Below are positions 1 through 64,000 of a stretch of 64,000 bases of DNA, in pieces (within the stretch, counting starts at the first letter, position 1; every line of letters begins with the position of its first letter). Position numbers and translations under genes: made by a program. The notes under the pieces were generated by a model, which was not told the DNA's origin, did no database searches, and saw only the letters and a program-made list of their open reading frames with translations. Source of the DNA: Nonomuraea harbinensis. Lineage in GTDB: Bacteria; Actinomycetota; Actinomycetes; Streptosporangiales; Streptosporangiaceae. The stretch spans positions 310,001 to 374,000 of the forward strand of contig NZ_JAHKRN010000001.1 in assembly GCF_019396385.1 (NCBI RefSeq). The letters are read 5' to 3'.

Positions 1-969
1 GGGCTTGCCGAACCGCACGTGATCTCCTGGCGCGACGTGCTCGCGGGCCGGGAGGTGAGCGCGCCCGCCGGCGCGCTGCTCCGCGTCGAGTCGCCGGGGG
101 AGGACGCCGGGACCGACGCACTGCTGCGCGGGCCCGGTGACCCGAGCCGGGTCGGCGGAGGCGCCGCTTGGTACCGCGCGTTCCTGGCGGGGCTCGGCAG
201 GATCGCCGCCATCCCCGGTGTCACGCTGCTCGCCGACGTGGACGAGATCGGGGTGATGTTCGACAAGCGGCGCTGCCACGCTGTGCTGGAGCGAGCGGGC
301 GTGCCCGTCCCGCCCGCCTTCGAGGCCCGCTCGTACGAGGAACTGCGCGATCTGATGGCCGGGCGGGGCTGGACCCGGGTGTTCGTCAAGCCGGCCCACG
401 GCTCGTCGGCGTCCGGGGTGATCGCGTTCGAGGTGGCGGCCGGCCGGGTCCGGGCGATCACATCGGCCGCTCGGACGGGGGCGGTTTTCCACAACTCGCT
501 GCGGGTGCGCGGCTACCGGGACGAGGCCGACGCGCGGTGCCTGGTCGACCACCTCGCGCCCGACGGGCTGCACGTCGAGCGGTGGTTCCCGAAGGCGTCG
601 ACCGGCGGCGCGCCGTACGACCTTCGGGTGGTGACGGTCGGCGGAGCGCCGACGCACGCTGTGGTGCGGGTGGGGAACGCGCCCATGACGAACCTCCATC
701 TGGGCGGCCGGCGCGGCGACCTGGAGATCGTCCGGTCCCGGCCGCGGCTCTGGGAGTCGGTGCTCGACGCGGCCGGGCGGGCCGCTGCCTGCTTCCCCGG
801 CAGCCTCATGACCGGGGTCGATGTCATGATCGGGTCCGGCAGGCAGTCCGTCGCCGTGGCCGAGGTGAACGCGTTCGGCGACCTCCTGCCTGGCCTGACC
901 GACTTCTCCGGCAGAGGCCGGTCGACATATGAGGAGCAGGTGGAGGCGGTGCTGGCCAGGTGGACATGA
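1..969 (+). CDS. STM4014-family ATP-grasp-like protein, 5' end outside window
   Basis: The frame is open from the first base and the first codons already match the family interior (the ISWRDVLAG and LLRVESPGEDA segments), so the true start lies upstream. The core looks like an ATP-grasp enzyme: the DKRRCHAVLERAGVPVP stretch precedes a lysine/glycine-rich nucleotide loop (VFVKPAHGSSASGV), and a C-terminal VAEVNAFGDLLPGL segment would hold metal-binding residues. ATP-grasp enzymes ligate a carboxylate to an amine or thiol; the substrate here is unknown. It is the first gene seen of a four-gene operon found together in Salmonella (STM4011-STM4014) and many actinomycetes. Its stop overlaps the next start in an ATGA arrangement, implying translational coupling. 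Confidence 0.85.
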   Translation, partial: GLAEPHVISWRDVLAGREVSAPAGALLRVESPGEDAGTDALLRGPGDPSRVGGGAAWYRAFLAGLGRIAAIPGVTLLADVDEIGVMFDKRRCHAVLERAGVPVPPAFEARSYEELRDLMAGRGWTRVFVKPAHGSSASGVIAFEVAAGRVRAITSAARTGAVFHNSLRVRGYRDEADARCLVDHLAPDGLHVERWFPKASTGGAPYDLRVVTVGGAPTHAVVRVGNAPMTNLHLGGRRGDLEIVRSRPRLWESVLDAAGRAAACFPGSLMTGVDVMIGSGRQSVAVAEVNAFGDLLPGLTDFSGRGRSTYEEQVEAVLARWT

Positions 970-1751
970 ACGCGGTGGTGGGCAGCCACGACATCCTCTT
1001 CGTCACGCTCGACACGCTCCGCTACGACGTGGCGGCCGAGCTGGCCGAGGCCGGGCGGCTGCGGAACCTTCTTCCGCCGGGGATGCGCTGGGAGCGGCGG
1101 CACAGCCCCGGCAGCTTCACCTACGCCTCACACGCCGCCATGTTCGCCGGATTCCTGCCCACGCCCGTGACACCCGGCCCGCATCCACGGCTGTTCGCCG
1201 CGACCTTCCCCGGCAGCGAGACCACCGCGCCAGACACCTGGGTGTTCGACGCGCCCGACCTGCCCGCAGGGCTGGCCCGAGTCGGCTACCACACGGTGTG
1301 CGTCGGAGGCGTCGGCTTCTTCAACAAGCTGACCCCGCTCGGCTCGGCGCTGCCGGAGTTGTTCGCCGAGAGCCACTGGGAGCCCGCCTTCGGGGTGACC
1401 GACCAGCACTCGCTGGAGCACCAGATCGACCGCGCGGCCGAGGTCGTGCGCCGGACGCGGGGGCGGCTGTTCCTGTTCGTCAACGTGTCCGCGCTGCACC
1501 AGCCGAACCGCTGCTACCTGCCCGGCGCCGCCGAGGACTCCAGGGAGAGCCACGCGGCCGCCCTGGAGTACGTCGACCGGCACATCGGCCGGCTCTACGC
1601 CCTCATGCGCCGCCCTTGCTTCGTGATCGTCTGCTCCGACCACGGCACCGCGTACGGCGAAGAAGGCCACGCCGGACACCGGATCGGCCACGAGGTCGTG
1701 TGGACCGTCCCGTACACCCACTTCATCCTGGAGCCCCATGCGCCCCTATGA
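966..1751 (+). CDS. STM4013-family sulfatase-fold hydrolase
   Basis: The protein has about 261 residues. The N-terminal DILFVTLDTLRYDVA segment is the metal-binding start typical of alkaline-phosphatase/sulfatase-superfamily enzymes, and the late CSDHGTAYGEEGHAGHR segment supplies the second set of metal ligands. I chose the ATG at 966, which shares ATGA with the stop of the preceding gene; a GTG two codons earlier is possible. No signal peptide is visible, so it probably acts in the cytoplasm. The substrate is unknown; its fixed pairing with two radical SAM enzymes and an ATP-grasp-like protein suggests maturation of one product. Its end overlaps the next gene by 14 bases. Confidence 0.85.
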   Translation: MNAVVGSHDILFVTLDTLRYDVAAELAEAGRLRNLLPPGMRWERRHSPGSFTYASHAAMFAGFLPTPVTPGPHPRLFAATFPGSETTAPDTWVFDAPDLPAGLARVGYHTVCVGGVGFFNKLTPLGSALPELFAESHWEPAFGVTDQHSLEHQIDRAAEVVRRTRGRLFLFVNVSALHQPNRCYLPGAAEDSRESHAAALEYVDRHIGRLYALMRRPCFVIVCSDHGTAYGEEGHAGHRIGHEVVWTVPYTHFILEPHAPL

Positions 1752-3006
1752 GGGATACGTCTACGCCTATCCCCACAAGACCGCCTACCGCCCGCTCGAC
1801 CCGCGCCCCCCGCTGCGCGAGGTGTGGGCGGGGGAGCGGCCCGGTGCGCTGTACGTGCACATCCCGTTCTGCGAGATGCGCTGCGGGTTCTGCAACCTGT
1901 TCACCCGCACCGGCGCGCCCGAAGAGCTGACGGGCGCCTACCTCGACACCCTGGAGCGGCAGGCCGCGCAGGTCAGGGACGTGTTGCCGGAGCCGCCGGC
2001 GTTCACCACGGCCGCGTTCGGCGGCGGCACTCCCACCTACCTCACCCCCGGGGAGTTGACGAGGCTGTTCGACCTGACCGAACGGGCCATGGGGATCGAC
2101 CTGGCGGCGATCCCGCTGTCCGTCGAGACCTCCCCGGCCACGGCCACCCCCGACCGTCTCGCCGTCCTGGCCGAGCGGGGGACGGCGCGGATCTCGATCG
2201 GCGTGCAGAGCTTCGTCGACGCCGAGGCGCGCGCGGCCGTGCGCCCGCAGAAACGCGCCGAGGTGGAGGCGGCGCTCGACGCCATCCGAGCGGCGGGCGT
2301 CCCGGTGCTCAACATCGACCTGATCTACGGGATCGACGGCCAGACCCCCGCCTCGTGGCTCCACTCCCTGGAGACGGCGCTCGCCTGGCGGCCCGAGGAG
2401 CTCTACCTGTATCCGCTGTACGTCCGCCCGCTGACCGGGCTCGGCAAACTGAGCAGGGCCTGGGACGACCAGCGGCTGGAGCTGTACCGGATCGGCCGCG
2501 ACCGGCTGCTGGCCGAGGGCTACGAGCAGGTGTCGATGCGCATGTTCCGGCTGCCGGGCGCAGGCGCCGGCCCGGCCTACTGCTGCCAGACCGACGGCAT
2601 GGTCGGCCTGGGCTGCGGCGCCCGCTCGTACACCAGCAGGCTCCACTACTCCTTCGAGTACGCGGTCGGCGCGCGGCAGGTGCGCGCCATCATCGACGAC
2701 TACGTGAGCCGGGACGACTTCGGCGTCGCCAACGTCGGCTTCGTCCTCTCCGCCGCCGAGCGCGGGCGGCGGCACCTCATCCAGTCGCTGCTCCAGGTCG
2801 AAGGGCTGGACCGGGGCTTCTACCGCGCCCGGTTCGGCACCGACGTGCTCGACGACTTCCCGCTGGACCGGTTCGGCGACCGGCTGGTGCTGGAACCGTC
2901 CGTCGTGCGGCTCACCGCCGAAGGGTTGGCCTACTCGGACGGGATCGGGCCGGCGTTGTTCTCGCCCGAGGTCAAGGCGCTGATGGAGGGCTACCGGCCG
3001 TGTTGA
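1738..3006 (+). CDS. STM4012-family radical SAM protein
   Basis: This 422-residue protein has the radical SAM cluster motif C-x3-C-x2-C in HIPFCEMRCGFCNLF (residues about 40-54), which binds a 4Fe-4S cluster and S-adenosylmethionine. The layout (a GGGTPTYL segment, then an SIGVQSF segment) resembles HemN/coproporphyrinogen-III-dehydrogenase-like enzymes, although this family is separate from true HemN. It probably performs a radical step on the product handled by its operon partners. It overlaps both neighbours, which is strong evidence for one transcript. Family assignment is from recognition of sequence and context; the reaction is unknown. Confidence 0.9.
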   Translation: MRPYEGYVYAYPHKTAYRPLDPRPPLREVWAGERPGALYVHIPFCEMRCGFCNLFTRTGAPEELTGAYLDTLERQAAQVRDVLPEPPAFTTAAFGGGTPTYLTPGELTRLFDLTERAMGIDLAAIPLSVETSPATATPDRLAVLAERGTARISIGVQSFVDAEARAAVRPQKRAEVEAALDAIRAAGVPVLNIDLIYGIDGQTPASWLHSLETALAWRPEELYLYPLYVRPLTGLGKLSRAWDDQRLELYRIGRDRLLAEGYEQVSMRMFRLPGAGAGPAYCCQTDGMVGLGCGARSYTSRLHYSFEYAVGARQVRAIIDDYVSRDDFGVANVGFVLSAAERGRRHLIQSLLQVEGLDRGFYRARFGTDVLDDFPLDRFGDRLVLEPSVVRLTAEGLAYSDGIGPALFSPEVKALMEGYRPC

Positions 3007-3851
3007 CGATCCTCTACCGCGGGCCGCTGTCGAGCTGCGACTACGACTGCGCCTACTGCCCGTTCGCCAAGCGCCGCGACACGCCCGAGCAGCTGCGCGC
3101 CGACCGGGCCGCGCTGGAGCGGTTCGCCGCCTGGGCCGCCGAGCAGGACTTCGAGCTCTCGATCCTGTTCACCCCGTGGGGGGAGGGCCTGGTCAGGTCG
3201 TGGTACCGGCGGGCGCTGGTGGCGCTGTCGTGGCTGCCGAATGTGCGCAGGGTCGCAATCCAGACCAACCTGAGCTGCCGCACCGGCTGGCTCGCCGAGG
3301 CATCGGACCGGGCCGCGCTCTGGGTGACCTACCACCCCACGCAGGTGCCCTACGAGCGCATGCTGGCCAAGATCCGCTCGCTTCCGGTACGGCACAGCGT
3401 CGGCGTCGTCGGCGACCCGGCGCATCTGGAGGACGCCCGCCGGCTCAGGGCCGACCTACCCGCGGAGACGTACCTGTGGGTGAACGCCGAGGAAGGGCGG
3501 CTCTACACCGACGACGAGGCCGACACCTGGACCGAGATCGACCCGCTCTTCTCCTACAGTCGCTTCCCGCACGCCGGCCGGGACCTGCCGTGCCGGACCG
3601 GGGAGAGCGTGATCTCGGTGGACGGCGAGGGGACCGTGCGGCGCTGCCACTTCGTCCCCGAGGTGCTGGGCAACCTCTACGACGGGTCGTACCGGCCGGC
3701 GCTGCGCCCCCGCGGCTGCCCCGCCGGCTCGTGCGACTGCCACATCGGGTACGTCCACCTGGAGCCGCTCGGCCTGTACGACGTCTTCGCCGGGGGGATC
3801 CTGGAGCGGATCCCCGCCTCATGGCCTCACGTCTCGCGCTCGGGGTGGTAA
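3000..3851 (+). CDS. STM4011-family radical SAM protein
   Basis: The protein has about 283 residues and starts at GTG 3000, inside the end of the previous gene (GTGTTGA); a TTG at 3003 is an alternative. Near the N-terminus C-x3-C-x2-C (SSCDYDCAYCPF) is the radical SAM cluster site. The C-terminal part carries further cysteines (the CPAGSCDC segment and a nearby RRCHF) that could bind an auxiliary iron-sulfur cluster, as in SPASM-like enzymes. It is the last gene of the STM4014-4011 operon. The 3' end overlaps the convergent DUF6745 gene by about 25 bases. Confidence 0.85.
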   Translation: MLTILYRGPLSSCDYDCAYCPFAKRRDTPEQLRADRAALERFAAWAAEQDFELSILFTPWGEGLVRSWYRRALVALSWLPNVRRVAIQTNLSCRTGWLAEASDRAALWVTYHPTQVPYERMLAKIRSLPVRHSVGVVGDPAHLEDARRLRADLPAETYLWVNAEEGRLYTDDEADTWTEIDPLFSYSRFPHAGRDLPCRTGESVISVDGEGTVRRCHFVPEVLGNLYDGSYRPALRPRGCPAGSCDCHIGYVHLEPLGLYDVFAGGILERIPASWPHVSRSGW

Positions 3852-4891
3852 TCCTCCTCCGTCAGGCCGAACGTCCACGCGACGCCCTGGCGTGCCCGGC
3901 TCACCCACGGCGGCACCCGCAGGAAGTAGGTGCGGCTGGTGCCGTCGGGCTCGGGAGTGGAGTTGACCACCTCGACCATGGCGATCGGCTCGTCGTCGGC
4001 CAGGTCGATGCGCCACAGCCGCCCGGTCTCGTCGCGCTGCACCGGCCGGGCGCCGGAGTCGGCGAGGTAGCGCTCGAACCCGAAATGCTCCAGCATGACC
4101 CGACGCAGCTCGGCGTTCTGCTCCTCGCGGATGCGCTCGGCCGTCAGGCCGGTCATCGCGGCGCCGAAGCTGGCCGGGACCGGCATGCCGTGCCAGGCGT
4201 GCAGGGCGAACCCGTCGGGGTACGCGAGGGCGGGGCCGTCGGCGCGGTGGAGCCGTCCCAGCTCGTCGAGATGGATCTCGGCGGGCCGCTCGGTGACGAT
4301 CGCCACCCGCTCGAACGGCCACCACCACCCGGCGCACCCGGCCACCCGCCCGAGCCCGTCAAGCCCGTCGAAAGCTGAGAGCCACGGGGCGTCGTGCTGG
4401 CCGAGCACGGCGTCCAGCGTGTGGTGACGCAGGGACTCACCGCCCAGGTCGCCCACGGCGCGGCGGATGTCGCCGACGATCCGCTCGACCCGGGGCCAGA
4501 TCCGCCCGCCCGTCTCCGCCCACCGCGCGGACCACCCGTCATGCCCCAGCGCCTCACAGGCCGCGGCCCTGGCCGCCGCCCACGGCCGGGTGCGGATCTT
4601 CTCCCGCACCGACCGTCCCGCCTCCAGCCCGTTGCTCTCACCCATCCGGAGCAGCACGTCCGCCACCAAGCCGGTCTCTGCCAGTGTCCGGCGTACGGAC
4701 TCGTCGCCGGTGAGCCAGGCGGCGGCGAGCGCTCCCGCCGCCGGCGAGCCGAGCACGATCACCCGCTCCGGCTCGGCCAGCCCGGCCTCGCGGTAAGCCT
4801 GTCGCACCGCGGGCCCCTGGTCGCTCCCGGGCCCCGTCGCGAACGCGACCCGCTCCCACGACGCCACCCGCTCGAACGTCAGGGTCTCCAT
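3827..4891 (-). CDS. DUF6745 domain-containing protein
   Basis: This is a 354-residue protein without signal peptide or clear membrane segments. I recognise the DUF6745 type from the WWWPFERVAIVTERP segment followed by LDELGRLHRADGPALAYPDGFALHAWHG and the C-terminal SRTYFLRVPPWV segment. Function is unknown. The N-terminal half is helical and Ala/Arg-rich, the C-terminal half more compact. It starts on the ATGA of the upstream 98-residue gene and so belongs to a two-gene operon. It is convergent with, and overlaps, the STM4011 gene. Confidence 0.75.
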   Translation of the reverse strand: METLTFERVASWERVAFATGPGSDQGPAVRQAYREAGLAEPERVIVLGSPAAGALAAAWLTGDESVRRTLAETGLVADVLLRMGESNGLEAGRSVREKIRTRPWAAARAAACEALGHDGWSARWAETGGRIWPRVERIVGDIRRAVGDLGGESLRHHTLDAVLGQHDAPWLSAFDGLDGLGRVAGCAGWWWPFERVAIVTERPAEIHLDELGRLHRADGPALAYPDGFALHAWHGMPVPASFGAAMTGLTAERIREEQNAELRRVMLEHFGFERYLADSGARPVQRDETGRLWRIDLADDEPIAMVEVVNSTPEPDGTSRTYFLRVPPWVSRARQGVAWTFGLTEEDYHPERET

Positions 4892-5187
4892 CAGTCGGCC
4901 ACCACCCGGTAGGAGCCCGGAACGTACTCACGCTGGCGAACCACCCGATACCACCCCTTCGGCAGGGAAATCGGATCGTGCTCCTCGTGCACGAGCCGGC
5001 CGCCGTCGGGCAGGTGGAGGAACCCGCCGGACAGCGTGCCGGGCCCGGGGATGGCGTGGCAGTGGCCGGTGGCCTCGCCCAGGGCCAGGACCAGACGGCC
5101 GCGCGCGTCACGCGGCTCGGGGCGGAGCGTGGCCGGCGCCGACTCCTCGGGCACCGGGATGATCAGGATGTCACCCTGACGGTACAT
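4891..5187 (-). CDS. Small conserved protein (98 aa) coupled to the DUF6745 gene
   Basis: The start is set by ATG 5187, which begins MYRQGDILIIPVPEE. The protein is short, acidic and beta-rich, with a GEATGHCHAI segment and a C-terminal GWYRVVRQREYVPGSYRVVAD stretch. Its stop codon overlaps the DUF6745 start (ATGA), so the two are probably translated together. I know of no function; pairing of this small protein with a DUF6745 protein is plausible as a two-component unit. Longer readings upstream of 5187 in this frame are not supported. Confidence 0.65.
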   Translation of the reverse strand: MYRQGDILIIPVPEESAPATLRPEPRDARGRLVLALGEATGHCHAIPGPGTLSGGFLHLPDGGRLVHEEHDPISLPKGWYRVVRQREYVPGSYRVVAD

Positions 5188-5246
5188 GGACCAGCCTCCG
5201 TGGTTGGGGGATGATCGCAAAGTATCGGCGCCCACTGACAGTTCCG

Positions 5247-6236
5247 CTACCGTACGCGCAGGTCGGCGAAGAGCGCGCGGTGGTCGGAGCCGGGCACGTC
5301 GTGGACCCGCGTCGCCACCGCCGCGCCGCGGCCGTCGGTCAGCACGTGGGAGATCGCCACCAGCGGCGGTAGCACCCGATTCGGCCAGGTCGGCGCCAGC
5401 CCGTTCCCGGTGGCCGCCGCCGCGTCGGTGTAACCGGTGCCGAGCAGCCGCCGGAACACGACATGGTCGAGCGTCGCGTTGAAGTCGCCGGCCAGGACGC
5501 GCGGCGGACCCTCGGCCTGGGCGGGCGGCAGGTTCGAGAGCCCCGCCTCCCACTCGTCCACGGTCCACGGCACCGGTGCCACCGGGTGCACGACCACCAC
5601 TTCCACGGCCGGGCCGCCGGGCAGCGCCACCTGCGCCACCGGCATGTGGTGCCCCACCCGCCGGAACAGCCCCGAACGCTCGCGCAGCGGGTGACGCGCG
5701 TAGATGCCGCTGCCTTCCGGCCCGCGCGGCATCGGCTGGGTGACCTCGTACGGCAGCAACTCCTTCAGCCCCGCCTCCGTCAGGCGCTCCCGCGCCGCCC
5801 AGGTCAGCTCCTGCACGCTGAACACGTCCACGTCTAGCTTCCGTACGAGGTCGACGATCACCTGGGCGTCACCCCGGCCGCCGTTGAGGTTCGCGGTCAG
5901 CAGCCGCAGCGGCCGTCCCCCGGCGGGTGCCTCGCCCGCGACGGCGCGCGGCGCCACCAGCCAGGCCAGGCAGACGCAGACCGCCAGCAGGACCGCCACG
6001 GCCGCGCGGCTCCTGGCCCACAGCGCGCACGCCAGCGCCACGAGCGCCGCCACCCCGAAGTACGGAGTGAACGACACCAGCGGCACCAGGAGGAACCCGG
6101 TCTCCAGCCCGCCCAGCCGCATCGCCGTCCCGGCCGCGAACACCACCGCCACCACGACGGTCAGCCGCGCCGTCCGAGCCCGCCGCGGCCGGGCCCGCAC
6201 CGGCCCCTCCACAACCTCTTGCTTGAGCACGGCCAC
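5247..6236 (-). CDS. Membrane-anchored endonuclease/exonuclease/phosphatase-family protein
   Basis: The protein has 329 residues. Residues about 20-100 form three or four hydrophobic helices; the rest is an EEP (DNase I-like) domain. Landmarks are LLTANLNGG, the metal-binding glutamate in FSVQELTW, AGDFNATLDH and the C-terminal SDHRALFADLRV catalytic His-Asp segment. Such proteins cleave phosphodiester bonds in nucleic acids or phospholipids; the N-terminal helices would place the domain on the outer face of the membrane. It lies about 35 bases downstream of the MauE-like gene on the same strand and may share its transcript. Substrate is undetermined. Confidence 0.85.
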   Translation of the reverse strand: MAVLKQEVVEGPVRARPRRARTARLTVVVAVVFAAGTAMRLGGLETGFLLVPLVSFTPYFGVAALVALACALWARSRAAVAVLLAVCVCLAWLVAPRAVAGEAPAGGRPLRLLTANLNGGRGDAQVIVDLVRKLDVDVFSVQELTWAARERLTEAGLKELLPYEVTQPMPRGPEGSGIYARHPLRERSGLFRRVGHHMPVAQVALPGGPAVEVVVVHPVAPVPWTVDEWEAGLSNLPPAQAEGPPRVLAGDFNATLDHVVFRRLLGTGYTDAAAATGNGLAPTWPNRVLPPLVAISHVLTDGRGAAVATRVHDVPGSDHRALFADLRVR

Positions 6237-6271
6237 GAATCTAGGCGGCCATTCTTAAACTCCCATGAGCG

Positions 6272-7039
6272 TCAGGCGGGTGCGGGCTCCTCGACCAGCG
6301 CGACGCGGACGGCCGACGGGTCGTCCCCGGTGAGGGGCACCGCGAACACCGCCGTCCGGGCGCCCGCGCCGTAGACCACGAACCGGGTCCCGTCCTCGTC
6401 CCACGTCTCCCGGATGTCCGAGGAGAGCCGCGAGGACGCCGAGCAGTACGCGGGGCTGAGGTAGAGCAGCCGCAGCGAGGTCTCCAGCGGCACGTCGCCC
6501 GGCGGCGGCACGGAGAGCGGCCCGCGCATCCGTACGAGGAAGCGCCGCGACGGCGTGAGCCAGTAGCGGTCCAGCTCCGCCGAGAGCGCCAGCAGGATCA
6601 CCACCTCCACCACCACGAGCGCCGCGACCGGCGGGTGCGGCCCCGCTGTCATCGACAGGAGGCCCGCGGCGAGAAGGAGCCCCGCCCTGCCGAATCCGCG
6701 CCGGTCGGCAGGGCGGGAGTGGGCGCCCAGGCAGCCGCACGACGAGGTGGGCGCGGCGACGTGGGCGTAGCCGAGATACGCCAGGAACCCGGCGGCGAGC
6801 ACGGCGGCGGCCGCGCCCTCGGCGGCGGAGTACGGCGGCAGCACCAGCGCCGCGGCCACCGCCACCTCCACCAGCCCCACGGCGACGAGCGCCGGGACCG
6901 CGCGCGCCGCGCCGACGAGCCGGGCCAGTGCGGTCTGCCCGGCCTGCGCCCGCGTCCGGCGGCTGAACAGCTTCAGCAGGCCCGCCCAGCCGAGGAAGAA
7001 GGCCAGGACGTACGGCTGCGACGCGGCGATCCCGTGCAT
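6272..7039 (-). CDS. MauE/DoxX-family redox membrane protein (first copy)
   Basis: The ATG at 7039 gives a 255-residue protein with four to five hydrophobic helices (about residues 10-22, 45-70, 76-92, 113-125, 130-148) and a CGC pair at residues 101 and 103 followed by LGA. MauE-type proteins are thought to support disulfide formation in exported proteins, originally the light chain of methylamine dehydrogenase. The C-terminal 90 residues are soluble. Upstream on the same transcript are a Tat-exported protein and a 15-cysteine protein, which fits a role in oxidising the latter. A second MauE-like protein with the same C-x-C-(F/L)-G-A pattern occurs at 39.0 kb. Confidence 0.75.
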   Translation of the reverse strand: MHGIAASQPYVLAFFLGWAGLLKLFSRRTRAQAGQTALARLVGAARAVPALVAVGLVEVAVAAALVLPPYSAAEGAAAAVLAAGFLAYLGYAHVAAPTSSCGCLGAHSRPADRRGFGRAGLLLAAGLLSMTAGPHPPVAALVVVEVVILLALSAELDRYWLTPSRRFLVRMRGPLSVPPPGDVPLETSLRLLYLSPAYCSASSRLSSDIRETWDEDGTRFVVYGAGARTAVFAVPLTGDDPSAVRVALVEEPAPA

Positions 7040-7050
7040 GCGGTGCCTCC

Positions 7051-7647
7051 TTAGTGGGGGGAGAAGACGGTGGCGATGTCGACCTCGTTCGTGTCGGGCC
7101 GCCAGGCGCCGAGGATCTGCACGTGCTGGCTCACCTTGAGCATCGACAGGTCGGCGGTCGGCGGCGCCTGCGCCTGGATCGCGACGGACTTGCCGGGCAC
7201 GACGTGGCACAGCACTTCTTTGCCGTGGTGGTCCAGGTGGAGCTTGCCGTCGGTGATGTTCTTGATGTGGCCCTTGATGTTCACGATGTTGAGCCAGACC
7301 GACTCGGCGGCGAGCATCCCGTCGGGCATCCGCACCCCGCGGGCGTAGAGGCCGTCACCCGGTTTCGCCGCCTCGAACGGGACCGGGCCGAGCTTCCACA
7401 GGCTGGTCCCGTTCACGATCCGGATGGTGTGGAACACCATGTTCGAGCCCAGGACGAGCAGCGTGTCGTCCTTGATCGTACGGATCCTGCCCTCGGCGAA
7501 ATCGGGGTCGGGGGCGCCGGGTTCGGCGTCGTACGCGGTCTCCGCGAAGGCCGCCTCCGGCCCGAGCGAGCCGAGCGCGGTCGCGGCCACGACGGTGGCG
7601 CCGCCGCCGAGCACGGCGGACTTGAGCAGATCTCTTCTGCTGGTCAT
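7051..7647 (-). CDS. Tat-exported protein of unknown function
   Basis: The protein has 198 residues. The N-terminus SRRDLLKSAVLGGG is a twin-arginine signal with cleavage probably after AAFAE near residue 36. The mature part is beta-rich (for example GRIRTIKDDTLLVLGSN, GKSVAIQAQAP) and resembles small OB-like 'cell wall protein' families that I cannot name more precisely. It is preceded by a strong ribosome site (GAGGAGG) 10 bases after the stop of the cysteine-rich gene, and followed 11 bases later by the MauE-like gene, so the three form one operon. It may carry the signal-less cysteine-rich partner through the Tat pore; that is inference. Confidence 0.75.
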   Translation of the reverse strand: MTSRRDLLKSAVLGGGATVVAATALGSLGPEAAFAETAYDAEPGAPDPDFAEGRIRTIKDDTLLVLGSNMVFHTIRIVNGTSLWKLGPVPFEAAKPGDGLYARGVRMPDGMLAAESVWLNIVNIKGHIKNITDGKLHLDHHGKEVLCHVVPGKSVAIQAQAPPTADLSMLKVSQHVQILGAWRPDTNEVDIATVFSPH

Positions 7648-7657
7648 CGCCGCCTCC

Positions 7658-8107
7658 TCAGCCGGTCGCGATCTCGCACGGCCGCAGGCCGGCGGAGAGG
7701 CTGGCGATGCGGCTGAAGGCCGCCGGGGTGAGGTCGATCAGCCGGTTGTCGGCGCAGGTGGCGCCGCAGCAGCTGCGCTCGCCGCAGAACAGGTCGGTCT
7801 GCGGCCCGCAGTCGGCGATCGTGGTGACGACGCTGGCGCCGCCGCACAACGCCGTGGTGCGGTGGCGGAAGCCGCAGGTCCGGCGCGACAGCCCGACGCC
7901 GCACCGGTCGGGCCGGGTGATCGACCAGCAGGCGTCGGAGGTGTTGGGCCAGGCGTGCTGGAGGCTGCCGGAATTGCAGGTGCCGCACGCTCCCTTGCCG
8001 GTGCTGCTGCACGGCCCCCACGCGGTGCCGCAGCAGAACCAGGAGACTTCGCCTGTGACGGGGCCGAGTAAGTCGGCGGGCGGGTCGGGGGACTTGCTTC
8101 GAGCCAT
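7658..8107 (-). CDS. Cysteine-rich protein (149 aa, 15 Cys), possible methylamine-dehydrogenase light-chain relative
   Basis: Fifteen cysteines are spread through residues 25-144 (25, 26, 33, 41, 44, 60, 69, 78, 88, 100, 108, 113, 114, 118, 144), with tryptophans at 23, 30, 53 and 61. No signal peptide is visible. The segment CSSTGKGACGTCNSGSL is reminiscent of the CSxxG-CxCSGGSL region of the methylamine dehydrogenase light chain, a small protein with six disulfides and a Trp-derived cofactor. It is the first gene of an operon ending in a MauE-like protein, the type of factor needed for such light chains. The homology is tentative: similarity is local and no heavy-chain gene is present. Confidence 0.6.
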   Translation of the reverse strand: MARSKSPDPPADLLGPVTGEVSWFCCGTAWGPCSSTGKGACGTCNSGSLQHAWPNTSDACWSITRPDRCGVGLSRRTCGFRHRTTALCGGASVVTTIADCGPQTDLFCGERSCCGATCADNRLIDLTPAAFSRIASLSAGLRPCEIATG

Positions 8108-8160
8108 GCGAGTTCCTCTCTACGGGTGCGCTCGCTGCTGAAGGTTTCTGACTTGATCCA

Positions 8161-8188
8161 TGAATAACATGTAAGAATTTTTCGTCAA
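8161..8188 (-). promoter_or_regulatory. Candidate promoter of the cysteine-rich/Tat/MauE operon
   Basis: On the minus strand TTGACG (8183-8188) and TATTCA (8161-8166) are separated by 16 bases in an A/T-rich stretch that is unusual for this DNA. It lies about 55 bases upstream of the first gene of the operon. Confidence 0.45.
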
Positions 8189-8268
8189 TGCCCCGTTCCG
8201 GACGAGGAACGTGCCGCCCGCGTTCTGGTACCGCTCGACCAGGTCCTCCAGCGCGGGGCAGCCCGCGC

Positions 8269-8690
8269 ACGACGCTGCTCATCCTCCGCGAGCTGCTCTG
8301 GGGCGAGGAGCGGTTCAGCGCCATCGCCCGCGGAGTGCCCAGGATCTCGCCGCCGCTGCTGGCCGCCCGGCTGCGCGAGCTGGGGCGGGTCGGCCTCGTC
8401 GAGCGCCACGTGGTCGACGGCGAGCCCCGCTCCCGGCTGACCGAGGCCGGCCGGGAGCTGGAGCCGCTGGTGACCATGATGGGCGCGTGGGGCATCCGCT
8501 GGATGCGCGAGCTGCGCCCGGACGAGTACGACCCGGTGCTGCTGATGGTCCAGATCAGCAGGGAGTGCCGGCCCGACCGGATGCCCGAGAAGGCGGTCAC
8601 CGTACAGGTCCACTTCAAGGACGCCGAGGCCGCCCACCGGCGCTGGTGGCTCGTGCTGTCCCGGTCGCGCGGCGTCGACGTGTGCGACAG
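8269..8690 (+). pseudogene. Decayed HxlR-family regulator, both ends lost
   Basis: From about 8269 the frame reads TTLLILRELLWGEERFSAI, the heart of an HxlR winged-helix domain, followed by GVPRISPPLLAARLREL and the recognition region. HxlR proteins start about 25 residues earlier with a conserved Cys and the GDRW segment; here the upstream sequence is unrelated. The C-terminal SCP2-like half stops matching at VDVCDS (about 8690), after which an unrelated short tail runs into the promoter area of the next gene. About 30 N-terminal and 60 C-terminal residues appear to be missing. An open frame 8188-8727 remains, so a fragment could still be made, but a functional regulator is unlikely. Confidence 0.6.
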
Positions 8691-8741
8691 CCGTTACACT
8701 GAGTGGGCGATCCATCTCTCTCAGTGACTCCGGGAGTTCGC

Positions 8742-8975
8742 ATGCGTAGGCCCCCTCGCTCGCTCGCCGTTCTCCTGACGGCCCTCTGCGTCGCCGTCAC
8801 CCCGATGACGCCCGCCGCGGCCGACCTTCTCGGCAAGCGCTACATCGCCTCCTACCACTCCGAGGCGGGCTGCCTCAAAGCGGGGCAGGAGGGCGTGCGC
8901 AAGCGGCAGTGGACCAAGCCCCAGTGCATCAGGTCCTTCTACGCGCTGGGCACCTGGGACCTTTGGGTGGGCTAG
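8742..8975 (+). CDS. Small secreted protein (77 aa), family member 1
   Basis: ATG 8742 follows CGGGAG. The N-terminus (MRRPPRSLAVLLTALCVAV to PAAAD) is a Sec signal peptide cleaved near residue 27, leaving a mature protein of about 50 residues. It holds two cysteines and the pattern C-x2-AGQ-x-G-x4-QW-x3-QC, ending in WDLWVG. The same pattern occurs in the protein at 12103-12318, so the two are paralogues flanking the two-component genes. Function is unknown; the pair of cysteines probably forms one disulfide outside the cell. Confidence 0.75.
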   Translation: MRRPPRSLAVLLTALCVAVTPMTPAAADLLGKRYIASYHSEAGCLKAGQEGVRKRQWTKPQCIRSFYALGTWDLWVG

Positions 8976-9019
8976 CGCCCGCCGTCCGGTGGCAGGCGCG
9001 CGGCCCCCACCTCGCCGGG

Positions 9020-11002
9020 ATGGCCGCCGCGCTGCTGCTGGCGGTGCTGGTGACCAGGGCCGCGGTGACGCTGCCGGAGTGGGGAAGGCTCTCCTCCGGC
9101 GCGGCGCTGATGACGGCCGAGGTGACCCGGCTGGTGGTGGGCCTGCCGGTGTGCGTCGTCGGGGTGCTGCTCCTGGCCGACCGCTACGCCCGGCGCAGGG
9201 GCGCGCTCGTGCTGGCCGCCGGAGTCGTGTGGATCGTTCCGCCCGCGATGTCCGACGTGCTCGCCGCCGTGGAGCGCCCGGGGACGCCCGTCGCCGCCGC
9301 CGCGATCCTGCTCGCCGCGGCAGGCACCGCCTGCCAGCCGCTGACGGTGCTGCTCTTCCCGCTGTGCCTGCTGCCCCGCCCGGCCGTGCGGTGGCCGAGG
9401 ACGGCCGTGATCGTGACCGCCGCCGCCGCGAGCATCCAGTACGCGGTCGTCTGGGGGCTGGGCACCCCCGGCTCGGCCCGGTTCGCCAGCCCGTGGGCCG
9501 GCACCGCGCCCGCCACGTGGGCCGCCGGCCTGCTGCACGACAGCCAGGTAGCACTCGACTGGCTGGCGCCGGTCGTGACGGCGGCGGTGACCGCCGAGCT
9601 GGCCCGCGTGGCGTCGAAGGCCGGGCGGGGGAGCGCGGCCCGGTGGGTGATCGCCGCGGCCTGCCCGCTCTACGCCTGTCTCCTGCTCTCCGACCTGTGG
9701 GGTGAGAGCTGGACGATGGTGGCCCGGTCGGCCGGGGTGGTGCTGTGGGTCGCGATGATCGGGCTGGCCGCCTCGCACGGCGGGCTGTGGCGCCTGGAGC
9801 GGGTGACCAGCCACCGCATGGCCCGCGCGTTCGTCCTGGCGGTGCTGGTCATCGCCGTCACCTGCGCCGCCATGGCGGCCTGGGCGGCCCTGCCCACCGG
9901 GCGCACCACCGTCACGGCCGTGGTCGCGGGCTGCGCGCTGGTGACGGGATGGGCCGCCAGGCCGCTCGTCCGGCACGCCGTCCTGGCCGTCGAACGCGCC
10001 TTCTACGGGCCGCGCGCCCGGCCGCACGAGGCGGTGCGGGCGCTGGCCGTCCGGTTGCAGCAGGCACCGCACCCCGGCGACGTGCCCGAGCAGATCTGCC
10101 GCGGCGTCGTCGAGGATCTGGGGTTGTCGGGCGCGCGGATCGCGCTGGAGACCCGCGCCGGCGCCCGCCTGCTGGCCGCCGCCGGGGCCCCGGTCGACGG
10201 CCCGGCGCAGGTCTTCCCGCTGCGCCACCACGGGGAGGTGGTGGGCAGGCTGGAGGTGGCCCGCGACGGGGCGAGCACCCCTGCCGAGCGCGACAGCGAG
10301 CTGCTGGCGCTGCTGGCCGACCAGGCCGGGCCGGCGCTGGCCGCGCTGCGGTTCGGCGAGGAGGCGCAGGCGGCCCGTGAGCGGCTCGTGCTGGCGCGTG
10401 AGGAGGAACGCCGCCGCCTGCGGCGCGAGATCCACGACGGTCTCGGCCCTCAGCTCGCCGCGGTGCAGCTCCGGCTCGGCGTCGCGCAGGCGTGCGGGCA
10501 GGCGTCCCCGGCCGCGCGGGCCCATCTGGGCACGGCGGCGGAAGTGCTCGTCGAGGCGCTGGCCGAGATCCGTCGCATCACGGCGGGGCTGGCTCCCGCC
10601 ACGCTGGTCGAGCGCGGCCTGCTGGACGCCACCCGCATCCTGGCGCACCGCCTCACCACGGACGCCGTACGGGTCACGGTCACGGCCGGGCCGCTTCCCG
10701 CGATGGCCCCGGCGGTGGAGACGGCCGCGTACCGCATCGCCGCCGAGGCCGTGACCAACGCGGTGCGGCACGCCCGCGCCCGCCACGTCGAGGTGGCCTT
10801 CACCACCGCCCCCGGCACCCTCACCGTCACCGTCACCGACGACGGGACCGGCTTCGGCGCGGACACGGTCCCGGGCACCGGCCTCCTCTCGGTCACCGAA
10901 CGCGCCGAGGAGGTCGGCGGCCACGCCGACCTCCACCCCACCCCCACCGGCACCACCATCACCGCCACCCTCCCCCTCTCCACCTCACCGGCGAAACCAT
11001 GA
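9020..11002 (+). CDS. Sensor histidine kinase (NarL type) with N-terminal membrane domain and GAF-like domain
   Basis: With ATG 9020 the protein has 660 residues; an in-frame TTG at 8963 would overlap the previous gene and is an alternative start. About nine hydrophobic helices fill the first 330 residues. A GAF-like region follows (about 340-450), then a HisKA_3 helix with the phospho-accepting His in RREIHDGLGPQLAAV (about residue 472) and a HATPase domain with N-box EAVTNAVRHA and G-box DDGTGFG. It autophosphorylates and passes phosphate to the regulator encoded about 390 bases downstream. The extracellular ligand is unknown; the adjacent tiny secreted proteins are candidates for related targets. 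Confidence 0.85.
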   Translation: MAAALLLAVLVTRAAVTLPEWGRLSSGAALMTAEVTRLVVGLPVCVVGVLLLADRYARRRGALVLAAGVVWIVPPAMSDVLAAVERPGTPVAAAAILLAAAGTACQPLTVLLFPLCLLPRPAVRWPRTAVIVTAAAASIQYAVVWGLGTPGSARFASPWAGTAPATWAAGLLHDSQVALDWLAPVVTAAVTAELARVASKAGRGSAARWVIAAACPLYACLLLSDLWGESWTMVARSAGVVLWVAMIGLAASHGGLWRLERVTSHRMARAFVLAVLVIAVTCAAMAAWAALPTGRTTVTAVVAGCALVTGWAARPLVRHAVLAVERAFYGPRARPHEAVRALAVRLQQAPHPGDVPEQICRGVVEDLGLSGARIALETRAGARLLAAAGAPVDGPAQVFPLRHHGEVVGRLEVARDGASTPAERDSELLALLADQAGPALAALRFGEEAQAARERLVLAREEERRRLRREIHDGLGPQLAAVQLRLGVAQACGQASPAARAHLGTAAEVLVEALAEIRRITAGLAPATLVERGLLDATRILAHRLTTDAVRVTVTAGPLPAMAPAVETAAYRIAAEAVTNAVRHARARHVEVAFTTAPGTLTVTVTDDGTGFGADTVPGTGLLSVTERAEEVGGHADLHPTPTGTTITATLPLSTSPAKP

Positions 11003-11036
11003 CCACCCCCTGCGGCCCTTCCAGGTCCCCGCCCTC

Positions 11037-11345
11037 AGCAGTGGGATCGTGGTCGTCCCCCGGACCTCCACCCCGCCTCCGGCAGGTGGGGGCGTGACCG
11101 TCACCCCCTGCACCTCCGGACTGACCTCGGCGGTGGGATCGTGAGCGCCGCTCTCTCGGTCTTTCGGACCGTCCTCGGTGGCGGGGTTGTGGCCGTTGCA
11201 CTCCCGGTCCTCCGGACCGCCCTGGGCGTCCGGAGGGTGATTGTCCCGCTCCTGAGCCTTCGCCCCGCCGCCGGCGGTGGGATCGTGACCGTCACCCCCC
11301 GGCTCCTCCGGACCGCCCCCGGCGGCGGGGGCGCTGGGCTTTCTG
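11037..11345 (+). repeat. Degenerate tandem repeat, about 45-bp unit, six to seven copies
   Basis: Units begin with versions of GGTGGGATCGTG at about 11040, 11085, 11131, 11175, 11228, 11273 and 11320, each followed after roughly 20-25 bases by CTCCGGACCGCC. Each junction can form a short G/C hairpin. In one frame the units read like GGGIVTVTPRLLRTAP, but there is no convincing ribosome site, so I do not call a gene. The array fills almost all of the 388 bases between kinase and response regulator genes. Confidence 0.6.
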
Positions 11346-11390
11346 GTTTCCGTCGGTGTGCCGGGGTTCTTGGTTTGGGGGAGGTTGTTG

Positions 11391-12068
11391 ATGACTGAGG
11401 GTGGGTCGATGGATGGTGCGGGGCCGTGGCGGGTGTTGGTGGTTGACGATCATCCGCTGTTCAGGGAAGGGCTGGCGGCGGCGCTGGGTCTGGACGGTGA
11501 GTTCGTGGTGGTGGCGCAGGCCGCCACCGGGGAGCAGGCGCTGGTGGAGGCCGAGCGGACGGGCCCGGATCTCGTGGTGATGGACCTGGGCCTGCCGGGA
11601 CAGTCCGGCATCGAGACCACCCGCCAGCTGCTCAGGGCACGGCCGGAGGTCAGGGTGCTGGTGATGACGATGTCGGAGGACGACGACAGCCTGCTCGCCG
11701 CCATGCGCGCCGGCGCCCGCGGATACCTGCTCAAGGGCGCCGTACGCGAGGAGATCCTGCTCGCCCTGCGCACGGTCGGGCTGGGTGGCGCGGTGTTCAG
11801 CCCGGACATGGCCGGACGGCTGGCCGGGTTGTTCGCCGCCCACTCCGCCGCGCCGGCCAGGGAGGCGTTCCCGACCCTGACCGGACGCGAGCGCGAGGTC
11901 CTCGACCTGCTGGCCCGAGGGCTCGGCTACGGGCAGATCGCCCAGCGGCTGTTCGTCACGGACAAGACCGTGCGCAACCACGTGGGCTCGATCTTCGCCA
12001 AGCTCCAGGTCCACGACAGGGCGGCGGCGATCGCCCGGGCGAGGGACGCGGGGCTGGGCTCGGGATGA
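11391..12068 (+). CDS. Response regulator, NarL/FixJ family
   Basis: ATG 11391 follows GGGGGAGG at good spacing. The 225-residue protein has a receiver domain (VLVVDDHPLFREGL, phospho-acceptor Asp65 in VVMDLGLPG, conserved Lys in GYLLKGA) and a C-terminal LuxR helix-turn-helix (TGREREVLDLLARG to KTVRNHVGSIFAKL). It is the partner of the upstream kinase. Possible targets include the flanking small secreted protein genes; this is inference from position. Confidence 0.9.
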   Translation: MTEGGSMDGAGPWRVLVVDDHPLFREGLAAALGLDGEFVVVAQAATGEQALVEAERTGPDLVVMDLGLPGQSGIETTRQLLRARPEVRVLVMTMSEDDDSLLAAMRAGARGYLLKGAVREEILLALRTVGLGGAVFSPDMAGRLAGLFAAHSAAPAREAFPTLTGREREVLDLLARGLGYGQIAQRLFVTDKTVRNHVGSIFAKLQVHDRAAAIARARDAGLGSG

Positions 12069-12102
12069 CCGGAGGGCCGCCATCCCGGGCCCGCCCGCCG
12101 GG

Positions 12103-12318
12103 TCACCGGTCGGTCCACAGGTTCCACAGCCAGCCCTCCGCGCACTGGTACCGCGACCAGTGGCCGCGGTCGATGCCCTGCTGGCCGGCGGTGATGCAGT
12201 CGCTGTGGAAGAGGAACTTGCCCCGGTGGATCGGCAGGTGGTCGGCGGCCGCGGAGGCGGCGAGAGGGGCGGCGGCCATCGTGACGACGAATCCGGCGAT
12301 GGCGAGCAGCTGCTTCAT
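12103..12318 (-). CDS. Small secreted protein (71 aa), family member 2
   Basis: ATG 12318 follows AAGGGAAC. A signal peptide (KQLLAIAGFVVTMAAAPLAA) is cleaved near residue 24-25. The mature part has the pattern C-x2-AGQQG-x4-HW-x3-QC and ends WLWNLWTDR, matching the protein at 8742-8975. It is convergent with the response regulator gene. I know no function for this family. Confidence 0.75.
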   Translation of the reverse strand: MKQLLAIAGFVVTMAAAPLAASAAADHLPIHRGKFLFHSDCITAGQQGIDRGHWSRYQCAEGWLWNLWTDR

Positions 12319-12568
12319 GGTGATGTTCCCTTCTGGATGTCGGGGCCGGTGGTCACCGGCTCTTCCGGACATCTGAAGCTTCGCCCGCCCCCGTTCCCGG
12401 GCGCATGGGTCACCTGACCTGTCCGTTCCCGGGTTCTGATACACCCTTTTTCGTACCAGTGTTGTGACGGTGCGTTCACGAGCTGCCGCAATTCAGAGTG
12501 ATTACGGTATTTGGCGTGGCAGGATTGTCGGTGAAGGGGTGGGGCGACGGAGGCATAGAGGAGCGCTT

Positions 12569-13471
12569 ATGCCGACTTATCGCAATATGAGAGGTCTGAC
12601 CGAAATCGTGGGCGGGGATTTCCAGCGGACCGGGCCGACCGCGTTGCGCATATTGGTGGGCTCGCAGCTGCGCAGGCTGCGGGAGGAGCGGAACATCACC
12701 CGCGAGCGTGCCGGTTACGCCATTCGCGGATCGCATTCCAAGATCAGCCGGATGGAGGGCGGGCGCTGCGGGTTCAAGATCCGCGACGTGGAGGACCTGC
12801 TCACCCTGTACGGCGTCGTCGAGCGGGCCGAGCGCGCCACGCTGCTGCTCCTGGCCGAGCAGGCCAACCAGCACGGCTGGTGGCACGACTACCGCGACGT
12901 GGTGCCCGACTGGTTCGAGGAGTATCTCGGGCTGGAGCGGGACGCGGAGCTGATCCGTACGCACGAGATCCAGTACGTCCCCGGCCTGCTGCAGACGGAG
13001 GACTACGCGCGCGCGGTGATCGCCAGGGGCCACGGCCGCGAGAGCCGCGAGCGGGTCGAGTCGCGGGTCGCGCTGCGGATGCGCCGCCGGGAGCTGCTGG
13101 AGACCTCCGGCCGCAGGCTCTGGGCCATCGTGGACGAGGGCGCGCTGCGCCGGCTGGTCGGTGGCCGCGACGTCATGCGCGCCCAGCTCGGCCACCTCGT
13201 CGAGATGGCCGGGCTGGCGCACGTCACCTTGCAGGTGCTGCCGTTCAGCGTCGAGGTCGCGGTCGGCGGCGTCGGCCCCGTCACCCTGCTGCGCTTCCCC
13301 CAGGCCGAGCTGGACGACATCGTCTACCTCGAACAGCTCGCCAGCGCCCAGTACCTCACGAAGGACGCGGAGGCGCACCCGTACCGGCATCTGCTGAACG
13401 AGCTCAGCGTGCACGCGCCCCCGCCCAAGGCCACGCCGGGCATCCTGCGCCGGATCATGGAGGAGCTGTAG
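12569..13471 (+). CDS. XRE-family regulator with DUF5753-type C-terminal domain
   Basis: ATG 12569 is preceded by GAGGAGCGCTT. The 300-residue protein has an N-terminal helix-turn-helix (LRRLREERNITRERAGYAIR with SHSKISRMEGG) and the long C-terminal domain seen in many actinomycete XRE proteins (ELIRTHEIQYVPGLLQTEDYARAV, LWAIVDEGALRRLVGG, QVLPFSVEVAVGG). Such genes usually sit next to a small DUF397 gene; none is seen here, and the next gene is a DUF574 methyltransferase, another common companion. It probably regulates a neighbouring or developmental gene. Confidence 0.9.
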   Translation: MPTYRNMRGLTEIVGGDFQRTGPTALRILVGSQLRRLREERNITRERAGYAIRGSHSKISRMEGGRCGFKIRDVEDLLTLYGVVERAERATLLLLAEQANQHGWWHDYRDVVPDWFEEYLGLERDAELIRTHEIQYVPGLLQTEDYARAVIARGHGRESRERVESRVALRMRRRELLETSGRRLWAIVDEGALRRLVGGRDVMRAQLGHLVEMAGLAHVTLQVLPFSVEVAVGGVGPVTLLRFPQAELDDIVYLEQLASAQYLTKDAEAHPYRHLLNELSVHAPPPKATPGILRRIMEEL

Positions 13472-13474
13472 GGC

Positions 13475-14284
13475 CTACGGCTTGCGGGCGACGCCGACCA
13501 GGGCGTCCACCTCCTTGAGCTCGGCCAGCGGGTCCGGGTCGGGCCGCCAGAGGGGGACGGACGCCACCCCGGGCTCCACCAGCTCCAGGCCGTCGAAGAA
13601 GGCGCCGAACTCCTCCCTGGAGCGGAGGTTGTAGGGCACCGCGTCGCCCTCGTTGTAGTCCTCCTGGGCCTGGTCGAGGGCCTCGCCGGTGACGAGGTTG
13701 ACGCCGTCCCACAGGGCCAGGTAGCTGCCGGGCGCCAGCCCGTCCATCAGCCTGGCCACGATCGCGTGCGCGCCCTCCTCGTCGGTCACGAAGCCCACGA
13801 TGCCCATCAGCATCAGCGCGACGGGCTGGGTGAGGTCCAGCGTCTTGGCCGCGGCGGCGAGGATCGCCTCGGGGTCGCGCAGGTCGGCCTCGACGTAGTC
13901 GGTGGCGCCTTCCGGCGTGCCGACCAGGAGCGCGCGGGCGTGGGTCAGCACCAGCGGGTCGTTGTCGACGTAGACCACGCGGCAGGTGGGGTCGGCCCGC
14001 TGCGCGACCTCGTGGGTGTTGTCGACCGTCGGCAGCCCCGTCCCCACGTCAAGAAATTGACGGACACCTGCATCATTGACCAGATAACGCACGATACGGG
14101 CGAGCAAGTGACGAGATAGCCGAGCGATATGCACAATGTCCGGAAATGCTTGGCTGAACTGGTCACCCGCCACGCGATCGACGTCGTAGTGGTCCTTGCC
14201 GCCGAGCCAGTAATTCCACATCCGCGCGGCATGGGGAACGGTGGTGTCGATTCGGGAGCCGGGGGGAGGGGTTTCACCCGTCAT
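13475..14284 (-). CDS. SAM-dependent methyltransferase, DUF574 family
   Basis: This 269-residue protein starts with the PHAARMWNYWLGGKDHYDVDR signature of the family, followed by FLDVGTGLPTVDNTHEVAQ (SAM-binding motif I) and VVYVDNDPLVLTHARALL. The family is abundant in actinomycetes and its substrates are mostly unknown. The 3' end lies four bases from the convergent XRE gene; the two often occur together, which hints at a shared pathway. Confidence 0.9.
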   Translation of the reverse strand: MTGETPPPGSRIDTTVPHAARMWNYWLGGKDHYDVDRVAGDQFSQAFPDIVHIARLSRHLLARIVRYLVNDAGVRQFLDVGTGLPTVDNTHEVAQRADPTCRVVYVDNDPLVLTHARALLVGTPEGATDYVEADLRDPEAILAAAAKTLDLTQPVALMLMGIVGFVTDEEGAHAIVARLMDGLAPGSYLALWDGVNLVTGEALDQAQEDYNEGDAVPYNLRSREEFGAFFDGLELVEPGVASVPLWRPDPDPLAELKEVDALVGVARKP

Positions 14285-14362
14285 GTGAGTTACTCCTCTT
14301 TTGTCGGGATGCGCCGATCTTCAACGTAGCCGCCGCACCCCTCCCTTTTCCAGCGGCCGGTG

Positions 14363-15421
14363 TCAGAGGGCTCCGGAGTTCTGTGCGGCCTGGTAGACCT
14401 CCATCGCCTCGTCCCCGAAGAAGGGGCCGAACATGAAGCCGGGCGCGAAGTCGTACGTGAAGCTGTTGACCGAGTTGAGCATGCCCAGCCCGGTCGACTC
14501 GTTGAACCCGAGGAACCAGCCGCCCCCGCTCGACCCGCCCGTCATGTTGCAGCGCACCCCCTGGCCCCTGGTCGCGACCGGGTCGTTGAACGCCCGCCCG
14601 CTGCAGTAGATCAGGGTCGAGCCGTCGAACGGCGCCGCCGCCGGATAGCCGAACGCGAACATCTGCCGCTGCCGCGCCTGGTTGAACGCCACCCCCTGCC
14701 CGCCCACGACGTCGGTCAGCGTCCGCCCTTGCAGCGGCGCGACCACGGCGGCGGCGATGTCGAAGTTGATGTCCTCGCGGGCGTTCCACTGCTGCGTGGT
14801 GAACAGCCTGGTCGCCACCCAGGTACCGAAGGGGCGGCGGCCGTTGTCGAAGGCCGGCACGAACGCCACGTTGCGGTGCGCGGCGCCGTTCAGCTTGACG
14901 CAGTGTCCCGCGGTCATCACCACGCTCTCGTTCGCGCTGGTCACGGCCGTTCCCGAGCAGGAGGCGTTGGCGCCCTCGGCGGTGGTGAAGAACAGCCGCC
15001 CGCTGGTGCGCACGACGGCCCCGCCGTCGGTCCACCGCAGGCCGGGGCTGTTGGGTACGGCCTGCTGGGTCTGGGCGCCGCGGGCCTGGTTCCCGGAGCC
15101 CTGGGTGCGCCACGGCGTCCGCTGGGCGGCCCGCTGCCCCGTCCGCGCCGCGTCGCCCCTGGCCGCCCATGGCTCACCCCGGGTGGGCCCGCTCGACCGG
15201 GTGGCGCGCCGGGGGGCCGCCATGGTGTCCATCGGCTGCGCGGCCAGCATCCGCTGCGTGGTCCAGTACTGCAGGACGGTCCTGCGCTCCGACGACGAGT
15301 CCGCGCCGGACCACCGGACGGGCCGGTGATCGGCCGTAACGGTTGCCTGTGCCTGCGCGGGGACGAGCGCGCCCGCTAAGGCGAGCGCGGCGGCGGAGAG
15401 CAGGGCGACTCTGCGGTGCAT
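14363..15421 (-). CDS. Secreted trypsin-like serine peptidase
   Basis: ATG 15421 follows GGGAGG; the longer reading to 15451 lacks a ribosome site. The 352-residue protein has a signal peptide cleaved near residue 25 (VPAQAQA), a low-complexity Arg/Thr/Gln-rich pro-segment to about residue 125, and a chymotrypsin-fold domain with His173 (TAGHCV), Asp221 (INFDIAAAV) and Ser298 (GGSSGGGW). It is a monocistronic extracellular protease. The basic Gln/Arg-rich pro-segment is unusual compared with the S1 proteases at 53.6 and 61.4 kb, which belong to a different subgroup. Confidence 0.9.
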   Translation of the reverse strand: MHRRVALLSAAALALAGALVPAQAQATVTADHRPVRWSGADSSSERRTVLQYWTTQRMLAAQPMDTMAAPRRATRSSGPTRGEPWAARGDAARTGQRAAQRTPWRTQGSGNQARGAQTQQAVPNSPGLRWTDGGAVVRTSGRLFFTTAEGANASCSGTAVTSANESVVMTAGHCVKLNGAAHRNVAFVPAFDNGRRPFGTWVATRLFTTQQWNAREDINFDIAAAVVAPLQGRTLTDVVGGQGVAFNQARQRQMFAFGYPAAAPFDGSTLIYCSGRAFNDPVATRGQGVRCNMTGGSSGGGWFLGFNESTGLGMLNSVNSFTYDFAPGFMFGPFFGDEAMEVYQAAQNSGAL

Positions 15422-15681
15422 AAGTACCTCCCGAAGACCGGAATCTGCCATCAGGAGGTACGCACGGACCCGCCCATCTTTCTCAAGCCGATCACATATG
15501 GGTATGGCGGGACGCTCGGAAACAGGGCGGTCGTCGGCCCGTGAGGTAGGGTGGGTTCACCGCGCAAGCCGTTCGCTCACCTTGGAGCCCCAGCTCAGGT
15601 GACCGGCTTCGGGTAGCCGACCTCCCCTCTTCGGCCCCGTCGCGCGCCCCCGACGTTTTTCATCTCCGAACGGAGAACCGC

Positions 15682-15966
15682 ATGACCATCCGTACCACCG
15701 TCCAGGTGTCCGGTGAGATCGACCTTCACACGGGCGTGAAGCTGCGCCGGCAACTGCTGAACGCGCTCTGCCACGCCACGGACACGCTCGTGCTCGACCT
15801 GTCGCGGGTCACCTTCTGCGACGCCTCCGGGCTGTCCGTCCTGGTCGAGCTCCGCAACCGGGCCCGGGCCAGGGGCGTCACCGTCCAACTGACCGGGCCG
15901 AGCCCGTTCATGTCCCGGCTGCTGCGCATCACCGGCCTGGACGGCGGCCTCGTCGAGGCCGCCTGA
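15682..15966 (+). CDS. STAS-domain anti-sigma factor antagonist
   Basis: This 94-residue protein starts at ATG after GGAGAACCGC. It is a single STAS domain: VSGEIDLHTGVKLRRQL, then LVLDLSRVTFCDASGLSVLVEL with the serine (DASGL) that is phosphorylated by RsbW-like kinases. Such proteins free a sigma factor by binding its anti-sigma factor. No cognate kinase or sigma gene is adjacent, so it is probably one of many orphan antagonists of this genome. Confidence 0.9.
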   Translation: MTIRTTVQVSGEIDLHTGVKLRRQLLNALCHATDTLVLDLSRVTFCDASGLSVLVELRNRARARGVTVQLTGPSPFMSRLLRITGLDGGLVEAA

Positions 15967-15994
15967 CCACGACCCCGCGGCGGCGGCACTTTGT

Positions 15995-16064
15995 CCAATC
16001 GGACGCGAAAGTCGGTCATCCCGCCGCCGATTGGGTCCTCCTCTATCGGCGTAACCCGGGTTAC
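15995..16064. promoter_or_regulatory. Two inverted repeats upstream of the sugar-oxidation cluster
   Basis: GTAACCCGGGTTAC (16051-16064) is a perfect 14-bp palindrome, 53 bases before the dehydrogenase start and typical in form of LacI-family operators. Just upstream CCAATCGG (15995-16002) and CCGATTGG (16027-16034) form a second perfect inverted repeat with a 24-base spacer. No regulator gene is adjacent. Confidence 0.45.
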
Positions 16065-16116
16065 ATTCACGTTGATCTGCCCTCACTTATCCCTCACGTT
16101 GACCGAAGGGAGAGGC

Positions 16117-18213
16117 ATGAGAGCGAGAACCGCGATCGCGGCCATGACTGCTGCGGCGATCCTCATGCCGGCCGCGGCCGCCCAGGGCGCGGAGACCACC
16201 AGTGCCCCGCCCCCCGATGACCGGTTCCAGAAGGTGACGCTGAACGACAACCCCGGCGAGCCGATGGACCTGGCGGTGTTACCCGACTCCAGGGTGCTCC
16301 ACACGACCAGGAAAGGCGAAATCTGGTTACACGACCCGAAGACCGGGCTCAACACGCTGGCCGCCGACCTCGACGTCTACCAGCATGACGAGGAGGGCCT
16401 GCAGAGCATCGCCCTCAGCCCCGGCTTCGGGAAGGGATCCAAGAAGGACGACTGGGTCTACCTCTACTACTCGCCGCCGCTCGACACCCCGATCGACGAC
16501 CCCTCGACGCCCGGCGTGAACGAGGGCGACGCCCCGTTCACCGGCGCCCCCGAGGACTTCGAGCCGTTCGAGGGCCTGATCCGGCTGTCGCGGTTCCGCT
16601 TCACCGGCGCCACCGTCGACCTGCGCACCGAGCAGCGCATCCTGGACGTGCCGGTGGACCGCGGCATCTGCTGCCACGTCGGCGGCGACATCGTCTTCGA
16701 CGCCAAGGGCGACCTCTACCTGTCGACCGGCGACGACACCAACCCGTTCTTCTCCGACGGCTACACCCCGATCGACGAGCGGGCCGACCGGAACCCGGCG
16801 TTCGACGCCCAGCGCAGCTCCGGCAACACCAACGACCTGCGCGGCAAGATCCTGCGCATCAGCCCGCGCGACAACGGGTCCTACGCGATCCCGTCAGGCA
16901 ACCTCTTCCGGCGCGGCACTCCCGGGACCCGGCCCGAGATCTACGCGATGGGCCTGCGCAACCCGTTCCGCATCGAGCTGAACCGGTCCAACGGTGACCT
17001 CTACGTCGCCGACTACTCGCCCGACGCCCGCAACGCCGATCCCGCGCGCGGCCCGGCCGGCACCGGGAAGTGGACGGTCATCCGCAAGGCCGGCAACTAC
17101 GGCTGGCCCTACTGCGCGACCGCGCGGCTCCCGTACACCGACTACGACTTCGCGACCGGGACGTCCGGCGCGGCGTTCGGCTGCGCCGCGCCCGTCAACG
17201 AGTCGCCGCACAACACCGGGCGGCGCGAGCTGCCTCCCGTCGTCCAGCCGGACGTGTGGTACTCCTACGGCCAGTCGGCGGAGTTCCCCCAGCTGGGCAC
17301 CGGCGGCATCGGGCCGATGGCCGGCCCCGCCTACGACTTCGACCAGCGTGACACGCGCGGCCGCGACGCCGTGGGCTGGCCGCGTCACTACGACGGCGTC
17401 CCGCTGTTCTACGAGTGGACCCGCGACTACGTCAAGGCGTTCCACCGGGGCGGGCGGATCGAGGACGTGCTCCCCTCGTTCGTCTTCGACAACCCGATGG
17501 ACATGGAGTTCGGCCCCGACGGCGCGCTCTACGTGCTGGAGTACGGCGACGGCTTCTTCCAGGAGAACCCGGACGCCCAGCTCGCCCGCATCGACTACAT
17601 CGGCAACACCGGCAACCACACCCCCGTCCCGGCCGCCGCGGCGTCGGTGACCGCCGGGCAGGCGCCGCTCACCGTCCAGTTCACCGGCGCGGGCACCACC
17701 GACGCCGACGGCGACAGGCTCCGGTACGCCTGGGACTTCGACGCCGACGGCAGGGTGGACTCCCGCAGCCCCGAGGCCGCGTTCACGTTCACCGAGAACG
17801 GCCTGTACAACGCCACGCTCCGGGTCAGCGACCCGAGCGGCAGGTCGGCCTCGACGTCGGTGCGGATCGTGGTCGGCAACGACACCCCGGTCGTCGAGAT
17901 CCTCCGCCCGGCCGAGGGCGACCCGTTCGCGTTCGGCGACGTGGTCGAGTTCGAGGTGCGGGTCACCGACGACCAGCCGGTCGACTGCGCCCGCGTGACC
18001 GTGGACTACATCCTCGGCCACGACGACCACGGCCACCCGCAGACCACGGCCCGCGGCTGCACCGGCTCCATCCAGACCACCGAGCCAGGCGGCCACGACC
18101 CGGAGAACGACGACCTCACCGGCGTCTTCGTCGCGGGCTACACCGACCCGGGCACCGGTGGCCTCCCCGAGCTGACCGGCACCGACCAGGTCGTCCTCCA
18201 GCCCACCCGTTAG
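16117..18213 (+). CDS. Secreted PQQ-type sugar dehydrogenase with PKD domain
   Basis: ATG 16117 follows GAAGGGAGAGGC and gives 698 residues. A signal peptide (to about residue 26) is followed by a glucose/sorbosone-dehydrogenase beta-propeller (about 35-500; landmarks HDEEGLQSIALSPGF, NTNDLRGKILRI, GLRNPFRIELN, MEFGPDGALYVLEYG), a PKD domain (about 510-590; LRYAWDFDADGRVDS) and a C-terminal beta-domain. It oxidises sugars or sugar alcohols outside the cell with bound PQQ or a related cofactor. It heads a same-strand group with a Tat-exported isomerase, a transporter and a glycosidase. Confidence 0.85.
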   Translation: MRARTAIAAMTAAAILMPAAAAQGAETTSAPPPDDRFQKVTLNDNPGEPMDLAVLPDSRVLHTTRKGEIWLHDPKTGLNTLAADLDVYQHDEEGLQSIALSPGFGKGSKKDDWVYLYYSPPLDTPIDDPSTPGVNEGDAPFTGAPEDFEPFEGLIRLSRFRFTGATVDLRTEQRILDVPVDRGICCHVGGDIVFDAKGDLYLSTGDDTNPFFSDGYTPIDERADRNPAFDAQRSSGNTNDLRGKILRISPRDNGSYAIPSGNLFRRGTPGTRPEIYAMGLRNPFRIELNRSNGDLYVADYSPDARNADPARGPAGTGKWTVIRKAGNYGWPYCATARLPYTDYDFATGTSGAAFGCAAPVNESPHNTGRRELPPVVQPDVWYSYGQSAEFPQLGTGGIGPMAGPAYDFDQRDTRGRDAVGWPRHYDGVPLFYEWTRDYVKAFHRGGRIEDVLPSFVFDNPMDMEFGPDGALYVLEYGDGFFQENPDAQLARIDYIGNTGNHTPVPAAAASVTAGQAPLTVQFTGAGTTDADGDRLRYAWDFDADGRVDSRSPEAAFTFTENGLYNATLRVSDPSGRSASTSVRIVVGNDTPVVEILRPAEGDPFAFGDVVEFEVRVTDDQPVDCARVTVDYILGHDDHGHPQTTARGCTGSIQTTEPGGHDPENDDLTGVFVAGYTDPGTGGLPELTGTDQVVLQPTR

Positions 18214-18222
18214 GAGAACCCC

Positions 18223-19119
18223 ATGTGCTACGGCTACGGCCCCAGCCGGCGGTCGCTGCTCGCCGCCGGGCTCGGCCTCGGCGCGGGCGCGCTCGCCGCC
18301 GCCTCCCCGGCCGCCGCGGCGTCGCCGCACCGGCCGCACCACAAGCACCGCGTCCCCCCGGGCCAGATCAGCATGCAGCTCTGGACCGTACGCGACGACC
18401 TCGCGCAGAACTACGACGCCACCCTCGCCTACCTCGCCGAGATCGGCTACCCGCGGATCGAGGTCGCGCTCGGCTACTTCGGGCGTACGGCGAAGCAGCT
18501 CCGCGAGTTCCTGGACGGGCTCGGCATCCGGGCCACCTCCAGCCACGACGGCATCAGCCCTGACGACGCCGCCCTGGAAGCCAAGATCGAGAACGCGCTG
18601 ACCCTCGGCCAGACCTACATGGTCGTGCCGTACCTGAACTCCGACAGCCTGGACCAGTGGAAGGCCTGGGCCGAGCGGATGAACGTCGAGGCGCGGGCCG
18701 CCCGCAAGGCCGGGCTGAAGTACGGCTACCACAACCACGCCCACGAGTTCACCATCGACCTCGGCGGCGGCCGGACTCCGTGGGACGTGCTCACCGCCGA
18801 ACTCGACCCGCGCCTGGTCCACCTGGAGATCGACATCTACTGGGCGGTGACCGGCGGCGTCGGCCGCGGCGCCCGGGACCCGGTGCGGTTCGCGATCGAC
18901 GTCATCAAACGGGCGCCGCAGCGCGTGCTGCAGTACCACGTCAAGGACCGTCACCTGGACGGCGACATGGCCGACCTGGGGACGGGCACGATCGACTTCC
19001 GGCGGGTGTTCGACGCGCACCGCGTCAACGAGTACATCGTGGAGAACGACACCCCGGACGTGACGCCGAGGCAGACGTCCGAAGTCGGCTACCGCTACCT
19101 GAGGAAGCTCCGTTACTAG
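18223..19119 (+). CDS. Tat-exported sugar phosphate isomerase/epimerase-fold protein
   Basis: The protein has 298 residues. A twin-arginine signal (PSRRSLLAAGLGLG) is followed by an AP-endonuclease-2/xylose-isomerase-like TIM barrel, with the typical QLWTVRDDL, YGYHNHAHEF and EIDIYWA segments that provide metal ligands. It starts nine bases after the dehydrogenase stop with AGGAG, so both are co-transcribed. Extracellular location and the partner suggest processing of an oxidised (keto) sugar; the exact substrate is unknown. Confidence 0.85.
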   Translation: MCYGYGPSRRSLLAAGLGLGAGALAAASPAAAASPHRPHHKHRVPPGQISMQLWTVRDDLAQNYDATLAYLAEIGYPRIEVALGYFGRTAKQLREFLDGLGIRATSSHDGISPDDAALEAKIENALTLGQTYMVVPYLNSDSLDQWKAWAERMNVEARAARKAGLKYGYHNHAHEFTIDLGGGRTPWDVLTAELDPRLVHLEIDIYWAVTGGVGRGARDPVRFAIDVIKRAPQRVLQYHVKDRHLDGDMADLGTGTIDFRRVFDAHRVNEYIVENDTPDVTPRQTSEVGYRYLRKLRY

Positions 19120-19126
19120 AGACGGC

Positions 19127-19159
19127 GACCGGGCGGACCTCCTGCGGGCCCGCCCGGTC
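19127..19159 (+). terminator. Hairpin after the isomerase gene
   Basis: GACCGGGCGG (19127-19136) pairs perfectly with CCGCCCGGTC (19150-19159) over a 13-base loop, seven bases after the stop codon. No T-run follows, which is common for actinomycete terminators. Confidence 0.5.
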
Positions 19160-19219
19160 CACGACCCGCCGCGCGTTTGACCCGGTTTGGTACCGGTTGG
19201 TAGCTATACGCTGTCGCGC

Positions 19220-20509
19220 GTGACCATCGCCGTACCGGCCCAGCTGGGCTCCCGCCGCTGGACGGCGGTGATCGTGCTCGGCTTCGTCGGCCAGCTCGCC
19301 TGGACCGTCGAGAACATGTATCTCAACGTGTTCCTGTACGACACGATCAGCGACGACCCGACGGCCATCGCCACCATGGTCGCCGCCAGCGCGGTCACCG
19401 CGACGGTCGCGACGCTGCTGATCGGCTCGTTGTCCGACCGCACGGGCCGCCGCCGGGTGTTCATCGCCGCCGGTTACGTGCTGTGGGGGCTGTCCACGGC
19501 GGCGTTCGGGCTGGTCACCGTGGACACCGTGGCGAACCTCGCGCCGGCCGCGAACGCCGTGCTGGTCGCCATGGTCGCGGTCATCGTGCTGGACTGCGTC
19601 ATGTCGTTCCTGGGCTCCGGCGCGAACGACGCCGCCTTCCAGGCCTGGGTGACCGACGTGACGCGGCCGGCCAACCGGGGCCGGGTGGAGTCCGTCCTGG
19701 CGATCATGCCGCTGGTGTCCATGCTGGCCGTCTTCGGCGCCCTCGACCCGCTCACCAGGGCCGGGCAGTGGCGGGAGTTCTTCGTGCTGATCGGCGCGGT
19801 CATCACGGTGGTCGGGGTGGTGGCCTGGTTCCTGGTCCGTGACCGGCCGTCCGTGCCCCGGGCCCGCGACGGCGCCCTGGCCGCCGTCTTCCACGGCCTG
19901 CGCCCGAGCGCCATGCGCGCCAACCCCGGCCTCTACCTGCTGCTGTCGGCGTGGGCGGTCTGGGGCGTCTCGACGCAGGTCTTCCTCCCGTACCTGATCA
20001 TCTACGTGCAGCGCTACCTGCAGATCGAGGCGTACGCGGTCGTCCTCGGCGTGGTGCTGACCGGCGCGTCGGCGGTCACCGTCGGGTCCGGCCGGCTGAT
20101 CGACCGCGTCGGCAAGGCGCGCTTCCTGCTGCCCGCCGTGGCCGTCTACGCGGCCGGGCTGCTGGCGATGTGGGCGGCGCGCGGAATGGTGCCGGTCATC
20201 GCGGCCGGGCTGGTGATGATGTCCGGGTTCATGCTGGTCGCCGCGACCATCGGCGCGCTCGTGCGCGACCACACGCCGCCGGAGCGCGCCGGGCACGTGC
20301 AGGGACTCCGGATGGTGTTCGCGATCCTCATCCCCATGCTGATCGGACCGTACGTCGGGGCCCTCGTCATCCGGGGCGCGGACGCGTACTACGAGGATCT
20401 CGGGGTGCTCAGACAGGTGCCCACTCCCGCGATCTTCCTGGCCGCCGCCGCGGTGCTGCTGCTGATCGCCGTCCCCGTCCGGATCCTGCGCAAGAGAGAG
20501 ATCGCATGA
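19220..20509 (+). CDS. MFS transporter
   Basis: I chose GTG 19220, nine bases after a TATACG box (19205-19210), as in leaderless actinomycete transcripts; a start at 19187 is less likely. The protein has about 429 residues with 12 predicted helices and the loop motif GSLSDRTGRRRVF between helices 2 and 3, the major-facilitator signature. The group is related to glycoside transporters. Its stop overlaps the GH2 start (ATGA), so it probably imports the oligosaccharide that the glycosidase cleaves. Confidence 0.85.
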   Translation: MTIAVPAQLGSRRWTAVIVLGFVGQLAWTVENMYLNVFLYDTISDDPTAIATMVAASAVTATVATLLIGSLSDRTGRRRVFIAAGYVLWGLSTAAFGLVTVDTVANLAPAANAVLVAMVAVIVLDCVMSFLGSGANDAAFQAWVTDVTRPANRGRVESVLAIMPLVSMLAVFGALDPLTRAGQWREFFVLIGAVITVVGVVAWFLVRDRPSVPRARDGALAAVFHGLRPSAMRANPGLYLLLSAWAVWGVSTQVFLPYLIIYVQRYLQIEAYAVVLGVVLTGASAVTVGSGRLIDRVGKARFLLPAVAVYAAGLLAMWAARGMVPVIAAGLVMMSGFMLVAATIGALVRDHTPPERAGHVQGLRMVFAILIPMLIGPYVGALVIRGADAYYEDLGVLRQVPTPAIFLAAAAVLLLIAVPVRILRKREIA

Positions 20510-22230
20510 GCACGCTCACCCGCTGGGGCCGGGACCTCGACCCCGACGCGGTCCTGCCCGAGTACCCGCGCCCCCAGCTCGTCCGCGACAGCTACCTCAA
20601 CCTCAACGGCCGGTGGGAGTACGCCATCACCGGCGACGGCGAGGAACCGGTGACGTACGACGGGCCGATCGTGGTGCCGTTCTCGCCCGAGTCGGCGCTG
20701 TCCGGCGTCGACCGGCGGCTGATGCCCGGCCAGACCCTCTGGTACCGGCGCGGCCTCACCCTGCCCGACGGCTTCGGCACAGGCGGCAGGGTGCTGCTGC
20801 ACTTCGGCGCGGTGGACCAGACCTGCCGGGTGCTGCTCAACGGCGTCGAGGCGGGCCGCCACACCGGCGGCTACCTCCCGTTCGGCTTCGACGTCACGGA
20901 CCTGCTGCGCGACGGCGAGAACGTCCTGACCGTCGCGGTGCGCGACGACACCGACACCGGGCAGCACGCCCGCGGCAAGCAGAAGCTGGAGCGGGGCGGC
21001 ATCTGGTACACGCCGCAGTCGGGCATCTGGCAGACCGTGTGGGCCGAGCGCGTGCCCGCCACGCACGTCGAGCGGCTCACCCTCACCCCGCACCTGGACG
21101 AGTCGTGCGTCGAGGTGACCGTGCACGCCGCCGAAGGGGAGGCGGACGTCGAGATCCTCGCCGCGGGGACCGTCGTCGCCCGCGCCACCGTCCCCGCCGG
21201 TCGGCCGGTGCGGGTCCCGATCCCGGACGTCCGGCCGTGGAGCCCGGAGGACCCCTTCCTCTACGACGTCACGGTGGAACTGGGCGCCGACCGGGTGCGG
21301 AGCTACGTGGGCATGCGCTCGTACGGGGTGGGGACCGACGCCGACGGGGTGCCCCGGCTGCTGCTCAACGGCCGCCCGTACTTCCACGCCGGGATCCTCG
21401 ACCAGGGCTACTGGTCCGACGGCATGTACACGGCGCCGTCCGACGAGGCGATGATCCACGACATCGCCACCATGAAGCGGCTCGGCTTCACCATGCTGCG
21501 CAAGCACATCAAGATCGAGCCGCTGCGCTGGTACCACCACTGCGACCGCCTCGGCATGATCGTCTGGCAGGACATGGTCAACGCGGGCGGCCGCTACCAT
21601 CCGCTGGTGGTCACCGCCCCGGCGGTCGTGCCGTTCCATCTGCCCGACCGGTTCTTCGGGCGGGCGCACCGGGAGCGGTTCCTCGCCGAGCTCCGCGAGA
21701 CGGTGGAGCACCTGCGCAACGTGGTGAGCATCGCCGTCTGGGTGCCGTTCAACGAGGGCTGGGGCCAGTTCGACGCCGCCCGCGTCGCGGCGGAGGTGGC
21801 CAGGCTCGACCCCACCCGCACCGTCGACCACGCCAGCGGCTGGCACGACCAGGGCGCGGGCGACCTGCGGAGCCTGCACGTCTACTTCCGCCGCTTCCGC
21901 GTGCCGCGCCGCCGCGACCGGCGGGTCCTCGTGCTGTCGGAGTACGGCGGATACGGCCTGCGGGTCGACGGCCACACCTTCAACGACCGCAACTTCGGCT
22001 ACCGGCGCTACGACACCCCCGACCGGCTGGGCGCGGCCTTCGCCCGGCTGCACGCCGAGCAGATCGTCCCGGCCATCCCGCGAGGCCTGAGCGCCACGGT
22101 CTACACCCAGTTGTCCGACGTGGAGGACGAGCTGAACGGGCTGCTCACCTACGACCGCGAGGTGCTCAAACTCCCCGAGGACCTGGTCCGCGCGGTCAAC
22201 CTGCGACTCACGCTCGACCGGACCCGCTGA
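20506..22230 (+). CDS. Glycoside hydrolase family 2 protein
   Basis: The 574-residue protein has the GH2 order: an N-terminal jelly-roll sugar-binding domain (about 30-170; NLNGRWEYAI, HFGAVDQTCRVLLNG), an immunoglobulin-like domain (about 180-265) and a TIM barrel. The barrel shows the acid/base glutamate in VPFNEGWGQFD and the nucleophile in VLSEYGGYGL. No signal peptide is present, so it acts in the cytoplasm on imported glycosides, in line with the coupled MFS gene. Specificity (galactosidase, mannosidase or glucuronidase) cannot be told from sequence alone. Confidence 0.88.
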   Translation: MSTLTRWGRDLDPDAVLPEYPRPQLVRDSYLNLNGRWEYAITGDGEEPVTYDGPIVVPFSPESALSGVDRRLMPGQTLWYRRGLTLPDGFGTGGRVLLHFGAVDQTCRVLLNGVEAGRHTGGYLPFGFDVTDLLRDGENVLTVAVRDDTDTGQHARGKQKLERGGIWYTPQSGIWQTVWAERVPATHVERLTLTPHLDESCVEVTVHAAEGEADVEILAAGTVVARATVPAGRPVRVPIPDVRPWSPEDPFLYDVTVELGADRVRSYVGMRSYGVGTDADGVPRLLLNGRPYFHAGILDQGYWSDGMYTAPSDEAMIHDIATMKRLGFTMLRKHIKIEPLRWYHHCDRLGMIVWQDMVNAGGRYHPLVVTAPAVVPFHLPDRFFGRAHRERFLAELRETVEHLRNVVSIAVWVPFNEGWGQFDAARVAAEVARLDPTRTVDHASGWHDQGAGDLRSLHVYFRRFRVPRRRDRRVLVLSEYGGYGLRVDGHTFNDRNFGYRRYDTPDRLGAAFARLHAEQIVPAIPRGLSATVYTQLSDVEDELNGLLTYDREVLKLPEDLVRAVNLRLTLDRTR

Positions 22231-22241
22231 GGAGAGCCCCT

Positions 22242-23210
22242 GTGGACAACCCCCTGGACCTGCTCCGCGCCGACGACCGGACGGCCGCCTGGCTCGCCGG
22301 ACTGGAGGCCGACGACTCACCGGACGTCGAGGTCGTCCTGCCGGACGCCTTCACCCTGCTCGACCTGGCCGTGCCGCACGAGGACGTCAACGAGATCCTC
22401 GCGCTGGCCCAGAAGATCAGGGCCGACCCCGGGCTGTGGTGGCTGCTGGAACGCTGCGCCCGGCGGCTGGTGCGCGGCATCGGGCTGATCGACCACCCCT
22501 TCGACCTGCCGTACCTGCCCGCCGGGCTGGGCGCGGCCGGCCGCTACTTCCACCTGTTCGTCTTCGTCGCGGCGCTTCCGCACGTGCGCGCCTACCACCG
22601 TGAGCGCGGCGTCCCGGCGGACGTCTCCCGGCACACCCTCGCCGACCTCGGCCGCAACGTCGCCGTCCACCGCAGGCGGCACGGCGTCGGCGGCGTGATC
22701 CAGCCCTCCTGGATCAAGATGCACTACCGGGGCGAGATCTACCAGCTGGGCCGGCTGCAGTACCAGCGCGCCACCCTCGGCACCCGCATGGGGACCCTCA
22801 TCGAGGGCGTCATGCCCGGCGCCCCCTCACTGAATCTGCATATTCCCGACTTCTCCGGGCCGTTGACGCCCGCCGCCTGCGACGACTCGCTGGCCCGCGC
22901 CCGCGCCTTCTTCCCTCGCCACTTCCCCGACGAAGAGCCCACCGTCGCCACCTGCTACTCCTGGCTCCTCGACCCCCAGCTCGCCGACCACCTGCCGGAA
23001 AGCTCCAACATCGTCGCCTTCCAGCGCCGCTTCCGCCCCGGCTACCCGGCCGAGCAGCCCAACGACGGGGGCCCGATCGAGTTCGTCTTCGGCGACCCCG
23101 ACCTGCCGCCCGACCAGCTCTCCCCGCGCACCACGCTGGAGCACGCGATCGTCGCCCACCTGCGCGCCGGCGGTCACTGGTACGAGGGCAACGGCTGGTT
23201 CCCGCTCTGA
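22242..23210 (+). CDS. Acyltransferase domain-containing protein (GNAT-like)
   Basis: GTG 22242 follows GAGGAGAG, 11 bases after the GH2 stop. The 322-residue protein matches the two-domain acyltransferase type in which an N-terminal helical domain (LDLAVPHEDVNEILALAQKI) precedes a GNAT-like C-terminal domain (YQLGRLQYQRATL, LNLHIPDFSGPLTP, ATCYSWLLDPQLADHLPESSN). It may acylate or deacylate a sugar, but nothing in the sequence shows the substrate. It appears to be the last gene of the sugar operon. Confidence 0.75.
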   Translation: MDNPLDLLRADDRTAAWLAGLEADDSPDVEVVLPDAFTLLDLAVPHEDVNEILALAQKIRADPGLWWLLERCARRLVRGIGLIDHPFDLPYLPAGLGAAGRYFHLFVFVAALPHVRAYHRERGVPADVSRHTLADLGRNVAVHRRRHGVGGVIQPSWIKMHYRGEIYQLGRLQYQRATLGTRMGTLIEGVMPGAPSLNLHIPDFSGPLTPAACDDSLARARAFFPRHFPDEEPTVATCYSWLLDPQLADHLPESSNIVAFQRRFRPGYPAEQPNDGGPIEFVFGDPDLPPDQLSPRTTLEHAIVAHLRAGGHWYEGNGWFPL

Positions 23211-23224
23211 CGGGGTCCGGAACC

Positions 23225-23440
23225 GCCCGTCGGCAGGCCGTACAGGAGCACGCGGACGTGGTCCGTGGCGTCGTCCATGCCGCGCCGCAGGTCGCGTAGC
23301 AGCGTGTCGGTGGCGTGCGGGCAGTCCGCCGGCCCGCCCCGGGCCAGGTCGATCGTCCTGGCCATCGCGACGAGCGTCCGGCCGAGCCCGTCGTGCAGGC
23401 TGCGGCTCAACCGGCGACGCTCCCCGGACGGACGTCCAGG
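23225..23440 (-). pseudogene. Histidine kinase fragment (phospho-acceptor helix only)
   Basis: On the minus strand the frame reads GERRRLSRSLHDGLGRTLVAMA and then DTLLRDLRRGMDDATDHVRVLLYGLP, the dimerisation/phosphotransfer helices of a NarL-type kinase. The membrane part before and the whole ATPase domain after are missing. It lies head-to-head with a response regulator fragment, so a deletion combined with an inversion destroyed a two-component pair here. Confidence 0.6.
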
Positions 23441-23462
23441 CGAGGATCCGCCGGATCGGCAC

Positions 23463-23741
23463 GTGGCCGAGGGCGGCGCCGTGTTCGGTCCGGCCCTCGC
23501 CTCCCGCCTCGTCGGCTACTTCTCCGCGGGCGAGCGCGCCGAGCCCGCCCTGCCCGGCCTGACCCCGCGCGAGCGGGAGATCCTCGCCCTGATCGCCGGC
23601 CACCTCACCAACCCGCAGATCGCCGCCCGGCTGGGGCTGAGCCAGAAGACCGTGCGCAACCACGTCTCGGCCGTCTTCACCAAGCTCCAGGTGGCCGACC
23701 GCGCACAGGCCATCATGCGCGCCCGGGAGGCGGGCCTCTGA
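23463..23741 (+). pseudogene. Response regulator fragment (LuxR helix-turn-helix half)
   Basis: The recognisable sequence begins at VAEGGAVFGPALASRLVGYF, the end of a receiver domain and linker, and continues through a full LuxR helix-turn-helix (LTPREREILALIAGH to KTVRNHVSAVFTKLQV). The receiver's Asp and switch residues are absent. The open frame extends upstream only into unrelated sequence. It is the remaining half of the pair whose kinase fragment lies on the other strand. Confidence 0.65.
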
Positions 23742-23744
23742 CGC

Positions 23745-24374
23745 TCAGCCGATGAGGCCGCGCCGGAAGGCGACGGCGACGGCCGCCGCGCGGTCGTTCA
23801 CGCCGAGCTTGGCGTAGATGTGCAGCAGGTGGCTCTTGACCGTGGCCTCGCTGACGAACAGGCGCGCGGCCACCTCGCGGTTGGTCGTGCCCTGCGCGAT
23901 CAGGTCCAGGACCTCCAGCTCGCGGGCGCTCAGCGGGTCGGCCGGCGTGCGCACCTGCCCCACCAGGCGGGTGGCGACGGACGGGGACAGCACCGACTCG
24001 CCCCGCGCCGCCGTGCGCACGGCCCTGATGAGGTCGTCGCGCCGGGTGTCCTTGAGGAGATAGCCGGTGGCGCCGGCCTCGATGGCGGGCAGGACGTCCC
24101 TGTCGGTGTCGTACGTGGTCAGGACGAGCACCCGGGCCCCGATGCCGAGCCGGGTGAGCTCCTTGATGGCGGCGACGCCGTCCATCCCCGGCATGCGCAG
24201 GTCCATGAGGATCACGTCAGGGCTCAGCGCCCGCGCCAGCTCGACCGCCCGGGCGCCGTTCTCGGCCTCGGCGAGCACCTCGAAGTCCGGGTCGCCGGCG
24301 AACATGCCGCGGATGCCGTCGCGCACGATGGGATGGTCGTCGGCGATCAGCAGTCGGATCGGGTCGTCAGCCAC
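23745..24374 (-). CDS. Response regulator, NarL/FixJ family
   Basis: This intact 209-residue protein has receiver residues IADDHPIVRDGI, Asp58 in VILMDLRMPGMDG and Lys in GYLLKDT, then a LuxR domain (SARELEVLDLIAQG to ATVKSHLLHIYAKLGV). It overlaps the kinase gene by eight bases. The order ATPase, permease, kinase, regulator on one strand is a standard arrangement in which the pair controls its own ABC exporter. Confidence 0.92.
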   Translation of the reverse strand: MADDPIRLLIADDHPIVRDGIRGMFAGDPDFEVLAEAENGARAVELARALSPDVILMDLRMPGMDGVAAIKELTRLGIGARVLVLTTYDTDRDVLPAIEAGATGYLLKDTRRDDLIRAVRTAARGESVLSPSVATRLVGQVRTPADPLSARELEVLDLIAQGTTNREVAARLFVSEATVKSHLLHIYAKLGVNDRAAAVAVAFRRGLIG

Positions 24375-25533
24375 GCGCCACCGCCGGGACGCTCGCGGAG
24401 ATCGCGGTGCCGCCGCCGGGCTCGGTCTCGATCTCCAGGGTTCCGGCCAGGCGGCTGACGCGCCCGCGCATCGAGGTCAGGCCGAAACCGCCGCCGTCCC
24501 GTACGCGTTCGAGGTCGAAGCCCGCGCCGTCGTCGCGCACGTCCAGCGTCACCATGTCCTCCATGTAGGAAAGGGTCAGCCCCACCCGGGACGCGCCCGC
24601 GTGCCTGGCCGCGTTGGCCAGGGCCTCCTGCGCGGTGCGGAGCAGGGTCTCCTCCACCTCCGGGTGCATGGGACGCACGGTGCCGGTGGTGGTGAAGTCG
24701 GCGCGCACCCCGTTGAGCTCGCTCCACCGGGCCACGACCTCGCGCAGCGCCTCGGGCAGCGGGGCGGCGTCCAGCTGGCCGGGGCCGACCGCCTGGACCG
24801 AGCGCCGGGCCTCGGCGAGGCTCTCCCGCGCCAGCCGCAGGGCGTTGTCCACGTTGCGGCGCCAGTCGCCGGCCTGGTGTGCCGCCTGGAGCTGGGTGAT
24901 GATGCCGGTCAGGCCCTGGGCGAGGGTGTCGTGGATCTCCGCCGCCATCCGCTGCCGCTCGTCCATCACGCCCGCCTCCCGGGCCTGGACCAGCAGCTGC
25001 GCATGCAGGCCGGCGTTCTCCCGCAGCGTCTCCTCCAGCCGCGTCACCATCTGCTTCCGCTCGGCGCTGCGCGCGGCCGTGATCTCGCCGACGAAGCTGA
25101 ACAGCCCGACCGCGGCCACGATGGCGGCGGTGAGCAGCAGGTACGAGAGGATCTTGGACGGGACGGGGTCCGGCGGCCCGCCGAAGAAGGCCGTGACGCT
25201 GATCGCCGCCGTGGCGGTGACCCCGGCGAAGCGCCACATCCCTTTCAGGTACTCCCATGAGTGCAGGTAGCCGATGAAGCCGAAGAAGCCGGCGAACCAC
25301 ACCGCCTGCGTGCACAGCACGCCGATCAGGACGATCAGCCCGATCACGTAGACGACGCCCCGCGGGACCAGCCGGAGCCACAAGGCGGCCAGCGCCGCCA
25401 GCGCCACGACCCGCCATGGCGGGCCGTCCTCCGTGAGGAGCGCGAGCATCGTGCTGGCTGCCAGCAGGACGTACGGTGCTGCCGTCAGCTGGCGCTCCAG
25501 CAGGCGCTCCCATCGATCGAGCTGCGCCGTCAT
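24367..25533 (-). CDS. Sensor histidine kinase, NarL type
   Basis: The 388-residue protein has about five or six N-terminal membrane helices (to about residue 150), a coiled linker, the phospho-acceptor His201 in MAAEIHDTLAQGLTGI, and a HATPase domain (EALANAARHAGASRVGLTL, DDGAGFD, GFGLTSMRGR). It phosphorylates the overlapping response regulator gene product. Only three bases separate its start from the permease stop, so it is part of the exporter operon. Confidence 0.92.
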   Translation of the reverse strand: MTAQLDRWERLLERQLTAAPYVLLAASTMLALLTEDGPPWRVVALAALAALWLRLVPRGVVYVIGLIVLIGVLCTQAVWFAGFFGFIGYLHSWEYLKGMWRFAGVTATAAISVTAFFGGPPDPVPSKILSYLLLTAAIVAAVGLFSFVGEITAARSAERKQMVTRLEETLRENAGLHAQLLVQAREAGVMDERQRMAAEIHDTLAQGLTGIITQLQAAHQAGDWRRNVDNALRLARESLAEARRSVQAVGPGQLDAAPLPEALREVVARWSELNGVRADFTTTGTVRPMHPEVEETLLRTAQEALANAARHAGASRVGLTLSYMEDMVTLDVRDDGAGFDLERVRDGGGFGLTSMRGRVSRLAGTLEIETEPGGGTAISASVPAVARG

Positions 25534-25536
25534 GCC

Positions 25537-26232
25537 TTACTCCCAGCGAAAGAACCTGGCCGCGATCATACTGACGACCAGCGCGTACCCGGCCATCACC
25601 AGCAGCGGCAGCGGATCGGCCGGACTGCCCGCCCAGATGTCCTGCAGACTCTGCCGGAAAGCCCCCAGAGGGGTGTATTCACCGACGCGCACCAAAATAT
25701 CGGGCATCTGGTGCGTCGGCTGCATCAGCCCGGCCAGAAAGGCCATCGGGAAGTACAGCAGGACGCCGATCCCGTTGGCGGACCGCCCGTTCGGGGCCAG
25801 CGCCGCGATGAGCAGCCCGATGGCGAACAGGGAACCCGCCCCGAGCAGGAAGACCAGCGCGACCAGCGGCCACCGGGAGGGCAGGTGGGCCCGCAGGACG
25901 CCGCCCGCCACGCCCAGCAGCAGGCCGCAGGCGGCCACCGCGAGCACGAGCTGCAGGATCAGCTGCACCACCAGCATCCGCACCGGGCGCACCGGCGTGG
26001 CCGAGAGCCGGCGCAGGATGCCCCGCTCACGGTAGGTGGCCAGGGTGGTGGGCAGCATGTAGAGGCCGACGAGCCCCACCGCGATGGCCAGCGCCATCGG
26101 CACCAGCACGGTGTCGCCGGGCTCGATCGAGCTGCCGAAGACCACGAGGATGAACAGCGGGATGAGCAGGGCGAAGATCGCCCCGGGCTCCCTGGTGAGC
26201 AGCTTCAGTTCGACGAAGGTCAGCTTGGTCAC
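25537..26232 (-). CDS. ABC transporter permease (ABC-2 type)
   Basis: GTG 26232 begins [20 protein letters not shown], the usual cytoplasmic start of ABC-2 permeases. The 231-residue protein has six hydrophobic helices and the conserved [14 protein letters not shown] segment after helix 2. It forms the membrane part of an exporter with the upstream ATPase, typically for drugs or peptides. The substrate is unknown. Confidence 0.9.
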
Positions 26233-26237
26233 GGGTC

Positions 26238-27149
26238 CTACTCCTTGGTGCCGAAGGAACGGCCGGTCAGGGCGATGAAGGCGTCGTCGAGGGTGCGCTT
26301 GTCGATGCGCAGGTCGCTCACGAGGACGTGGTGCCTGGCGAGGTGGGCGGTGACCGCGGTGGCGAAGTCGGCCCGCCCGCTGACGACCACCCGGTCGCCG
26401 GTCCTGCTCACTCCGGTCACCCCCGGCAGGTCCGCCAGCCCGGCGGGCTCGCCGTCCATCAGCGTGAAGCTCATCCGGTGCTCGGCGTCGATCCCGTCGA
26501 TCAGGCCCGCCGGGGTGTCGAGGGCGACGACGCGGCCGCGGTCGAAGACGGCGACCCGGTCGCAGAGCTCCTCGACCTCGTCCATGAAGTGGCTGACCAG
26601 CACCACCGTCATGCCGCTCGCCCGGACCCGCTTGATCAGCTCCCACGTGGTGCGCCGGGCCTGCGGGTCGAGCCCGGTGGTCAGCTCGTCGAGGAAGGCC
26701 ACCCGCGGGTTGCCGACCAGCGCCAGGGCGATGAACAGGCGCTGCTTCTGGCCGCCCGACAGCTTCCCGAACCGGGCGTCGCGCTTCTCGTCCAGCCCCC
26801 ACTCGGCCATCAGTTCGCGCCAGTCGCGCGGCTGGGCGTAGAAGGAGGCGTAGAGGTCCAGGGCCTCCCACACCTTGATGTTCTCCGGCAGCTGCGTGTG
26901 CTGGAGCTGCACGCCGATCCGCTCGCGCAGCCGCCTGCCGTCCTTGGCCGGGTCGAGCCCCAGCACGCTGATCGACCCCTCGTCGGGCTGTCGCAGCCCT
27001 TCCACGCACTCCACGGTGGTGGTCTTGCCGGTGCCGTTGGGGCCGAGGATGCCGAAGATCTCGCCCTCTTCCACGGAGAACGACACCCCGTCCAGAACCG
27101 TCAGCTCCCCGTACGACTTGCGGAGGCCGTTGACTTCGATGACTGCCAT
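26238..27149 (-). CDS. ABC transporter ATP-binding protein
   Basis: The protein has 303 residues, with Walker A GPNGTGKTTT (about residues 36-45), signature LSGGQKQRL, Walker B VAFLDELTTGLD and the H-loop in VSHFMDEVEELCD. The 80-residue C-terminal extension is typical of DrrA-like exporter ATPases. It is the first gene of the ATPase-permease-kinase-regulator operon. An 18-bp palindrome about 80 bases upstream may be the operator. Confidence 0.92.
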   Translation of the reverse strand: MAVIEVNGLRKSYGELTVLDGVSFSVEEGEIFGILGPNGTGKTTTVECVEGLRQPDEGSISVLGLDPAKDGRRLRERIGVQLQHTQLPENIKVWEALDLYASFYAQPRDWRELMAEWGLDEKRDARFGKLSGGQKQRLFIALALVGNPRVAFLDELTTGLDPQARRTTWELIKRVRASGMTVVLVSHFMDEVEELCDRVAVFDRGRVVALDTPAGLIDGIDAEHRMSFTLMDGEPAGLADLPGVTGVSRTGDRVVVSGRADFATAVTAHLARHHVLVSDLRIDKRTLDDAFIALTGRSFGTKE

Positions 27150-27227
27150 GGCTCAAGCGTCGTCCGCCGGCGGCTCCGGCGAATCGACCCGCCGGCCATG
27201 ATCCGCCGCGGATCCGGCTGGCGCGGA

Positions 27228-27245
27228 AATCAACCGATCGGTTGA
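27228..27245. promoter_or_regulatory. Perfect 18-bp palindrome upstream of the ABC exporter operon
   Basis: ATCAACCGATCGGTTGAT reads identically on both strands. It lies 79 bases from the ATPase start and 160 bases from the divergent glycosidase. The form fits a TetR-type dimer site; no TetR gene is in the window, so the binder is unknown. Confidence 0.5.
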
Positions 27246-27264
27246 TGCGCGGCCGAATCCGGAG

Positions 27265-27275
27265 CTGAAAGTTTC
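27265..27275. promoter_or_regulatory. TGAAAGTTTCA palindrome upstream of the glycosidase
   Basis: This perfect 11-bp dyad lies 131 bases before the glycosidase start and resembles operators used by LacI-type repressors of plant polysaccharide genes in actinomycetes (variants of CGAAA-TTTCG). The assignment rests on form and on the adjacent glycosidase. Confidence 0.35.
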
Positions 27276-27340
27276 ACCGGCGGTTGACGAACGCACCGCC
27301 CGCCGCACATGATCACGCTTGTCTCCTGGTCAGGAGGAGG

Positions 27341-27382
27341 CGTCGAGTGATGACCGTCGAGTGATGACCGTCCAGTGATGAC
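27341..27382 (+). repeat. Three tandem copies of a 14-bp unit before the glycosidase
   Basis: CGTCGAGTGATGAC occurs at 27341 and 27355, and CGTCCAGTGATGAC at 27369. The array ends 23 bases before ATG 27406, inside the likely leader region, and may affect transcription or translation start. Confidence 0.6.
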
Positions 27383-27405
27383 CACTGCCACGGCGAGGTG
27401 CACCG

Positions 27406-29442
27406 ATGCCGAGAACCCTGCTCCGGGCCGCGTCCGCGATCGTGCTGACGCTGGCCGCCCTGAACATCCCTGCCGCCCATGCCCAGGACGCCGCCCCTGT
27501 CGAGGTGACCGTCAACACGCGTGCCGCCCTCGCGGCCGTACCCGAGACAGGCATCGGCACCAACCATGCCATCTGGGACACCCACCTGGGCTCGGACCAG
27601 ACCGCCGACCTCCTCAAGGAGGCGGGCGTGAAGCTGCTGCGCTACCCCGGCGGCTCGTACTCCGACATCTACCACTGGGCCGACCACACCGCCCCCGGCG
27701 GCTACGTCGCGCCGAACACCGACTTCGACACCTACATGGCCGGCGTGCGCCGCACCGGGGCGAAGGCGATGGTGACCGCCAACTACGGCACCGGCACGGC
27801 CGAGGAGGCCGCCGCCTGGGTCAGGTACGCCAACGTCACCAAGGGCTACGGCGTGAAGTACTGGGAGATCGGCAACGAGAACTACGGCAACGGCCACTAC
27901 GGCGCCGCCTGGGAGGCCGACGACCACCCCGACAAGAGCCCGGCCGAGTACGCCCGCCACGTCGTCGCCTACGCGGACGCCATGAAGGCCGTCGACCCCA
28001 CCATCAAGATCGGCGCCGTGCTCACCACCCCCGCCAACTGGCCCGACGCGATCGTGGCCGAGGGCGACGCGGGAAGCTGGAACCAGGTCGTCCTGTCGGC
28101 CGCCGGATCCAAGATCGACTTCGTGGTCCTGCACTGGTATCCGGGGGCCCTCGACCGTACGGGACACGTACCCGACATGGTCCAGCTCGCCCGCGAGCAG
28201 ATCGCCCGGTACGCCGGCCCCGGCGCCGAGCGGATCGGCATCGCGATGACGGAGTTCAACACCGGCTCGAGCAGCAACGGCACCAACACCCAGCCGGGCG
28301 CCCTGGCCGCCGCCGACGCGTACGCGACGCTGCTGGCCAACGGTGTGTTCACGGTCGACTGGTGGAACGTGCGCAACGGCATCGGCGCCGTCACCGAGGT
28401 CGAGGGGCACACCGACTACGGCGACTTCGGCCTGCTGTCGAGCGCGGCCTGCACGTCCGACGGCTCGGTCTGCGAGCCCGCGCTGAACACCCCCTTCGCG
28501 CCCTACTACGCGCTCCAGATGGTCAGCCGCTTCGCCCGTCCCGGCGACCAGTTCGTCCGGGCGGCGGCCGACCAGCCCGCGGTCTCCGCGCACGCCGCCC
28601 GCCGCCCCAACGGCGAGCTGGCGGTCATGCTGATCAACACCTCGCGCGACACCTCGTACGCGGCCGCCCTCGACTACGAGGGCTACACCCCCGCCGCGGG
28701 CGCGCCCACCGTGCTCACCCACACCAACGGCGCCACCGCGATCACCACCGAGACCGCGGGCACTCCCGCCGGCCGGCTCCTGCCGCCGCTGTCGCTCACC
28801 ACGATCGTCCTGCGTCCCGCCGCCCCGCCGTCCGGCCCCGGCGCCCCCGGTCAGCCCGCCGCCACCGCCGTGACCGACACCACCGCCACCATCACCTGGC
28901 CGCGCGCCACCCCGGGCGCCCGCCCGGTCGCCAAGTACGAGATCCACCGCCAGCACGGCGCCGTCACCGAGCAGCTCGGCGAGACTGGCGGCACCTCGTT
29001 CACGGCCGCCAACCTCAGGCCCGGCACCCGCTACACCGTCAACGTGATCGCCCGCGACAGCGGCGGCGGCCTCTCCTGGTCCTCCCCGCCGCTGACCTTC
29101 ACCACCAAGGCCCCCGCCACGAGTTCCTGCACGGCGAAGCTGACCGTGCAGTCGGACTGGGCCAGCGGCTACGTCGGCAGCATCGAGATCACCAACACCG
29201 GCGCCCCGGTCAACGGCTGGACGCTGAACTTCGCCTGGCCGAGAGCCTGGCAGAGCCTCGGCAGCGGCTGGAGCGCGACCTGGACCCAGAACGGCCAGGA
29301 CGTCAAGGCCGTCAGCGAGCCAGGGAACGGCGCGCTGGGCACGGGCGCGACGACCACGATCGGCTTCGTCGGCAACTACACCGGCCCGAACGTCCTGCCG
29401 TCGGTCTTCACCTTCAACGGAAGGGTCTGCGGCACCGGCTGA
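27406..29442 (+). CDS. Secreted clan-A glycosidase with FnIII and CBM2 modules
   Basis: The 678-residue protein has a signal peptide (cleavage about residue 27, AAHA), a TIM-barrel catalytic domain (about 35-470), a fibronectin-III linker (about 478-565) and a C-terminal family 2 carbohydrate-binding module (about 575-678; SDWASGYVGSIEITN, NGWTLNF). Glu158 in WEIGNENYG and Glu283 in IAMTEFNTG fit the acid/base and nucleophile of clan GH-A enzymes such as arabinofuranosidases (GH51-like). It should act on plant cell-wall polysaccharide bound to cellulose. It is monocistronic, followed by a strong terminator. The GH family is not certain. Confidence 0.85.
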   Translation: MPRTLLRAASAIVLTLAALNIPAAHAQDAAPVEVTVNTRAALAAVPETGIGTNHAIWDTHLGSDQTADLLKEAGVKLLRYPGGSYSDIYHWADHTAPGGYVAPNTDFDTYMAGVRRTGAKAMVTANYGTGTAEEAAAWVRYANVTKGYGVKYWEIGNENYGNGHYGAAWEADDHPDKSPAEYARHVVAYADAMKAVDPTIKIGAVLTTPANWPDAIVAEGDAGSWNQVVLSAAGSKIDFVVLHWYPGALDRTGHVPDMVQLAREQIARYAGPGAERIGIAMTEFNTGSSSNGTNTQPGALAAADAYATLLANGVFTVDWWNVRNGIGAVTEVEGHTDYGDFGLLSSAACTSDGSVCEPALNTPFAPYYALQMVSRFARPGDQFVRAAADQPAVSAHAARRPNGELAVMLINTSRDTSYAAALDYEGYTPAAGAPTVLTHTNGATAITTETAGTPAGRLLPPLSLTTIVLRPAAPPSGPGAPGQPAATAVTDTTATITWPRATPGARPVAKYEIHRQHGAVTEQLGETGGTSFTAANLRPGTRYTVNVIARDSGGGLSWSSPPLTFTTKAPATSSCTAKLTVQSDWASGYVGSIEITNTGAPVNGWTLNFAWPRAWQSLGSGWSATWTQNGQDVKAVSEPGNGALGTGATTTIGFVGNYTGPNVLPSVFTFNGRVCGTG

Positions 29443-29452
29443 CGCGTCATGA

Positions 29453-29510
29453 AAGGGCATCGAAGGCCGCCATTCGATCGACGGCCTTCGATGCCCTTCA
29501 AGTCTTTTTG
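29453..29510 (+). terminator. Strong intrinsic terminator after the glycosidase
   Basis: AAGGGCATCGAAGGCCG (29453-29469) pairs perfectly with CGGCCTTCGATGCCCTT (29482-29498), a 17-bp stem with a 12-base loop, followed by a CTTTTT run. It is among the clearest terminators in the window. Confidence 0.9.
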
Positions 29511-29592
29511 AAACCGGTGGATTTGTAGTGATTGATCCCCATTTGGGTGCTAGCGTCCTAATTGAAGGATCAATCGAAAAGGGGGAGACGTC

Positions 29593-29709
29593 GTGAGTAG
29601 CGGATATGGCGGCTGCCGCCGCCGTCGATACCGTCGCTGCCGCCGCAGAAGGTGGTGGGGCTACTGGAACGACTGGGACTGGGACGACGACTGGGGCTAC
29701 TGGTGGTGA
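29593..29709 (+). CDS. Arg/Cys- and Trp/Asp-rich microprotein (38 aa)
   Basis: GTG 29593 follows GGGGGAG by five bases. The product starts MSSGYGGCRRRRYRRCRRRR and continues WWGYWNDWDWDDDWGYWW. The first half has ten arginines and two cysteines; the second half has nine tryptophans and six aspartates or asparagines in 18 residues. The charge split and aromatic tail are striking. It stands alone between a strong terminator and a convergent regulator gene, with an A/T-rich leader that ends in a good ribosome site. It could be a modified-peptide precursor, a nucleic-acid or membrane-binding peptide, or a structural protein. I recognise no family. Confidence 0.55.
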   Translation: MSSGYGGCRRRRYRRCRRRRWWGYWNDWDWDDDWGYWW

Positions 29710-29739
29710 CCGCAGTCCCGATCTGACGGATCGCGACGG

Positions 29740-30555
29740 TCAACGCTCGGCGTTAGGTCGCCGTGATCCGTCCTCAACACCGGCCGGCTGCCGTTCGAGC
29801 AGGGTCTTGAGTTCGGACAGCAGGTCCGGCCATCCCCCCTTGATCATCTCCAGAACGGTGCTGCCCGGCTCGAACCCGTCGTGGACGACGGTGAGCTTGA
29901 CCCGCTCCCCGGCCGGTTCGAGATCGAAGGTCACGCGAGAGCGGGGTTCGGCGGCGATCTCGGCGAGGACGTCCGGGGCGACGCCGGCGTCGTCGGCCCA
30001 CTCCCGGGTGAAGGTGTGCCAGCTGTACGAGAGCCGCCGGTAGGGGTCGGACTCCAGGACCACGCTGCCGCCGTCGTCGACGACCGAGCCCTCGGTGCGC
30101 CAGACGACGGGGGCGCCCTTGGTCCAGGCCGACTCCAGGGTGAGACCCCAGTAGGACCGGGTGAACTCCGGCTCGGTCAGCGCGCGCCACAGGCGCTCCG
30201 GCGTGGTGACGATGTAGGACGTGTAGACGAACTCGGGCTTGGACACAGCCGTCTCCTCAAGGGCTCGCTTCAGCGCCGACAGCGACTGGACGCGCCGCCG
30301 GTCGTAGCGGCGGATCCAGCGCTCGGCGATGTCGTTGATCGGGGCGGCGTTGAGGTAGTGGAGCTTCTCCCGGCCGTGCCTGACCGTGGTGATCAGCTCG
30401 GCGGCCTCCAGGACGGCCAGGTGCTTGCTGACCGACTGGCGGGCCATGTCCAGCCCGTCGCAGAGCTCGCTCAGGGTCTGGCCGTCACGGGCGTTGAGAC
30501 TGTCCAGGAGCATGCGGCGGCTGGCGTCGGCCAGCGCCTTGAACACGTCGTCCAC
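29740..30555 (-). CDS. ArsR-type regulator fused to an SRPBCC (AHSA1-like) domain
   Basis: GTG 30555 gives MDDVFKALADASRRMLLDSL, the usual start of this class, with GAGGTGG upstream; a GTG three codons earlier is possible. The 271-residue protein has an N-terminal winged helix (TLSELCDGLDMARQSVSKHLAVLE) and, after a linker near residue 100, a START/SRPBCC domain (VTTPERLWRALTEPEFTRSYWG) that likely binds a hydrophobic ligand. Fusion of both in one chain suggests a one-component sensor. It almost certainly represses itself: two dyads lie across its promoter. No other gene of the operon is evident. Confidence 0.88.
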   Translation of the reverse strand: MDDVFKALADASRRMLLDSLNARDGQTLSELCDGLDMARQSVSKHLAVLEAAELITTVRHGREKLHYLNAAPINDIAERWIRRYDRRRVQSLSALKRALEETAVSKPEFVYTSYIVTTPERLWRALTEPEFTRSYWGLTLESAWTKGAPVVWRTEGSVVDDGGSVVLESDPYRRLSYSWHTFTREWADDAGVAPDVLAEIAAEPRSRVTFDLEPAGERVKLTVVHDGFEPGSTVLEMIKGGWPDLLSELKTLLERQPAGVEDGSRRPNAER

Positions 30556-30573
30556 AGCTACCACCTCGATTGC

Positions 30574-30625
30574 GCAGCCGTTTGGCTGCCTATGAACGAT
30601 AGGCAGCCAAACGGCTGCATGTCAA
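30574..30625 (-). promoter_or_regulatory. Promoter and double operator of the ArsR-SRPBCC gene
   Basis: On the minus strand TTGACA (30620-30625) and TATCGT (30596-30601) are 18 bases apart. GCAGCCGTTTGGCTGC fills the spacer (30603-30618) and its inverted copy GCAGCCAAACGGCTGC lies at 30574-30589, over the expected start of transcription. Each is itself a dyad and the two together form a perfect 20-bp inverted repeat (30574-30593 and 30599-30618) around a 5-base centre. The -35 box also contains the stop codon of the upstream HNH gene. Confidence 0.75.
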
Positions 30626-31263
30626 CAGGTGCGCAGCATGTTGAGCAGGGCCGTCTTCTCCTTGCGGGTGACGAAGAGCCGGTAGTGACGCTTCACGGTG
30701 ATCCACGACGTCGCGTACCGGCACCAGTGGGCGCGGCGCGGCGGACGCCAGCTTTGCGGGCCCTTGGCCCCCTTGGCGATGTTGGCGGAATGGCTCACGG
30801 TGAGCAGTTCGGGCCGCCTGATGTCGTTGGCGAACGCGCGCCGCTTGGCCGGGCTCCACCGCTTGGCGCCCGATCGCCAGGCGTACGCGAGCGGCACCAC
30901 GTGGTCGACGTCCACGTACCTCTCGCTCTTCAGCTTCTTGCCGTCGTACGGGCTGAACCAGACTCCCCTGACCGGGTGGCAGGCCGCGTTCCGGCGGACG
31001 CGCCGCCCGTCGCGGGCCAGGACGAGCTCCCGCGTACTGCACCTCCCCTTGCGGTCCGCCCAGTGGGGGCGGAACTTCTCGCGGCTGTAACCGCGGATGG
31101 ACAACGGCCTGGCGACCTTGAGCTGCGCCAGCATGCTCCGGGCCCGGGCGGCGGCCTGCTTGCGGGATTCGGCCGCCGCGGGCGGGGCAGTGAGAACGGC
31201 GGTGATCGGGAGGACGAGGAGAGTGAGCACGGCGACGTTGGTCGCCCGCCGCAGGAAGATCAT
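30622..31263 (-). CDS. Secreted HNH endonuclease-family protein
   Basis: ATG 31263 begins MIFLRRATNVAVLTLLVLP, a signal peptide cleaved near residue 32 (PPAAA); in-frame ATGs at 31275 and 31287 would add a few residues. The 213-residue protein contains the HNH-type core of the GmrSD_C/DUF1524 group: YVDVDHVVPLAYAWRSGA, then ELLTVSHSANIAKGAKGP with the conserved Asn, and a CRYATSWITVKRHY segment. Such exported nucleases degrade extracellular DNA or act as toxins. No immunity gene is obvious next to it. Confidence 0.85.
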   Translation of the reverse strand: MIFLRRATNVAVLTLLVLPITAVLTAPPAAAESRKQAAARARSMLAQLKVARPLSIRGYSREKFRPHWADRKGRCSTRELVLARDGRRVRRNAACHPVRGVWFSPYDGKKLKSERYVDVDHVVPLAYAWRSGAKRWSPAKRRAFANDIRRPELLTVSHSANIAKGAKGPQSWRPPRRAHWCRYATSWITVKRHYRLFVTRKEKTALLNMLRTC

Positions 31264-31332
31264 GGTTTCACCCATGACGAGCGGCATCCCCGCTCGCGGC
31301 GCGGATAACCTCGCCGTGAAAGGATCGACAGC

Positions 31333-31788
31333 GTGACGCGCCTGCTGATCGTGCACCACACCACCTCGCCCACGCTCCGCGAGCTCTTCGAGGCCGTCCG
31401 GGAGGGCGCCACCACCGACGAGGTCGAGGGCGTGGAGGTCGTCACCCGCCCGGCGCTGGCCGCCACCGCCGTCGACGTGTTCGCGGCCGACGGCCTCATC
31501 CTGGGCACCCCGGCCAACATCGGCTACATGAGCGGCGCGCTCAAGCACTTCTTCGACACGATCTACTACCCCTGCCTGGAGGAGACCCGCCGCCTGCCGT
31601 ACGCCCTGTACGTGCACGGCAACAACGACACGACCGGCGCCGTCCGCGCGGTGGAGTCGATCGCCACCGGACTCGGCTGGGAGCGGGTCCGGCACCCGGC
31701 GTCGGTGACGGGCGCCCCCGGCAAGGACGACCTCGAAGCCTGCTGGGAGCTCGGCGCCACGGTCGCCGCCACGATCAGCCCCGGCTGA
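31333..31788 (+). CDS. Flavodoxin-family protein
   Basis: GTG 31333 gives a 151-residue single domain with the FMN phosphate loop replaced by HHTTSPTLRELFEAV and the aromatic/loop segment ILGTPANIGYMSGALKHFFDTIYYP typical of NAD(P)H-dependent flavin reductases. It probably binds FMN and shuttles electrons, partner unknown. It is divergent from the HNH gene and convergent with the sigma factor gene. Confidence 0.8.
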   Translation: MTRLLIVHHTTSPTLRELFEAVREGATTDEVEGVEVVTRPALAATAVDVFAADGLILGTPANIGYMSGALKHFFDTIYYPCLEETRRLPYALYVHGNNDTTGAVRAVESIATGLGWERVRHPASVTGAPGKDDLEACWELGATVAATISPG

Positions 31789-31795
31789 CGGCGGC

Positions 31796-32677
31796 TCAGC
31801 GGCTCACCGCGGTCTCCCGCTCCATGCGCGACAGCTTCTCGGGATTGCGCACGGCGTAGAGCCCGGTGATGAGGCCGTCCTCGACGCGCACCGTCATGAC
31901 GGTCTCGACCTCGCCATCGGCACGGATGACCAGCGCGGGGCAGCCGTTGACCAGCGCCGGCTGCGGCGACGCCGTGCGGGCGACCCTTTTCAGCAGCGCG
32001 GCCACCTGACCGGCTCCCACGACGGGCGCGGGCGCGGCCGGCACGAGCCCGCCGCCGTCCGCCAGCAGGACGACGTCGGGCGCGAGGACGTCGAGGAGCC
32101 GCCGCAGGTCGCCCGTCTCGACCGCCCGCCGGAACGCCTCCAGCACGTCGCGGGTCTCGGCCGGTGAGGCCGCCCCGCGCGGCCGGCGGGCGGCGACGTG
32201 GGACCGCGCCCGGTGGGCGATCTGGCGGACCGCGGCCACGCTCTTGCCGACGGCTTCCGCGATCTCGTCGTAGGCCAGGTCGAACACCTCACGCAGCACG
32301 AACACCGCCCGCTCGGTCGGCGTCAGCGTCTCCAGCACCAGCAGCATCGCCATCGAGACGCTCTCGGCCAGCTCGACGTCCTCGGCCACGTCGGGCGCGG
32401 TCAGCAGCGGCTCGGGCAGCCACGGGCCGACGTAGGACTCCTTGCGCCGGCCGAGCGTGCGCAGTCGTTTCAGCGCCTGCCGCGTGACGATCCGTACCAG
32501 ATAAGCACGCTGATCCCGCACCGTACCGAGATCGACGCCCGCCCACCGCAGCCAGGTTTCCTGCAGGACGTCCTCCGCGTCGGCGGCCGAGCTCAGCATC
32601 TCGTAGGCGACCGTGAACAGCAGGTTGCGGTGGGCGAGGAACGCCTCGGTCGCCGGATGCTCGCTGCCTTCGCCCAT
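31796..32677 (-). CDS. ECF sigma factor with SnoaL-like C-terminal domain (ECF41/SigJ type)
   Basis: ATG 32677 follows GAGGAGCAGTG. The 293-residue protein has sigma region 2 (NLLFTVAYEMLSSAADAEDVLQETWLRW), region 4 (TPTERAVFVLREVFDLAYDEIAEAVGKS) and a C-terminal SnoaL-like extension (about 190-290) that replaces an anti-sigma factor in this family. ECF41 genes characteristically sit beside oxidoreductases or carboxymuconolactone decarboxylases; here a divergent FAD oxidoreductase is present. The intergenic region has several TGTCAC elements, the -35 type of this family. Confidence 0.9.
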   Translation of the reverse strand: MGEGSEHPATEAFLAHRNLLFTVAYEMLSSAADAEDVLQETWLRWAGVDLGTVRDQRAYLVRIVTRQALKRLRTLGRRKESYVGPWLPEPLLTAPDVAEDVELAESVSMAMLLVLETLTPTERAVFVLREVFDLAYDEIAEAVGKSVAAVRQIAHRARSHVAARRPRGAASPAETRDVLEAFRRAVETGDLRRLLDVLAPDVVLLADGGGLVPAAPAPVVGAGQVAALLKRVARTASPQPALVNGCPALVIRADGEVETVMTVRVEDGLITGLYAVRNPEKLSRMERETAVSR

Positions 32678-32739
32678 CACTGCTCCTCGCCTGTCCGTTC
32701 CCGACCGTGCCACGCATACGATCCCGCCCGCCGCCGCCG

Positions 32740-32790
32740 TGTGACACCCGGACTCGGTGACATACGTCACACCCGCCGTGCTGTCACAAG
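32740..32790. promoter_or_regulatory. TGTCAC-rich intergenic region of the ECF41-like locus
   Basis: TGTGACA (32740), the palindrome GTGACATACGTCAC (32757-32770) and TGTCACA (32782-32788) crowd into 50 bases between the divergent genes. TGTCACA is the known -35 element of ECF41 promoters, but I do not find a perfect CGTC at 16 bases, so promoter assignment is partial. Confidence 0.4.
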
Positions 32791-32842
32791 CGTCGCGCCG
32801 CCGGGATCTCTTGCTCGTCAGACCGCGTACGGAAGGAACATC

Positions 32843-34183
32843 ATGAGTTCAGCACTGGAAGCCCTGCGCCGCGACTTCGGCGGCGACATCGTCGAACCGG
32901 GATCGGCCGAGTACGCGTCGGCCAGTCGTTCCGTGCTGGTGACGGGCAGTCCTGCCTGGGTCCTGCGGCCCAGGAGCGTCGGGGACGTGCGGGCGGGCGT
33001 GAGATTCGCCGCCGGCGCCGGCCTCCGGCTGTCCGTACGAGGAGGCGGCCACGCCTTCGCGGGCTTCGGCACCAACGACGGCGGCGTGGTGATCGACCTC
33101 GGCGCGCTCGCGAGCGTGGAGGTCACCGACAAGGAGCGTCACCTCGTACGGATCGGCGGCGGCGCCACCTGGGGCCAGGTCGCGACCGCGCTGGCCCCGC
33201 ACGGCCTGGCGATCTCCTCGGGTGACACCAAGGGTGTCGGGGTCGGCGGGCTGACCTTGAGCGGGGGCATCGGCTGGAAGGTCAGGAAGCACGGCCTGGC
33301 CCTGGACAACCTGGTCGCCGCGGAGCTGGTCACCGCCGATGGGGAGACCGTGCGGGCCTCCGCGCGGGAGAACCCGGAGCTGTTCTGGGCGATCCGCGGC
33401 GGCGGCGGCAACTTCGGGATCGTGACCGCCTTCGCGTTCGCGGCACACCCGACGACGGACGTCTTCTTCGGCCGGATCGCCTTCCCCGCGCGGGAGGCGG
33501 CGGCCGTGCTCCAGGGCTGGGCGGACCTCCTCCGCACCGCCCCTGAAGAGCTCACCTCCGTCGCGGAGTTCGCCAACCCCTTCGCGGGCGGCCCCGAAGC
33601 ACCCGTCGAGATCCGCGTCGCCTTCGACGGCGACGACCCGGAGCGCGCGGCCGGAGCCATCGGCCCGATCCGCCGCCTCGGCACCGTCATCGACGACGAC
33701 GTCGCGCCGCGGCCCTTCGCGGACACGCTCGTGGACGGCGCCACCCCGCCGCCGGGTTTCCGCGTGTTCACCCGGAGCGCCTTCACCGGCGGTGACGCGG
33801 CGCCCGCCGCGCTCAAGGTCCTGGCCGAGGCCGGGGCGTCGGAACGGCCGCCGTTCATCGCCGTCCGCAGCGTCGGCGGCGCCGTGTCCCGCGTGGCCCC
33901 CGACGCCACCGCCTACGCGCACCGTCAGGCGGAGCTGATGTTCACGACCACCGTCGCGGGCCCCGAGCCGGTCGTCGAGGCCGCGCGTCCCGCCCTGGAA
34001 GCGCTCTGGGCGAAACTCGCGCCGCACGCCGGCGGCGCCTACGCCAACTTCCTCGCAACCGCCACCGAGGAGGACGTCGCCGCCGTCTACCCGGCGCCGA
34101 CCTACGAGCGGCTCGCCGCGGTCAAGCGTCAGTACGACCCCGGCAACCTGTTCACCGGCAACCACAACATCCGGCCCCGGTAG
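32843..34183 (+). CDS. FAD-binding oxidoreductase (berberine-bridge type)
   Basis: ATG 32843 follows GGAAGGAACATC; 446 residues. The N-terminal FAD-binding domain shows RSVGDVRAGVRFAAGAGLRLSVRGGGHAF with the GGGHA motif whose His is bonded to FAD in this family, then GVGVGGLTLSGGIGWKVRKHGL. The C-terminus has the berberine-bridge segment (YERLAAVKRQYDPGNLFTGNHNI). No signal peptide. It is probably controlled by the divergent ECF41-like factor. The substrate is unknown. Confidence 0.9.
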   Translation: MSSALEALRRDFGGDIVEPGSAEYASASRSVLVTGSPAWVLRPRSVGDVRAGVRFAAGAGLRLSVRGGGHAFAGFGTNDGGVVIDLGALASVEVTDKERHLVRIGGGATWGQVATALAPHGLAISSGDTKGVGVGGLTLSGGIGWKVRKHGLALDNLVAAELVTADGETVRASARENPELFWAIRGGGGNFGIVTAFAFAAHPTTDVFFGRIAFPAREAAAVLQGWADLLRTAPEELTSVAEFANPFAGGPEAPVEIRVAFDGDDPERAAGAIGPIRRLGTVIDDDVAPRPFADTLVDGATPPPGFRVFTRSAFTGGDAAPAALKVLAEAGASERPPFIAVRSVGGAVSRVAPDATAYAHRQAELMFTTTVAGPEPVVEAARPALEALWAKLAPHAGGAYANFLATATEEDVAAVYPAPTYERLAAVKRQYDPGNLFTGNHNIRPR

Positions 34184-34195
34184 ACAGGAACCGCC

Positions 34196-34221
34196 CGGCC
34201 GGCCATGTCAGTGGCCGGCCG
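34196..34221. terminator. Bidirectional hairpin between convergent genes
   Basis: CGGCCGGCCA (34196-34205) and TGGCCGGCCG (34212-34221) form a perfect 10-bp stem with a 6-base loop, placed between the stops of the oxidoreductase and the convergent repeat protein. Confidence 0.6.
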
Positions 34222-34227
34222 GCCGCG

Positions 34228-35586
34228 TCACTGGCGTTTGCGATCGATGAAGCGCTGGAGCACCAGGAGGACGATCGGCAGGATCAGCCCGAAGGCGAAC
34301 TCCGTCAGCTGGATCAGCCGCGTCGCCAGCCCCACGGCTCCTCCCGCCACGAAGAGCGCCAGCGACACCCAGGCCCAGTGCCGCCGCAACCACCGCAGGG
34401 ACCCGGCCCACCGGCGCCGCGGCAGCAGAGGACGCAGGACCTTCTCGACCGGCAGGTTCTTCCCGTCCTTCTGCCGGATCACGATCGCGCCTTCCATCCA
34501 GACGATCTGATCCCCGGCACGAGCGAGCCTGACGCTCCTGAGCGACGCCAGAGCCTCCACGCACGGCCACACCCCCCACAGAGTGATGTGCGTGCTCATG
34601 CTGTTGGGCCAGGACCCGTCCTGACACTGCTCGGTGACGATCGTGTCGAAGGACTGCGCCAGCTTCCCCGCCACGTCGATGCTCTGGAACCGCGGATGGT
34701 GCATCAGCGCCGTGGTCGCCACCGGCAGCGCGTAGTGCGTCAGCGACGGCGGGAGCCAGTATTCCTCACCCTTGTCCGTACGCAGGAAGAGGACGTTGGA
34801 CCGTTCCTCCCGGTTGCCGATCTCCACCAGGGAGGAGGTGTCCAGGTTGGCGAGGAGCCAGTCGAAGCCCTTGGCCACCTTCTCGGACGCCGGGTCGACG
34901 CCGGCCTTCACCAGCGTGGTGAGCGCCGACGCGGTGTGGGCGACGCGTGCCTGGTTCTGGCGGGGCTCCGGGGCCCAGCCGCCGGAGGGCAGCTGCTGCT
35001 CGATCAGCCACGCCACCCCCTTGTCGACCGCCGGGTCCTGGGGAGCCGCCTCCAGCAGGGCCCGCAGGGCCAGGCACGTCAGCCAGACGCGGGGCGGGCA
35101 GCCGTGGAAGGAGCCCCAGCCGCCGGACCTGTCCTGGTTGTTGCGCAACCAGGACACCGCCCGTGAGAGGTCGGGAGTCGTCGGCTGGTCGTCGCACCGC
35201 AGCGCGGCCAGGCACCGCACCACCCAGGCGGTCGCCTCGACCACCGGCTTGTCCTTGCTGGTGTTGGTCCACCAGCCGCCGTCGACCTTCGGGTCCTCGT
35301 CCTTGATCTGGCGGACCCTGAGGAAGTTGAGCGCGTCCTCCAGGTGGGGCGGAGACTCACCGGCGACGTGGAAGGTCAGCAACGCCACGGCGGTCGCGGT
35401 CGCCCCCGGCGGGACGGTGTCGAGCAGGTGGTACCAGCCGCCCCCACCCGCGGGACTTTCGTTGTACATGTGGCGCAACAAGTCCATCGACTTGTTCAAC
35501 GCGCTCTCGGACTGTGACAGATCGATCTCGTGCAACAAGGCCGTTCCCCCGTCGCCGCTTTTCCCGGAGCGTACCGTTCCCCCCAT
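34228..35586 (-). CDS. Terpene-cyclase-repeat (prenyltransferase/squalene oxidase repeat) protein with C-terminal membrane anchor
   Basis: ATG 35586 is the most likely start (452 residues); in-frame options lie at 35640 and further upstream, none with a good ribosome site. The body is built of alpha/alpha-barrel repeats with the hallmark QxxxGGW pattern: SPAGGGGWYHLLD, DPKVDGGWW, NQDRSGGWGSF, EQQLPSGGWAPE, CQDGSWPNS. The DxDD motif of cyclases is not seen, so it is probably a binding or scaffolding protein. The C-terminus has two hydrophobic helices (about 400-440) and ends in basic residues (LQRFIDRKRQ), placing the repeats in the cytoplasm. Confidence 0.75.
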   Translation of the reverse strand: MGGTVRSGKSGDGGTALLHEIDLSQSESALNKSMDLLRHMYNESPAGGGGWYHLLDTVPPGATATAVALLTFHVAGESPPHLEDALNFLRVRQIKDEDPKVDGGWWTNTSKDKPVVEATAWVVRCLAALRCDDQPTTPDLSRAVSWLRNNQDRSGGWGSFHGCPPRVWLTCLALRALLEAAPQDPAVDKGVAWLIEQQLPSGGWAPEPRQNQARVAHTASALTTLVKAGVDPASEKVAKGFDWLLANLDTSSLVEIGNREERSNVLFLRTDKGEEYWLPPSLTHYALPVATTALMHHPRFQSIDVAGKLAQSFDTIVTEQCQDGSWPNSMSTHITLWGVWPCVEALASLRSVRLARAGDQIVWMEGAIVIRQKDGKNLPVEKVLRPLLPRRRWAGSLRWLRRHWAWVSLALFVAGGAVGLATRLIQLTEFAFGLILPIVLLVLQRFIDRKRQ

Positions 35587-35658
35587 TGCAACTAACGTCA
35601 CGCTTTGATATAGCCGAAGTGTCCGGTCGCCATACCTCATTCGGGACGGTGCAGATCG

Positions 35659-36711
35659 GTGGTTTCTGGCTTTCATATTGAGGACGGCGATATCCTCGCG
35701 CTCGGCGGCACGACCGAGTGGGCCCGATCCCTTCCCCGGCGGGCTTCCCTGGCCCATCTCACCGCCGCCACCGGGACCTGGGCCGCGGAGGAGGGCATTG
35801 TTACCCGCCCGATCCCGGGCGCCCTGCCGTATCCAGCGGGTTTCTACCGGCGCATTCACTGCGACATGGAGACGGCCGGTCATCTGCTGCCGGAAGCCTT
35901 CGAACTTCTCCCGCCCGGTGGAGTCCTCATTCCACGGTACGGCACGCCCGAAAATCGAGACGGCGCCGTCATGCTTTCTGAAAACGTGTCAAAAACCGGC
36001 CAAGAGGAGGATTGTGTATTTTGCGGTCGTTTCCGATTTCGGATGAACCAGGACGCCGGTGTTCCCGGTGCGGCCGCCCTGCTGTGGGGTGACGAGTTCC
36101 TGTGGTGCGCGCCGGATCTGGCTCCTCTCACCGAGGGCCATCTCCTGCTGGTCTCCACCCGCCACTTCCCGTGTTTCGGCGCGTGCCCGCCCGGCCTGGC
36201 GCGGGAGGTCGCCCGGCGGAAGCGGGAGGTCACCCGGTGGCTGGAGGCGGTCTACGGCCGTCCCGTGACGGTCTTCGAACACGGCCCGGCCGGCCCGCAC
36301 GGCGCCGGCTCCTGCATCGACCACGCGCACCTGCACTTCCTGCCCGGTGCCGGTCCGGTCCGCGCCGGGATCGAGCGCGAGGCCCTGTCCGGCGCCGACG
36401 CCGGCCCGGCGGAGCTGTTCCGGAGCGGCGTCTCCTACCTCTACCTGGAGGACGCCGAGGGAACGACCACCTACCCCTGCCCGGGGTCGTTGCCCACGCA
36501 GTTCCTCAGGATGTGCGCCGCGCCGCCCGGCGAGCGGTGGCGCTGGCAGGACATCTACGGGCTGCCGGAGACGCGCGAGCGGTTCATGGCGACGCTCCGG
36601 AAGCTGCTCCCGTCCGCGGAGGCCGGGGCGAGCCCCGTTGACAGCAGCCAGCGCAGCTCACGCGCGGTGAGCAGGTCGCCGAAGCCCATGGGATCGGAGA
36701 CGCGCTCGTAG
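35659..36711 (+). CDS. HIT-like nucleotide hydrolase/transferase with unusual N-terminal extension
   Basis: The open frame from GTG 35659 is 350 residues. The HIT part starts at about residue 117 (EDCVFCGRF) and carries CAPDLAPLTEGHLLLVSTRHF and the catalytic H-x-H-x-H triad in SCIDHAHLHFLPG. HIT proteins act on nucleoside phosphates or dinucleotides. The first 115 residues (HCDMETAGHLLPEAFELLPPGG and following) are not HIT-like; starts at 35970 or at a GTG near 35985 would remove most of them. The end runs 157 bases into the convergent PfkB gene, and the last 40 residues are probably an extension after loss of the original stop. Confidence 0.65.
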   Translation: MVSGFHIEDGDILALGGTTEWARSLPRRASLAHLTAATGTWAAEEGIVTRPIPGALPYPAGFYRRIHCDMETAGHLLPEAFELLPPGGVLIPRYGTPENRDGAVMLSENVSKTGQEEDCVFCGRFRFRMNQDAGVPGAAALLWGDEFLWCAPDLAPLTEGHLLLVSTRHFPCFGACPPGLAREVARRKREVTRWLEAVYGRPVTVFEHGPAGPHGAGSCIDHAHLHFLPGAGPVRAGIEREALSGADAGPAELFRSGVSYLYLEDAEGTTTYPCPGSLPTQFLRMCAAPPGERWRWQDIYGLPETRERFMATLRKLLPSAEAGASPVDSSQRSSRAVSRSPKPMGSETRS

Positions 36712-37517
36712 CCGGTGGGGTAGTCGACGTGCAGGCGGTCCTGCTGGTAGATCGTCGACCGGCTCGCACCACCGGCCCCCGAGCGGATCATCCACACCGG
36801 TGCGGCCTTGTGCACCGCGTCGAGCAGGGGAAACAGAAGCTCGGGGCCGCCCTCAGGGGCGCCCACCACGCCGCGCAGCGTTTCCAGCTCGCCCACCACG
36901 ACGTCCGCCGCCTCCAGGAGCGGCAGCAGCCGTGCCGGGGGGATCCTGCGGTGGATGTCGTGCGGCACCAGGTCGAGGCAGATCACCGTGGAGTGCGACC
37001 GGGCGACGGCCGCGGCTTCCAGCACGGCTTCGGCCGACCGGGCGTGCAGCAACTCGTATCCCGTCAGGAAGAGGGCGTCCGCCGCGGCGATCTCCCGGAT
37101 CGCCGCCCGCACGTCCGACACGCCCAGCATCTGGAGGTCCGACAGCGGTTCGGCGACCATCAGGCGGACCCCGTGCCCCTCCGAGGTGTCACGTATGACG
37201 AGCACCCTCGCGGTCGAGGCGCCTTCCACCACGGTCAGCCGCGGCGTCACCCCCATGGCGGTCACCTGGGCCCGTATCGGATCGGCGAACTCGTCACCCC
37301 CGATCCTCGACACCAGCGTGACGGTGGCGAAGAGGCCGATCGCCTGGCGGGCCATCTGCAGCGCGACGCCCGCCGGAGTGATGCGCACCGGCGCGTAATG
37401 GAACTGGTCGCCGCGCACCTCGCGAAAGCGCAGGGAGTCGACCCGCACGCGGACGTCGATCCGGATCTCACCGATCGCGACCAGACTGAACCGGCGCTCT
37501 CCGTCGGCGGGAATCAT
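36555..37517 (-). CDS. PfkB-family carbohydrate/nucleoside kinase
   Basis: ATG 37517 lies two bases after the stop of the NUDIX gene, suggesting coupled translation. The 320-residue protein has the ribokinase-like order: FSLVAIGEIRIDV, APVRITPAGVALQMARQA, LVSRIGGDEFADPI, and the C-terminal DPMGFGDLLTARELR in place of the usual DTTGAGDAF; the G-x-G-D catalytic core is kept. It should phosphorylate a sugar or nucleoside. Its 3' end overlaps the HIT gene on the other strand. Confidence 0.8.
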   Translation of the reverse strand: MIPADGERRFSLVAIGEIRIDVRVRVDSLRFREVRGDQFHYAPVRITPAGVALQMARQAIGLFATVTLVSRIGGDEFADPIRAQVTAMGVTPRLTVVEGASTARVLVIRDTSEGHGVRLMVAEPLSDLQMLGVSDVRAAIREIAAADALFLTGYELLHARSAEAVLEAAAVARSHSTVICLDLVPHDIHRRIPPARLLPLLEAADVVVGELETLRGVVGAPEGGPELLFPLLDAVHKAAPVWMIRSGAGGASRSTIYQQDRLHVDYPTGYERVSDPMGFGDLLTARELRWLLSTGLAPASADGSSFRSVAMNRSRVSGSP

Positions 37518-37519
37518 GG

Positions 37520-38038
37520 TCAGCGGCGGCAGACGGCTTCGGACGGATGCGCGCCGCGCAGCCGCAGGAAGCGCTCCACCGCCCCATCGATCCCGGGGAT
37601 GAGCGGATAGCGGGCGACGGCGTCGAGCCGCACCCACCGCACCTCGTCGATGTGGTCGCCGGAGATCTGGCCGGAGGTGGTCACCTCGTGCGACAACGCC
37701 CGGCACTGCCGGGCCACGGCGATGACCCGGACACAACCGCCGTCGTCGGCCGGCATGGCCCAGTCCCACATGTGAAAGGGAGGGCCGGGCTCGATCTCGA
37801 TGCCCGCCTCCTCGCGGACCTCGCGCACGATGTGCTCGTCGAGCCCTTCGTCCGCGCCCCGCATTCGCCCGCCGGGAACCTCCCACAAACCGGGGTTGTA
37901 GGGGTCGGATGGCGATTTGCGGACGAGCAACAGGCGGTTCCTGTCGGCCATGAAGGCTTTCTGCGCGACGACGATGCGCACTTTTTCCTCATTCGCCAGA
38001 TCAGCCTCTGTCAGGCCGCCCAAGAGCCGGTCCACCAT
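37520..38038 (-). CDS. NUDIX hydrolase
   Basis: ATG 38038 follows AAAGGTGAAG; 172 residues. The NUDIX box GGRMRGADEGLDEHIVREVREEAGI fits G-x5-E-x7-R-E-x2-E-E-x-G. Such enzymes cleave nucleoside diphosphates linked to another group. With the downstream PfkB kinase and the convergent HIT protein it forms a small set around nucleotide or nucleotide-sugar chemistry. Five residues before the domain (VRIVVAQKAFMADRNRLLLVRKS) match the usual entry strand. Confidence 0.88.
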   Translation of the reverse strand: MVDRLLGGLTEADLANEEKVRIVVAQKAFMADRNRLLLVRKSPSDPYNPGLWEVPGGRMRGADEGLDEHIVREVREEAGIEIEPGPPFHMWDWAMPADDGGCVRVIAVARQCRALSHEVTTSGQISGDHIDEVRWVRLDAVARYPLIPGIDGAVERFLRLRGAHPSEAVCRR

Positions 38039-38394
38039 AGACTTCACCTTTGCCGAGTGGGAACGCCTGAACGCCGGTCGCGACACGGCCGGCGCCCCAC
38101 ACTAGCGCTTCTACCTCGTCCGTCAGGCAGTTTCCACCAGTCGTGAAGCGTTCGACAGCGCCTTGGCGGCGGTGGATCATCCGAAGTGCGGCTTTTTCAG
38201 TGTGGCAGTTCGGGTCGCCGACATCCAGATTCCGCAATAATGTTGCCCGAAAGCGACTTTATGTTGCCTGCCCTCTGAAGCCCCGTTTAAGACGCCCTTT
38301 TCACGCTGCATCCGGGAACTCTTCGACGCCGACGAGCGTGCAGCCCTTCACCTATCGCCGGCCGCTCGGCCATGAAAGTGAAGAGGGCCGGGCG
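38039..38394. other. Intergenic region without recognised features
   Basis: These 356 bases separate the divergent-to-tandem NUDIX and DinB genes. The left part holds the NUDIX promoter area. The stretch 38190-38300 is A/T-richer than its surroundings with repeated ATGTTGCC words (about 38239 and 38261). I see no coding sequence or RNA gene. Confidence 0.5.
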
Positions 38395-38880
38395 CTAGCG
38401 AGGCCCGAGCCCCGTCTTCCCGTCGATCAACTCGCGCACGACGTCGAGGTGTCCGGCATGACGGGCGGTCTCCTCGATCATGTGCAGCGCGATCTGCCGC
38501 AAGTCGGTGATCCGATCTCCCGGCGGATGGGGATGGCGCCCACGGGGCCGCATCGACAGCGGCATGGCGGCGAGGACGGCGTCGGACCGCTCGCACTGGT
38601 CGCGGTAGAAGGCCAGCACCGTCGACGGTGAGCGCGGGGTCGTGAGCGGCTCGTGGTCGTCGGCCGGCCAGGGCAGGGGCTCGGCCGAACCCAGGGCGAC
38701 CTCCTGGAACCAGTGCCGCTCGGCGTGACCGAGATGCTCGACGAGACCCAGCGGCGTCCACCCCGAGGGCAGGACGGCGGTCGTCAGGGCGTCGTCGCCG
38801 AGACCGTCGATGATCGCCAGCACGGCGGCGCGCTGCGCCTCCAGGAATGTCAACAGGGACTTCTTCTCGCTGTCGCCCAC
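38395..38880 (-). CDS. DinB-family protein (DUF664 type)
   Basis: GTG 38880 begins VGDSEKKSLLTFLEAQRAAVLAIIDGL, the usual first helix; AAAGGTG lies upstream. The 161-residue four-helix bundle keeps the three metal-binding histidines of the group (GLVEHLGHAERHW and ETARHAGHLDVVREL). Members are often thiol-dependent transferases that use mycothiol or bacillithiol in detoxification. It is monocistronic. Confidence 0.88.
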   Translation of the reverse strand: MGDSEKKSLLTFLEAQRAAVLAIIDGLGDDALTTAVLPSGWTPLGLVEHLGHAERHWFQEVALGSAEPLPWPADDHEPLTTPRSPSTVLAFYRDQCERSDAVLAAMPLSMRPRGRHPHPPGDRITDLRQIALHMIEETARHAGHLDVVRELIDGKTGLGPR

Positions 38881-38970
38881 CGGCCCACACCTTTCGCCGA
38901 CCAGCCCGCCGCACCGCAGGCTAGCGGCCGGCCCCGACAGTTCTCGGGCGCCCGCCCTCCGGTTACGCCG

Positions 38971-38999
38971 TTGTGGTGGCTGGGCGCGGTGGATAGGTT
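38971..38999 (+). promoter_or_regulatory. Candidate promoter of the second MauE-like gene (leaderless)
   Basis: TTGTGG (38971-38976), 17 bases, TAGGTT (38994-38999); the GTG start at 39008 is nine bases further on, so the transcript would start at or very near the start codon. Confidence 0.5.
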
Positions 39000-39007
39000 G
39001 GCCCACC

Positions 39008-39538
39008 GTGCACTATTTGGACGTGGCCTGTCGGCTGCTGCTCGCGGCGGTCTTCGTCACGGCGGCCTGGACCAAGGTCTCGGGGAAGGCCGGCTGGGCC
39101 GCCTTCGTCGGTTCGCTGCGCCAACTGGACCAGGTGCCCGGCCCCCTCCTGCGGCCGGCGGCGTTCGCCGTGGTCGCGACCGAGATCGTCGTCGCCGTGC
39201 TGCTGCTCGTCCCCGTGCGGGTGGCGGGGTGGATCGGCTTCGCCCTGGCAGGCTGCCTCCTGCTGTCCTTCACCCTGGTGATCGGGCGGGCGCTGTCGCG
39301 CGGCAACCGCGCCCCCTGCCGGTGCTTCGGAGCGTCGAGCACGCCCCTGGGCCCGATCCACATCGTGCGCAACCTGATCCTCGTCTGCGTCGCCGTCCTC
39401 GGGCTGGCCGGCGCCTCCGCGCCGGGCGCGTTCGAGGTGCCGTACGCCCTGCTCGCCGGTGTCGCCGGACTGGTCGCCGGCATCCTGATCACGGCGTTCG
39501 AGGACCTCGTCGCGTTGTTCAGGCCGACGGCGAGATAA
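39008..39538 (+). CDS. MauE/DoxX-family redox membrane protein (second copy)
   Basis: GTG 39008 gives 176 residues with four to five membrane helices (about 5-22, 52-70, 75-94, 115-130, 140-160). Cys104 and Cys106 (APCRCFGASSTPLG) form the C-x-C-F-G-A motif also seen in the copy at 6.3-7.0 kb. MauE-type proteins are related to the VKOR/DsbB-like role of providing oxidising power for disulfides. The next gene encodes a membrane-tethered thioredoxin, the usual companion (MauD-like). It opens the peptide export cluster. Confidence 0.82.
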   Translation: MHYLDVACRLLLAAVFVTAAWTKVSGKAGWAAFVGSLRQLDQVPGPLLRPAAFAVVATEIVVAVLLLVPVRVAGWIGFALAGCLLLSFTLVIGRALSRGNRAPCRCFGASSTPLGPIHIVRNLILVCVAVLGLAGASAPGAFEVPYALLAGVAGLVAGILITAFEDLVALFRPTAR

Positions 39539-39666
39539 CAGCCGGTTTGATCCCTATGTCGTGTTATGCGCAGAGAATGCCCTGTCGATAATCATGGACC
39601 GCTTCGCCTGACTAGACCTGTACTATCCTGGCCGCTCCGAAAACGATCAACTCGGAGGATTACGCC

Positions 39667-40218
39667 GTGTCAGTCTTGTGGGCCGCGTTAGCGATCGTCT
39701 TCATCATCTGCCTGCTCAACCTGGTGCTCACCGTCGCGGTGATCCGGCGCCTGCGCGAGCACACCGAGCTGATCAACCGAGGGGGCGGGCATCCCCCCGG
39801 ACAGGAAGAGATCACCCTGCCCGCCGGCGCCCGCGTCGGCGAGTTCAGCGCCGTCACGGGCGACGACCGGACGGTGACCCGTGACGATCTGCGGCCGGGG
39901 ATGCTCGTGGCCTTCTTCTCGCCGCGCTGCCCGACCTGCGAGGAGCAGAAACCCGCCTTCATCCGGTACGCGTCCGGCCTGCCGGGCGGGCGCGACCAGG
40001 TGATCGCGGTGCTCCTCGGCTCGCCCGAGGAACTGGGCGGGCTGCGCGAGGAGCTGGGCGGGATCGCGCAGATCGTCATCGAAGGGGACGTCGACGGCGC
40101 CATGGCCGCGGCGTTCGGCCTGCGCGGATACCCGGCCTTCTGCCTCATGGGCCAGGACGGCGTCCTCCAGGTGACCGGTTTCAAGGTCGACGTCCTTCCC
40201 GACTCCGTGGCCCTGTGA
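39667..40218 (+). CDS. Membrane-tethered thioredoxin-like protein (TlpA/MauD-like)
   Basis: GTG 39667 is eight bases after GGAGG; 183 residues. One N-terminal helix (about 5-26) anchors a thioredoxin-fold domain with active site Cys88-Pro-Thr-Cys91 (FFSPRCPTCEEQ) and a cis-proline region (GLRGYPAFCLM). The domain should face the outside and oxidise, reduce or isomerise disulfides of an exported substrate, together with the MauE-like protein. Its stop overlaps the next start (GTGA), so it is coupled to the ABC transporter. Confidence 0.85.
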   Translation: MSVLWAALAIVFIICLLNLVLTVAVIRRLREHTELINRGGGHPPGQEEITLPAGARVGEFSAVTGDDRTVTRDDLRPGMLVAFFSPRCPTCEEQKPAFIRYASGLPGGRDQVIAVLLGSPEELGGLREELGGIAQIVIEGDVDGAMAAAFGLRGYPAFCLMGQDGVLQVTGFKVDVLPDSVAL

Positions 40219-42017
40219 CGACCGGCAGGCGGGTGGCTCTCGCCGCCTGGCGGCTGGCCTGGCGGTTCGCGGCGCGTACGACCATCGCCCAGCTCGTGCT
40301 CACGGTGCTGGGCGCGGGTGCGCCGGTCGCCGTCGCCTGGCTGACGAAGATCGTCTTCGATCAGCTGAGCGCCCCCGGCGGGCCCGCGGACCTGACGGGG
40401 CCGATCGCCGGCCTGGTCGCCGCGGGCATCCTGACGGCCCTGCTGGCGCAGGTGCTGCGCTACCTGCGGGCCGAACAGGGACGGATCGTCGCACTCGCCG
40501 CCCTCGACCAGCTCTACGCGGCGGTCAACCGGCTGGTCGGTCTGGGACGGTTCGAGGACCCGCAGTTCGCGGACCGGTTGCGCTTCGCCCGTCACGCCGG
40601 CGGCTCAGGACCGGCCGAGATCGTGGCCGTGAGCCTGAACCTGCTGCAGCAAGTCCTGGTGACCGCCGGGTTCGTCGTCTCACTGGTCACCGTCAGCCCC
40701 GTTCTGGCGGTCGTCGTCCTGGTCGGCGCGCTCCCCGCGGTCGGCGCCGAGTTCGCGCTCGCCCGCCGGCGGGCCGAGACCATGAACACCGTGGGGCCGC
40801 ACGAACGGCGCGAGCTGTTCTACGGCCAGCTGCTGTCCGACGTCGAGGCGGCCACCGAGGTGCGGCTGTTCGGCGTCGGCTCCTTCCTCCGGGGACGGAT
40901 GCTCGGCGAACGCCGTACCGCGAACCGGGTGGAGCGGGCCATGGACCGGCGGGCCCTGAGCACGGAGGCGCTGCTGACCATGCTCTCGACCGGGGTGGCG
41001 GGCGGCTGCCTGGTCTGGGTGGTCAACGCCGCGGCCGCCGGAACGGTCACCGTCGGTGACGTGGCCATGCTGGTCGCCGCGGTGGCCGCGGTGCAGGCGG
41101 CGCTGCTCGGCGTCGTGCGCGACCTGGCCGGAGCGCACACCCAGCTGCTGATGTTCGGTCACTACCTCGCCGTCGTGGAAGCGGAGCAGGACCTGCCGGT
41201 GCCGGCCCGTCCCCGTCCGGTGGAACCGTTGCGGCACGGCATCGAGCTGCGGGACGTCTGGTTCCGCTACCGGGAGGACCTCCCGTGGGTGCTGCGCGGC
41301 GTCACCGTGACGATCCCGAAGGGCCGGGCGGTGGCCCTCGCCGGATACAACGGCGCCGGCAAGAGCACGATCATCAAGCTCCTGTGCCGCTTCTACGACC
41401 CGGACCGCGGCGAGATCCTCTGGGACGGCGTCAACCTGCGCGACCTCGACCCGGCGCAGCTGCGCGCCCGGATCGCGGGCGTCTTCCAGGACTTCGTCTC
41501 CTACGAGCTGTCGGCCGCCGAGAACATCGGCATCGGTGACGCGGAGGCCCTGACGGACCGGCCACGCATCGAGGCCGCCGCGCGGGACGCGGGGGTGCAC
41601 GACATCCTCAGCGGGCTCCCGCACGGGTACGACACGCTGCTCAGCCGCATCTACTTCGCCGGCGACGAGCTCAACGGGACGACCCCGGGCACCACGCTCT
41701 CCGGCGGGCAGTGGCAACGGGTCGCCATCGCCCGCAGCTTCCTGCGCGGCGGCCGTGACCTGCTCATCCTCGACGAGCCGAGCGCCCGCCTCGACGCCGA
41801 GGCCGAACACGAGATCCACCAGGGCTTCCGGCGGTTGCGCGACGGCGGCACCAGCCTGCTGGTGTCGCACCGGCTCGGCACGATCCGGGACGCGGACCTG
41901 ATCCTGGTGCTCGACGGCGGCACCGTGGCGCAAGCCGGACGGCACGACGAGCTGGTCGAGGCAGGAGGGCTCTACGCCGAGCTGTTCTCCCTCCAAGCCG
42001 CCGGATATCGGGATTGA
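40215..42017 (+). CDS. ABC transporter, fused permease and ATPase (peptide-exporter type)
   Basis: The protein has 600 residues: six membrane helices (to about residue 310) and an ATPase domain with Walker A GYNGAGKST (about 376-384), signature LSGGQ (about 494), Walker B LLILDEPSARLD (about 515) and an H-loop in LLVSHRLGTI. It lacks an N-terminal C39 peptidase, so leader removal must be done by another protease; a signal-peptidase-like gene is present two genes on. Half-size exporters of this type carry ribosomal peptides and lipids. Coupled to the thioredoxin gene and followed by the cysteine-rich peptide gene. Confidence 0.88.
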   Translation: MTTGRRVALAAWRLAWRFAARTTIAQLVLTVLGAGAPVAVAWLTKIVFDQLSAPGGPADLTGPIAGLVAAGILTALLAQVLRYLRAEQGRIVALAALDQLYAAVNRLVGLGRFEDPQFADRLRFARHAGGSGPAEIVAVSLNLLQQVLVTAGFVVSLVTVSPVLAVVVLVGALPAVGAEFALARRRAETMNTVGPHERRELFYGQLLSDVEAATEVRLFGVGSFLRGRMLGERRTANRVERAMDRRALSTEALLTMLSTGVAGGCLVWVVNAAAAGTVTVGDVAMLVAAVAAVQAALLGVVRDLAGAHTQLLMFGHYLAVVEAEQDLPVPARPRPVEPLRHGIELRDVWFRYREDLPWVLRGVTVTIPKGRAVALAGYNGAGKSTIIKLLCRFYDPDRGEILWDGVNLRDLDPAQLRARIAGVFQDFVSYELSAAENIGIGDAEALTDRPRIEAAARDAGVHDILSGLPHGYDTLLSRIYFAGDELNGTTPGTTLSGGQWQRVAIARSFLRGGRDLLILDEPSARLDAEAEHEIHQGFRRLRDGGTSLLVSHRLGTIRDADLILVLDGGTVAQAGRHDELVEAGGLYAELFSLQAAGYRD

Positions 42018-42043
42018 CCCGGACCTGAATGGATCTTTACTGT
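42014..42043 (+). promoter_or_regulatory. Candidate promoter for the cysteine-rich peptide gene
   Basis: TTGACC (42014-42019) overlaps the stop codon of the ABC gene and is 18 bases from TACTGT (42038-42043). Start of transcription near 42050 would leave a leader of about 70 bases containing the dyad GACGCC-TACC-GGCGTC and GGGAG before ATG 42122. Confidence 0.4.
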
Positions 42044-42121
42044 AGGTCGAAACGGGTCAAGATCGGGCGACGCCTACCGGCGTCAAGGAAACGGCCCGTG
42101 AACCTCACAAGGGAGTAGAGC

Positions 42122-42328
42122 ATGCTGCGACTCTTCAACACCCTCGGCGACCGTATGTTGTCGGCTTTCGTGCCCAAGGTCACCGCTCAAGCCGCCTGCA
42201 CGACCTGGAAGGAATTCTGCTACTGCAGCGGCGTCTATTCCATCTCCCGGTGGTGCGACCGCGGTTGCGACAGCAGCCAGACGACCTGCGGGCCCTGCAA
42301 CGTAAGAGGGGCCAAGTACAGCTGCTAG
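42122..42328 (+). CDS. Leader-bearing cysteine-rich peptide (68 aa, 8 Cys), candidate exported product
   Basis: ATG 42122 follows GGGAGTAGAGC. Residues 1-24 (MLRLFNTLGDRMLSAFVPKV then TAQA) form an amphipathic leader ending in an A-x-A-like site; the remaining 44 residues contain all eight cysteines (26, 33, 35, 45, 49, 56, 59, 68), with motifs CYC, CDRGC, CGPC and a terminal Cys. Codon choice is ordinary for the genome. Position between a redox pair plus ABC exporter and a signal-peptidase-like gene points to a disulfide-stabilised secreted peptide whose maturation genes surround it. I do not recognise the family; antimicrobial or signalling activity is inference. Confidence 0.75.
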   Translation: MLRLFNTLGDRMLSAFVPKVTAQAACTTWKEFCYCSGVYSISRWCDRGCDSSQTTCGPCNVRGAKYSC

Positions 42329-42348
42329 CCGACACGTAGGGCGCGAGT

Positions 42349-42373
42349 GGCCGCCGGCCCGGAGCCGGTGGCC
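42349..42373 (+). terminator. Hairpin after the cysteine-rich peptide gene
   Basis: GGCCGCCGGC (42349-42358) pairs with GCCGGTGGCC (42364-42373) with one mismatch and a 5-base loop. No T-run follows. It could limit read-through into the peptidase gene and so raise peptide expression over the enzyme. Confidence 0.4.
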
Positions 42374-42407
42374 GCTTCCGCGTCAGCGCTCCCTGAACCC
42401 CGCACCG

Positions 42408-42854
42408 ATGAGTGAGGCGCCTTCCGTGCAGGTCGTGATCGCAGTGCTCCTGGCCGGTGCCGGCGTGGCGGCCCTCGCCGCGGTGCTGCGGCGCAGGTTC
42501 GTGCTGGCCACGGTCGCGGGCTTCAGCATGGCGCCCACCTTGCGTCCCGGCGACCGTCTCCTCGTACGCCGCGCGCCCCTGTCACGCCTGAGCGTGGGCG
42601 ACATCGTGGTGGTCGTGCCGGACGCCCGGATGGCGGACCCGCGCCACCCCGCGGGGTACGTGATCAAACGGCTGGCCGCCGTACCGGGGGACCCCGTACC
42701 GGATCACGTACCGTCGCCCGCGCACGAACGCATCCCACCGGGCCGGATGGCGATCCTGGGAGACAACCCCGACGCCAGCCGCGACTCGCGGGACTACGGC
42801 CTGGTCACCCAGGAGCAGCTCGTCGGCGTCGTCGTACGCGCCATCGGCACCTGA
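42408..42854 (+). CDS. Signal peptidase I-like protease (S26 family)
   Basis: The protein has 148 residues with one N-terminal helix (about 8-28). The catalytic Ser40 lies in VAGFSMAPTLRPGDRLL and the general-base Lys87 in GYVIKRLAAVPGD; the C-terminal ILGDNPDASRDSRDYG segment matches box E. It is shorter than housekeeping signal peptidases. Located 80 bases after the cysteine-rich peptide gene it is the obvious candidate to remove that peptide's leader. ATG 42408 has no clear ribosome site; a GTG a few codons later is possible. Confidence 0.85.
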   Translation: MSEAPSVQVVIAVLLAGAGVAALAAVLRRRFVLATVAGFSMAPTLRPGDRLLVRRAPLSRLSVGDIVVVVPDARMADPRHPAGYVIKRLAAVPGDPVPDHVPSPAHERIPPGRMAILGDNPDASRDSRDYGLVTQEQLVGVVVRAIGT

Positions 42855-42962
42855 ACCCCTGACGCCGATTCTGCGGCGAGAATTCTCGCGGAACCTGTCG
42901 AGGATCGGTGCCGCCCGTTCGTCACCCGGACGACGCAGTTCTGTCGACCACGAGGAGTGACG

Positions 42963-43328
42963 ATGAAGTACGCGATGCTGATCTTCGGCGACGACCGCGA
43001 GTGGAGCGGGCTGTCCCCGGCCGAGGAGCAGGACGCGATGAAGCAGGTCTACGACTGGTACGAGCGGTGGCAGCCGACCGGCAAGATCGCTGACGGCGGC
43101 GCCGAGCTGCAGCCCCGGGAGACGGCGAAGACCGTGCGCGCCGACGGGACCGGTCAGCCGATGATCAGCGACGGGCCGTACCTGGAACTCAAGGAGGTCA
43201 TCGGCGCGGTCGTCATGCTGGAGTGCGACGACGTCGACGAGGCCGCGCGGATCGCGGCCACCTGGCCGCTCACGGCCGGCATGAGCGCGCTGGAGGTCCG
43301 TCCGGTGATGAGCCGCGAACAGCTCTGA
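42963..43328 (+). CDS. YciI-family (DGPF-type) protein
   Basis: ATG 42963 follows GAGGAGTGACG; 121 residues. The sequence MKYAMLIFGDD and the conserved ISDGPYLELKEVIGAVVMLEC segment are typical of YciI-like DGPF proteins. In many actinomycetes such genes sit beside ECF42 sigma factors, as here with the convergent gene. The biochemical role of the family is not established; it may be a small-molecule sensor or enzyme in the regulon. Confidence 0.88.
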   Translation: MKYAMLIFGDDREWSGLSPAEEQDAMKQVYDWYERWQPTGKIADGGAELQPRETAKTVRADGTGQPMISDGPYLELKEVIGAVVMLECDDVDEAARIAATWPLTAGMSALEVRPVMSREQL

Positions 43329-43332
43329 CGCT

Positions 43333-43358
43333 GGGCGCCGGTCTCACAGCCGGCGCCC
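43333..43358. terminator. Bidirectional hairpin between YciI and ECF42 genes
   Basis: GGGCGCCGG (43333-43341) and CCGGCGCCC (43350-43358) form a perfect 9-bp stem between the convergent stops, extending into the last codons of the sigma gene. Confidence 0.55.
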
Positions 43359-44552
43359 CAGCTCACCCACTCGACGCGACATCAGCTCCCGTTCGGCCGG
43401 GTTCGTCGCCAGCTCCAGAGCCCGCTCCGCCGCCGTCAGCGCCTCGGCCGTACGGTCGAGCGCGGCCAGCAGGTCGGCCCGGGCGGCGTGCCACAGGTGA
43501 TAGCCGGCGAGCCGGGCCCCGAGCGCGTCGACCTCGTCCAGCGCCGGAGCCGGGCCCACCGCGAACCGCGTGGCCACCGCCCGGTTCAGCAGCACCACCG
43601 GAGACGGGTCCAACGCGTACAGCCGGTCGTACAACCCCCGCACGCCGGCCCAGTCGGTGGCCTCGTACGAGACGGCCAGGGCGTGGAGCGCGGCGATGCC
43701 CGCCTGCACCTGGTACGGCCCGGGCCGGCCCTGGCGCACCGCCGCCCGCAGCCGCAGCGCCGCCCGTCCGATCGCCGCCCTGTCCCACAGTCGCCGGTCC
43801 TGCCGGCCGAGCAGCACGATGCGGCCCCGCGAGTCGAACCGCGCGTCGACGCGGGCTTGGTGCAGCTCCAGCAACGCCGCCAGACCCGCGGCCTCCGGCT
43901 CACGGGGCAGCAGCCCGGCGAGCTGGCGCGCCAGCTCGACCCCCTCGCGGGCCAGCTCGCGCCGCTGGGCGGACCGGCCACTGGGCAGATAGCCCTCGTT
44001 GAACACGAGATAGATCACCGCGAGCACGGTCGGCAGCCGGTCGACGTACTCATGCGGCTGGGGCACCTCGAACCGGATGCCGCGCTTCCGCAGCTGACGC
44101 TTGGCCCGGGAGAGCCGCTGCGCCATCGTCGGCAGCGGCACCAGGAACGCGGCCGCGATCTCGGCCGTACTCAGGCCACCGGCGGCGTACAGCGTCAGCG
44201 CGACCCGGGCCGGCTCGGGGAGGTCTGGATGGCAACACGCGAACACCATCGCCAGCCGATCGTCCACGCCCGGTTCAGGCGGCGCTTCCGCCGCCAGCCG
44301 CGCCATCTTCTCCCGGCCGACGGCGTCACGGCGCAGCCGGTCCAGCGCCCTGCGCCAGCCCGTGGTGACCAGCCAGCCGGTGGGGCTGTCCGGCACACCC
44401 TCGTCGGGCCAGCGCCTGAGCGCCTCGGCCAGCGCGTCCGACAACCCCTCTTCGGCCCGGTCGAAGTCGCCGAGCCGCCGGCTGAGCGCGCCGAGCATGC
44501 CGGCCGCGTCCGTCCGCCAGATCCGGTCCAGCAGTTCCGCCACGTCACTCAC
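43344..44552 (-). CDS. ECF42-type RNA polymerase sigma factor (DUF6596 C-terminal extension)
   Basis: GTG 44552 begins VSDVAELLDRIWRTDAAGMLGALSRR; 402 residues. Sigma region 2 (LGDFDRAEEGLSDALAEALRRWP) and region 4 (LTLYAAGGLSTAEIAAAFLVPLPTMAQRLSRAKRQLRKRG) are followed by a long TPR-like C-terminal domain (about 190-402) found in ECF42 members, which replaces an anti-sigma factor. The neighbouring YciI gene is the characteristic partner. A 13-bp inverted repeat lies in the divergent region upstream. Confidence 0.9.
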   Translation of the reverse strand: MSDVAELLDRIWRTDAAGMLGALSRRLGDFDRAEEGLSDALAEALRRWPDEGVPDSPTGWLVTTGWRRALDRLRRDAVGREKMARLAAEAPPEPGVDDRLAMVFACCHPDLPEPARVALTLYAAGGLSTAEIAAAFLVPLPTMAQRLSRAKRQLRKRGIRFEVPQPHEYVDRLPTVLAVIYLVFNEGYLPSGRSAQRRELAREGVELARQLAGLLPREPEAAGLAALLELHQARVDARFDSRGRIVLLGRQDRRLWDRAAIGRAALRLRAAVRQGRPGPYQVQAGIAALHALAVSYEATDWAGVRGLYDRLYALDPSPVVLLNRAVATRFAVGPAPALDEVDALGARLAGYHLWHAARADLLAALDRTAEALTAAERALELATNPAERELMSRRVGELGRRL

Positions 44553-44592
44553 CGCACCAGTCTGCAATCCTCACCGTACGGAGCGGTCACGC

Positions 44593-44639
44593 CTACCGCG
44601 GACGCAGTAGATTCGCCGTTCGTGCGGCGTCCGCGGTAG
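44593..44639. repeat. Perfect 13-bp inverted repeat upstream of the ECF42 and DUF6223 genes
   Basis: CTACCGCGGACGC (44593-44605) and GCGTCCGCGGTAG (44627-44639) are separated by 21 bases. Location between divergent genes suits an operator or a leader hairpin. Confidence 0.5.
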
Positions 44640-44727
44640 GGAGAGATGTCTCCGTCAGCGGGATGACCGGCGGCGGGTCCAGCGGACATAGTTCTTGGCG
44701 TCCAAGCGGGAAGCGGAGGAGCGCCTC

Positions 44728-45138
44728 ATGTCCGTCCTACTCGACCTCGCCGCACAGGTGGCCTCGCCCGTGTGTACGACACCGGCGGAATGCGCGGACC
44801 AGGGTGTCGATACGTTCCTCGGAACCCCTGAACGCGTCTGGGCCAGCGTGGCCGCACTGGTGGCGGTGGGCGGTGTGGTCATCGGCTGGCCGGCGTGGCG
44901 CTCCGTCCGCCGGGCAGGCAGCGGCGGGAGGAGGAGAGCCATCGCGGCCCTGGTGATGGGGCTCGTCGGCGGGCTCAACGGCGCGGTGAAACTGGCCGTC
45001 GCCGACGGCGGTCTCGGCACCGGCAACGGAGTGTTCGGGGCGGCCATGGCCCTGGCGCTGGGGCTGGCCGGCGCGGCCCTCGGCGGGCTGGCCCTGGCCC
45101 GCTCCCGCCCCTCACCGGTCACGCCGCCACTAAATTGA
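44728..45138 (+). CDS. DUF6223-family membrane protein
   Basis: ATG 44728 follows GGAGGAGCGCCTC; 136 residues. After a short hydrophobic start and CTTPAECADQ, three hydrophobic helices occur (about 45-62, 73-90, 100-122), with the segment GTPERVWASVAALVAVGGVVIG and ALALGLAGAALGGLALARS characteristic of the family. Function unknown. It ends four bases before the GNAT gene and is probably co-transcribed with it. Confidence 0.75.
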   Translation: MSVLLDLAAQVASPVCTTPAECADQGVDTFLGTPERVWASVAALVAVGGVVIGWPAWRSVRRAGSGGRRRAIAALVMGLVGGLNGAVKLAVADGGLGTGNGVFGAAMALALGLAGAALGGLALARSRPSPVTPPLN

Positions 45139-45142
45139 CCGC

Positions 45143-45691
45143 ATGACCGAACTCGGACCCGTCGCCTGGCCGCCCGCCCCCATCAAGACCGAGCGGCTCG
45201 TCCTCCGTGAGCCCGAGGCCCGGGACCGTACAGCGATCATCGAGCTGTTCACCTCGCCCGAGGTGGGCACCTACATCGGTGGCCCTCGACCGCGTGACGA
45301 GTTCGAGCGCGCGTTGCCTGCCGTGCCCCGGCGCCGCCCCGGCCTTTTCGTGGCTGATCTCGACGAGTCGATGATCGGCATCGTCGACATCAAACGGCGC
45401 GACGCCGACCGTCCGGGTCGCGTCCGTCCGGACGGCGGTGAGGTCGAGCTCGGTTACATGTTCCTGCCGGAGGCGTGGGGACACGGGTACGCCGCCGAGG
45501 CGTGCGCGGCGGCACTCGACTGGGTCGCCGACGCGCTTCCCCGCGAGCCGGTGGTGCTCACCACCCAGACCGCCAACGACCGCTCGATGCGCCTCGCGGC
45601 GAAGCTGGGGTTCACCGAGGTGGCACGGTTCGAGGAGTACGACGCCGAGCAGTGGTTCGGCGTGTGGATCCCGATCACACTGTCCGGTTGA
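45143..45691 (+). CDS. GNAT-family N-acetyltransferase (RimJ/RimL-like)
   Basis: The protein has 182 residues. It starts with IKTERLVLREPEARDRTAIIELF, and has the central VELGYMFLPEAWGHGYAAEACAAAL acetyl-CoA loop and the TTQTANDRSMRLAAKLGFTEVARF C-terminal part. It is similar to acetyltransferases that act on protein N-termini or small molecules. The stop codon lies inside the first unit of a 33-bp tandem repeat. Confidence 0.88.
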   Translation: MTELGPVAWPPAPIKTERLVLREPEARDRTAIIELFTSPEVGTYIGGPRPRDEFERALPAVPRRRPGLFVADLDESMIGIVDIKRRDADRPGRVRPDGGEVELGYMFLPEAWGHGYAAEACAAALDWVADALPREPVVLTTQTANDRSMRLAAKLGFTEVARFEEYDAEQWFGVWIPITLSG

Positions 45692-45747
45692 TCAGAGCCA
45701 GTACGGCCGGCCGCGTCCGGTTGATCAGGGCCAGTACGGCCGGCCGC
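45682..45747 (+). repeat. Two tandem copies of a 33-bp unit
   Basis: The unit beginning GTCCGGTTGATCAGAGCCAG (45682) is repeated at 45715 with a single A-to-G change. The first copy contains the stop codon of the GNAT gene. The array marks the left edge of a deletion-scarred kinase/regulator region. Confidence 0.8.
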
Positions 45748-45769
45748 ATCACGCCCGCGTGGCACAGGA

Positions 45770-46137
45770 GCCCCGGCGGCCGTCTCCAGCACGAACAGGC
45801 GCTCGCCGGCCTGGTCGCGGCTCTGGCCCTGGTGCGGGGCGCCATCCCGTTCGCCGCGTCACAGACGGTGGTCGACTTCGCGTTCACCGGGCTGATCACG
45901 CTCGCGCCCTGGCTCGCGGACCGCGGAGCTGCGGTTCCTGCCGGGCCTCGATGGAGTTCCCGCGGCCGGGGCCCCGTCCTTCCCTGGCCCGGCTCGGCGA
46001 CATGCGTGCCGCCGGCGTGCTGGTCGAGCTGACGGTCACAGGCTCGGTCGGCGGACTGCCGCCGGCGGTCAACCTGGCCGCCTACCGGATCGCTCAGGAG
46101 TCCCTCACGAACGTCATGCGGCACGCCACGGGGCGCC
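45770..46137 (+). pseudogene. Broken histidine kinase (membrane piece and part of the ATPase domain)
   Basis: One frame reads ALVRGAIPFAASQTVVDFAF then TGLITLAPWLA, a kinase membrane region; after a frame change (about 45970-45990) another frame reads RAAGVLVELTVTG and PPAVNLAAYRIAQESLTNVMRHA, the N-box of a NarL-type ATPase domain. The phospho-acceptor helix and the G-boxes are gone. The sequence then switches without a stop into a response regulator in a third register. Confidence 0.6.
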
Positions 46138-46569
46138 AAGGTCCTGATACTCACCACCTTCGACGACGACGCCCTCGTCCACGACGCGCTGCGCGCCGGC
46201 GCCAGCGGGTTCCTCCTCAAGGACGTGGACCCTCCCGACCTCGTCCATGCCTGCCGGACCGTCGTCCGTGACGAGGCGCTGCTCGCGCCGGCCATCACCC
46301 GCAGGCTCATCGAACGGTTCCTCGCCACCCCGCCTCCGGGCCGCCCGCCGGCCGCGTTCTCCCGGCTGACGGCGCGCGAGCTCGAGGTGTTCACGCTGAT
46401 GGCTCGGGGCCTGGACAACCAGGAGGTCGCCGACCGGCTGGTGATCTCCGCCACGACCGTACGGACGCATATCACCCGCATACTCGCCAAACTCGGTCTG
46501 CGCGACCGGGTGCACGCCGTGGTCCTCGGCTACGAGTCCGGGCTGGTCCGCCCCGGCGAGGGCGGCTGA
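46138..46569 (+). pseudogene. Response regulator lacking the first half of its receiver
   Basis: The fragment starts at KVLILTTFDDDALVHDALRAG, so the acidic pocket and phospho-acceptor Asp are missing, and continues through GFLLKDV and a complete LuxR helix-turn-helix (LTARELEVFTLMARG to TTVRTHITRILAKLGL). An internal in-frame start could give a free DNA-binding domain, but a normal phospho-switch is impossible. A deletion of roughly 1 kb fused kinase and regulator. Confidence 0.65.
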
Positions 46570-46770
46570 TCAGATCCGCTCCTTGCGCTTCGGCAGCGCA
46601 AGGCATCCCCGACGGGCCCTCAGCACTGACACAGACTGCAAGAGACGCCGATCCGCCTCAGGCGGAAGCAGTCGCAGTTGGTCCACTGCGACCCCGTCAC
46701 GCGCGCCGCAAGCTGATCAGCCCGCTGCCGTTGATCGGACCTTACAGCGAAAGCACTCCTGGAGCGCTTT

Positions 46771-46980
46771 TCAGTACTGCCACTTCTCATTTCGGCGGTG
46801 CCTGGTCGGCTCCGGCTCCTCGCCCCGCAGCAGGGTCAGCCGCACGCGCTGCCGGGCCTTCCGCTCAGCGATGTTCGCGTCTTTCCCGATGCCCTCATAG
46901 GACCCGCCGACGTCATGCCTGAAGCGGCGGCCGTCCTGCTCCTGAATGCGTAACGGCATGGTGTTATCGGTCCGGCTCAC
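46771..46980 (-). CDS. Small basic protein (69 aa) of mobile-element type
   Basis: GTG 46980 begins VSRTDNTMPLRIQEQDGRRF; the rest is charged and ends with a run of Arg-rich repeats (LLRGEEPEPTRHRRNEKWQY). Short proteins with this RTDNTMPLR start and basic tail occur next to transfer genes of integrative actinomycete elements. No transfer genes remain here. Moderate to low confidence that it is expressed. Confidence 0.4.
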   Translation of the reverse strand: MSRTDNTMPLRIQEQDGRRFRHDVGGSYEGIGKDANIAERKARQRVRLTLLRGEEPEPTRHRRNEKWQY

Positions 46981-47029
46981 ACCGGGAATTCTGGCAGCCG
47001 CACAGATGCACATGCCACCACCTGTTGCC

Positions 47030-47116
47030 GGCAAACGCCCCGGGAGCGACAATCGCTACGGGGCATTCTTGCTGTTCAGACGAGGTGGTCAGGGGCGGGG
47101 CCGAACCGCCGATCCG
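47030..47116. repeat. Island-border repeat A, left copy (tRNA 3' end plus hairpin)
   Basis: This segment closely matches 59849-59932. It contains a hairpin (GCCCCGGG-GCGACAATCGCT-ACGGGGC type) and, on the minus strand, the T-arm and acceptor end of a tRNA (47086-47110: GGCGG-loop-CCGCC then CCTGACC-A). The anticodon part is missing here. It lies in the same orientation as the right copy, as attL/attR repeats do. Confidence 0.6.
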
Positions 47117-47127
47117 CGGCAACGTGA

Positions 47128-47433
47128 TCAGTCGACGCACATCGCGTTATGGGTGGACTCGAAGACCCATGTGCCGCCACCTGGAGAGGAATAGATCAAC
47201 AGCGTGCTATAGGTCCCAGGGGTGCAGTCGTGGCCGACCGCGAGGACGTCTTGTCGAGCCCGCTGTTCGGCCGCCGCTAACCCGGCCGCGTAGGTGTTGC
47301 CCGCCCCCCGACCAGTGGCGCTGCGGGGGGTGTCATAGCCATCGGCGTGCGCGGCCAAGGGCGCGGTCGCCAGGCCGACCGCCACCACCGCTGAGACGAG
47401 ACCGAGCCGGCGGAGCCAACTGACTTTCTGCAT
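47128..47433 (-). CDS. Small secreted protein of unknown function (101 aa)
   Basis: ATG 47433 follows GGAGAAGC. A signal peptide (MQKVSWLRRLGLVSAVVAV to AAHAD) is cleaved near residue 31. The mature 70 residues include AAGLAAAEQRARQDVLAVGHDC, TYSTLLIYSSPGGGTW and a C-terminal MCVD; the two cysteines probably form a disulfide. It begins just inside the left border repeat. I recognise no family. Confidence 0.65.
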   Translation of the reverse strand: MQKVSWLRRLGLVSAVVAVGLATAPLAAHADGYDTPRSATGRGAGNTYAAGLAAAEQRARQDVLAVGHDCTPGTYSTLLIYSSPGGGTWVFESTHNAMCVD

Positions 47434-47877
47434 GCTTCTCCGAAACGCATGGCCAAGGGCACTCTGGGGAGTCAGTCTTCGATTGTTCGTACGGGCCGGT
47501 TTCCGCACCCGATGATGTAAGTTTCATCCGCCGTTGGAAGTCATGCGGGGCAAGTGGAACGGCGGGCAGCTAATGCGCGGACGCCCTCAAGCTCGGTGGT
47601 TCATGGTGCTGCCCGGGGCCTGTATCGGAAGTCGGTCGGGAGTCGCTGAGCTGTGGCGGTCAACCCACCCGACCGGTTTCCTGCGATCTCCTGGTCGATC
47701 TTCACGTAGAGTGCGATCAAGAGGGTCCAGAGGCTTGTCCTCATGTACGGATCATTGAGGCCCTCGCTCCTGTCGCGGGCCGGAACTCGGGATCTCCTCC
47801 TCCGGATGACCGCCGATCACACCATCTGACAAAGCGGGCTGGGCCGCGTCCATGTCCGAGACGTACGAAGGCGGTCG
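47434..47877. other. Gene-poor segment holding a transposase fragment
   Basis: Besides the transposase remnant (47601-47744, minus strand) and the promoter area of the kinase-like gene I see nothing coding in these 444 bases. Base composition is lower in GC than the flanks. Confidence 0.5.
47601..47744 (-). pseudogene. N-terminal fragment of a DDE transposase
   Basis: ATG 47744 opens MRTSLWTLLIALYVKIDQEI, matching the LATALYVKIDDLL start of a common actinomycete transposase group. Recognisable sequence ends near residue 23 (about 47675); the frame then closes after 47 codons at 47601. No inverted repeats or remaining body of the element are visible. Confidence 0.4.
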
Positions 47878-48423
47878 ATGAAGCGCTACATCCTGACCGG
47901 CACCCCTGGAGCCGGGAAGACGACGATCCTGCGTTGGCTGGAGTGTGACGGCTACACCGTCGTCGAAGAGGCGGCGACGGACGTCATCGCCCTGGAGCAG
48001 GCTCGGGGTGAACCCGAGCCGTGGACGAAGCCGTCCTTCGTGGGGGCGATCGCCGCCTTGCAGTGCCGACGGCAGGAACAGGCCGCGGCCCTTCCCGGAG
48101 ATGTACAGATCTACGATCGATCGCCCGTCTGCACCTACGCCCTGGCCACTTACCTCGGCCATCCTGTCTCTCCGGCTCTGTCCCACGAATTGGAGCGCAT
48201 CCAAGCTCAGCAGATCTACGCCAAGAAGGTGTTCTTCGTTCAGAGCCTCGGGTTCGTCACGCCGACCGACGCGCGATCGATCACCTTCGAGGAGTCCCTG
48301 CGATTCGAGCAGATCCACCAGGACACCTACACCTCACTCGGCTACGAGTGCGTGCCGATCGCTCCAGGCCCGCTGCCGGACCGGGTGGCGACGGTCAAGA
48401 AGCTGCTCGAAGCCGCATCTTGA
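47878..48423 (+). CDS. Kinase-like P-loop ATPase (AAA_28/NadR-like)
   Basis: This 181-residue protein starts MKRYILTGTPGAGKTTILRWL, a textbook P-loop; the following CDGYTVVEEAATDVIALEQARG segment and the IYDRSPVCTYALATYLG Walker-B/DR motif match small nucleoside-kinase-like AAA_28 proteins. It may phosphorylate a nucleotide or protein. Codon use is a little less GC-biased than in the core genes. It stands alone in the island. Confidence 0.8.
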   Translation: MKRYILTGTPGAGKTTILRWLECDGYTVVEEAATDVIALEQARGEPEPWTKPSFVGAIAALQCRRQEQAAALPGDVQIYDRSPVCTYALATYLGHPVSPALSHELERIQAQQIYAKKVFFVQSLGFVTPTDARSITFEESLRFEQIHQDTYTSLGYECVPIAPGPLPDRVATVKKLLEAAS

Positions 48424-48572
48424 CCGGCCCACGGACCTGCGCAGTTTGTCCTGCCAGCTCGGCTTATCCCAGGCCGAACTTCCGCCTCAGCCAATAGGCT
48501 CTCGGCAAGCTGGGAGACGCCTCAGTGCCGTCCACGCAGCACGTGGAAGCCGCATCTTCGTAGGCAGGCTGT

Positions 48573-49457
48573 TCAACGAAGGTAGGGGCTGCGTTCGCCA
48601 TTCTTCGCAGGGCTCCGGTTCGGCGATGAAGCCGGCCACGCAACGTCGTCGATCGCGAGCCACGGCGCGGTGGCCACGGCCGTGGGCGTGAGCCCGGCGA
48701 ACGTCTTGACCTCACGGTGGAGGTGGGATTGGTCGACATAGCCGCTCTCGGCGGCGACGCCGGCGGCGGCGTTACCCGCTGCGAGAAGGTGGGCGGCGTG
48801 GTCGAAGCGCACCAGTTGGGCGGCGCGTTTGGGGCTGATGCCGAGCTGGGACCGGAATCGGGACCACAGGCGTTTGCGGCTCCAGCCGACCTCGTCCGCC
48901 AGGCCGTCGACTCGCACCCGCCCCCGGCTGGTGAGCGTCCGCCGCCAGGTGTAGGCGACTTCCGGATGAACCGGCGGGCGGGCGCGCAGCCGCCGGCCGA
49001 GGACATCCGCCACGATCGTGAACCGTTCGTCCCATGACGCAGCGGCGCGCAGCCTGTCCTCGGCTTGCTCGGCGTCGCGACCCCAGACATCCTCAAGGGC
49101 TGCCAGCGTCCCGGTGAGCTCGATCGATGCGCCGAACACCGCGGCCGCCGCCACCGGCTCGAACCGGATCTGGAGGCACTGTCCGACCCCTCGGCCGGTT
49201 GCTCGAAAATCGCCTGGGAGGAGCCCGACGACGACACTGCCGCGCTCGCGTCGGCCGTGGATGTCGTAGACGATGCCTTCTCCGTCGCTCAGATCGACGA
49301 GCAAGGTGACAGACGGGTGCGCGACCATGGCGATGTCGACGGGTGCGGGGGAACGGTGACAGAACCCGGCCATGCTGATCCCCGGCAGCCGACCGGATGA
49401 GCGCGGGACGGCGACCTCCACCTGCGCCCAGTCGGGTGGTGCCCCTGTCGACAGCAC
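48573..49457 (-). CDS. AraC-family transcriptional regulator
   Basis: GTG 49457 gives 294 residues. The N-terminal half is a cupin-like ligand domain (VTLLVDLSDGEGIVYD, GLLPGDFRATGRGVGQCLQIRF). The C-terminal half has two AraC helix-turn-helix units: VDGLADEVGWSRKRLWSRFRSQLGISPKR and AAGVAAESGYVDQSHLHREVKTFAGLTP. It likely controls the adjacent hydrolase or unlinked genes in response to a small molecule. Confidence 0.88.
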   Translation of the reverse strand: MLSTGAPPDWAQVEVAVPRSSGRLPGISMAGFCHRSPAPVDIAMVAHPSVTLLVDLSDGEGIVYDIHGRRERGSVVVGLLPGDFRATGRGVGQCLQIRFEPVAAAAVFGASIELTGTLAALEDVWGRDAEQAEDRLRAAASWDERFTIVADVLGRRLRARPPVHPEVAYTWRRTLTSRGRVRVDGLADEVGWSRKRLWSRFRSQLGISPKRAAQLVRFDHAAHLLAAGNAAAGVAAESGYVDQSHLHREVKTFAGLTPTAVATAPWLAIDDVAWPASSPNRSPAKNGERSPYLR

Positions 49458-49494
49458 ACGACCACTCTAGGCGTCAGGGATCGCGGGCCTGGTG

Positions 49495-50304
49495 TCAGTG
49501 GCATGTTCCCGTGAAGCCCAGCAGCAGTTCGCTGGTCGTCTCAGGGGCTTCCAACATGGGTAGGTGCCCGACGCCGGGCAGCAGTTCGACCCGGGAGCTG
49601 GGCACCGCGTCGTACTGGTGCGCCGACGACGGCTCCCAGCGGGGGTCGGCGGCGCCGAAGATCACCATAACCGGTACCTGGAGGGCGGCCAGACGCTCGG
49701 GCACGCTTCGCTCAGCGATGTACGCGCTGTTTCGGCGCAGCGTCGTCCTGAACGCGCGGTAGGAGGTCCCGCGCAGTTCGGCGACCATGTCGTCCGGGAT
49801 CTGCACCGGGCGAGCGGCCGTCGCGCTGAGCCCTCTGCGGATCATCGCGTCCGAACGCCTCGACCACAACAAGGGGCCGAGAGGCGGGCCCAACAGGACC
49901 CGGAGGATGAACGGCTGCGGAAGCAGCGCATCGGGACTCGGGCCGGTGCTGATCAGCACGAGCGACCTCACCAGGTCGGGGCGCTGTTCTGCCAGCGCGG
50001 TGGCGACGTAGCCGCCGCTGGAGTGCCCCACCGCGGCGACGGGACCAAGGCCGAGGCCGTCGAGCACGGCCGCCACCCGGACTGCTTGGTCGGGCACCTC
50101 GTACGACGGCGCGGGCGGGGACTGGCCGCAGCCTGGGAGGTCGACCCGGATGAGGTGATGGTGGCCGGCGAGTTCCGGGACCATCGGGCTCCAGGAGGCG
50201 CCCGAAGCCCCCGATCCGTGGATGAGCAGCAGTGGCGGCGCCTGTCGCGGGCCGTTGTGGACCACGTGCATCCGATGCGAGCGCTCGAACTCGTACTTAC
50301 TCAT
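49495..50304 (-). CDS. Alpha/beta hydrolase
   Basis: ATG 50304 gives 269 residues. The fold is clear: LLLIHGSGASGASW (oxyanion loop), nucleophile elbow VGHSSGGYVATALAE, acid in VMVIFGAADPRWEP and His in LPGVGHLPMLEAPE. The substrate cannot be told from the sequence; haloperoxidase- or lactonase-like activity is common in this branch. It lies 37 bases upstream of the AraC gene on the same strand and may be co-transcribed. Confidence 0.88.
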   Translation of the reverse strand: MSKYEFERSHRMHVVHNGPRQAPPLLLIHGSGASGASWSPMVPELAGHHHLIRVDLPGCGQSPPAPSYEVPDQAVRVAAVLDGLGLGPVAAVGHSSGGYVATALAEQRPDLVRSLVLISTGPSPDALLPQPFILRVLLGPPLGPLLWSRRSDAMIRRGLSATAARPVQIPDDMVAELRGTSYRAFRTTLRRNSAYIAERSVPERLAALQVPVMVIFGAADPRWEPSSAHQYDAVPSSRVELLPGVGHLPMLEAPETTSELLLGFTGTCH

Positions 50305-50660
50305 GCATGGGACTATGCACAAACGCTAGACCATCAGTCTTGGACGAATGTTCCCGCAGGCTCGACGACCGACGGACCAGCATGGGGCACGATCGATCAA
50401 CCAGCACTGCGTGCCCGCGGGCAGGGCGCGTGGGGACGGTGGCGCGGATGCGTCGGTGTGTGGGGACGTTGCTGTCAGCGCTGTGTCACCGTAGCCATGG
50501 TCACCGGATGACCAGCCACGGCGAGCGGCTGTTCGTCCTGGGCTGGGCTTGGGCGTTGCGCCGGCGTACGTAGGCGCCGATCGCTGTGTTCCGCTCGTCA
50601 TGACTGCGGTGGTCGGTGCCGTTCAGCGCGGTGCGACTCGGCTCCGTCCCGGGTCGCACC
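50305..50660. other. Intergenic region with border repeat B (left copy)
   Basis: The stretch includes repeat B (50425-50508). To its right, the minus strand around 50520-50600 reads NTAIGAYVRRRNAQAQPR, which resembles the tail of a transposase but is too short to classify. No gene is called. Confidence 0.4.
50425..50508 (+). repeat. Repeat B, left copy
   Basis: From GGCGCG to the TCACCGG at 50508 this matches 59985-60069 with only scattered differences, including GGGGACGTTGCTGTCAG and CCATGGTCACC. The two copies are in the same orientation, 9.6 kb apart, and the right copy sits next to repeat A. Confidence 0.65.
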
Positions 50661-51632
50661 TCAGTGGCATGCCGGCTGACGGTCGCCGTCGGCGCCGAAG
50701 GTCAGCAGGCGCTCGGCCAGGCGCTGGACGGCGGTCCGCAGTTCCCTCGGCGACACGATCGTGAACCGGAAGCCGAGCCCGGCGAGCATGGCGGCCATGC
50801 CGTCCAGGGACTCGGCCCGCATCCGCAGGAGGACTCCGTCCGGGGCCTCGGTGAGGGTGGCCACCGACGGCGGGACGCGGCGGGCGGCCTCGGCGAGGGG
50901 AACGTGCAGGACGACCTCGACGACGTGCGCGTACGGCACCTGGGCCAGCGACGCGGTCACCTGCCGCACCGGGTCGGACTCCTCGGGAATCTCGTAGGAG
51001 GCAGCCCCCGGCACGACGGTGGAGATCCGGTCGAGCCGAAAGGTGCGGGTCTCGCCGGACCAGTGGTCGTGACCGGTCACGTACCAGCGGCCGGAGTGGA
51101 AGACCAGGCCGTGGCCGTCCAGTTCGCGTTCGGTCTGGTCGCCCTTCCAGGAGCGGTAGCGCAGGGTGACCCGGCGGCGGTCGCGGATCGCGGCGGCCAG
51201 GGTCAGCACGGCCCGGCTCGCGGGTGTCGGCGCCGCACGTTCGGCGAGGGTGAAGCCCAAGGTCTCCTCCAGCGCGCTGACCTGTTCCCGTAGCGTGATC
51301 GGCAGCACCCGCCGGATCTTGGCCAGGGCGGCCTCGGTGGCCTCGGCGGCGAGGCCGAGGCGGCGTCCGGCGAGCAGGCCGAGAACCACGGCGGTGGCCT
51401 CGTCGTCGGTGAGCATCAGCGGGGGCAGCTTGTAGCCGGGCATCAGGTGGTAGCCGCCGTAGCGGCCGCGCTCGGCGGTGACCGGGATACCCAGTTCGGC
51501 GAGCCGGGCGGCGTAGCGCCGGACGGTCCGCTCGTCCACACCGAGGCGCTGCGCCAGGTCGCGGCCGCCCAGCTCGTGGTGTGCCTGAAGCAGTTCGAGC
51601 ATCGCCAGCATCCGGGTCGCCGGATATGACAC
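50661..51632 (-). CDS. YafY-type regulator with WYL domain
   Basis: GTG 51632 follows AGAGGTGACCT; 323 residues. An N-terminal helix-turn-helix (GGRDLAQRLGVDERTVRRYAARLAELGIPV with RGRYGGYHL) is followed by a WYL domain (RRRVTLRYRSWKGDQTERELDGHGLVFHSGRWYVTGHD) and a C-terminal WCX region. WYL proteins bind nucleic acid or nucleotide ligands. It is divergent from an alpha/beta hydrolase gene that it probably controls; such pairs are common. Confidence 0.9.
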   Translation of the reverse strand: MSYPATRMLAMLELLQAHHELGGRDLAQRLGVDERTVRRYAARLAELGIPVTAERGRYGGYHLMPGYKLPPLMLTDDEATAVVLGLLAGRRLGLAAEATEAALAKIRRVLPITLREQVSALEETLGFTLAERAAPTPASRAVLTLAAAIRDRRRVTLRYRSWKGDQTERELDGHGLVFHSGRWYVTGHDHWSGETRTFRLDRISTVVPGAASYEIPEESDPVRQVTASLAQVPYAHVVEVVLHVPLAEAARRVPPSVATLTEAPDGVLLRMRAESLDGMAAMLAGLGFRFTIVSPRELRTAVQRLAERLLTFGADGDRQPACH

Positions 51633-51712
51633 AGGTCACCTCTTAATCCGGGCGGATTCTGTCCGCTATCAGCTTTAGCGTAGCGACGTCGGCTCACTGG
51701 AAGGACGATGAG

Positions 51713-52420
51713 ATGGCGAACTACGTGCTGGTTCCCGGCTTCTGGCTCGGCGCCTGGGCCTGGGACGAGGTGGCGCAAGAGCTGCGCACCGCGGGACACC
51801 AGGTGCGGGCGGTCACCCTGACGGGGTTGGCGGAGCGGGCCGGGGAGCTGTCGCCGGAGGTCGGCGTGGAGACCCATGTCCTGGACATCCTCGCGGCGAT
51901 GGACGGATGGGAGGAGGTGGTCCTGGTCGGGCACAGCGGGGCGAATGTCCCGGTGACCGCGGTCGCCGACCGGCATCCCGAGCGGCTCAGCCGGGTGGTC
52001 TATGTCGACACCGCGCCGCTGCCGTCCGGTGTGGCGGTGATCGACTTCAATGACGAGGCCACGCAGAAGGCCTGGCGCGCTCAGGTCGGGGACGGCTGTG
52101 CGCTCGACGCGCCCGCCTTCGAAGAGGGAGAGCGGATGTTCGCCGGACTGACCCAGGAGTATTGGGCGCAGATCAGCGCGAAGGCGACGGCGGAGCCGTG
52201 GGGCGCGGTCACCCAGTCGGTTCAGCGGCCGGGGCGGCTCCCAGCGACGCCGAAGACCATGGTCGCCTCGACGATGCCGGCGGCGGTGATTCGCGAGCTG
52301 ATCGCCTCGGGGAATCCGGCGTTCGCCGAGCTCGGCACACCCCAATGGACCTTCGTCGAGCTGCCGACCGGTCACTGGCCGATGTTCACGCGACCGGCGG
52401 ACCTCGCCGCGTTGCTCTGA
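51713..52420 (+). CDS. Alpha/beta fold hydrolase (esterase type)
   Basis: ATG 51713 follows GGAAGGACG; 235 residues. The protein starts YVLVPGFWLGAWAWDEV and has the nucleophile in LVGHSGANVPVTAVAD and the His in LPTGHWPMFTRPADLA, like plant-type methylesterases/hydroxynitrile lyases. It is divergent from the WYL regulator. The substrate is unknown. Confidence 0.88.
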   Translation: MANYVLVPGFWLGAWAWDEVAQELRTAGHQVRAVTLTGLAERAGELSPEVGVETHVLDILAAMDGWEEVVLVGHSGANVPVTAVADRHPERLSRVVYVDTAPLPSGVAVIDFNDEATQKAWRAQVGDGCALDAPAFEEGERMFAGLTQEYWAQISAKATAEPWGAVTQSVQRPGRLPATPKTMVASTMPAAVIRELIASGNPAFAELGTPQWTFVELPTGHWPMFTRPADLAALL

Positions 52421-52742
52421 CAATCTCCTCGTTCACCTTCGTGAGAAGCCCTTACGTGGTGACGCGGACGAACCTCAGTGAAAAAGCGTCCCCAAAAGCC
52501 TGCTCGTTGGGCCGTCGGCCACATCGAGGCCATCTCCACGCCGACAAGCAACTCAGCCACAGCGATCGCCACGATCGCGGGTGCGGCGTTGTTCGGCGGG
52601 CCGTCTCCTCATCATCCGAGACAAGCCCGGTCACCCTTGTCCAGCACCGCTTCCCGACCCGTCACCTCGGCGAAACCGTTCGTCAGAACAACTTGTTCGT
52701 TAGCATGGTTACAAACATGTTGGCGAGCAAGCTCGGGAGTTC
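52421..52742. other. Intergenic region with a 13-bp dyad
   Basis: No gene is recognised in these 322 bases. GAACAACTTGTTC (52686-52698) is a perfect dyad 45 bases before the next start and could be its operator. Base composition is lower in GC than the flanks. Confidence 0.45.
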
Positions 52743-53384
52743 ATGGTGCTGACCGCCGATCTCGGGGAGATCGTCCAGAACCTGCGGGCGGTGGGTGCGG
52801 ACATCAGCGACGTCGAGGTCAAGAAGGCGGAGGGTGGGCTGCCGAAGTCGTTGCGGGAGACACTGTCCGCGTTCGCCAACAGGAACGGCGGAGTGATCAT
52901 CCTCGGCCTCGAAGAGGGCGCGGATTCAAGGCCACGGGATTGGCGGATCCCGCCCAGCCAAGGGCTCTTCCTCGCCCTCCTACGGCAAGGCGAAGACGAG
53001 CCCATGGACAATAGGTCCTATCGCGAGCACACCGGCGTCGACTCACGCGTCGCGACACTCGAGCTCCGGGATCTGGTCTCCCGCGAATTGATCCTTCCGG
53101 AAGGAACCGGCCGGTGGACGCGCTATCACCTGGCGGAGCATCGATCCACACCGCACCCGCAGCGCGCCGACCGCCGGCAGACGATCCTCGACGCTCTGGG
53201 CCACGAAACACTCTCCCGTGCCGAACTGTCCTCGCGCACCGGTCTCGGAGACCAGATCGTCCGCAGATGGCTTCGCGTCCTACGTGAAGAGAACGTCATC
53301 GAGACCGTCGGTGGTAGCCATCGCAGTCCGAACGTCCGATACCGCCGCGCCCAGCAGGAACCGCTCTTCCCCCCACGCAGCTAA
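52743..53384 (+). CDS. AlbA_2-type DNA-binding protein, probably internally deleted
   Basis: The 213-residue product starts TADLGEIVQNLRAVGADISDVEVKKAEGG and reaches FANRNGGVIILGLEE, the first 60 residues of an AlbA_2/Schlafen-like ATP-binding family whose members usually have 400 or more residues. It then jumps to a C-terminal part with two winged-helix segments (GLFLALLRQGEDEPMDNRSYREHTGV; RRQTILDALGHETLSRAELSSRTGL). About 200-250 middle residues seem to be missing, yet the frame is intact. It may be non-functional, or a short derivative that still binds DNA. Confidence 0.6.
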   Translation: MVLTADLGEIVQNLRAVGADISDVEVKKAEGGLPKSLRETLSAFANRNGGVIILGLEEGADSRPRDWRIPPSQGLFLALLRQGEDEPMDNRSYREHTGVDSRVATLELRDLVSRELILPEGTGRWTRYHLAEHRSTPHPQRADRRQTILDALGHETLSRAELSSRTGLGDQIVRRWLRVLREENVIETVGGSHRSPNVRYRRAQQEPLFPPRS

Positions 53385-53452
53385 AGCGTCGACACCGCGC
53401 TCCGCCTCGGCCTGCGCCGTGGGGAACTCCTCGGGATCACAAAGCTGTCTGA

Positions 53453-53520
53453 CTATATTGATTTACCACCCTATAAACCGATGTCAAGATATTGATTGCC
53501 CCGTAAACACATGAAATATC
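53453..53520 (+). promoter_or_regulatory. Promoter and operator of the first S1 protease
   Basis: The dyad TCAAGATATTGA (53484-53495) overlaps the -35 box TTGATT (53492-53497); AATATC at 53515-53520 is the best -10 after a 17-base spacer. A half-copy ATATTGATT lies upstream near 53455. The same dyad-on--35 layout is found before the second S1 protease at 62.7 kb. Confidence 0.5.
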
Positions 53521-53558
53521 GGAGGCATCCCCTCAAGTAAGACACAGAGGAGCATCCG

Positions 53559-54809
53559 GTGAAAATCCCCCCAATCACCGCACGCCTGGCAGTGGCGCTG
53601 GGAGTCGCCTTCGCCATGGTCGCAGTGGGCGCCGTCCAGGCCACCGCGGCCCCCGCCGCCGTCAAGGACGCCGCCGACACCGGCGACACCGCCGAGGTCC
53701 CGGGCGGTTTCGCCTCCTGGAAGGATCTGGTGGCCACCCAGGAGAAGCTGGTCAAGGCCGCCGACCGCGTCACCGCCGCCGTCAAGACGCGGGGCGACAC
53801 CGGGTTCGCCGGCATCGTCGCGGCGCCGGAGAACCGTGAACTGCGCGTCTACTGGAAGGGAGACACCCCCGAGCGCATCGACGACCTGGTCGGCCGACTG
53901 CGCCGGGACGTCCCGGTCAGTGTCCTGCCCGCGGCCTACTCGGCCCGGGAACTGGAGAGCGAGATGAACCGCCTGGTCCGCGCCTCCGGCGGCGCGATCA
54001 CCTCGATCGCGCCGAACGTCGACGGCTCGGGCCTGACGGTCTCGGGCGCCGACCACGGCCTGACCCGCTCGAAGGTCGCCGGCTCGGCGGTGCCGGTCAC
54101 CGTGGAGGCCGGCGTCACGCCGGCCCCGGCCAGCCGCTGGAACGACGACGCACCCTGGCTGGGCGGCGCGGCCTGGCGCAACGCCGGCACCGGGCTCGGC
54201 TGCTCGACGGGCTTCGCCGTCACTCTCGGCGGGGTGAGCTGGATGCTGTCCGCGGCCCACTGCGGTAGCGTCGGGCAGACGGCCACCGACCCGACCGGCC
54301 AGGTGATCGGCCCGATCGCCTACGCCAACACCAGCCGCGACGTGATGCTGATCCGCGCGAACACCGCCGGTCGTGTCTACAACAACGACCCCGCCGCCAC
54401 ACCCCAGGAGTTCAGCAACCCGGTCGTCGGCACCTCGGCCTCCTACGTGGGCATGTGGCTCTGCACCTCCGGCGCCTACTCGGGCACCGTCTGCCTCTGC
54501 CAGGTGAAGGCGATCAACGTCACGATCTTCGGTCCCAGAGACACATTCCGTGGCCTGGTCCGCGTCGAGAGTCCGACGTACAAGAACGCGGCCGGCCAGG
54601 GCGACAGCGGCGGCCCGGTGGAGACTCCGGAACCGTCCGGCATCATCCAGCAGTACGCGGTAGGGGTCATCTCCCTCATCGACACCAGTGCTCAGGTGCC
54701 CTGCACCGGCTACGTCGTCACCGGCCGGGTCTGCTCCTGGCGGCTGTACTACGCGCCGTGGAGCAACGCGACCTCCGCATTCCCGGGAATCGCCATCATG
54801 ACCGGCTGA
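53559..54809 (+). CDS. Secreted S1-family serine protease with pro-domain (copy 1)
   Basis: GTG 53559 follows AGAGGAGCATCC; 416 residues. A signal peptide (to about residue 31) and a pro-domain (about 32-190; GFAGIVAAPENRELRVYWKG, AAYSARELESEMNRLV) precede the protease domain with His234 (LSAAHCG), Asp261 (SRDVMLIR) and Ser350 (GQGDSGGPV). The segment WLCTSGAYSGTVCLCQV is almost the same in the protein at 61.4-62.7 kb. It should be secreted and self-cleaved. It is monocistronic in the island. Confidence 0.9.
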   Translation: MKIPPITARLAVALGVAFAMVAVGAVQATAAPAAVKDAADTGDTAEVPGGFASWKDLVATQEKLVKAADRVTAAVKTRGDTGFAGIVAAPENRELRVYWKGDTPERIDDLVGRLRRDVPVSVLPAAYSARELESEMNRLVRASGGAITSIAPNVDGSGLTVSGADHGLTRSKVAGSAVPVTVEAGVTPAPASRWNDDAPWLGGAAWRNAGTGLGCSTGFAVTLGGVSWMLSAAHCGSVGQTATDPTGQVIGPIAYANTSRDVMLIRANTAGRVYNNDPAATPQEFSNPVVGTSASYVGMWLCTSGAYSGTVCLCQVKAINVTIFGPRDTFRGLVRVESPTYKNAAGQGDSGGPVETPEPSGIIQQYAVGVISLIDTSAQVPCTGYVVTGRVCSWRLYYAPWSNATSAFPGIAIMTG

Positions 54810-54939
54810 CGCCTCGACCTGACGAGAGGCCGAACGGGTACGCGGGCGGGACCGAAGAACGCTCTTTGAAAACCGTCGGGTGTGGTGATGAGCAGGACAG
54901 GTGTGCCGATCGTCGTCGACGCCGCCCGTGCCCCGTTCG

Positions 54940-55410
54940 TCACCGTTGTTCCTCCTTGGCTCGTCGGTGCGCGTCGCTGCCCTCTCGGTAGAAGAGGTAG
55001 CCCCCGTGGTGCAGTACGTCTCCGTCGAACGTCCCGTCCGCGCTGAATCCGGTGTCGTCGGCGTACTCGATCCGGGTCCCGGAGACCACATAGGAACCCG
55101 TGTAGGCGCTCTCCCGCTCTCCGCGGGCCTCGTCGTAGCGGCCGTTCGCGAGCAGCTCCTGGCGGATGTGCCCGTCGGCCGTCACCCACATTCCGACGTA
55201 CGGGTGCGGTGACGCCTCTCCGTTCTCGTCCGGGCGTGTCCGTGGTGTCGCCGTGGCGGGTGACGGCGTCTCCTGCCGGCCGTGCTGCGCCGCGTTGTCA
55301 GGGCCTGCGAGTCTTTCGCTGTCCGGCCCCGCGGAGCACGCGGCGAGACCTCCGGCGAGGAACACGGCGACGCCCATGCAGCCGACCATGGTTTCGAGGC
55401 GGGTCTTCAC
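54940..55410 (-). CDS. Lipoprotein with Atu4866 domain
   Basis: This 156-residue protein has a lipobox (FLAGGLAACS, Cys25) and, after a Pro/Thr linker, an Atu4866 domain: YVGMWVTADGHIRQELLANGRYDEARG, GSYVVSGTRIEYADDTGFSADGTFDG. The domain is small and beta-rich with unknown function. The start overlaps the end of the upstream regulator gene, so it is translated with it. A second Atu4866 domain occurs 1.5 kb away in the divergent operon. Confidence 0.82.
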   Translation of the reverse strand: MKTRLETMVGCMGVAVFLAGGLAACSAGPDSERLAGPDNAAQHGRQETPSPATATPRTRPDENGEASPHPYVGMWVTADGHIRQELLANGRYDEARGERESAYTGSYVVSGTRIEYADDTGFSADGTFDGDVLHHGGYLFYREGSDAHRRAKEEQR

Positions 55411-56261
55411 GAGGTTCTCCCTCGCATATCGTCCCGGTCTCCGGAGCGAGTCACCGTCAGCGAGCCGAGCAGACGCAGCGCGTTCGCGGTCCGAGTGCCC
55501 TCCTGAGCGTGGTAGACGATCAACTGCTGCCCTGGAGCGGAGCGTACGTCGAAGGCCTGTAGCTGCAGGGTCAGCTCGCCGACATCGGGATGCAGCAGGA
55601 CCTTCGCGGCGTCACTCTTGCCGCGTGCGTCCCGCCGCCGCCAGAGGTCGGCGAACTCGCGGCTGTTCTCCATGGCAGTCCGCAGCACCTCCTGGATCCT
55701 CGGGTCGTGCGGCCAGGCGCCTTCGAGGAAACGGAATCCCGCGACCACATTGGCCGCGGCCTTCTCCCAGTCGATGTAGAACGAGCGAACCGACGGGTCG
55801 AGGAAAATCGTGAGCAGCAGGTTCGTGCCGGGTTGGAGGTGGTCGAAGACCGCGCGCCCCAGCGTGTTCGCGGCCAGGACGTCGTAGGCCCGTCCCAGGA
55901 GCAGGGCCGGCGTGCGGTCCCACAGCTCGGCCAATGCCAGCAACTGGGGGGCCGCCTGCTCGATGCTGCCCTGCCGGCGTGGGGGCGGGATCACCCCCCC
56001 GATCCGGTACAGGTGCAGCCGGCCGTCGTCGTCCAGCAGCAGCGCGTCACTCAGCGCGTCCAGGACCTGCGGCGATGGCCGCCGCTCACGCCCCTGCTCC
56101 AGCCGCAGGTAGTAGTCCACGCTGATGCGGGCCAGCATCGCGACCTCTTCGCGGCGCAGGCCGGGGACGCGCCGCCGCCCGTCCTCGGGCAGACCGACAT
56201 CGGGCGGCGCCACCTGCGCGCGCCGGGCCTGTAGGTAGTCACCCAGTCTTGAGGTTGTCAT
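55407..56261 (-). CDS. XRE/MmyB-type transcriptional regulator
   Basis: The 284-residue protein has an N-terminal helix-turn-helix (RRVPGLRREEVAMLARISVDYYLRLEQGRERRPSPQVLDAL) and a C-terminal MmyB-like ligand domain (LGRAYDVLAANTLGRAVF, RSFYIDWEKAAANVVAGFR, ELTLQLQAFDVRSAPGQQLIVYHAQEG). It is divergent from the amidohydrolase operon and probably controls it; these regulators often bind fatty-acid-like ligands. Confidence 0.9.
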   Translation of the reverse strand: MTTSRLGDYLQARRAQVAPPDVGLPEDGRRRVPGLRREEVAMLARISVDYYLRLEQGRERRPSPQVLDALSDALLLDDDGRLHLYRIGGVIPPPRRQGSIEQAAPQLLALAELWDRTPALLLGRAYDVLAANTLGRAVFDHLQPGTNLLLTIFLDPSVRSFYIDWEKAAANVVAGFRFLEGAWPHDPRIQEVLRTAMENSREFADLWRRRDARGKSDAAKVLLHPDVGELTLQLQAFDVRSAPGQQLIVYHAQEGTRTANALRLLGSLTVTRSGDRDDMRGRTS

Positions 56262-56363
56262 GCCGACCAGGCTAGTTTTCCCCGCGGCCGGGAGCCTGGT
56301 CCCAGTGCACCCAGGACGAACACGGCCTTCTCCCCAGACCAGGCCCTGTCAACAATCAAACGC

Positions 56364-57125
56364 ATGACCGAAATCTTCACTTCCGCTGACCTTGACGCCG
56401 TCCTCACGGGCGCCGCTCGTCCACTGCTGCTGACCGATGCCACCGTGCACACCCTCAACCCGGTCATCGGGACCATGGAGCACGCCGACGTGCTGATCGG
56501 CGCGGGACTCGTCGTCGGCGTCGGCCCGGGCATCATCACCGCCGCCGAAGACGACGACGCCGTGGTGATCCGTGCCACGGGTACCACGATCATCCCCGCC
56601 GTCCTGGACATCAGCGCCATGCTCGCGTACGCCCCGCACCCAGAGGGTCCGGGCACAGCGGGTCCGGGCACGCTCACCCCGGGTGTCCCGGCGCACCTCG
56701 CCGTCCTGGACGACGCCGACGCGCCGGACCTGCCCACGGCGCTGCGTACCTCGCTGACCGATCCGGGGCGGCTGCGCGCGGTCCTGCGTGACGGCGTGCC
56801 GATCGCATGGGGCGGGACCGTGCTCGCCCCGTCGTCGCGGCACCCCGCGACGACGGACGCCGACGGAGGCGTCGCGGGCCGCGTCGACCCGGACCGGGTC
56901 GGCGTCTGGATCGACACCGAGGACTTCCTGCACCAGGAGCTGACCGCCGACGGCCGCTACGACGAGACCCGCGGCGGACGCGCGCACGCGTACCAAGGCC
57001 GCTACTGGATCGACGGCGACCGCATCGACTATCTCGACGACCTCGGATTCTGGGCCTTCGGCCAATTCGACGGGGACACCCTGCACCACGCCGGCTACAC
57101 GATGCGCCGTAAGGACGTCCGATGA
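56364..57125 (+). CDS. Hybrid of an amidohydrolase composite domain (no barrel) and an Atu4866 domain
   Basis: The protein has 253 residues. The N-terminal part (RPLLLTDATVHTLNPVIGTMEHADVLIG and GTLTPGVPAHLAVLDDA) aligns with the two halves of the beta-sandwich that flank the barrel in amidohydrolases, but the metal-binding TIM barrel itself is missing. The C-terminal 80 residues form an Atu4866 domain (VGVWIDTEDFLHQELTADGRYDETRGG, LDDLGFWAFGQFDG). Its stop overlaps the amidohydrolase start (ATGA). It may be an accessory subunit derived from a duplicated enzyme. Confidence 0.75.
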   Translation: MTEIFTSADLDAVLTGAARPLLLTDATVHTLNPVIGTMEHADVLIGAGLVVGVGPGIITAAEDDDAVVIRATGTTIIPAVLDISAMLAYAPHPEGPGTAGPGTLTPGVPAHLAVLDDADAPDLPTALRTSLTDPGRLRAVLRDGVPIAWGGTVLAPSSRHPATTDADGGVAGRVDPDRVGVWIDTEDFLHQELTADGRYDETRGGRAHAYQGRYWIDGDRIDYLDDLGFWAFGQFDGDTLHHAGYTMRRKDVR

Positions 57126-58507
57126 CAGAGAACCTCCTGCCCACCCTCGAAACGCTCACCATTGCCGAGCGTGATCCGGACCGTCTGGTCCTGCTCACCG
57201 GCGGTACCGTGGTGACCGTGGACCCTGTACTGGGGACGCTCGAAGACGCCGACGTGCTCCTGCGCGGCGATCGGATCGCGGAGGTCGGCCGCGGCCTGAC
57301 GGCGGCGAACGCGATCGTCATCGACGTGTCGGGTTCCATCGTCGCCCCCGGGTTCGTCGACACGCACCGTCACTCCTGGCAGGCCCAGATGCGGCGCACC
57401 ATTCCCGACGTCAACGACCTCGCGGGCTATCTCCAGTCCACGCTCATGCAGGTCGCGCCGCTGTACCAGCCGCACGACATGTACGTCGGAACCCGCCTGG
57501 CGGCGCTCACGGCGCTGGACTGCGGGATCACCACGATGCTCGACTTCTCCCACAACTCCCGAACCGGCGAGCACTCCGACGCCGCGATCCACGCGTTGCT
57601 CGAATCCGGCATCCGCGGCGTACACGCGTCGATGAGCCCGCATTTCGGCGACTGGGACCAGCAGTGGCCGCACGACCTGGCACGACTTCGGACGACCTAC
57701 TTCTCCACCGACGACCAGCTGGTCACGCTGAGACTCGCCGCTCTCGCCACCCCTGATATCGCCGGGGCGCGCCTCGCCTACGGCCACGACCTGGCCCGGG
57801 TCGCGGCTGACCTCGACATCGGAGTGAGCCTCGACGTCATGTTCGGGGCGGCGGCGTCCGAGGCGATCGTGCGGTGGGAGCGAGAAGGACTGCTCGGACC
57901 GCACATCGAGTCGATCCACTCGACGGCCCTGTCCGGCGACGCGTGGTCCGCGATGCGCGACACGGGCGTCACCGTGTCGCTCGCGCCGACCTCCGACATG
58001 CAGATCGGCCTCGAAGACGCCGTCCCACCGGTCGACGAGGCGCTCGAATATGGCATCCGGCCCGGTCTGTCGGTGGATGTCGAGGTCGCGCTCGCGTCGG
58101 ACATGTTCACGCAGATGCGCACCCTGCTCGCCGTCCAACGCATGCGCGCCGTCCACGCCGCCTACGGCACCGACAACGAGCCCGTACGCATCACGACACG
58201 TGACGTCCTGGACTTCGCGACGCTGTCCGGCGCCCGAACGCTCCGGCTCGACGACACCACCGGGACCATCACACCCGGCAAGCAGGCGGATCTCATCGTC
58301 GTCGACGCGGAGGACCTCAACACCATGCCGCTGCACGACCCGGTCGGGACTCTCGTGCTCGGTGCCGACCGTGGCAACATCACCTCGGTCTGGGTCGCCG
58401 GTCGCGTCCGCAAGTGGGCCGGGCGCCTCGTCGGCGTCGACGTGGACGACCTGCGCACCCAGGTGCACGACTCGGTCGACGCCATCACCGGTCGGCGGGC
58501 CGCTTGA
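57122..58507 (+). CDS. Amidohydrolase-family protein (chlorohydrolase/cytosine-deaminase-like)
   Basis: The 461-residue protein has an N-terminal strand region (VLLTGGTVVTVDPVLGTLEDADVLLRGD), metal ligands His82 and His84 (GFVDTHRHSWQAQM), further ligands in the barrel (IHSTALSGDAW, VALASDMFTQM) and the C-terminal GTITPGKQADLIVVDAEDLN. Members deaminate or dechlorinate cyclic C-N compounds. It is coupled to the composite/Atu4866 gene. Immediately downstream lies the integrase remnant, so the gene is island cargo. Confidence 0.88.
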   Translation: MTENLLPTLETLTIAERDPDRLVLLTGGTVVTVDPVLGTLEDADVLLRGDRIAEVGRGLTAANAIVIDVSGSIVAPGFVDTHRHSWQAQMRRTIPDVNDLAGYLQSTLMQVAPLYQPHDMYVGTRLAALTALDCGITTMLDFSHNSRTGEHSDAAIHALLESGIRGVHASMSPHFGDWDQQWPHDLARLRTTYFSTDDQLVTLRLAALATPDIAGARLAYGHDLARVAADLDIGVSLDVMFGAAASEAIVRWEREGLLGPHIESIHSTALSGDAWSAMRDTGVTVSLAPTSDMQIGLEDAVPPVDEALEYGIRPGLSVDVEVALASDMFTQMRTLLAVQRMRAVHAAYGTDNEPVRITTRDVLDFATLSGARTLRLDDTTGTITPGKQADLIVVDAEDLNTMPLHDPVGTLVLGADRGNITSVWVAGRVRKWAGRLVGVDVDDLRTQVHDSVDAITGRRAA

Positions 58508-58544
58508 TGCCCTGAGCGCCCGGCCTGATTCCGCCGACGGGTAG

Positions 58545-59370
58545 CGAGACGTTCGGGTCTTCATCAACCGCGTCCGGAAGGAATGCCAGTGCTGCGAGCA
58601 CGGATGGGACGCCTCCCGTGAGCGGCCCACCTGCTGCGCCCTTGAGGCTCCGAAATGCTGCGGGTCGTATCTGTCCACACGGATGATCCAGTCCATCCAC
58701 GCGGTCCTTCGGAACGCGCTCGAACGGGCCGTACGTGAGGAGATCATTCCGCGGAACATCGCGAAGCTCGTCACGGTCTCCGTGCCCTCGTCGACGCGTG
58801 CTGAGGGTATCTCGTGAGGATCGGTTCCACTCGCTGTACGTCCTCTGCCTCGGTCTCCGGCGCGGGGAACTGCTCGGCCTTCGCTGGGAGGACGTCGACC
58901 TCGACTCGGGCACTTTGGAGGTGGTCCAGACTCTCCAGCGCGTCGGTGGCGAGCTCCGGTTCGTCCGTCCCAAGACGGAGAACTCCGAGCGCACGATCCC
59001 GCTGCCCGAGATCTGTGTCGATGCTCTCACGGAGCACCGCAGGCGGCGGTTCGTCGAGCGGTCAGACGTCTGGCCTGACTGGGACGATCATGGACTCGTC
59101 TTCCCGTCTCGGCGGGGAACGCCGATGGAACCCGACAATCCCCACCGAAGCTGGGGAGCCGTCCGTCAGGCCGCCGGCCTCGGCGAGATACGCCTCCACG
59201 ACATGAGGCACACCTGCGTGAGCCTCCTCCTGGACCTCGGCGTCCCGCCGCACATCGTCCGGGAGATCATCGGCCACAGCGACATTGAGGTCACCATGAC
59301 GATCTGTGCCCACGCTTCTCTCGATGAGAAACGAAAAGCACTTCGACGGCTCGGAGATTCACTCCAATAG
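58545..59370 (+). pseudogene. Inactivated tyrosine integrase (site-specific recombinase)
   Basis: From 58545 one frame reads RVFINRVRKECQCCEHGWDA, CCALEAPKCCGS and IHAVLRNALERAVREEIIPR, the core-binding domain with its zinc-finger-like Cys insert; it stops near 58815. After a small deletion and frame change the catalytic domain follows (GLRRGELLGLRWEDVDL; RLHDMRHTCVSLLLDLGV; EIIGHSDIEVTMTICAHAS). The N-terminal arm domain is missing. The catalytic tyrosine of the usual TMTIYAHAS motif is a cysteine (TGT). Three independent defects make recombination activity very unlikely. Confidence 0.8.
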
Positions 59371-59376
59371 AAGTCT

Positions 59377-59410
59377 TAAGGGGTTTTCCCTCACTCGGGA
59401 AGGCCCCTTA
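59377..59410 (+). terminator. Terminator after the integrase remnant
   Basis: TAAGGGG (59377-59383) pairs with CCCCTTA (59404-59410), with an inner TTCCC/GGGAA stem around a short loop. It lies seven bases after the end of the integrase frame. Confidence 0.7.
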
Positions 59411-59848
59411 GCTCTGTGACCTGGGACTTTAAGCCGCCAGAGCTGTCAACCTCCTGCTTTCGGGCAGGCTAGCGCGACTTAGCTTGTTAGGACTTTTTAG
59501 GGCAACACCACGCTTGGGCGACGATTTATCGTCGTGTCTCCACCGTGCCCCGCGCCAGGCGATCCAACTGGTCATGCCACCGGAGAGGAGCATGAACCCT
59601 ACTTGGGATGGCGTGGGCGCTTCATCGAAGCCAGCGGCTGCGGCCCCCATCGCAGCCAGACCCGGTATGAGGGCATCGACAGGCCGCGGCTGTGTGGGCC
59701 GCCGGTTCCGGCGGCGCGCGCGCCCTCCCATGGATCACATTATGCCCACATGTCCCGCAAGTCGCGCGGGAAGCTCTGGGGATCTCTCAACTGCTCGCGA
59801 CGCTACAGGTAGAGGACGTTGCCGTCAGGGTTGCCGTCAGCAGACACA

Positions 59849-59932
59849 GAAACGCCCCGGAGCGGTGATCGCTACGGGGCATTCTTGCTGGTCATCTAAG
59901 GTGGTCAGGGGCGGGGTCGAACCGCCGACCTT
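59849..59932. repeat. Island-border repeat A, right copy
   Basis: Matches 47030-47116 in the same orientation: hairpin CCCCGGAGCGGTGATCGCTA/CGGGGC, the ATTCTTGCTG word, then the tRNA end. On the minus strand the order is tRNA end followed by the hairpin, as for a tRNA gene with its terminator. Confidence 0.65.
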
Positions 59933-59948
59933 CCGCTTTTCAGGCGGA
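59902..59948 (-). pseudogene. 3' half of a tRNA-Phe(GAA)-like gene
   Basis: On the minus strand, positions corresponding to tRNA 27-73 are complete: anticodon stem TCCGC/GCGGA around loop CTGAAAA (anticodon GAA), variable AGGTC, T-arm GGCGG-TTCGACC-CCGCC, acceptor CCTGACC and discriminator A. The 5' half (acceptor strand GGTCAGG and D-arm) is absent upstream. Integrases of actinomycete elements use exactly such tRNA 3' halves as attachment cores. Confidence 0.7.
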
Positions 59949-59984
59949 GCAATCACCCTGCTCGGATGATCGAGGTTGTGGTCA

Positions 59985-60069
59985 GGCGCGTGTGGACGAT
60001 GGCGCAGATGCGTCGGCATGAGGGGACGTTGCTGTCAGTGCTGCTGTCACCTCATCCATGGTCACCCGG
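59985..60069 (+). repeat. Repeat B, right copy
   Basis: Matches 50425-50508 (GGCGCG through GGGGACGTTGCTGTCAG to GGTCACCCGG) with a few substitutions and one or two extra bases. It begins about 40 bases right of the tRNA remnant. Confidence 0.65.
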
Positions 60070-60070
60070 T

Positions 60071-60099
60071 GGCAAGGCCCGACGGAGGAGGGCCTTGCC
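60071..60099. terminator. Perfect 10-bp hairpin right of repeat B
   Basis: GGCAAGGCCC (60071-60080) and GGGCCTTGCC (60090-60099) with a 9-base loop. No T-run; it may be a terminator of a lost gene or part of the attachment region. Confidence 0.5.
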
Positions 60100-60442
60100 A
60101 CCGATCGCCCCAGCCCGTACGACGGGCACCGAAGTCCGCGATCGTCGTTAGCGGGTCGCTTTGCTTGCTCGCAGCGGCTCATGCCTGGGCCGTATAATTT
60201 GCCCAGCAGGTCGCGAGTGCGCGAGCGAGGCCCAGGATGCGCCGTCGGGATCACTGCAGGTGTGCCTTCAGTATGGATCTGCGCTGGCGCTGCGCCGTCG
60301 TCGGGCTGGTAGTACTAGCCACTGTCTAGGAAACGACCTGCTTCCGCCCTGTTCACGGGGTGCGAAGGCCCCGAACTGCCCACGTCAGGACGAGAGCAGG
60401 GGCATGCGGCGTGACGAGATCGCAACGTCTCGCCAGGACGAT

Positions 60443-60462
60443 AATGTGATGCACATCACATT
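60443..60462. promoter_or_regulatory. CRP-like binding site
   Basis: AATGTGATG-CA-CATCACATT is a perfect dyad that fits the CRP consensus TGTGA-N6-TCACA exactly (60445-60460). It lies about 100 bases upstream of the secreted protein gene at 60563. Confidence 0.6.
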
Positions 60463-60562
60463 GCCGCGACCCGCCATCACCGCACGGAATTTCGTTTAAG
60501 GGATGTGAGGCCCGTGTGCGTACGCCACGGCCGGAGATTTGCCAAACGAAAGGAATCGCCCC

Positions 60563-61399
60563 ATGAAAAGAGCGGTGTACTCCGCGCTTCTCCTGGCCAT
60601 CGCATCGTTCGCAGTCACCGGAGAAGGCCGGTCGGAGTTGCGGGACCCGGCGTTACTTGCGCAGCAGTGGGCAGCATTCCCGGAATCCCGGCAGCCGCGG
60701 CCGGTCGTGCTGATCGGAGCCCTTCCGGAAGTGAACAAGTCCGGCGGCTACATCACCCGAGTGCGGCTTGGCGCGAATTTGTCTTCACAAGCTCCGAAAC
60801 CAGCCGACGTCCTGTTGGCGGACGGCACCGCGAGCCTTCCGCAGATCTCCCCCATCGCGGCGTATGAAGAAGTGAGGCGACATATGGAGCGACGTGCGGC
60901 ACCGGGACGCGAGGGCACCGTTCTGAACGCTGAACACGTTACTCACGAATTCCTCTCCGATCGCGGCCTGATACGACTACCGGCCTGGAGATTTCAGATC
61001 GCGGGCGGCGGATCGTTGACGTGGCCGGCGCTTTCCCCTCAGGCATTCTGGCGCCTCGGGTCGGTCTCCTCGTCCTCGAAGATCATGCGGGTGAGCGCAG
61101 ACCGCACGAAACCCGAGATCACCGTATGGATGGACTCGGGGCACGGCTGCGGAGAACAGGGGGACGAGCGGCCGACCGTGCATATCATGGAAACTTCGGA
61201 CGTGGTCATCGTCAGTACGGCCAAGCCTCCGGCGTCCCTGGACAGGATGTGCGTCTCGACCGCCGATTTCCGGGCTCGGCCGTTCACCTACGTATTGAGC
61301 AGCCCCCTGGGGAACAGAGGGTTGCTCGACGAGGCCGGCCATCTTCCGGTCGTCCACCACGAGGACGTGGCGCCGATACCCGGCAAGCCGCCTCGCTAG
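60563..61399 (+). CDS. Secreted protein of unknown function (278 aa)
   Basis: ATG 60563 follows AAAGGAATCGCC. A signal peptide (MKRAVYSALLLAIASFAVTG) is cleaved about residue 20-24. The mature protein has no repeats; notable are VVLIGALPEVNKSGGYITRVRLG, a CGEQGDERPTVHIMET segment with one cysteine and DRMCVSTADF with a second. It is convergent with the S1 protease and overlaps it by four bases. I recognise no family. A CRP-like site upstream suggests regulation by cyclic nucleotides. Confidence 0.65.
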   Translation: MKRAVYSALLLAIASFAVTGEGRSELRDPALLAQQWAAFPESRQPRPVVLIGALPEVNKSGGYITRVRLGANLSSQAPKPADVLLADGTASLPQISPIAAYEEVRRHMERRAAPGREGTVLNAEHVTHEFLSDRGLIRLPAWRFQIAGGGSLTWPALSPQAFWRLGSVSSSSKIMRVSADRTKPEITVWMDSGHGCGEQGDERPTVHIMETSDVVIVSTAKPPASLDRMCVSTADFRARPFTYVLSSPLGNRGLLDEAGHLPVVHHEDVAPIPGKPPR

Positions 61400-62679
61400 A
61401 GGACTATGTCAAGCGACTGTATGGCCGTGTAGAAGTCCTGGAACACCAAGTAGTCGCCGTCACCGTTCTGGTTACAGCCGCTGATGATGCCCTCAGCGAA
61501 GACGTAGGAGTAATCGCCGCTGAGCGAGAATACCGGGCCTCCACTGTCGCCGCCGCGGCATCCGCGCTCCCCGTTGACCTGGTCGGCGTGAAACATGTCG
61601 CCATAGCACTCGTAAGTACCCCACAGGTCGGTGTCGCAGTATCCGACCGGGAAGTCGTTCCTGACCTGCCACAGGCACACGGCGCCGCTGTACGATCCCG
61701 AGGTGCAAAGCCATTCGCCCGGGGTGACGTGACTCCATCCGGCGACCCACTTGGTGTACTCGGGGCTGGTGTTGGCGCCGCCAGGGACGCCCCCGTCCCA
61801 CATGTACTTGGATGCGGGGCCCGGCATCCCGATCAGCATGAGGTCGTAGTTGACCCTCTCACTGGTGGCGTAGCCGATGTTCGCCGATCCTGCACTGTTC
61901 CACCAGTACTGGCCTTCGTAGCCACAGTGGCTCGCCGTCACGAGATACGAGTAGCCGCTGGTGCGCCCCTGCACGGGCCAGCCCGCAGTGCAGAAGGCGC
62001 TTCCGCCGTCCCAGATTCTCGCGCCTGCGAAGAAGGGATTGGTGTCGTTGAGACGGCCAGCGGTCCTAGCCCGGGGTTCCTGCTTGATCGTCAGGGGGAC
62101 GCGTATGTCGGCCAAGGCCGAGTAACTGGCCTGCAGTTGTGACGGTGCCGTGGTGACCTCGGTTACGGCGACTATGCCCGAGCCGTCGCCCTTGACCTCC
62201 ACCCGGTGGATGGACCCCTTGGGGTCCTTGAACATCTGCTCTTTGAGCTTGTCCGCCTCGGCGTGCAGTTCGGCGCGGGAGTATGGGGCCTGCGTGACGG
62301 TCACCGGGGCGTCGACTCGTGCGCTTTCAATGGCGGCGGAGATGTCAGAGGGCACTTTGCCCTTCCACCAGACCTGCACGCCTTCGTTGTTGATGTGAAT
62401 ACCGGCGAAGCCGCTCCCCTGCGGATTCCGGACGTCACCGACGAGCTGCACCAGGGCTTCTTGTATCTTGTTCGCGGCCCGTTTACGCGGCTCCTGCTCC
62501 TTCATCAGATCCAGAGTGCCTGGAGGTAGGTGACTGAAGGGCTTTCCTTCGATGGACAGTTTCGACTCCGGGTCGTCGCCGACCGTTTCAGCTGCCGAAA
62601 CCGGCGCGATAATCGCGCCCACAGTCAGTGCAGCCATGAACGGGACCAGTAATCGCCGGAAACACTGTAATCTGTGCAT
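61396..62679 (-). CDS. Secreted S1-family serine protease with pro-domain (copy 2)
   Basis: The 427-residue protein has a signal peptide (to about residue 30), a pro-domain (about 60-200; GFAGIHINNEGVQVWWKG, APYSRAELHAEADKL) and a protease domain with His251 (TASHCGYEG), Asp279 (NYDLMLIG) and Ser379 (CRGGDSGGPVF). Extra cysteines suggest three or more disulfides. It is the paralogue of the protease at 53.6 kb in both pro- and catalytic domains. ATG 62679 follows GAGAAAGGAAAAC. Confidence 0.9.
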   Translation of the reverse strand: MHRLQCFRRLLVPFMAALTVGAIIAPVSAAETVGDDPESKLSIEGKPFSHLPPGTLDLMKEQEPRKRAANKIQEALVQLVGDVRNPQGSGFAGIHINNEGVQVWWKGKVPSDISAAIESARVDAPVTVTQAPYSRAELHAEADKLKEQMFKDPKGSIHRVEVKGDGSGIVAVTEVTTAPSQLQASYSALADIRVPLTIKQEPRARTAGRLNDTNPFFAGARIWDGGSAFCTAGWPVQGRTSGYSYLVTASHCGYEGQYWWNSAGSANIGYATSERVNYDLMLIGMPGPASKYMWDGGVPGGANTSPEYTKWVAGWSHVTPGEWLCTSGSYSGAVCLWQVRNDFPVGYCDTDLWGTYECYGDMFHADQVNGERGCRGGDSGGPVFSLSGDYSYVFAEGIISGCNQNGDGDYLVFQDFYTAIQSLDIVL

Positions 62680-62708
62680 GTTTTCCTTTCTCTCGCGTAC
62701 CTGATCTT

Positions 62709-62745
62709 GTTGTATGTAATCATGGCTTCACTGTCAAGATCTTGA
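62709..62745 (-). promoter_or_regulatory. Promoter and operator of the second S1 protease
   Basis: On the minus strand TTGACA (62732-62737), 17 bases, TACAAC (62709-62714): a near-consensus promoter. The perfect dyad TCAAGATCTTGA (62734-62745) overlaps the -35 box, as in the protease at 53.6 kb. The leader would be about 23 bases with AAAGGAAA. Confidence 0.65.
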
Positions 62746-62949
62746 TCACCTGACGGCTTATGCGCAGGCCTGCCCAGTGGACTCGTTGAAGTCCAACGCG
62801 TGGCGGTGCTGGCCGCGATCGGCCGGAGAGCCGCAGCGCGGCCAGCGACCGCCCAACGCGCGCCAGGCCGCCGCAGGCGGGCTGGCCTTGATGACGAGCA
62901 GATAAGTTGCTTTCTGGGTTGCCCGTAGCTGTGTCTGATGGTGCTTGAG

Positions 62950-63678
62950 CTACTGGTGGCAGGGCTGAGCGATGGACCAGATGCGGGTCATGCTCGTGAG
63001 GTAAGTCGCTGCTGGCCCTTCGTCGTCGCCACCGGTGAGGTGCATGACCGGGGCGTTGGCTGCGGGCGTGCCGTAGGCGTGGGTGTTGACGAGCAGTTCG
63101 TTGTCGGCCTGGTAGATGGAGTTATAGAGCACGGTGCGGTGAAGGCGGATCTGGACGCCTTGGACTCGGAGCAGGGGCCGGTACAGCGCCAGCGCGTTCT
63201 TAACCCTGGCTGCCATCACCTCGGCGCCGATGCCCTCGTCGGCTCCGCGCTGGGCAACGGCCTCCCCCTCGGGATCGCCCAGGAGGATGCAGACCTTGAC
63301 GCCGGCCTTCGCGCGGGCCGTGAGGCTGTCGAGAACCGCCCGGTCCTCGGCCAGGAACAACGCGCTGTAGGCCAGGATGCCGATGTCCTGTCGGGCAGCG
63401 CTGAAGTGATTGCGCCAGACCGTTTGAGGGACGGCCCAGCGGTGCGGATAGATCGCCTCGACGCCTGCGGCGAGTGCGTGGTGTCGTGGCGCGACCTCCG
63501 GCCATAGGTCGGCCTCGTCGACGTGGAGGAGGTCGGCGACGGCCCAGCGGTGACGCGGGTAGGGAATGCGGCCTTGAAGCCATCGGCTGACGGTCTTGGG
63601 GTCGACAGCCAGGGCGGCAGCGACGTCGATGGTGTTGAGCCGGGCGGCGGCCAGTGCGTAGCGGAGGTTGTCGTTCAC
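62950..63678 (-). CDS. XRE-type regulator with PLD-like C-terminal domain (DUF5919 type)
   Basis: GTG 63678 follows GGAG; 242 residues. The first 60 residues form a helix-turn-helix (LNTIDVAAALAVDPKTVSRWLQGRIPYPRHRWAVADLL). The rest (QDIGILAYSALFLAEDRAVLDSL; VKVCILLGDPEG; RLHRTVLYNSIYQADNELLVNTHAYG) has the phospholipase-D-like fold pattern, with HRTVLYNSIY and a NTHAYG segment, in which the catalytic HKD is not complete. It probably binds a nucleotide-like ligand and acts as a regulator. Confidence 0.82.
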   Translation of the reverse strand: MNDNLRYALAAARLNTIDVAAALAVDPKTVSRWLQGRIPYPRHRWAVADLLHVDEADLWPEVAPRHHALAAGVEAIYPHRWAVPQTVWRNHFSAARQDIGILAYSALFLAEDRAVLDSLTARAKAGVKVCILLGDPEGEAVAQRGADEGIGAEVMAARVKNALALYRPLLRVQGVQIRLHRTVLYNSIYQADNELLVNTHAYGTPAANAPVMHLTGGDDEGPAATYLTSMTRIWSIAQPCHQ

Positions 63679-63838
63679 GACCGGCCTGCTCCTTCCGGAA
63701 GGTGACCCTGTGCTGCGACGTTAACATCAGACGTCCCTAGACGTCCCCAAGTTGCGGTGTTCCCGCCCCACCTGCTGGGGCGAACCTCGACCCACAGCAC
63801 ACGCACCCGCACCCGCACCGACGTCAGGGAGACTCGGC

Positions 63839-64000
63839 ATGCAGACCAGCAAGACCATCAAGGACCAGCAACGCGCCTACGCACAACGGCTGCTGGCCGC
63901 CCTCCGCGAGCAGCTGTCCGCGCGGGACGTCACGGCGGTGCTCATCATCACCGCCGACGGCCGCCCCGCCCTGGACGTGACCGACAGCCGAGGCCGGATG
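63839..64000 (+). CDS. Unidentified protein, 3' end outside window
   Basis: ATG 63839 follows AGGGAGACTCGGC and the frame is open to the end of the window (54 codons). The visible part is a helix QQRAYAQRLLAALREQLSAR followed by VTAVLIITADGRPALDV. Base composition is strongly GC-rich at third positions, in line with a real gene. The family cannot be recognised from this part. It is divergent from the DUF5919-type regulator. Confidence 0.6.
   Translation, partial: MQTSKTIKDQQRAYAQRLLAALREQLSARDVTAVLIITADGRPALDVTDSRGRM

What the first reader, a model, noticed from the sequence alone, without database searches (positions are those of the whole stretch)
39008..42854. Compact system for a disulfide-rich exported peptide: MauE, thioredoxin, ABC exporter, 8-Cys leader peptide, signal peptidase
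Five same-strand genes, two pairs coupled or nearly so, provide everything needed to oxidise, export and trim one peptide. The peptide (42122-42328) has a 24-residue leader ending in AQA and eight cysteines in 44 residues. The exporter lacks a C39 peptidase, and a short S26 protease follows. MauE and MauD-like proteins are known to serve disulfide maturation of a cysteine-rich light chain; use of such a pair with an ABC exporter and a small peptide would be a different application. I know of no described bacteriocin or signalling system with this gene set.
Basis: partly seen in the sequence, partly recalled or inferred. Interest (0 to 1): 0.85.

Follow-up and report, generated by a model that had tools for sequence, protein, structure and literature searches.

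The report
Cassette for secreted disulfide-rich peptides
A small gene cassette in soil actinomycetes appears to make, export, trim and fold a very varied family of short cysteine-rich peptides, which look like an almost unstudied group of bacterial weapons or signals.

Summary
The five genes and the 68-residue peptide are present as described. The peptide belongs to a large unnamed family with a conserved leader (M…LGDRLL…VPK..A.A) and a hypervariable Cys-rich core. In the genus (Nonomuraea), the peptide profile and the cassette's thioredoxin profile each hit 49 of 53 genomes, and the same four lack both. A peptide lies beside 147 of 150 thioredoxin genes. Twelve of 12 loci of plasmid-collection records, fetched through the ABC gene, carry one. 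All 129 distinct cores counted have an even number of cysteines. S26 and thioredoxin catalytic residues and a MauE CxCFG motif are nearly invariant. Best reading: a dedicated leader-guided export, S26 trimming and oxidative folding system for disulfide-locked peptides, probably antagonistic; every mechanistic step and the function are inferred. decRiPPter (PMC7794033, 2020) already flagged three Streptomyces mauE candidate RiPP families with precursors of at least 8 Cys, so the idea is not wholly new; my searches found no characterised member.

The parts
39008..39538 (+). MauE-family membrane protein, probable redox partner of the thioredoxin (CxCFG motif)
   Evidence: Pfam PF07291 E 9.3e-27; CxCFG and the K, E and R at fragment positions 21, 57, 119 in 69 of 69 homologues from the fetched loci at E 1e-25 or better
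39667..40218 (+). membrane-anchored thioredoxin-like protein (MauD/TlpA-like) with CPTC active site
   Evidence: Pfam AhpC-TSA E 8.6e-7; the two Cys in 92 of 92 and 89 of 92 homologues, N-terminal hydrophobic segment then RRLREHT
40215..42017 (+). ABC exporter (fused permease/ATPase), no C39 peptidase domain
   Evidence: Pfam ABC_tran E 1e-27, no Peptidase_C39; MsbA-type best in NCBIfam, far below cut-off
42110..42115 (+). ribosome-binding-like site AGGGAG of the peptide gene
   Evidence: read from sequence
42122..42193 (+). 24-residue leader MLRLFNTLGDRMLSAFVPKVTAQA
   Evidence: D10, P18, A24 invariant in 40 diverse homologues; pN/pS 0.135 in the near clade
42194..42325 (+). 44-residue core with 8 cysteines (stop codon to 42328)
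   Evidence: 129 of 129 distinct family cores counted have an even Cys number
42408..42854 (+). short S26 signal-peptidase-like protease, presumed leader peptidase
   Evidence: Pfam Peptidase_S26 E 8.4e-20; presumed catalytic Ser in 93 of 93 and Lys in 92 of 93 homologues

Best explanation
The locus is a dedicated production cassette for one secreted, fully disulfide-bonded peptide. The cytosolic precursor carries a conserved, non-Sec-like leader that the ABC exporter recognises (inferred). The exporter moves it across the membrane (inferred). The S26 peptidase, anchored with its catalytic domain outside, cuts after the conserved A-x-A (inferred from the nearly invariant catalytic residues and the invariant -1 Ala). 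The membrane-anchored thioredoxin introduces or isomerises disulfides in the core and is re-oxidised by MauE (inferred from their CxxC and CxC motifs and from the role proposed for MauE in methylamine dehydrogenase). The released core, 28-47 residues in 60 family members, is locked by two to five disulfides. Conserved leader, hypervariable mostly cationic aromatic core, several paralogues per genome, tandem precursor arrays and plasmid carriage fit an antagonistic (bacteriocin-like) peptide family best; the activity itself is unproven.
For: Co-occurrence: peptide and Trx profiles each in 49 of 53 genus genomes, with the same four lacking both. A listed peptide within 6 kb of 122 of 150 Trx genes against about 0.7 expected, plus 25 of the 27 remaining ones that I fetched. 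Peptide in 12 of 12 plasmid-collection loci fetched by the ABC sequence. Even core Cys count in 129 of 129 distinct peptides (79 with 6, 38 with 8, 6 with 4, 6 with 10), while Y, G, R, T, S are even in 43-57%. Nearly invariant redox and protease residues. Leader identity 46% against core 28%, or 15% without shared Cys. Net core charge +1.4 on average and positive in 80% of 60. Tandem arrays: six precursors before one Trx-ABC-S26-MauE set in L090.
Against: No near-universal immunity gene is visible among flanking ORFs of 90 aa or more; after the regulator the commonest cluster is an ABC transporter family in 9 of 42 locus groups and an unexamined one in 6. 19 of 150 listed peptide genes have no listed Trx within 6 kb, and the second copy in the window's own genome has no Trx or MauE in its 17-kb stretch. 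Two of 27 fetched Trx loci (L156, L167) have no intact peptide. Structure prediction was uninformative (pLDDT 41.9) and no PDB sequence relative was found. Disulfides, export, cleavage and activity are not measured. One member has a leader cysteine (L102).
Confidence: 0.72

Rival explanations
1. The peptide is a signal: the processed peptide or its leader is sensed by the adjacent HTH-NB-ARC-TPR (STAND) regulator, so the cassette is a peptide quorum-sensing system.
For: An HTH_31/NB-ARC/TPR regulator is found in 46 of 114 cassette loci and in 0 of 18 fetched loci with fewer than two of Trx/ABC/S26 and no peptide (mostly MauE-centred loci, not random ones). In 35 of the 46 loci with both a regulator and a peptide the two lie within 1 kb.
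Against: The regulator is absent from the whole 64-kb window and not found in the fetched stretch of 68 of 114 cassette loci. It may simply control expression. Core hypervariability with up to nine peptide matches per genome fits signalling less well.
Confidence: 0.17
2. The cysteines bind a metal or are converted to thioethers or other linkages; MauE and Trx keep them reduced rather than oxidise them.
For: Cys-rich cores exist in metal-binding peptides (recalled). The window's MauE weakly matches the HvfX Cu-binding RiPP maturation family (E 3e-5, 24 bits against a cut-off of 80).
Against: Strict even parity in 129 of 129 cores is expected for disulfides and not for metal sites. No tailoring enzyme was seen among the recurrent neighbour families that I put to Pfam.
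Confidence: 0.08
3. The peptide is a structural subunit of a periplasmic or secreted enzyme, as in methylamine dehydrogenase, where MauE/MauD serve the Cys-rich light chain.
For: MauE and a MauD-like thioredoxin are shared with the mau cluster.
Against: No near-universal enzyme gene beside the cassette. The methylamine dehydrogenase light-chain model hits 0 of 53 genus genomes, though its control did not ring either. Cores are only 28-47 residues and hypervariable.
Confidence: 0.03

Closest known systems
decRiPPter mauE candidate RiPP families in Streptomyces (PMC7794033; passages and section 7 read)
   Same: mauE (one family also mauD) with a predicted precursor of at least 8 Cys; the strict filter also required transporter, peptidase and regulator; a role of these proteins in modifying the precursor proposed there
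   Different: Three Streptomyces families among 42 candidates, in one paragraph; no leader motif, S26 role, Cys parity or experiment on them in the text I read.
mau (methylamine dehydrogenase) maturation genes mauE/mauD
   Same: MauE and a MauD-like thioredoxin thought to serve a Cys-rich exported protein
   Different: No methylamine dehydrogenase light-chain hit (0 of 53, control silent); the partner here is a short hypervariable leader peptide with its own ABC exporter and S26 protease
Actifensin and other defensin-like bacteriocins (PMC6989792, passages seen)
   Same: Actinobacterial leader peptide with a Cys-rich core (37 aa, three disulfides) and ABC transporter genes nearby; several paralogues
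   Different: Different leader (GxE before the core), different neighbours (subtilisin-like protease, alpha/beta hydrolase, LuxR); thioredoxin is not mentioned in the paper's text
Class II bacteriocins with C39 peptidase-containing ABC exporters (recalled)
   Same: Leader-guided ABC export and proteolytic leader removal
   Different: No double-glycine leader and no C39 domain; a separate S26 serine protease and an A-x-A site instead

Membership tests
RiPP (ribosomal leader-core natural product) | ribosomal precursor with conserved leader and variable core | tested here: met
   leader 46% against core 28% mean identity, 15% without shared Cys, 40 sequences; A2 alignment
RiPP (ribosomal leader-core natural product) | post-translational modification beyond disulfides or cleavage | tested here: inconclusive
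   redox, export, protease and regulator genes are what recurs most; chemistry not measurable here
decRiPPter mauE candidate families | same precursor family | not testable with these tools
   S2 Table of PMC7794033 not available (supplement look-ups capped at 0); Streptomyces plasmid cassettes of the present family do exist
class II (double-glycine) bacteriocin | GG leader site and C39 peptidase on the exporter | tested here: not met
   A-x-A before the core; no C39 domain
methylamine dehydrogenase (mau) cluster | light chain MauA (PF02975) and other mau genes | tested here: inconclusive
   0 of 53 genus genomes match PF02975, but no control genome rang; none in the cassette
Sec signal-peptide secreted peptide | hydrophobic h-region without conserved charges | tested here: inconclusive
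   conserved D-R pair in mid-leader; longest uncharged run median 7 (max 11), best 10-residue hydropathy median 1.1 (max 1.7) in 40 leaders; this speaks against it, but no signal-peptide predictor was run
defensin-like bacteriocin (actifensin type) | sequence or fold similarity to defensins | tested here: inconclusive
   no Pfam, NCBIfam or PDB sequence match beyond chance level; model pLDDT 41.9
disulfide-bonded exported peptide | all core cysteines paired | tested here: inconclusive
   even count in 129 of 129 distinct cores, consistent; bonds themselves not measured

The most novel reading that the evidence does not exclude
This is a new, widespread class of bacterial disulfide-locked mini-proteins with its own leader-guided export, S26 trimming and oxidative-folding line (MauE-thioredoxin), in which one conserved leader carries almost any 4-, 6-, 8- or 10-Cys core. 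It would be a natural combinatorial library of knottin-like peptides across Streptosporangiaceae and Streptomycetaceae.
Probability: 0.5. Interest if true: 0.87.

Novelty: new variant of a known kind. Interest (0 to 1): 0.74.

Why it matters
If right, nearly every Nonomuraea genome, many of its relatives and some Streptomyces carry one to several uncharacterised disulfide-rich peptides made by a self-contained five-gene line. That would be a large source of stable mini-proteins. It would offer a bacterial secretion and folding cassette for Cys-rich peptides that are hard to make elsewhere, and a concrete role for MauE/MauD-type proteins outside methylamine metabolism. The leader-core split is a directly testable hypothesis in laboratory Streptomyces.

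Tried and rejected
Chance ORF: rejected by conservation and pN/pS. Known family: no Pfam or NCBIfam model fits 40 members beyond chance-level hits. Viral origin: the single-sequence scan of viral contigs, which sees only close relatives, found none. Single-peptide tblastn against plasmids found nothing and is plainly too insensitive, since the ABC route found 12 peptide-bearing loci in the same collection. Fold: AlphaFold on 6 close sequences failed (pLDDT 41.9), so no fold search was made. The phylum-wide peptide search found 2 of 396 genomes, one of them the window's own, but scored only 15 candidates per genome and is insensitive. Fulvocin C was considered from memory as an 8-Cys bacteriocin; the search gave nothing usable and no comparison was made. 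MauE as a marker was rejected: the best-scoring MauE gene of all 53 genomes lies away from any listed peptide, and of 20 MauE loci fetched, picked mostly among those without a listed peptide, 3 had one (L144, L146, L154).
Full report
What is there. Searches confirm five + strand genes: MauE (39008-39538), a membrane-anchored thioredoxin-like protein (39667-40218), an ABC exporter without a C39 domain (40215-42017), a 68-codon ORF (42122-42328) and a short S26 peptidase (42408-42854). Only the Trx-ABC pair overlaps; the other gaps are 79-128 bp. The peptide is MLRLFNTLGDRMLSAFVPKVTAQA followed by a 44-residue core with eight Cys. No Pfam or NCBIfam model matches it.

The ORF is a gene. A single-sequence search finds relatives in 25 of 54 genomes of the genus. 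With a profile of 40 diverse members (A2), 49 of 53 genus genomes match at E 0.01 or better, with one to nine matches each. In a sample of the order 92 of 200 genomes match, in 18 of 45 genera; the matching genomes listed are all of the window's family, and the list does not show how many other families were sampled. An earlier family sample with a narrower profile gave 36 of 120 genomes. In eight near-clade sequences, the window's included, the leader has pN/pS 0.135, the whole core 0.574 and the last 18 residues 0.97.

A conserved leader and a hypervariable core. Across 40 sequences D10, P18 and A24 of the leader are invariant, and R11 and A22 at least 90%. Mean pairwise identity is 46% in the leader, 28% in the core and 15% in the core without shared Cys. 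In the largest set there were 133 profile hits with a start codon (3 more had none and were dropped), 130 of them distinct; 129 have a definable core, and L104, whose frame runs on, was dropped. Every one of the 129 cores has an even Cys number: 79 with six, 38 with eight, six with four, six with ten. Other residues are even in 43-57%. The sequences share ancestry, so this is not a simple probability, but the cores are diverse. I read it as strong evidence that all cysteines pair.

The machinery goes with the peptide. A Trx profile (A3) hits the same 49 of 53 genomes; G001, G010, G015 and G025 lack both. Of the 150 Trx genes, 122 have a listed peptide within 6 kb, against about 0.7 expected. 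The peptide list was cut at 150 rows, so I fetched 27 of the 28 others: 25 have a leader peptide (L144, L146, L154, covering five Trx genes; the rest, L173 with a profile E of 0.03 but a visible leader). L156 has none and L167 only a core-like fragment; the last lies at a contig end and was not fetched. In reverse, 131 of 150 listed peptides have a listed Trx within 6 kb. As a test that does not start from the peptide, tblastn of the exporter against plasmid records gave 29 records. I fetched 12 (the other 17 are further S. clavuligerus and S. atratus records), and all 12 have the peptide, including S. clavuligerus, S. atratus, S. nigrescens, two Embleya and N. gerenzanensis. In the five with gene tables these peptides are called hypothetical proteins. 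Over all 136 loci examined, 114 have at least two of Trx, ABC and S26; 107 of these have a profile-level peptide and 89 a MauE. Most of these loci were fetched because of a peptide, so that figure is not independent.

Results against a simple rule. In a class sample, 30 of 394 genomes have the Trx (11 of 137 genera). An f3 locus met earlier, L121, has the whole cassette and a leader peptide.

Active-site conservation. Among homologues in the fetched loci, the S26 Ser is in 93 of 93 and Lys in 92 of 93. The thioredoxin cysteines are in 92 and 89 of 92. The MauE CxCFG motif is in 69 of 69. The leader is unlike a Sec signal: a conserved Asp-Arg sits in its middle and its best 10-residue hydropathy has a median of 1.1; no signal-peptide predictor was run. 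That S26 signal peptidases favour A-x-A is recalled knowledge; the proposed role of MauE in disulfides of a methylamine dehydrogenase subunit is stated in PMC7794033.

Neighbourhood. In the first 49 loci (42 groups with the window clade counted once), the gene that recurs most beyond the cassette is an HTH-NB-ARC-TPR regulator, in 29 groups; several smaller clusters overlap it and look like its other frames. Next come an ABC transporter family in 9 groups and an unexamined family in 6. The ABC family could in principle serve immunity. Over all loci the regulator is in 46 of 114 cassette loci and in 0 of 18 fetched loci without peptide and with fewer than two of Trx, ABC and S26; in 35 of the 46 loci with both it lies within 1 kb of the peptide. 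It is not in the window. Tandem precursors occur, for instance six before one Trx-ABC-S26-MauE set plus one after it in L090. In the window clade the peptide follows the ABC gene; in most other loci it comes first.

Reading. Leader-guided ABC export, S26 cleavage after A-x-A and MauE/thioredoxin-driven disulfide formation explain every conserved part. These steps are inferred; none is shown. The function of the cores is open. Antagonism is my first choice because of hypervariability, positive charge (mean +1.4, positive in 80% of 60), aromatic content of 15%, multiplicity and plasmid carriage. Signalling through the regulator is the main rival. The lack of a near-universal immunity gene speaks against a classical bacteriocin, unless an exporter gives immunity or the target is not a relative.

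What is known. The decRiPPter paper (PMC7794033; passages and section 7 read) lists three Streptomyces families with mauE, one also with mauD, each with a predicted precursor of at least eight Cys, and suggests that these proteins modify the precursor. I could not look at its S2 Table. Searches for MauE, RiPP, disulfide-rich and Nonomuraea combinations showed, in titles, listings and abstract starts, no other description in the held open-access library, which lacks most subscription papers. I therefore call it a new variant of a known kind: a leader-core exported peptide with new machinery, previously flagged but, as far as these searches go, neither defined nor characterised.

Noticed in passing
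G000:C71:34473-34637 (L087:7474-7638): Second, 4-Cys copy of the peptide in the window's own genome, with an ABC exporter downstream, an opposite-strand S26 gene and a divergent NB-ARC regulator, but no thioredoxin or MauE found in the 17-kb stretch; it may use the window's pair in trans.
   Followed up: partly
L090:7040-12962 (G114:C28): Tandem array of six different Cys-rich precursors before one Trx-ABC-S26-MauE set, plus one more after it.
   Followed up: partly
G031:C49:68685, 77454 and 98197: Three paralogous peptide genes with cassette genes within about 30 kb of one genome.
   Followed up: no
L159:7677-11025 (G008:C4): A MauE gene and a weak thioredoxin match lie some 2 kb from a Cys-rich ORF with a basic then hydrophobic, secretion-like N-terminus, possibly a different MauE-served exported protein.
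   Followed up: no
L190-L193 (four genomes of another family, f93): MauE beside a lower-scoring ABC exporter and a second ABC gene, without S26; L191 and L192 have only marginal peptide-profile hits (E 0.02-0.03). Possibly a separate MauE-ABC system.
   Followed up: no
G000:C64:288082-288480 (L142) and equivalents: Every one of 53 genus genomes has a best-scoring MauE gene far from any listed peptide; its role is unknown.
   Followed up: no
L147, L148, L150, L152: MauE genes directly beside a different ABC transporter (about 430-466 bits to the cassette's ABC profile), with no leader peptide found.
   Followed up: no
window 34228-35883 (-): Squalene-hopene-cyclase-like repeat protein with a C-terminal hydrophobic segment, some 3 kb before the cassette.
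   Followed up: no
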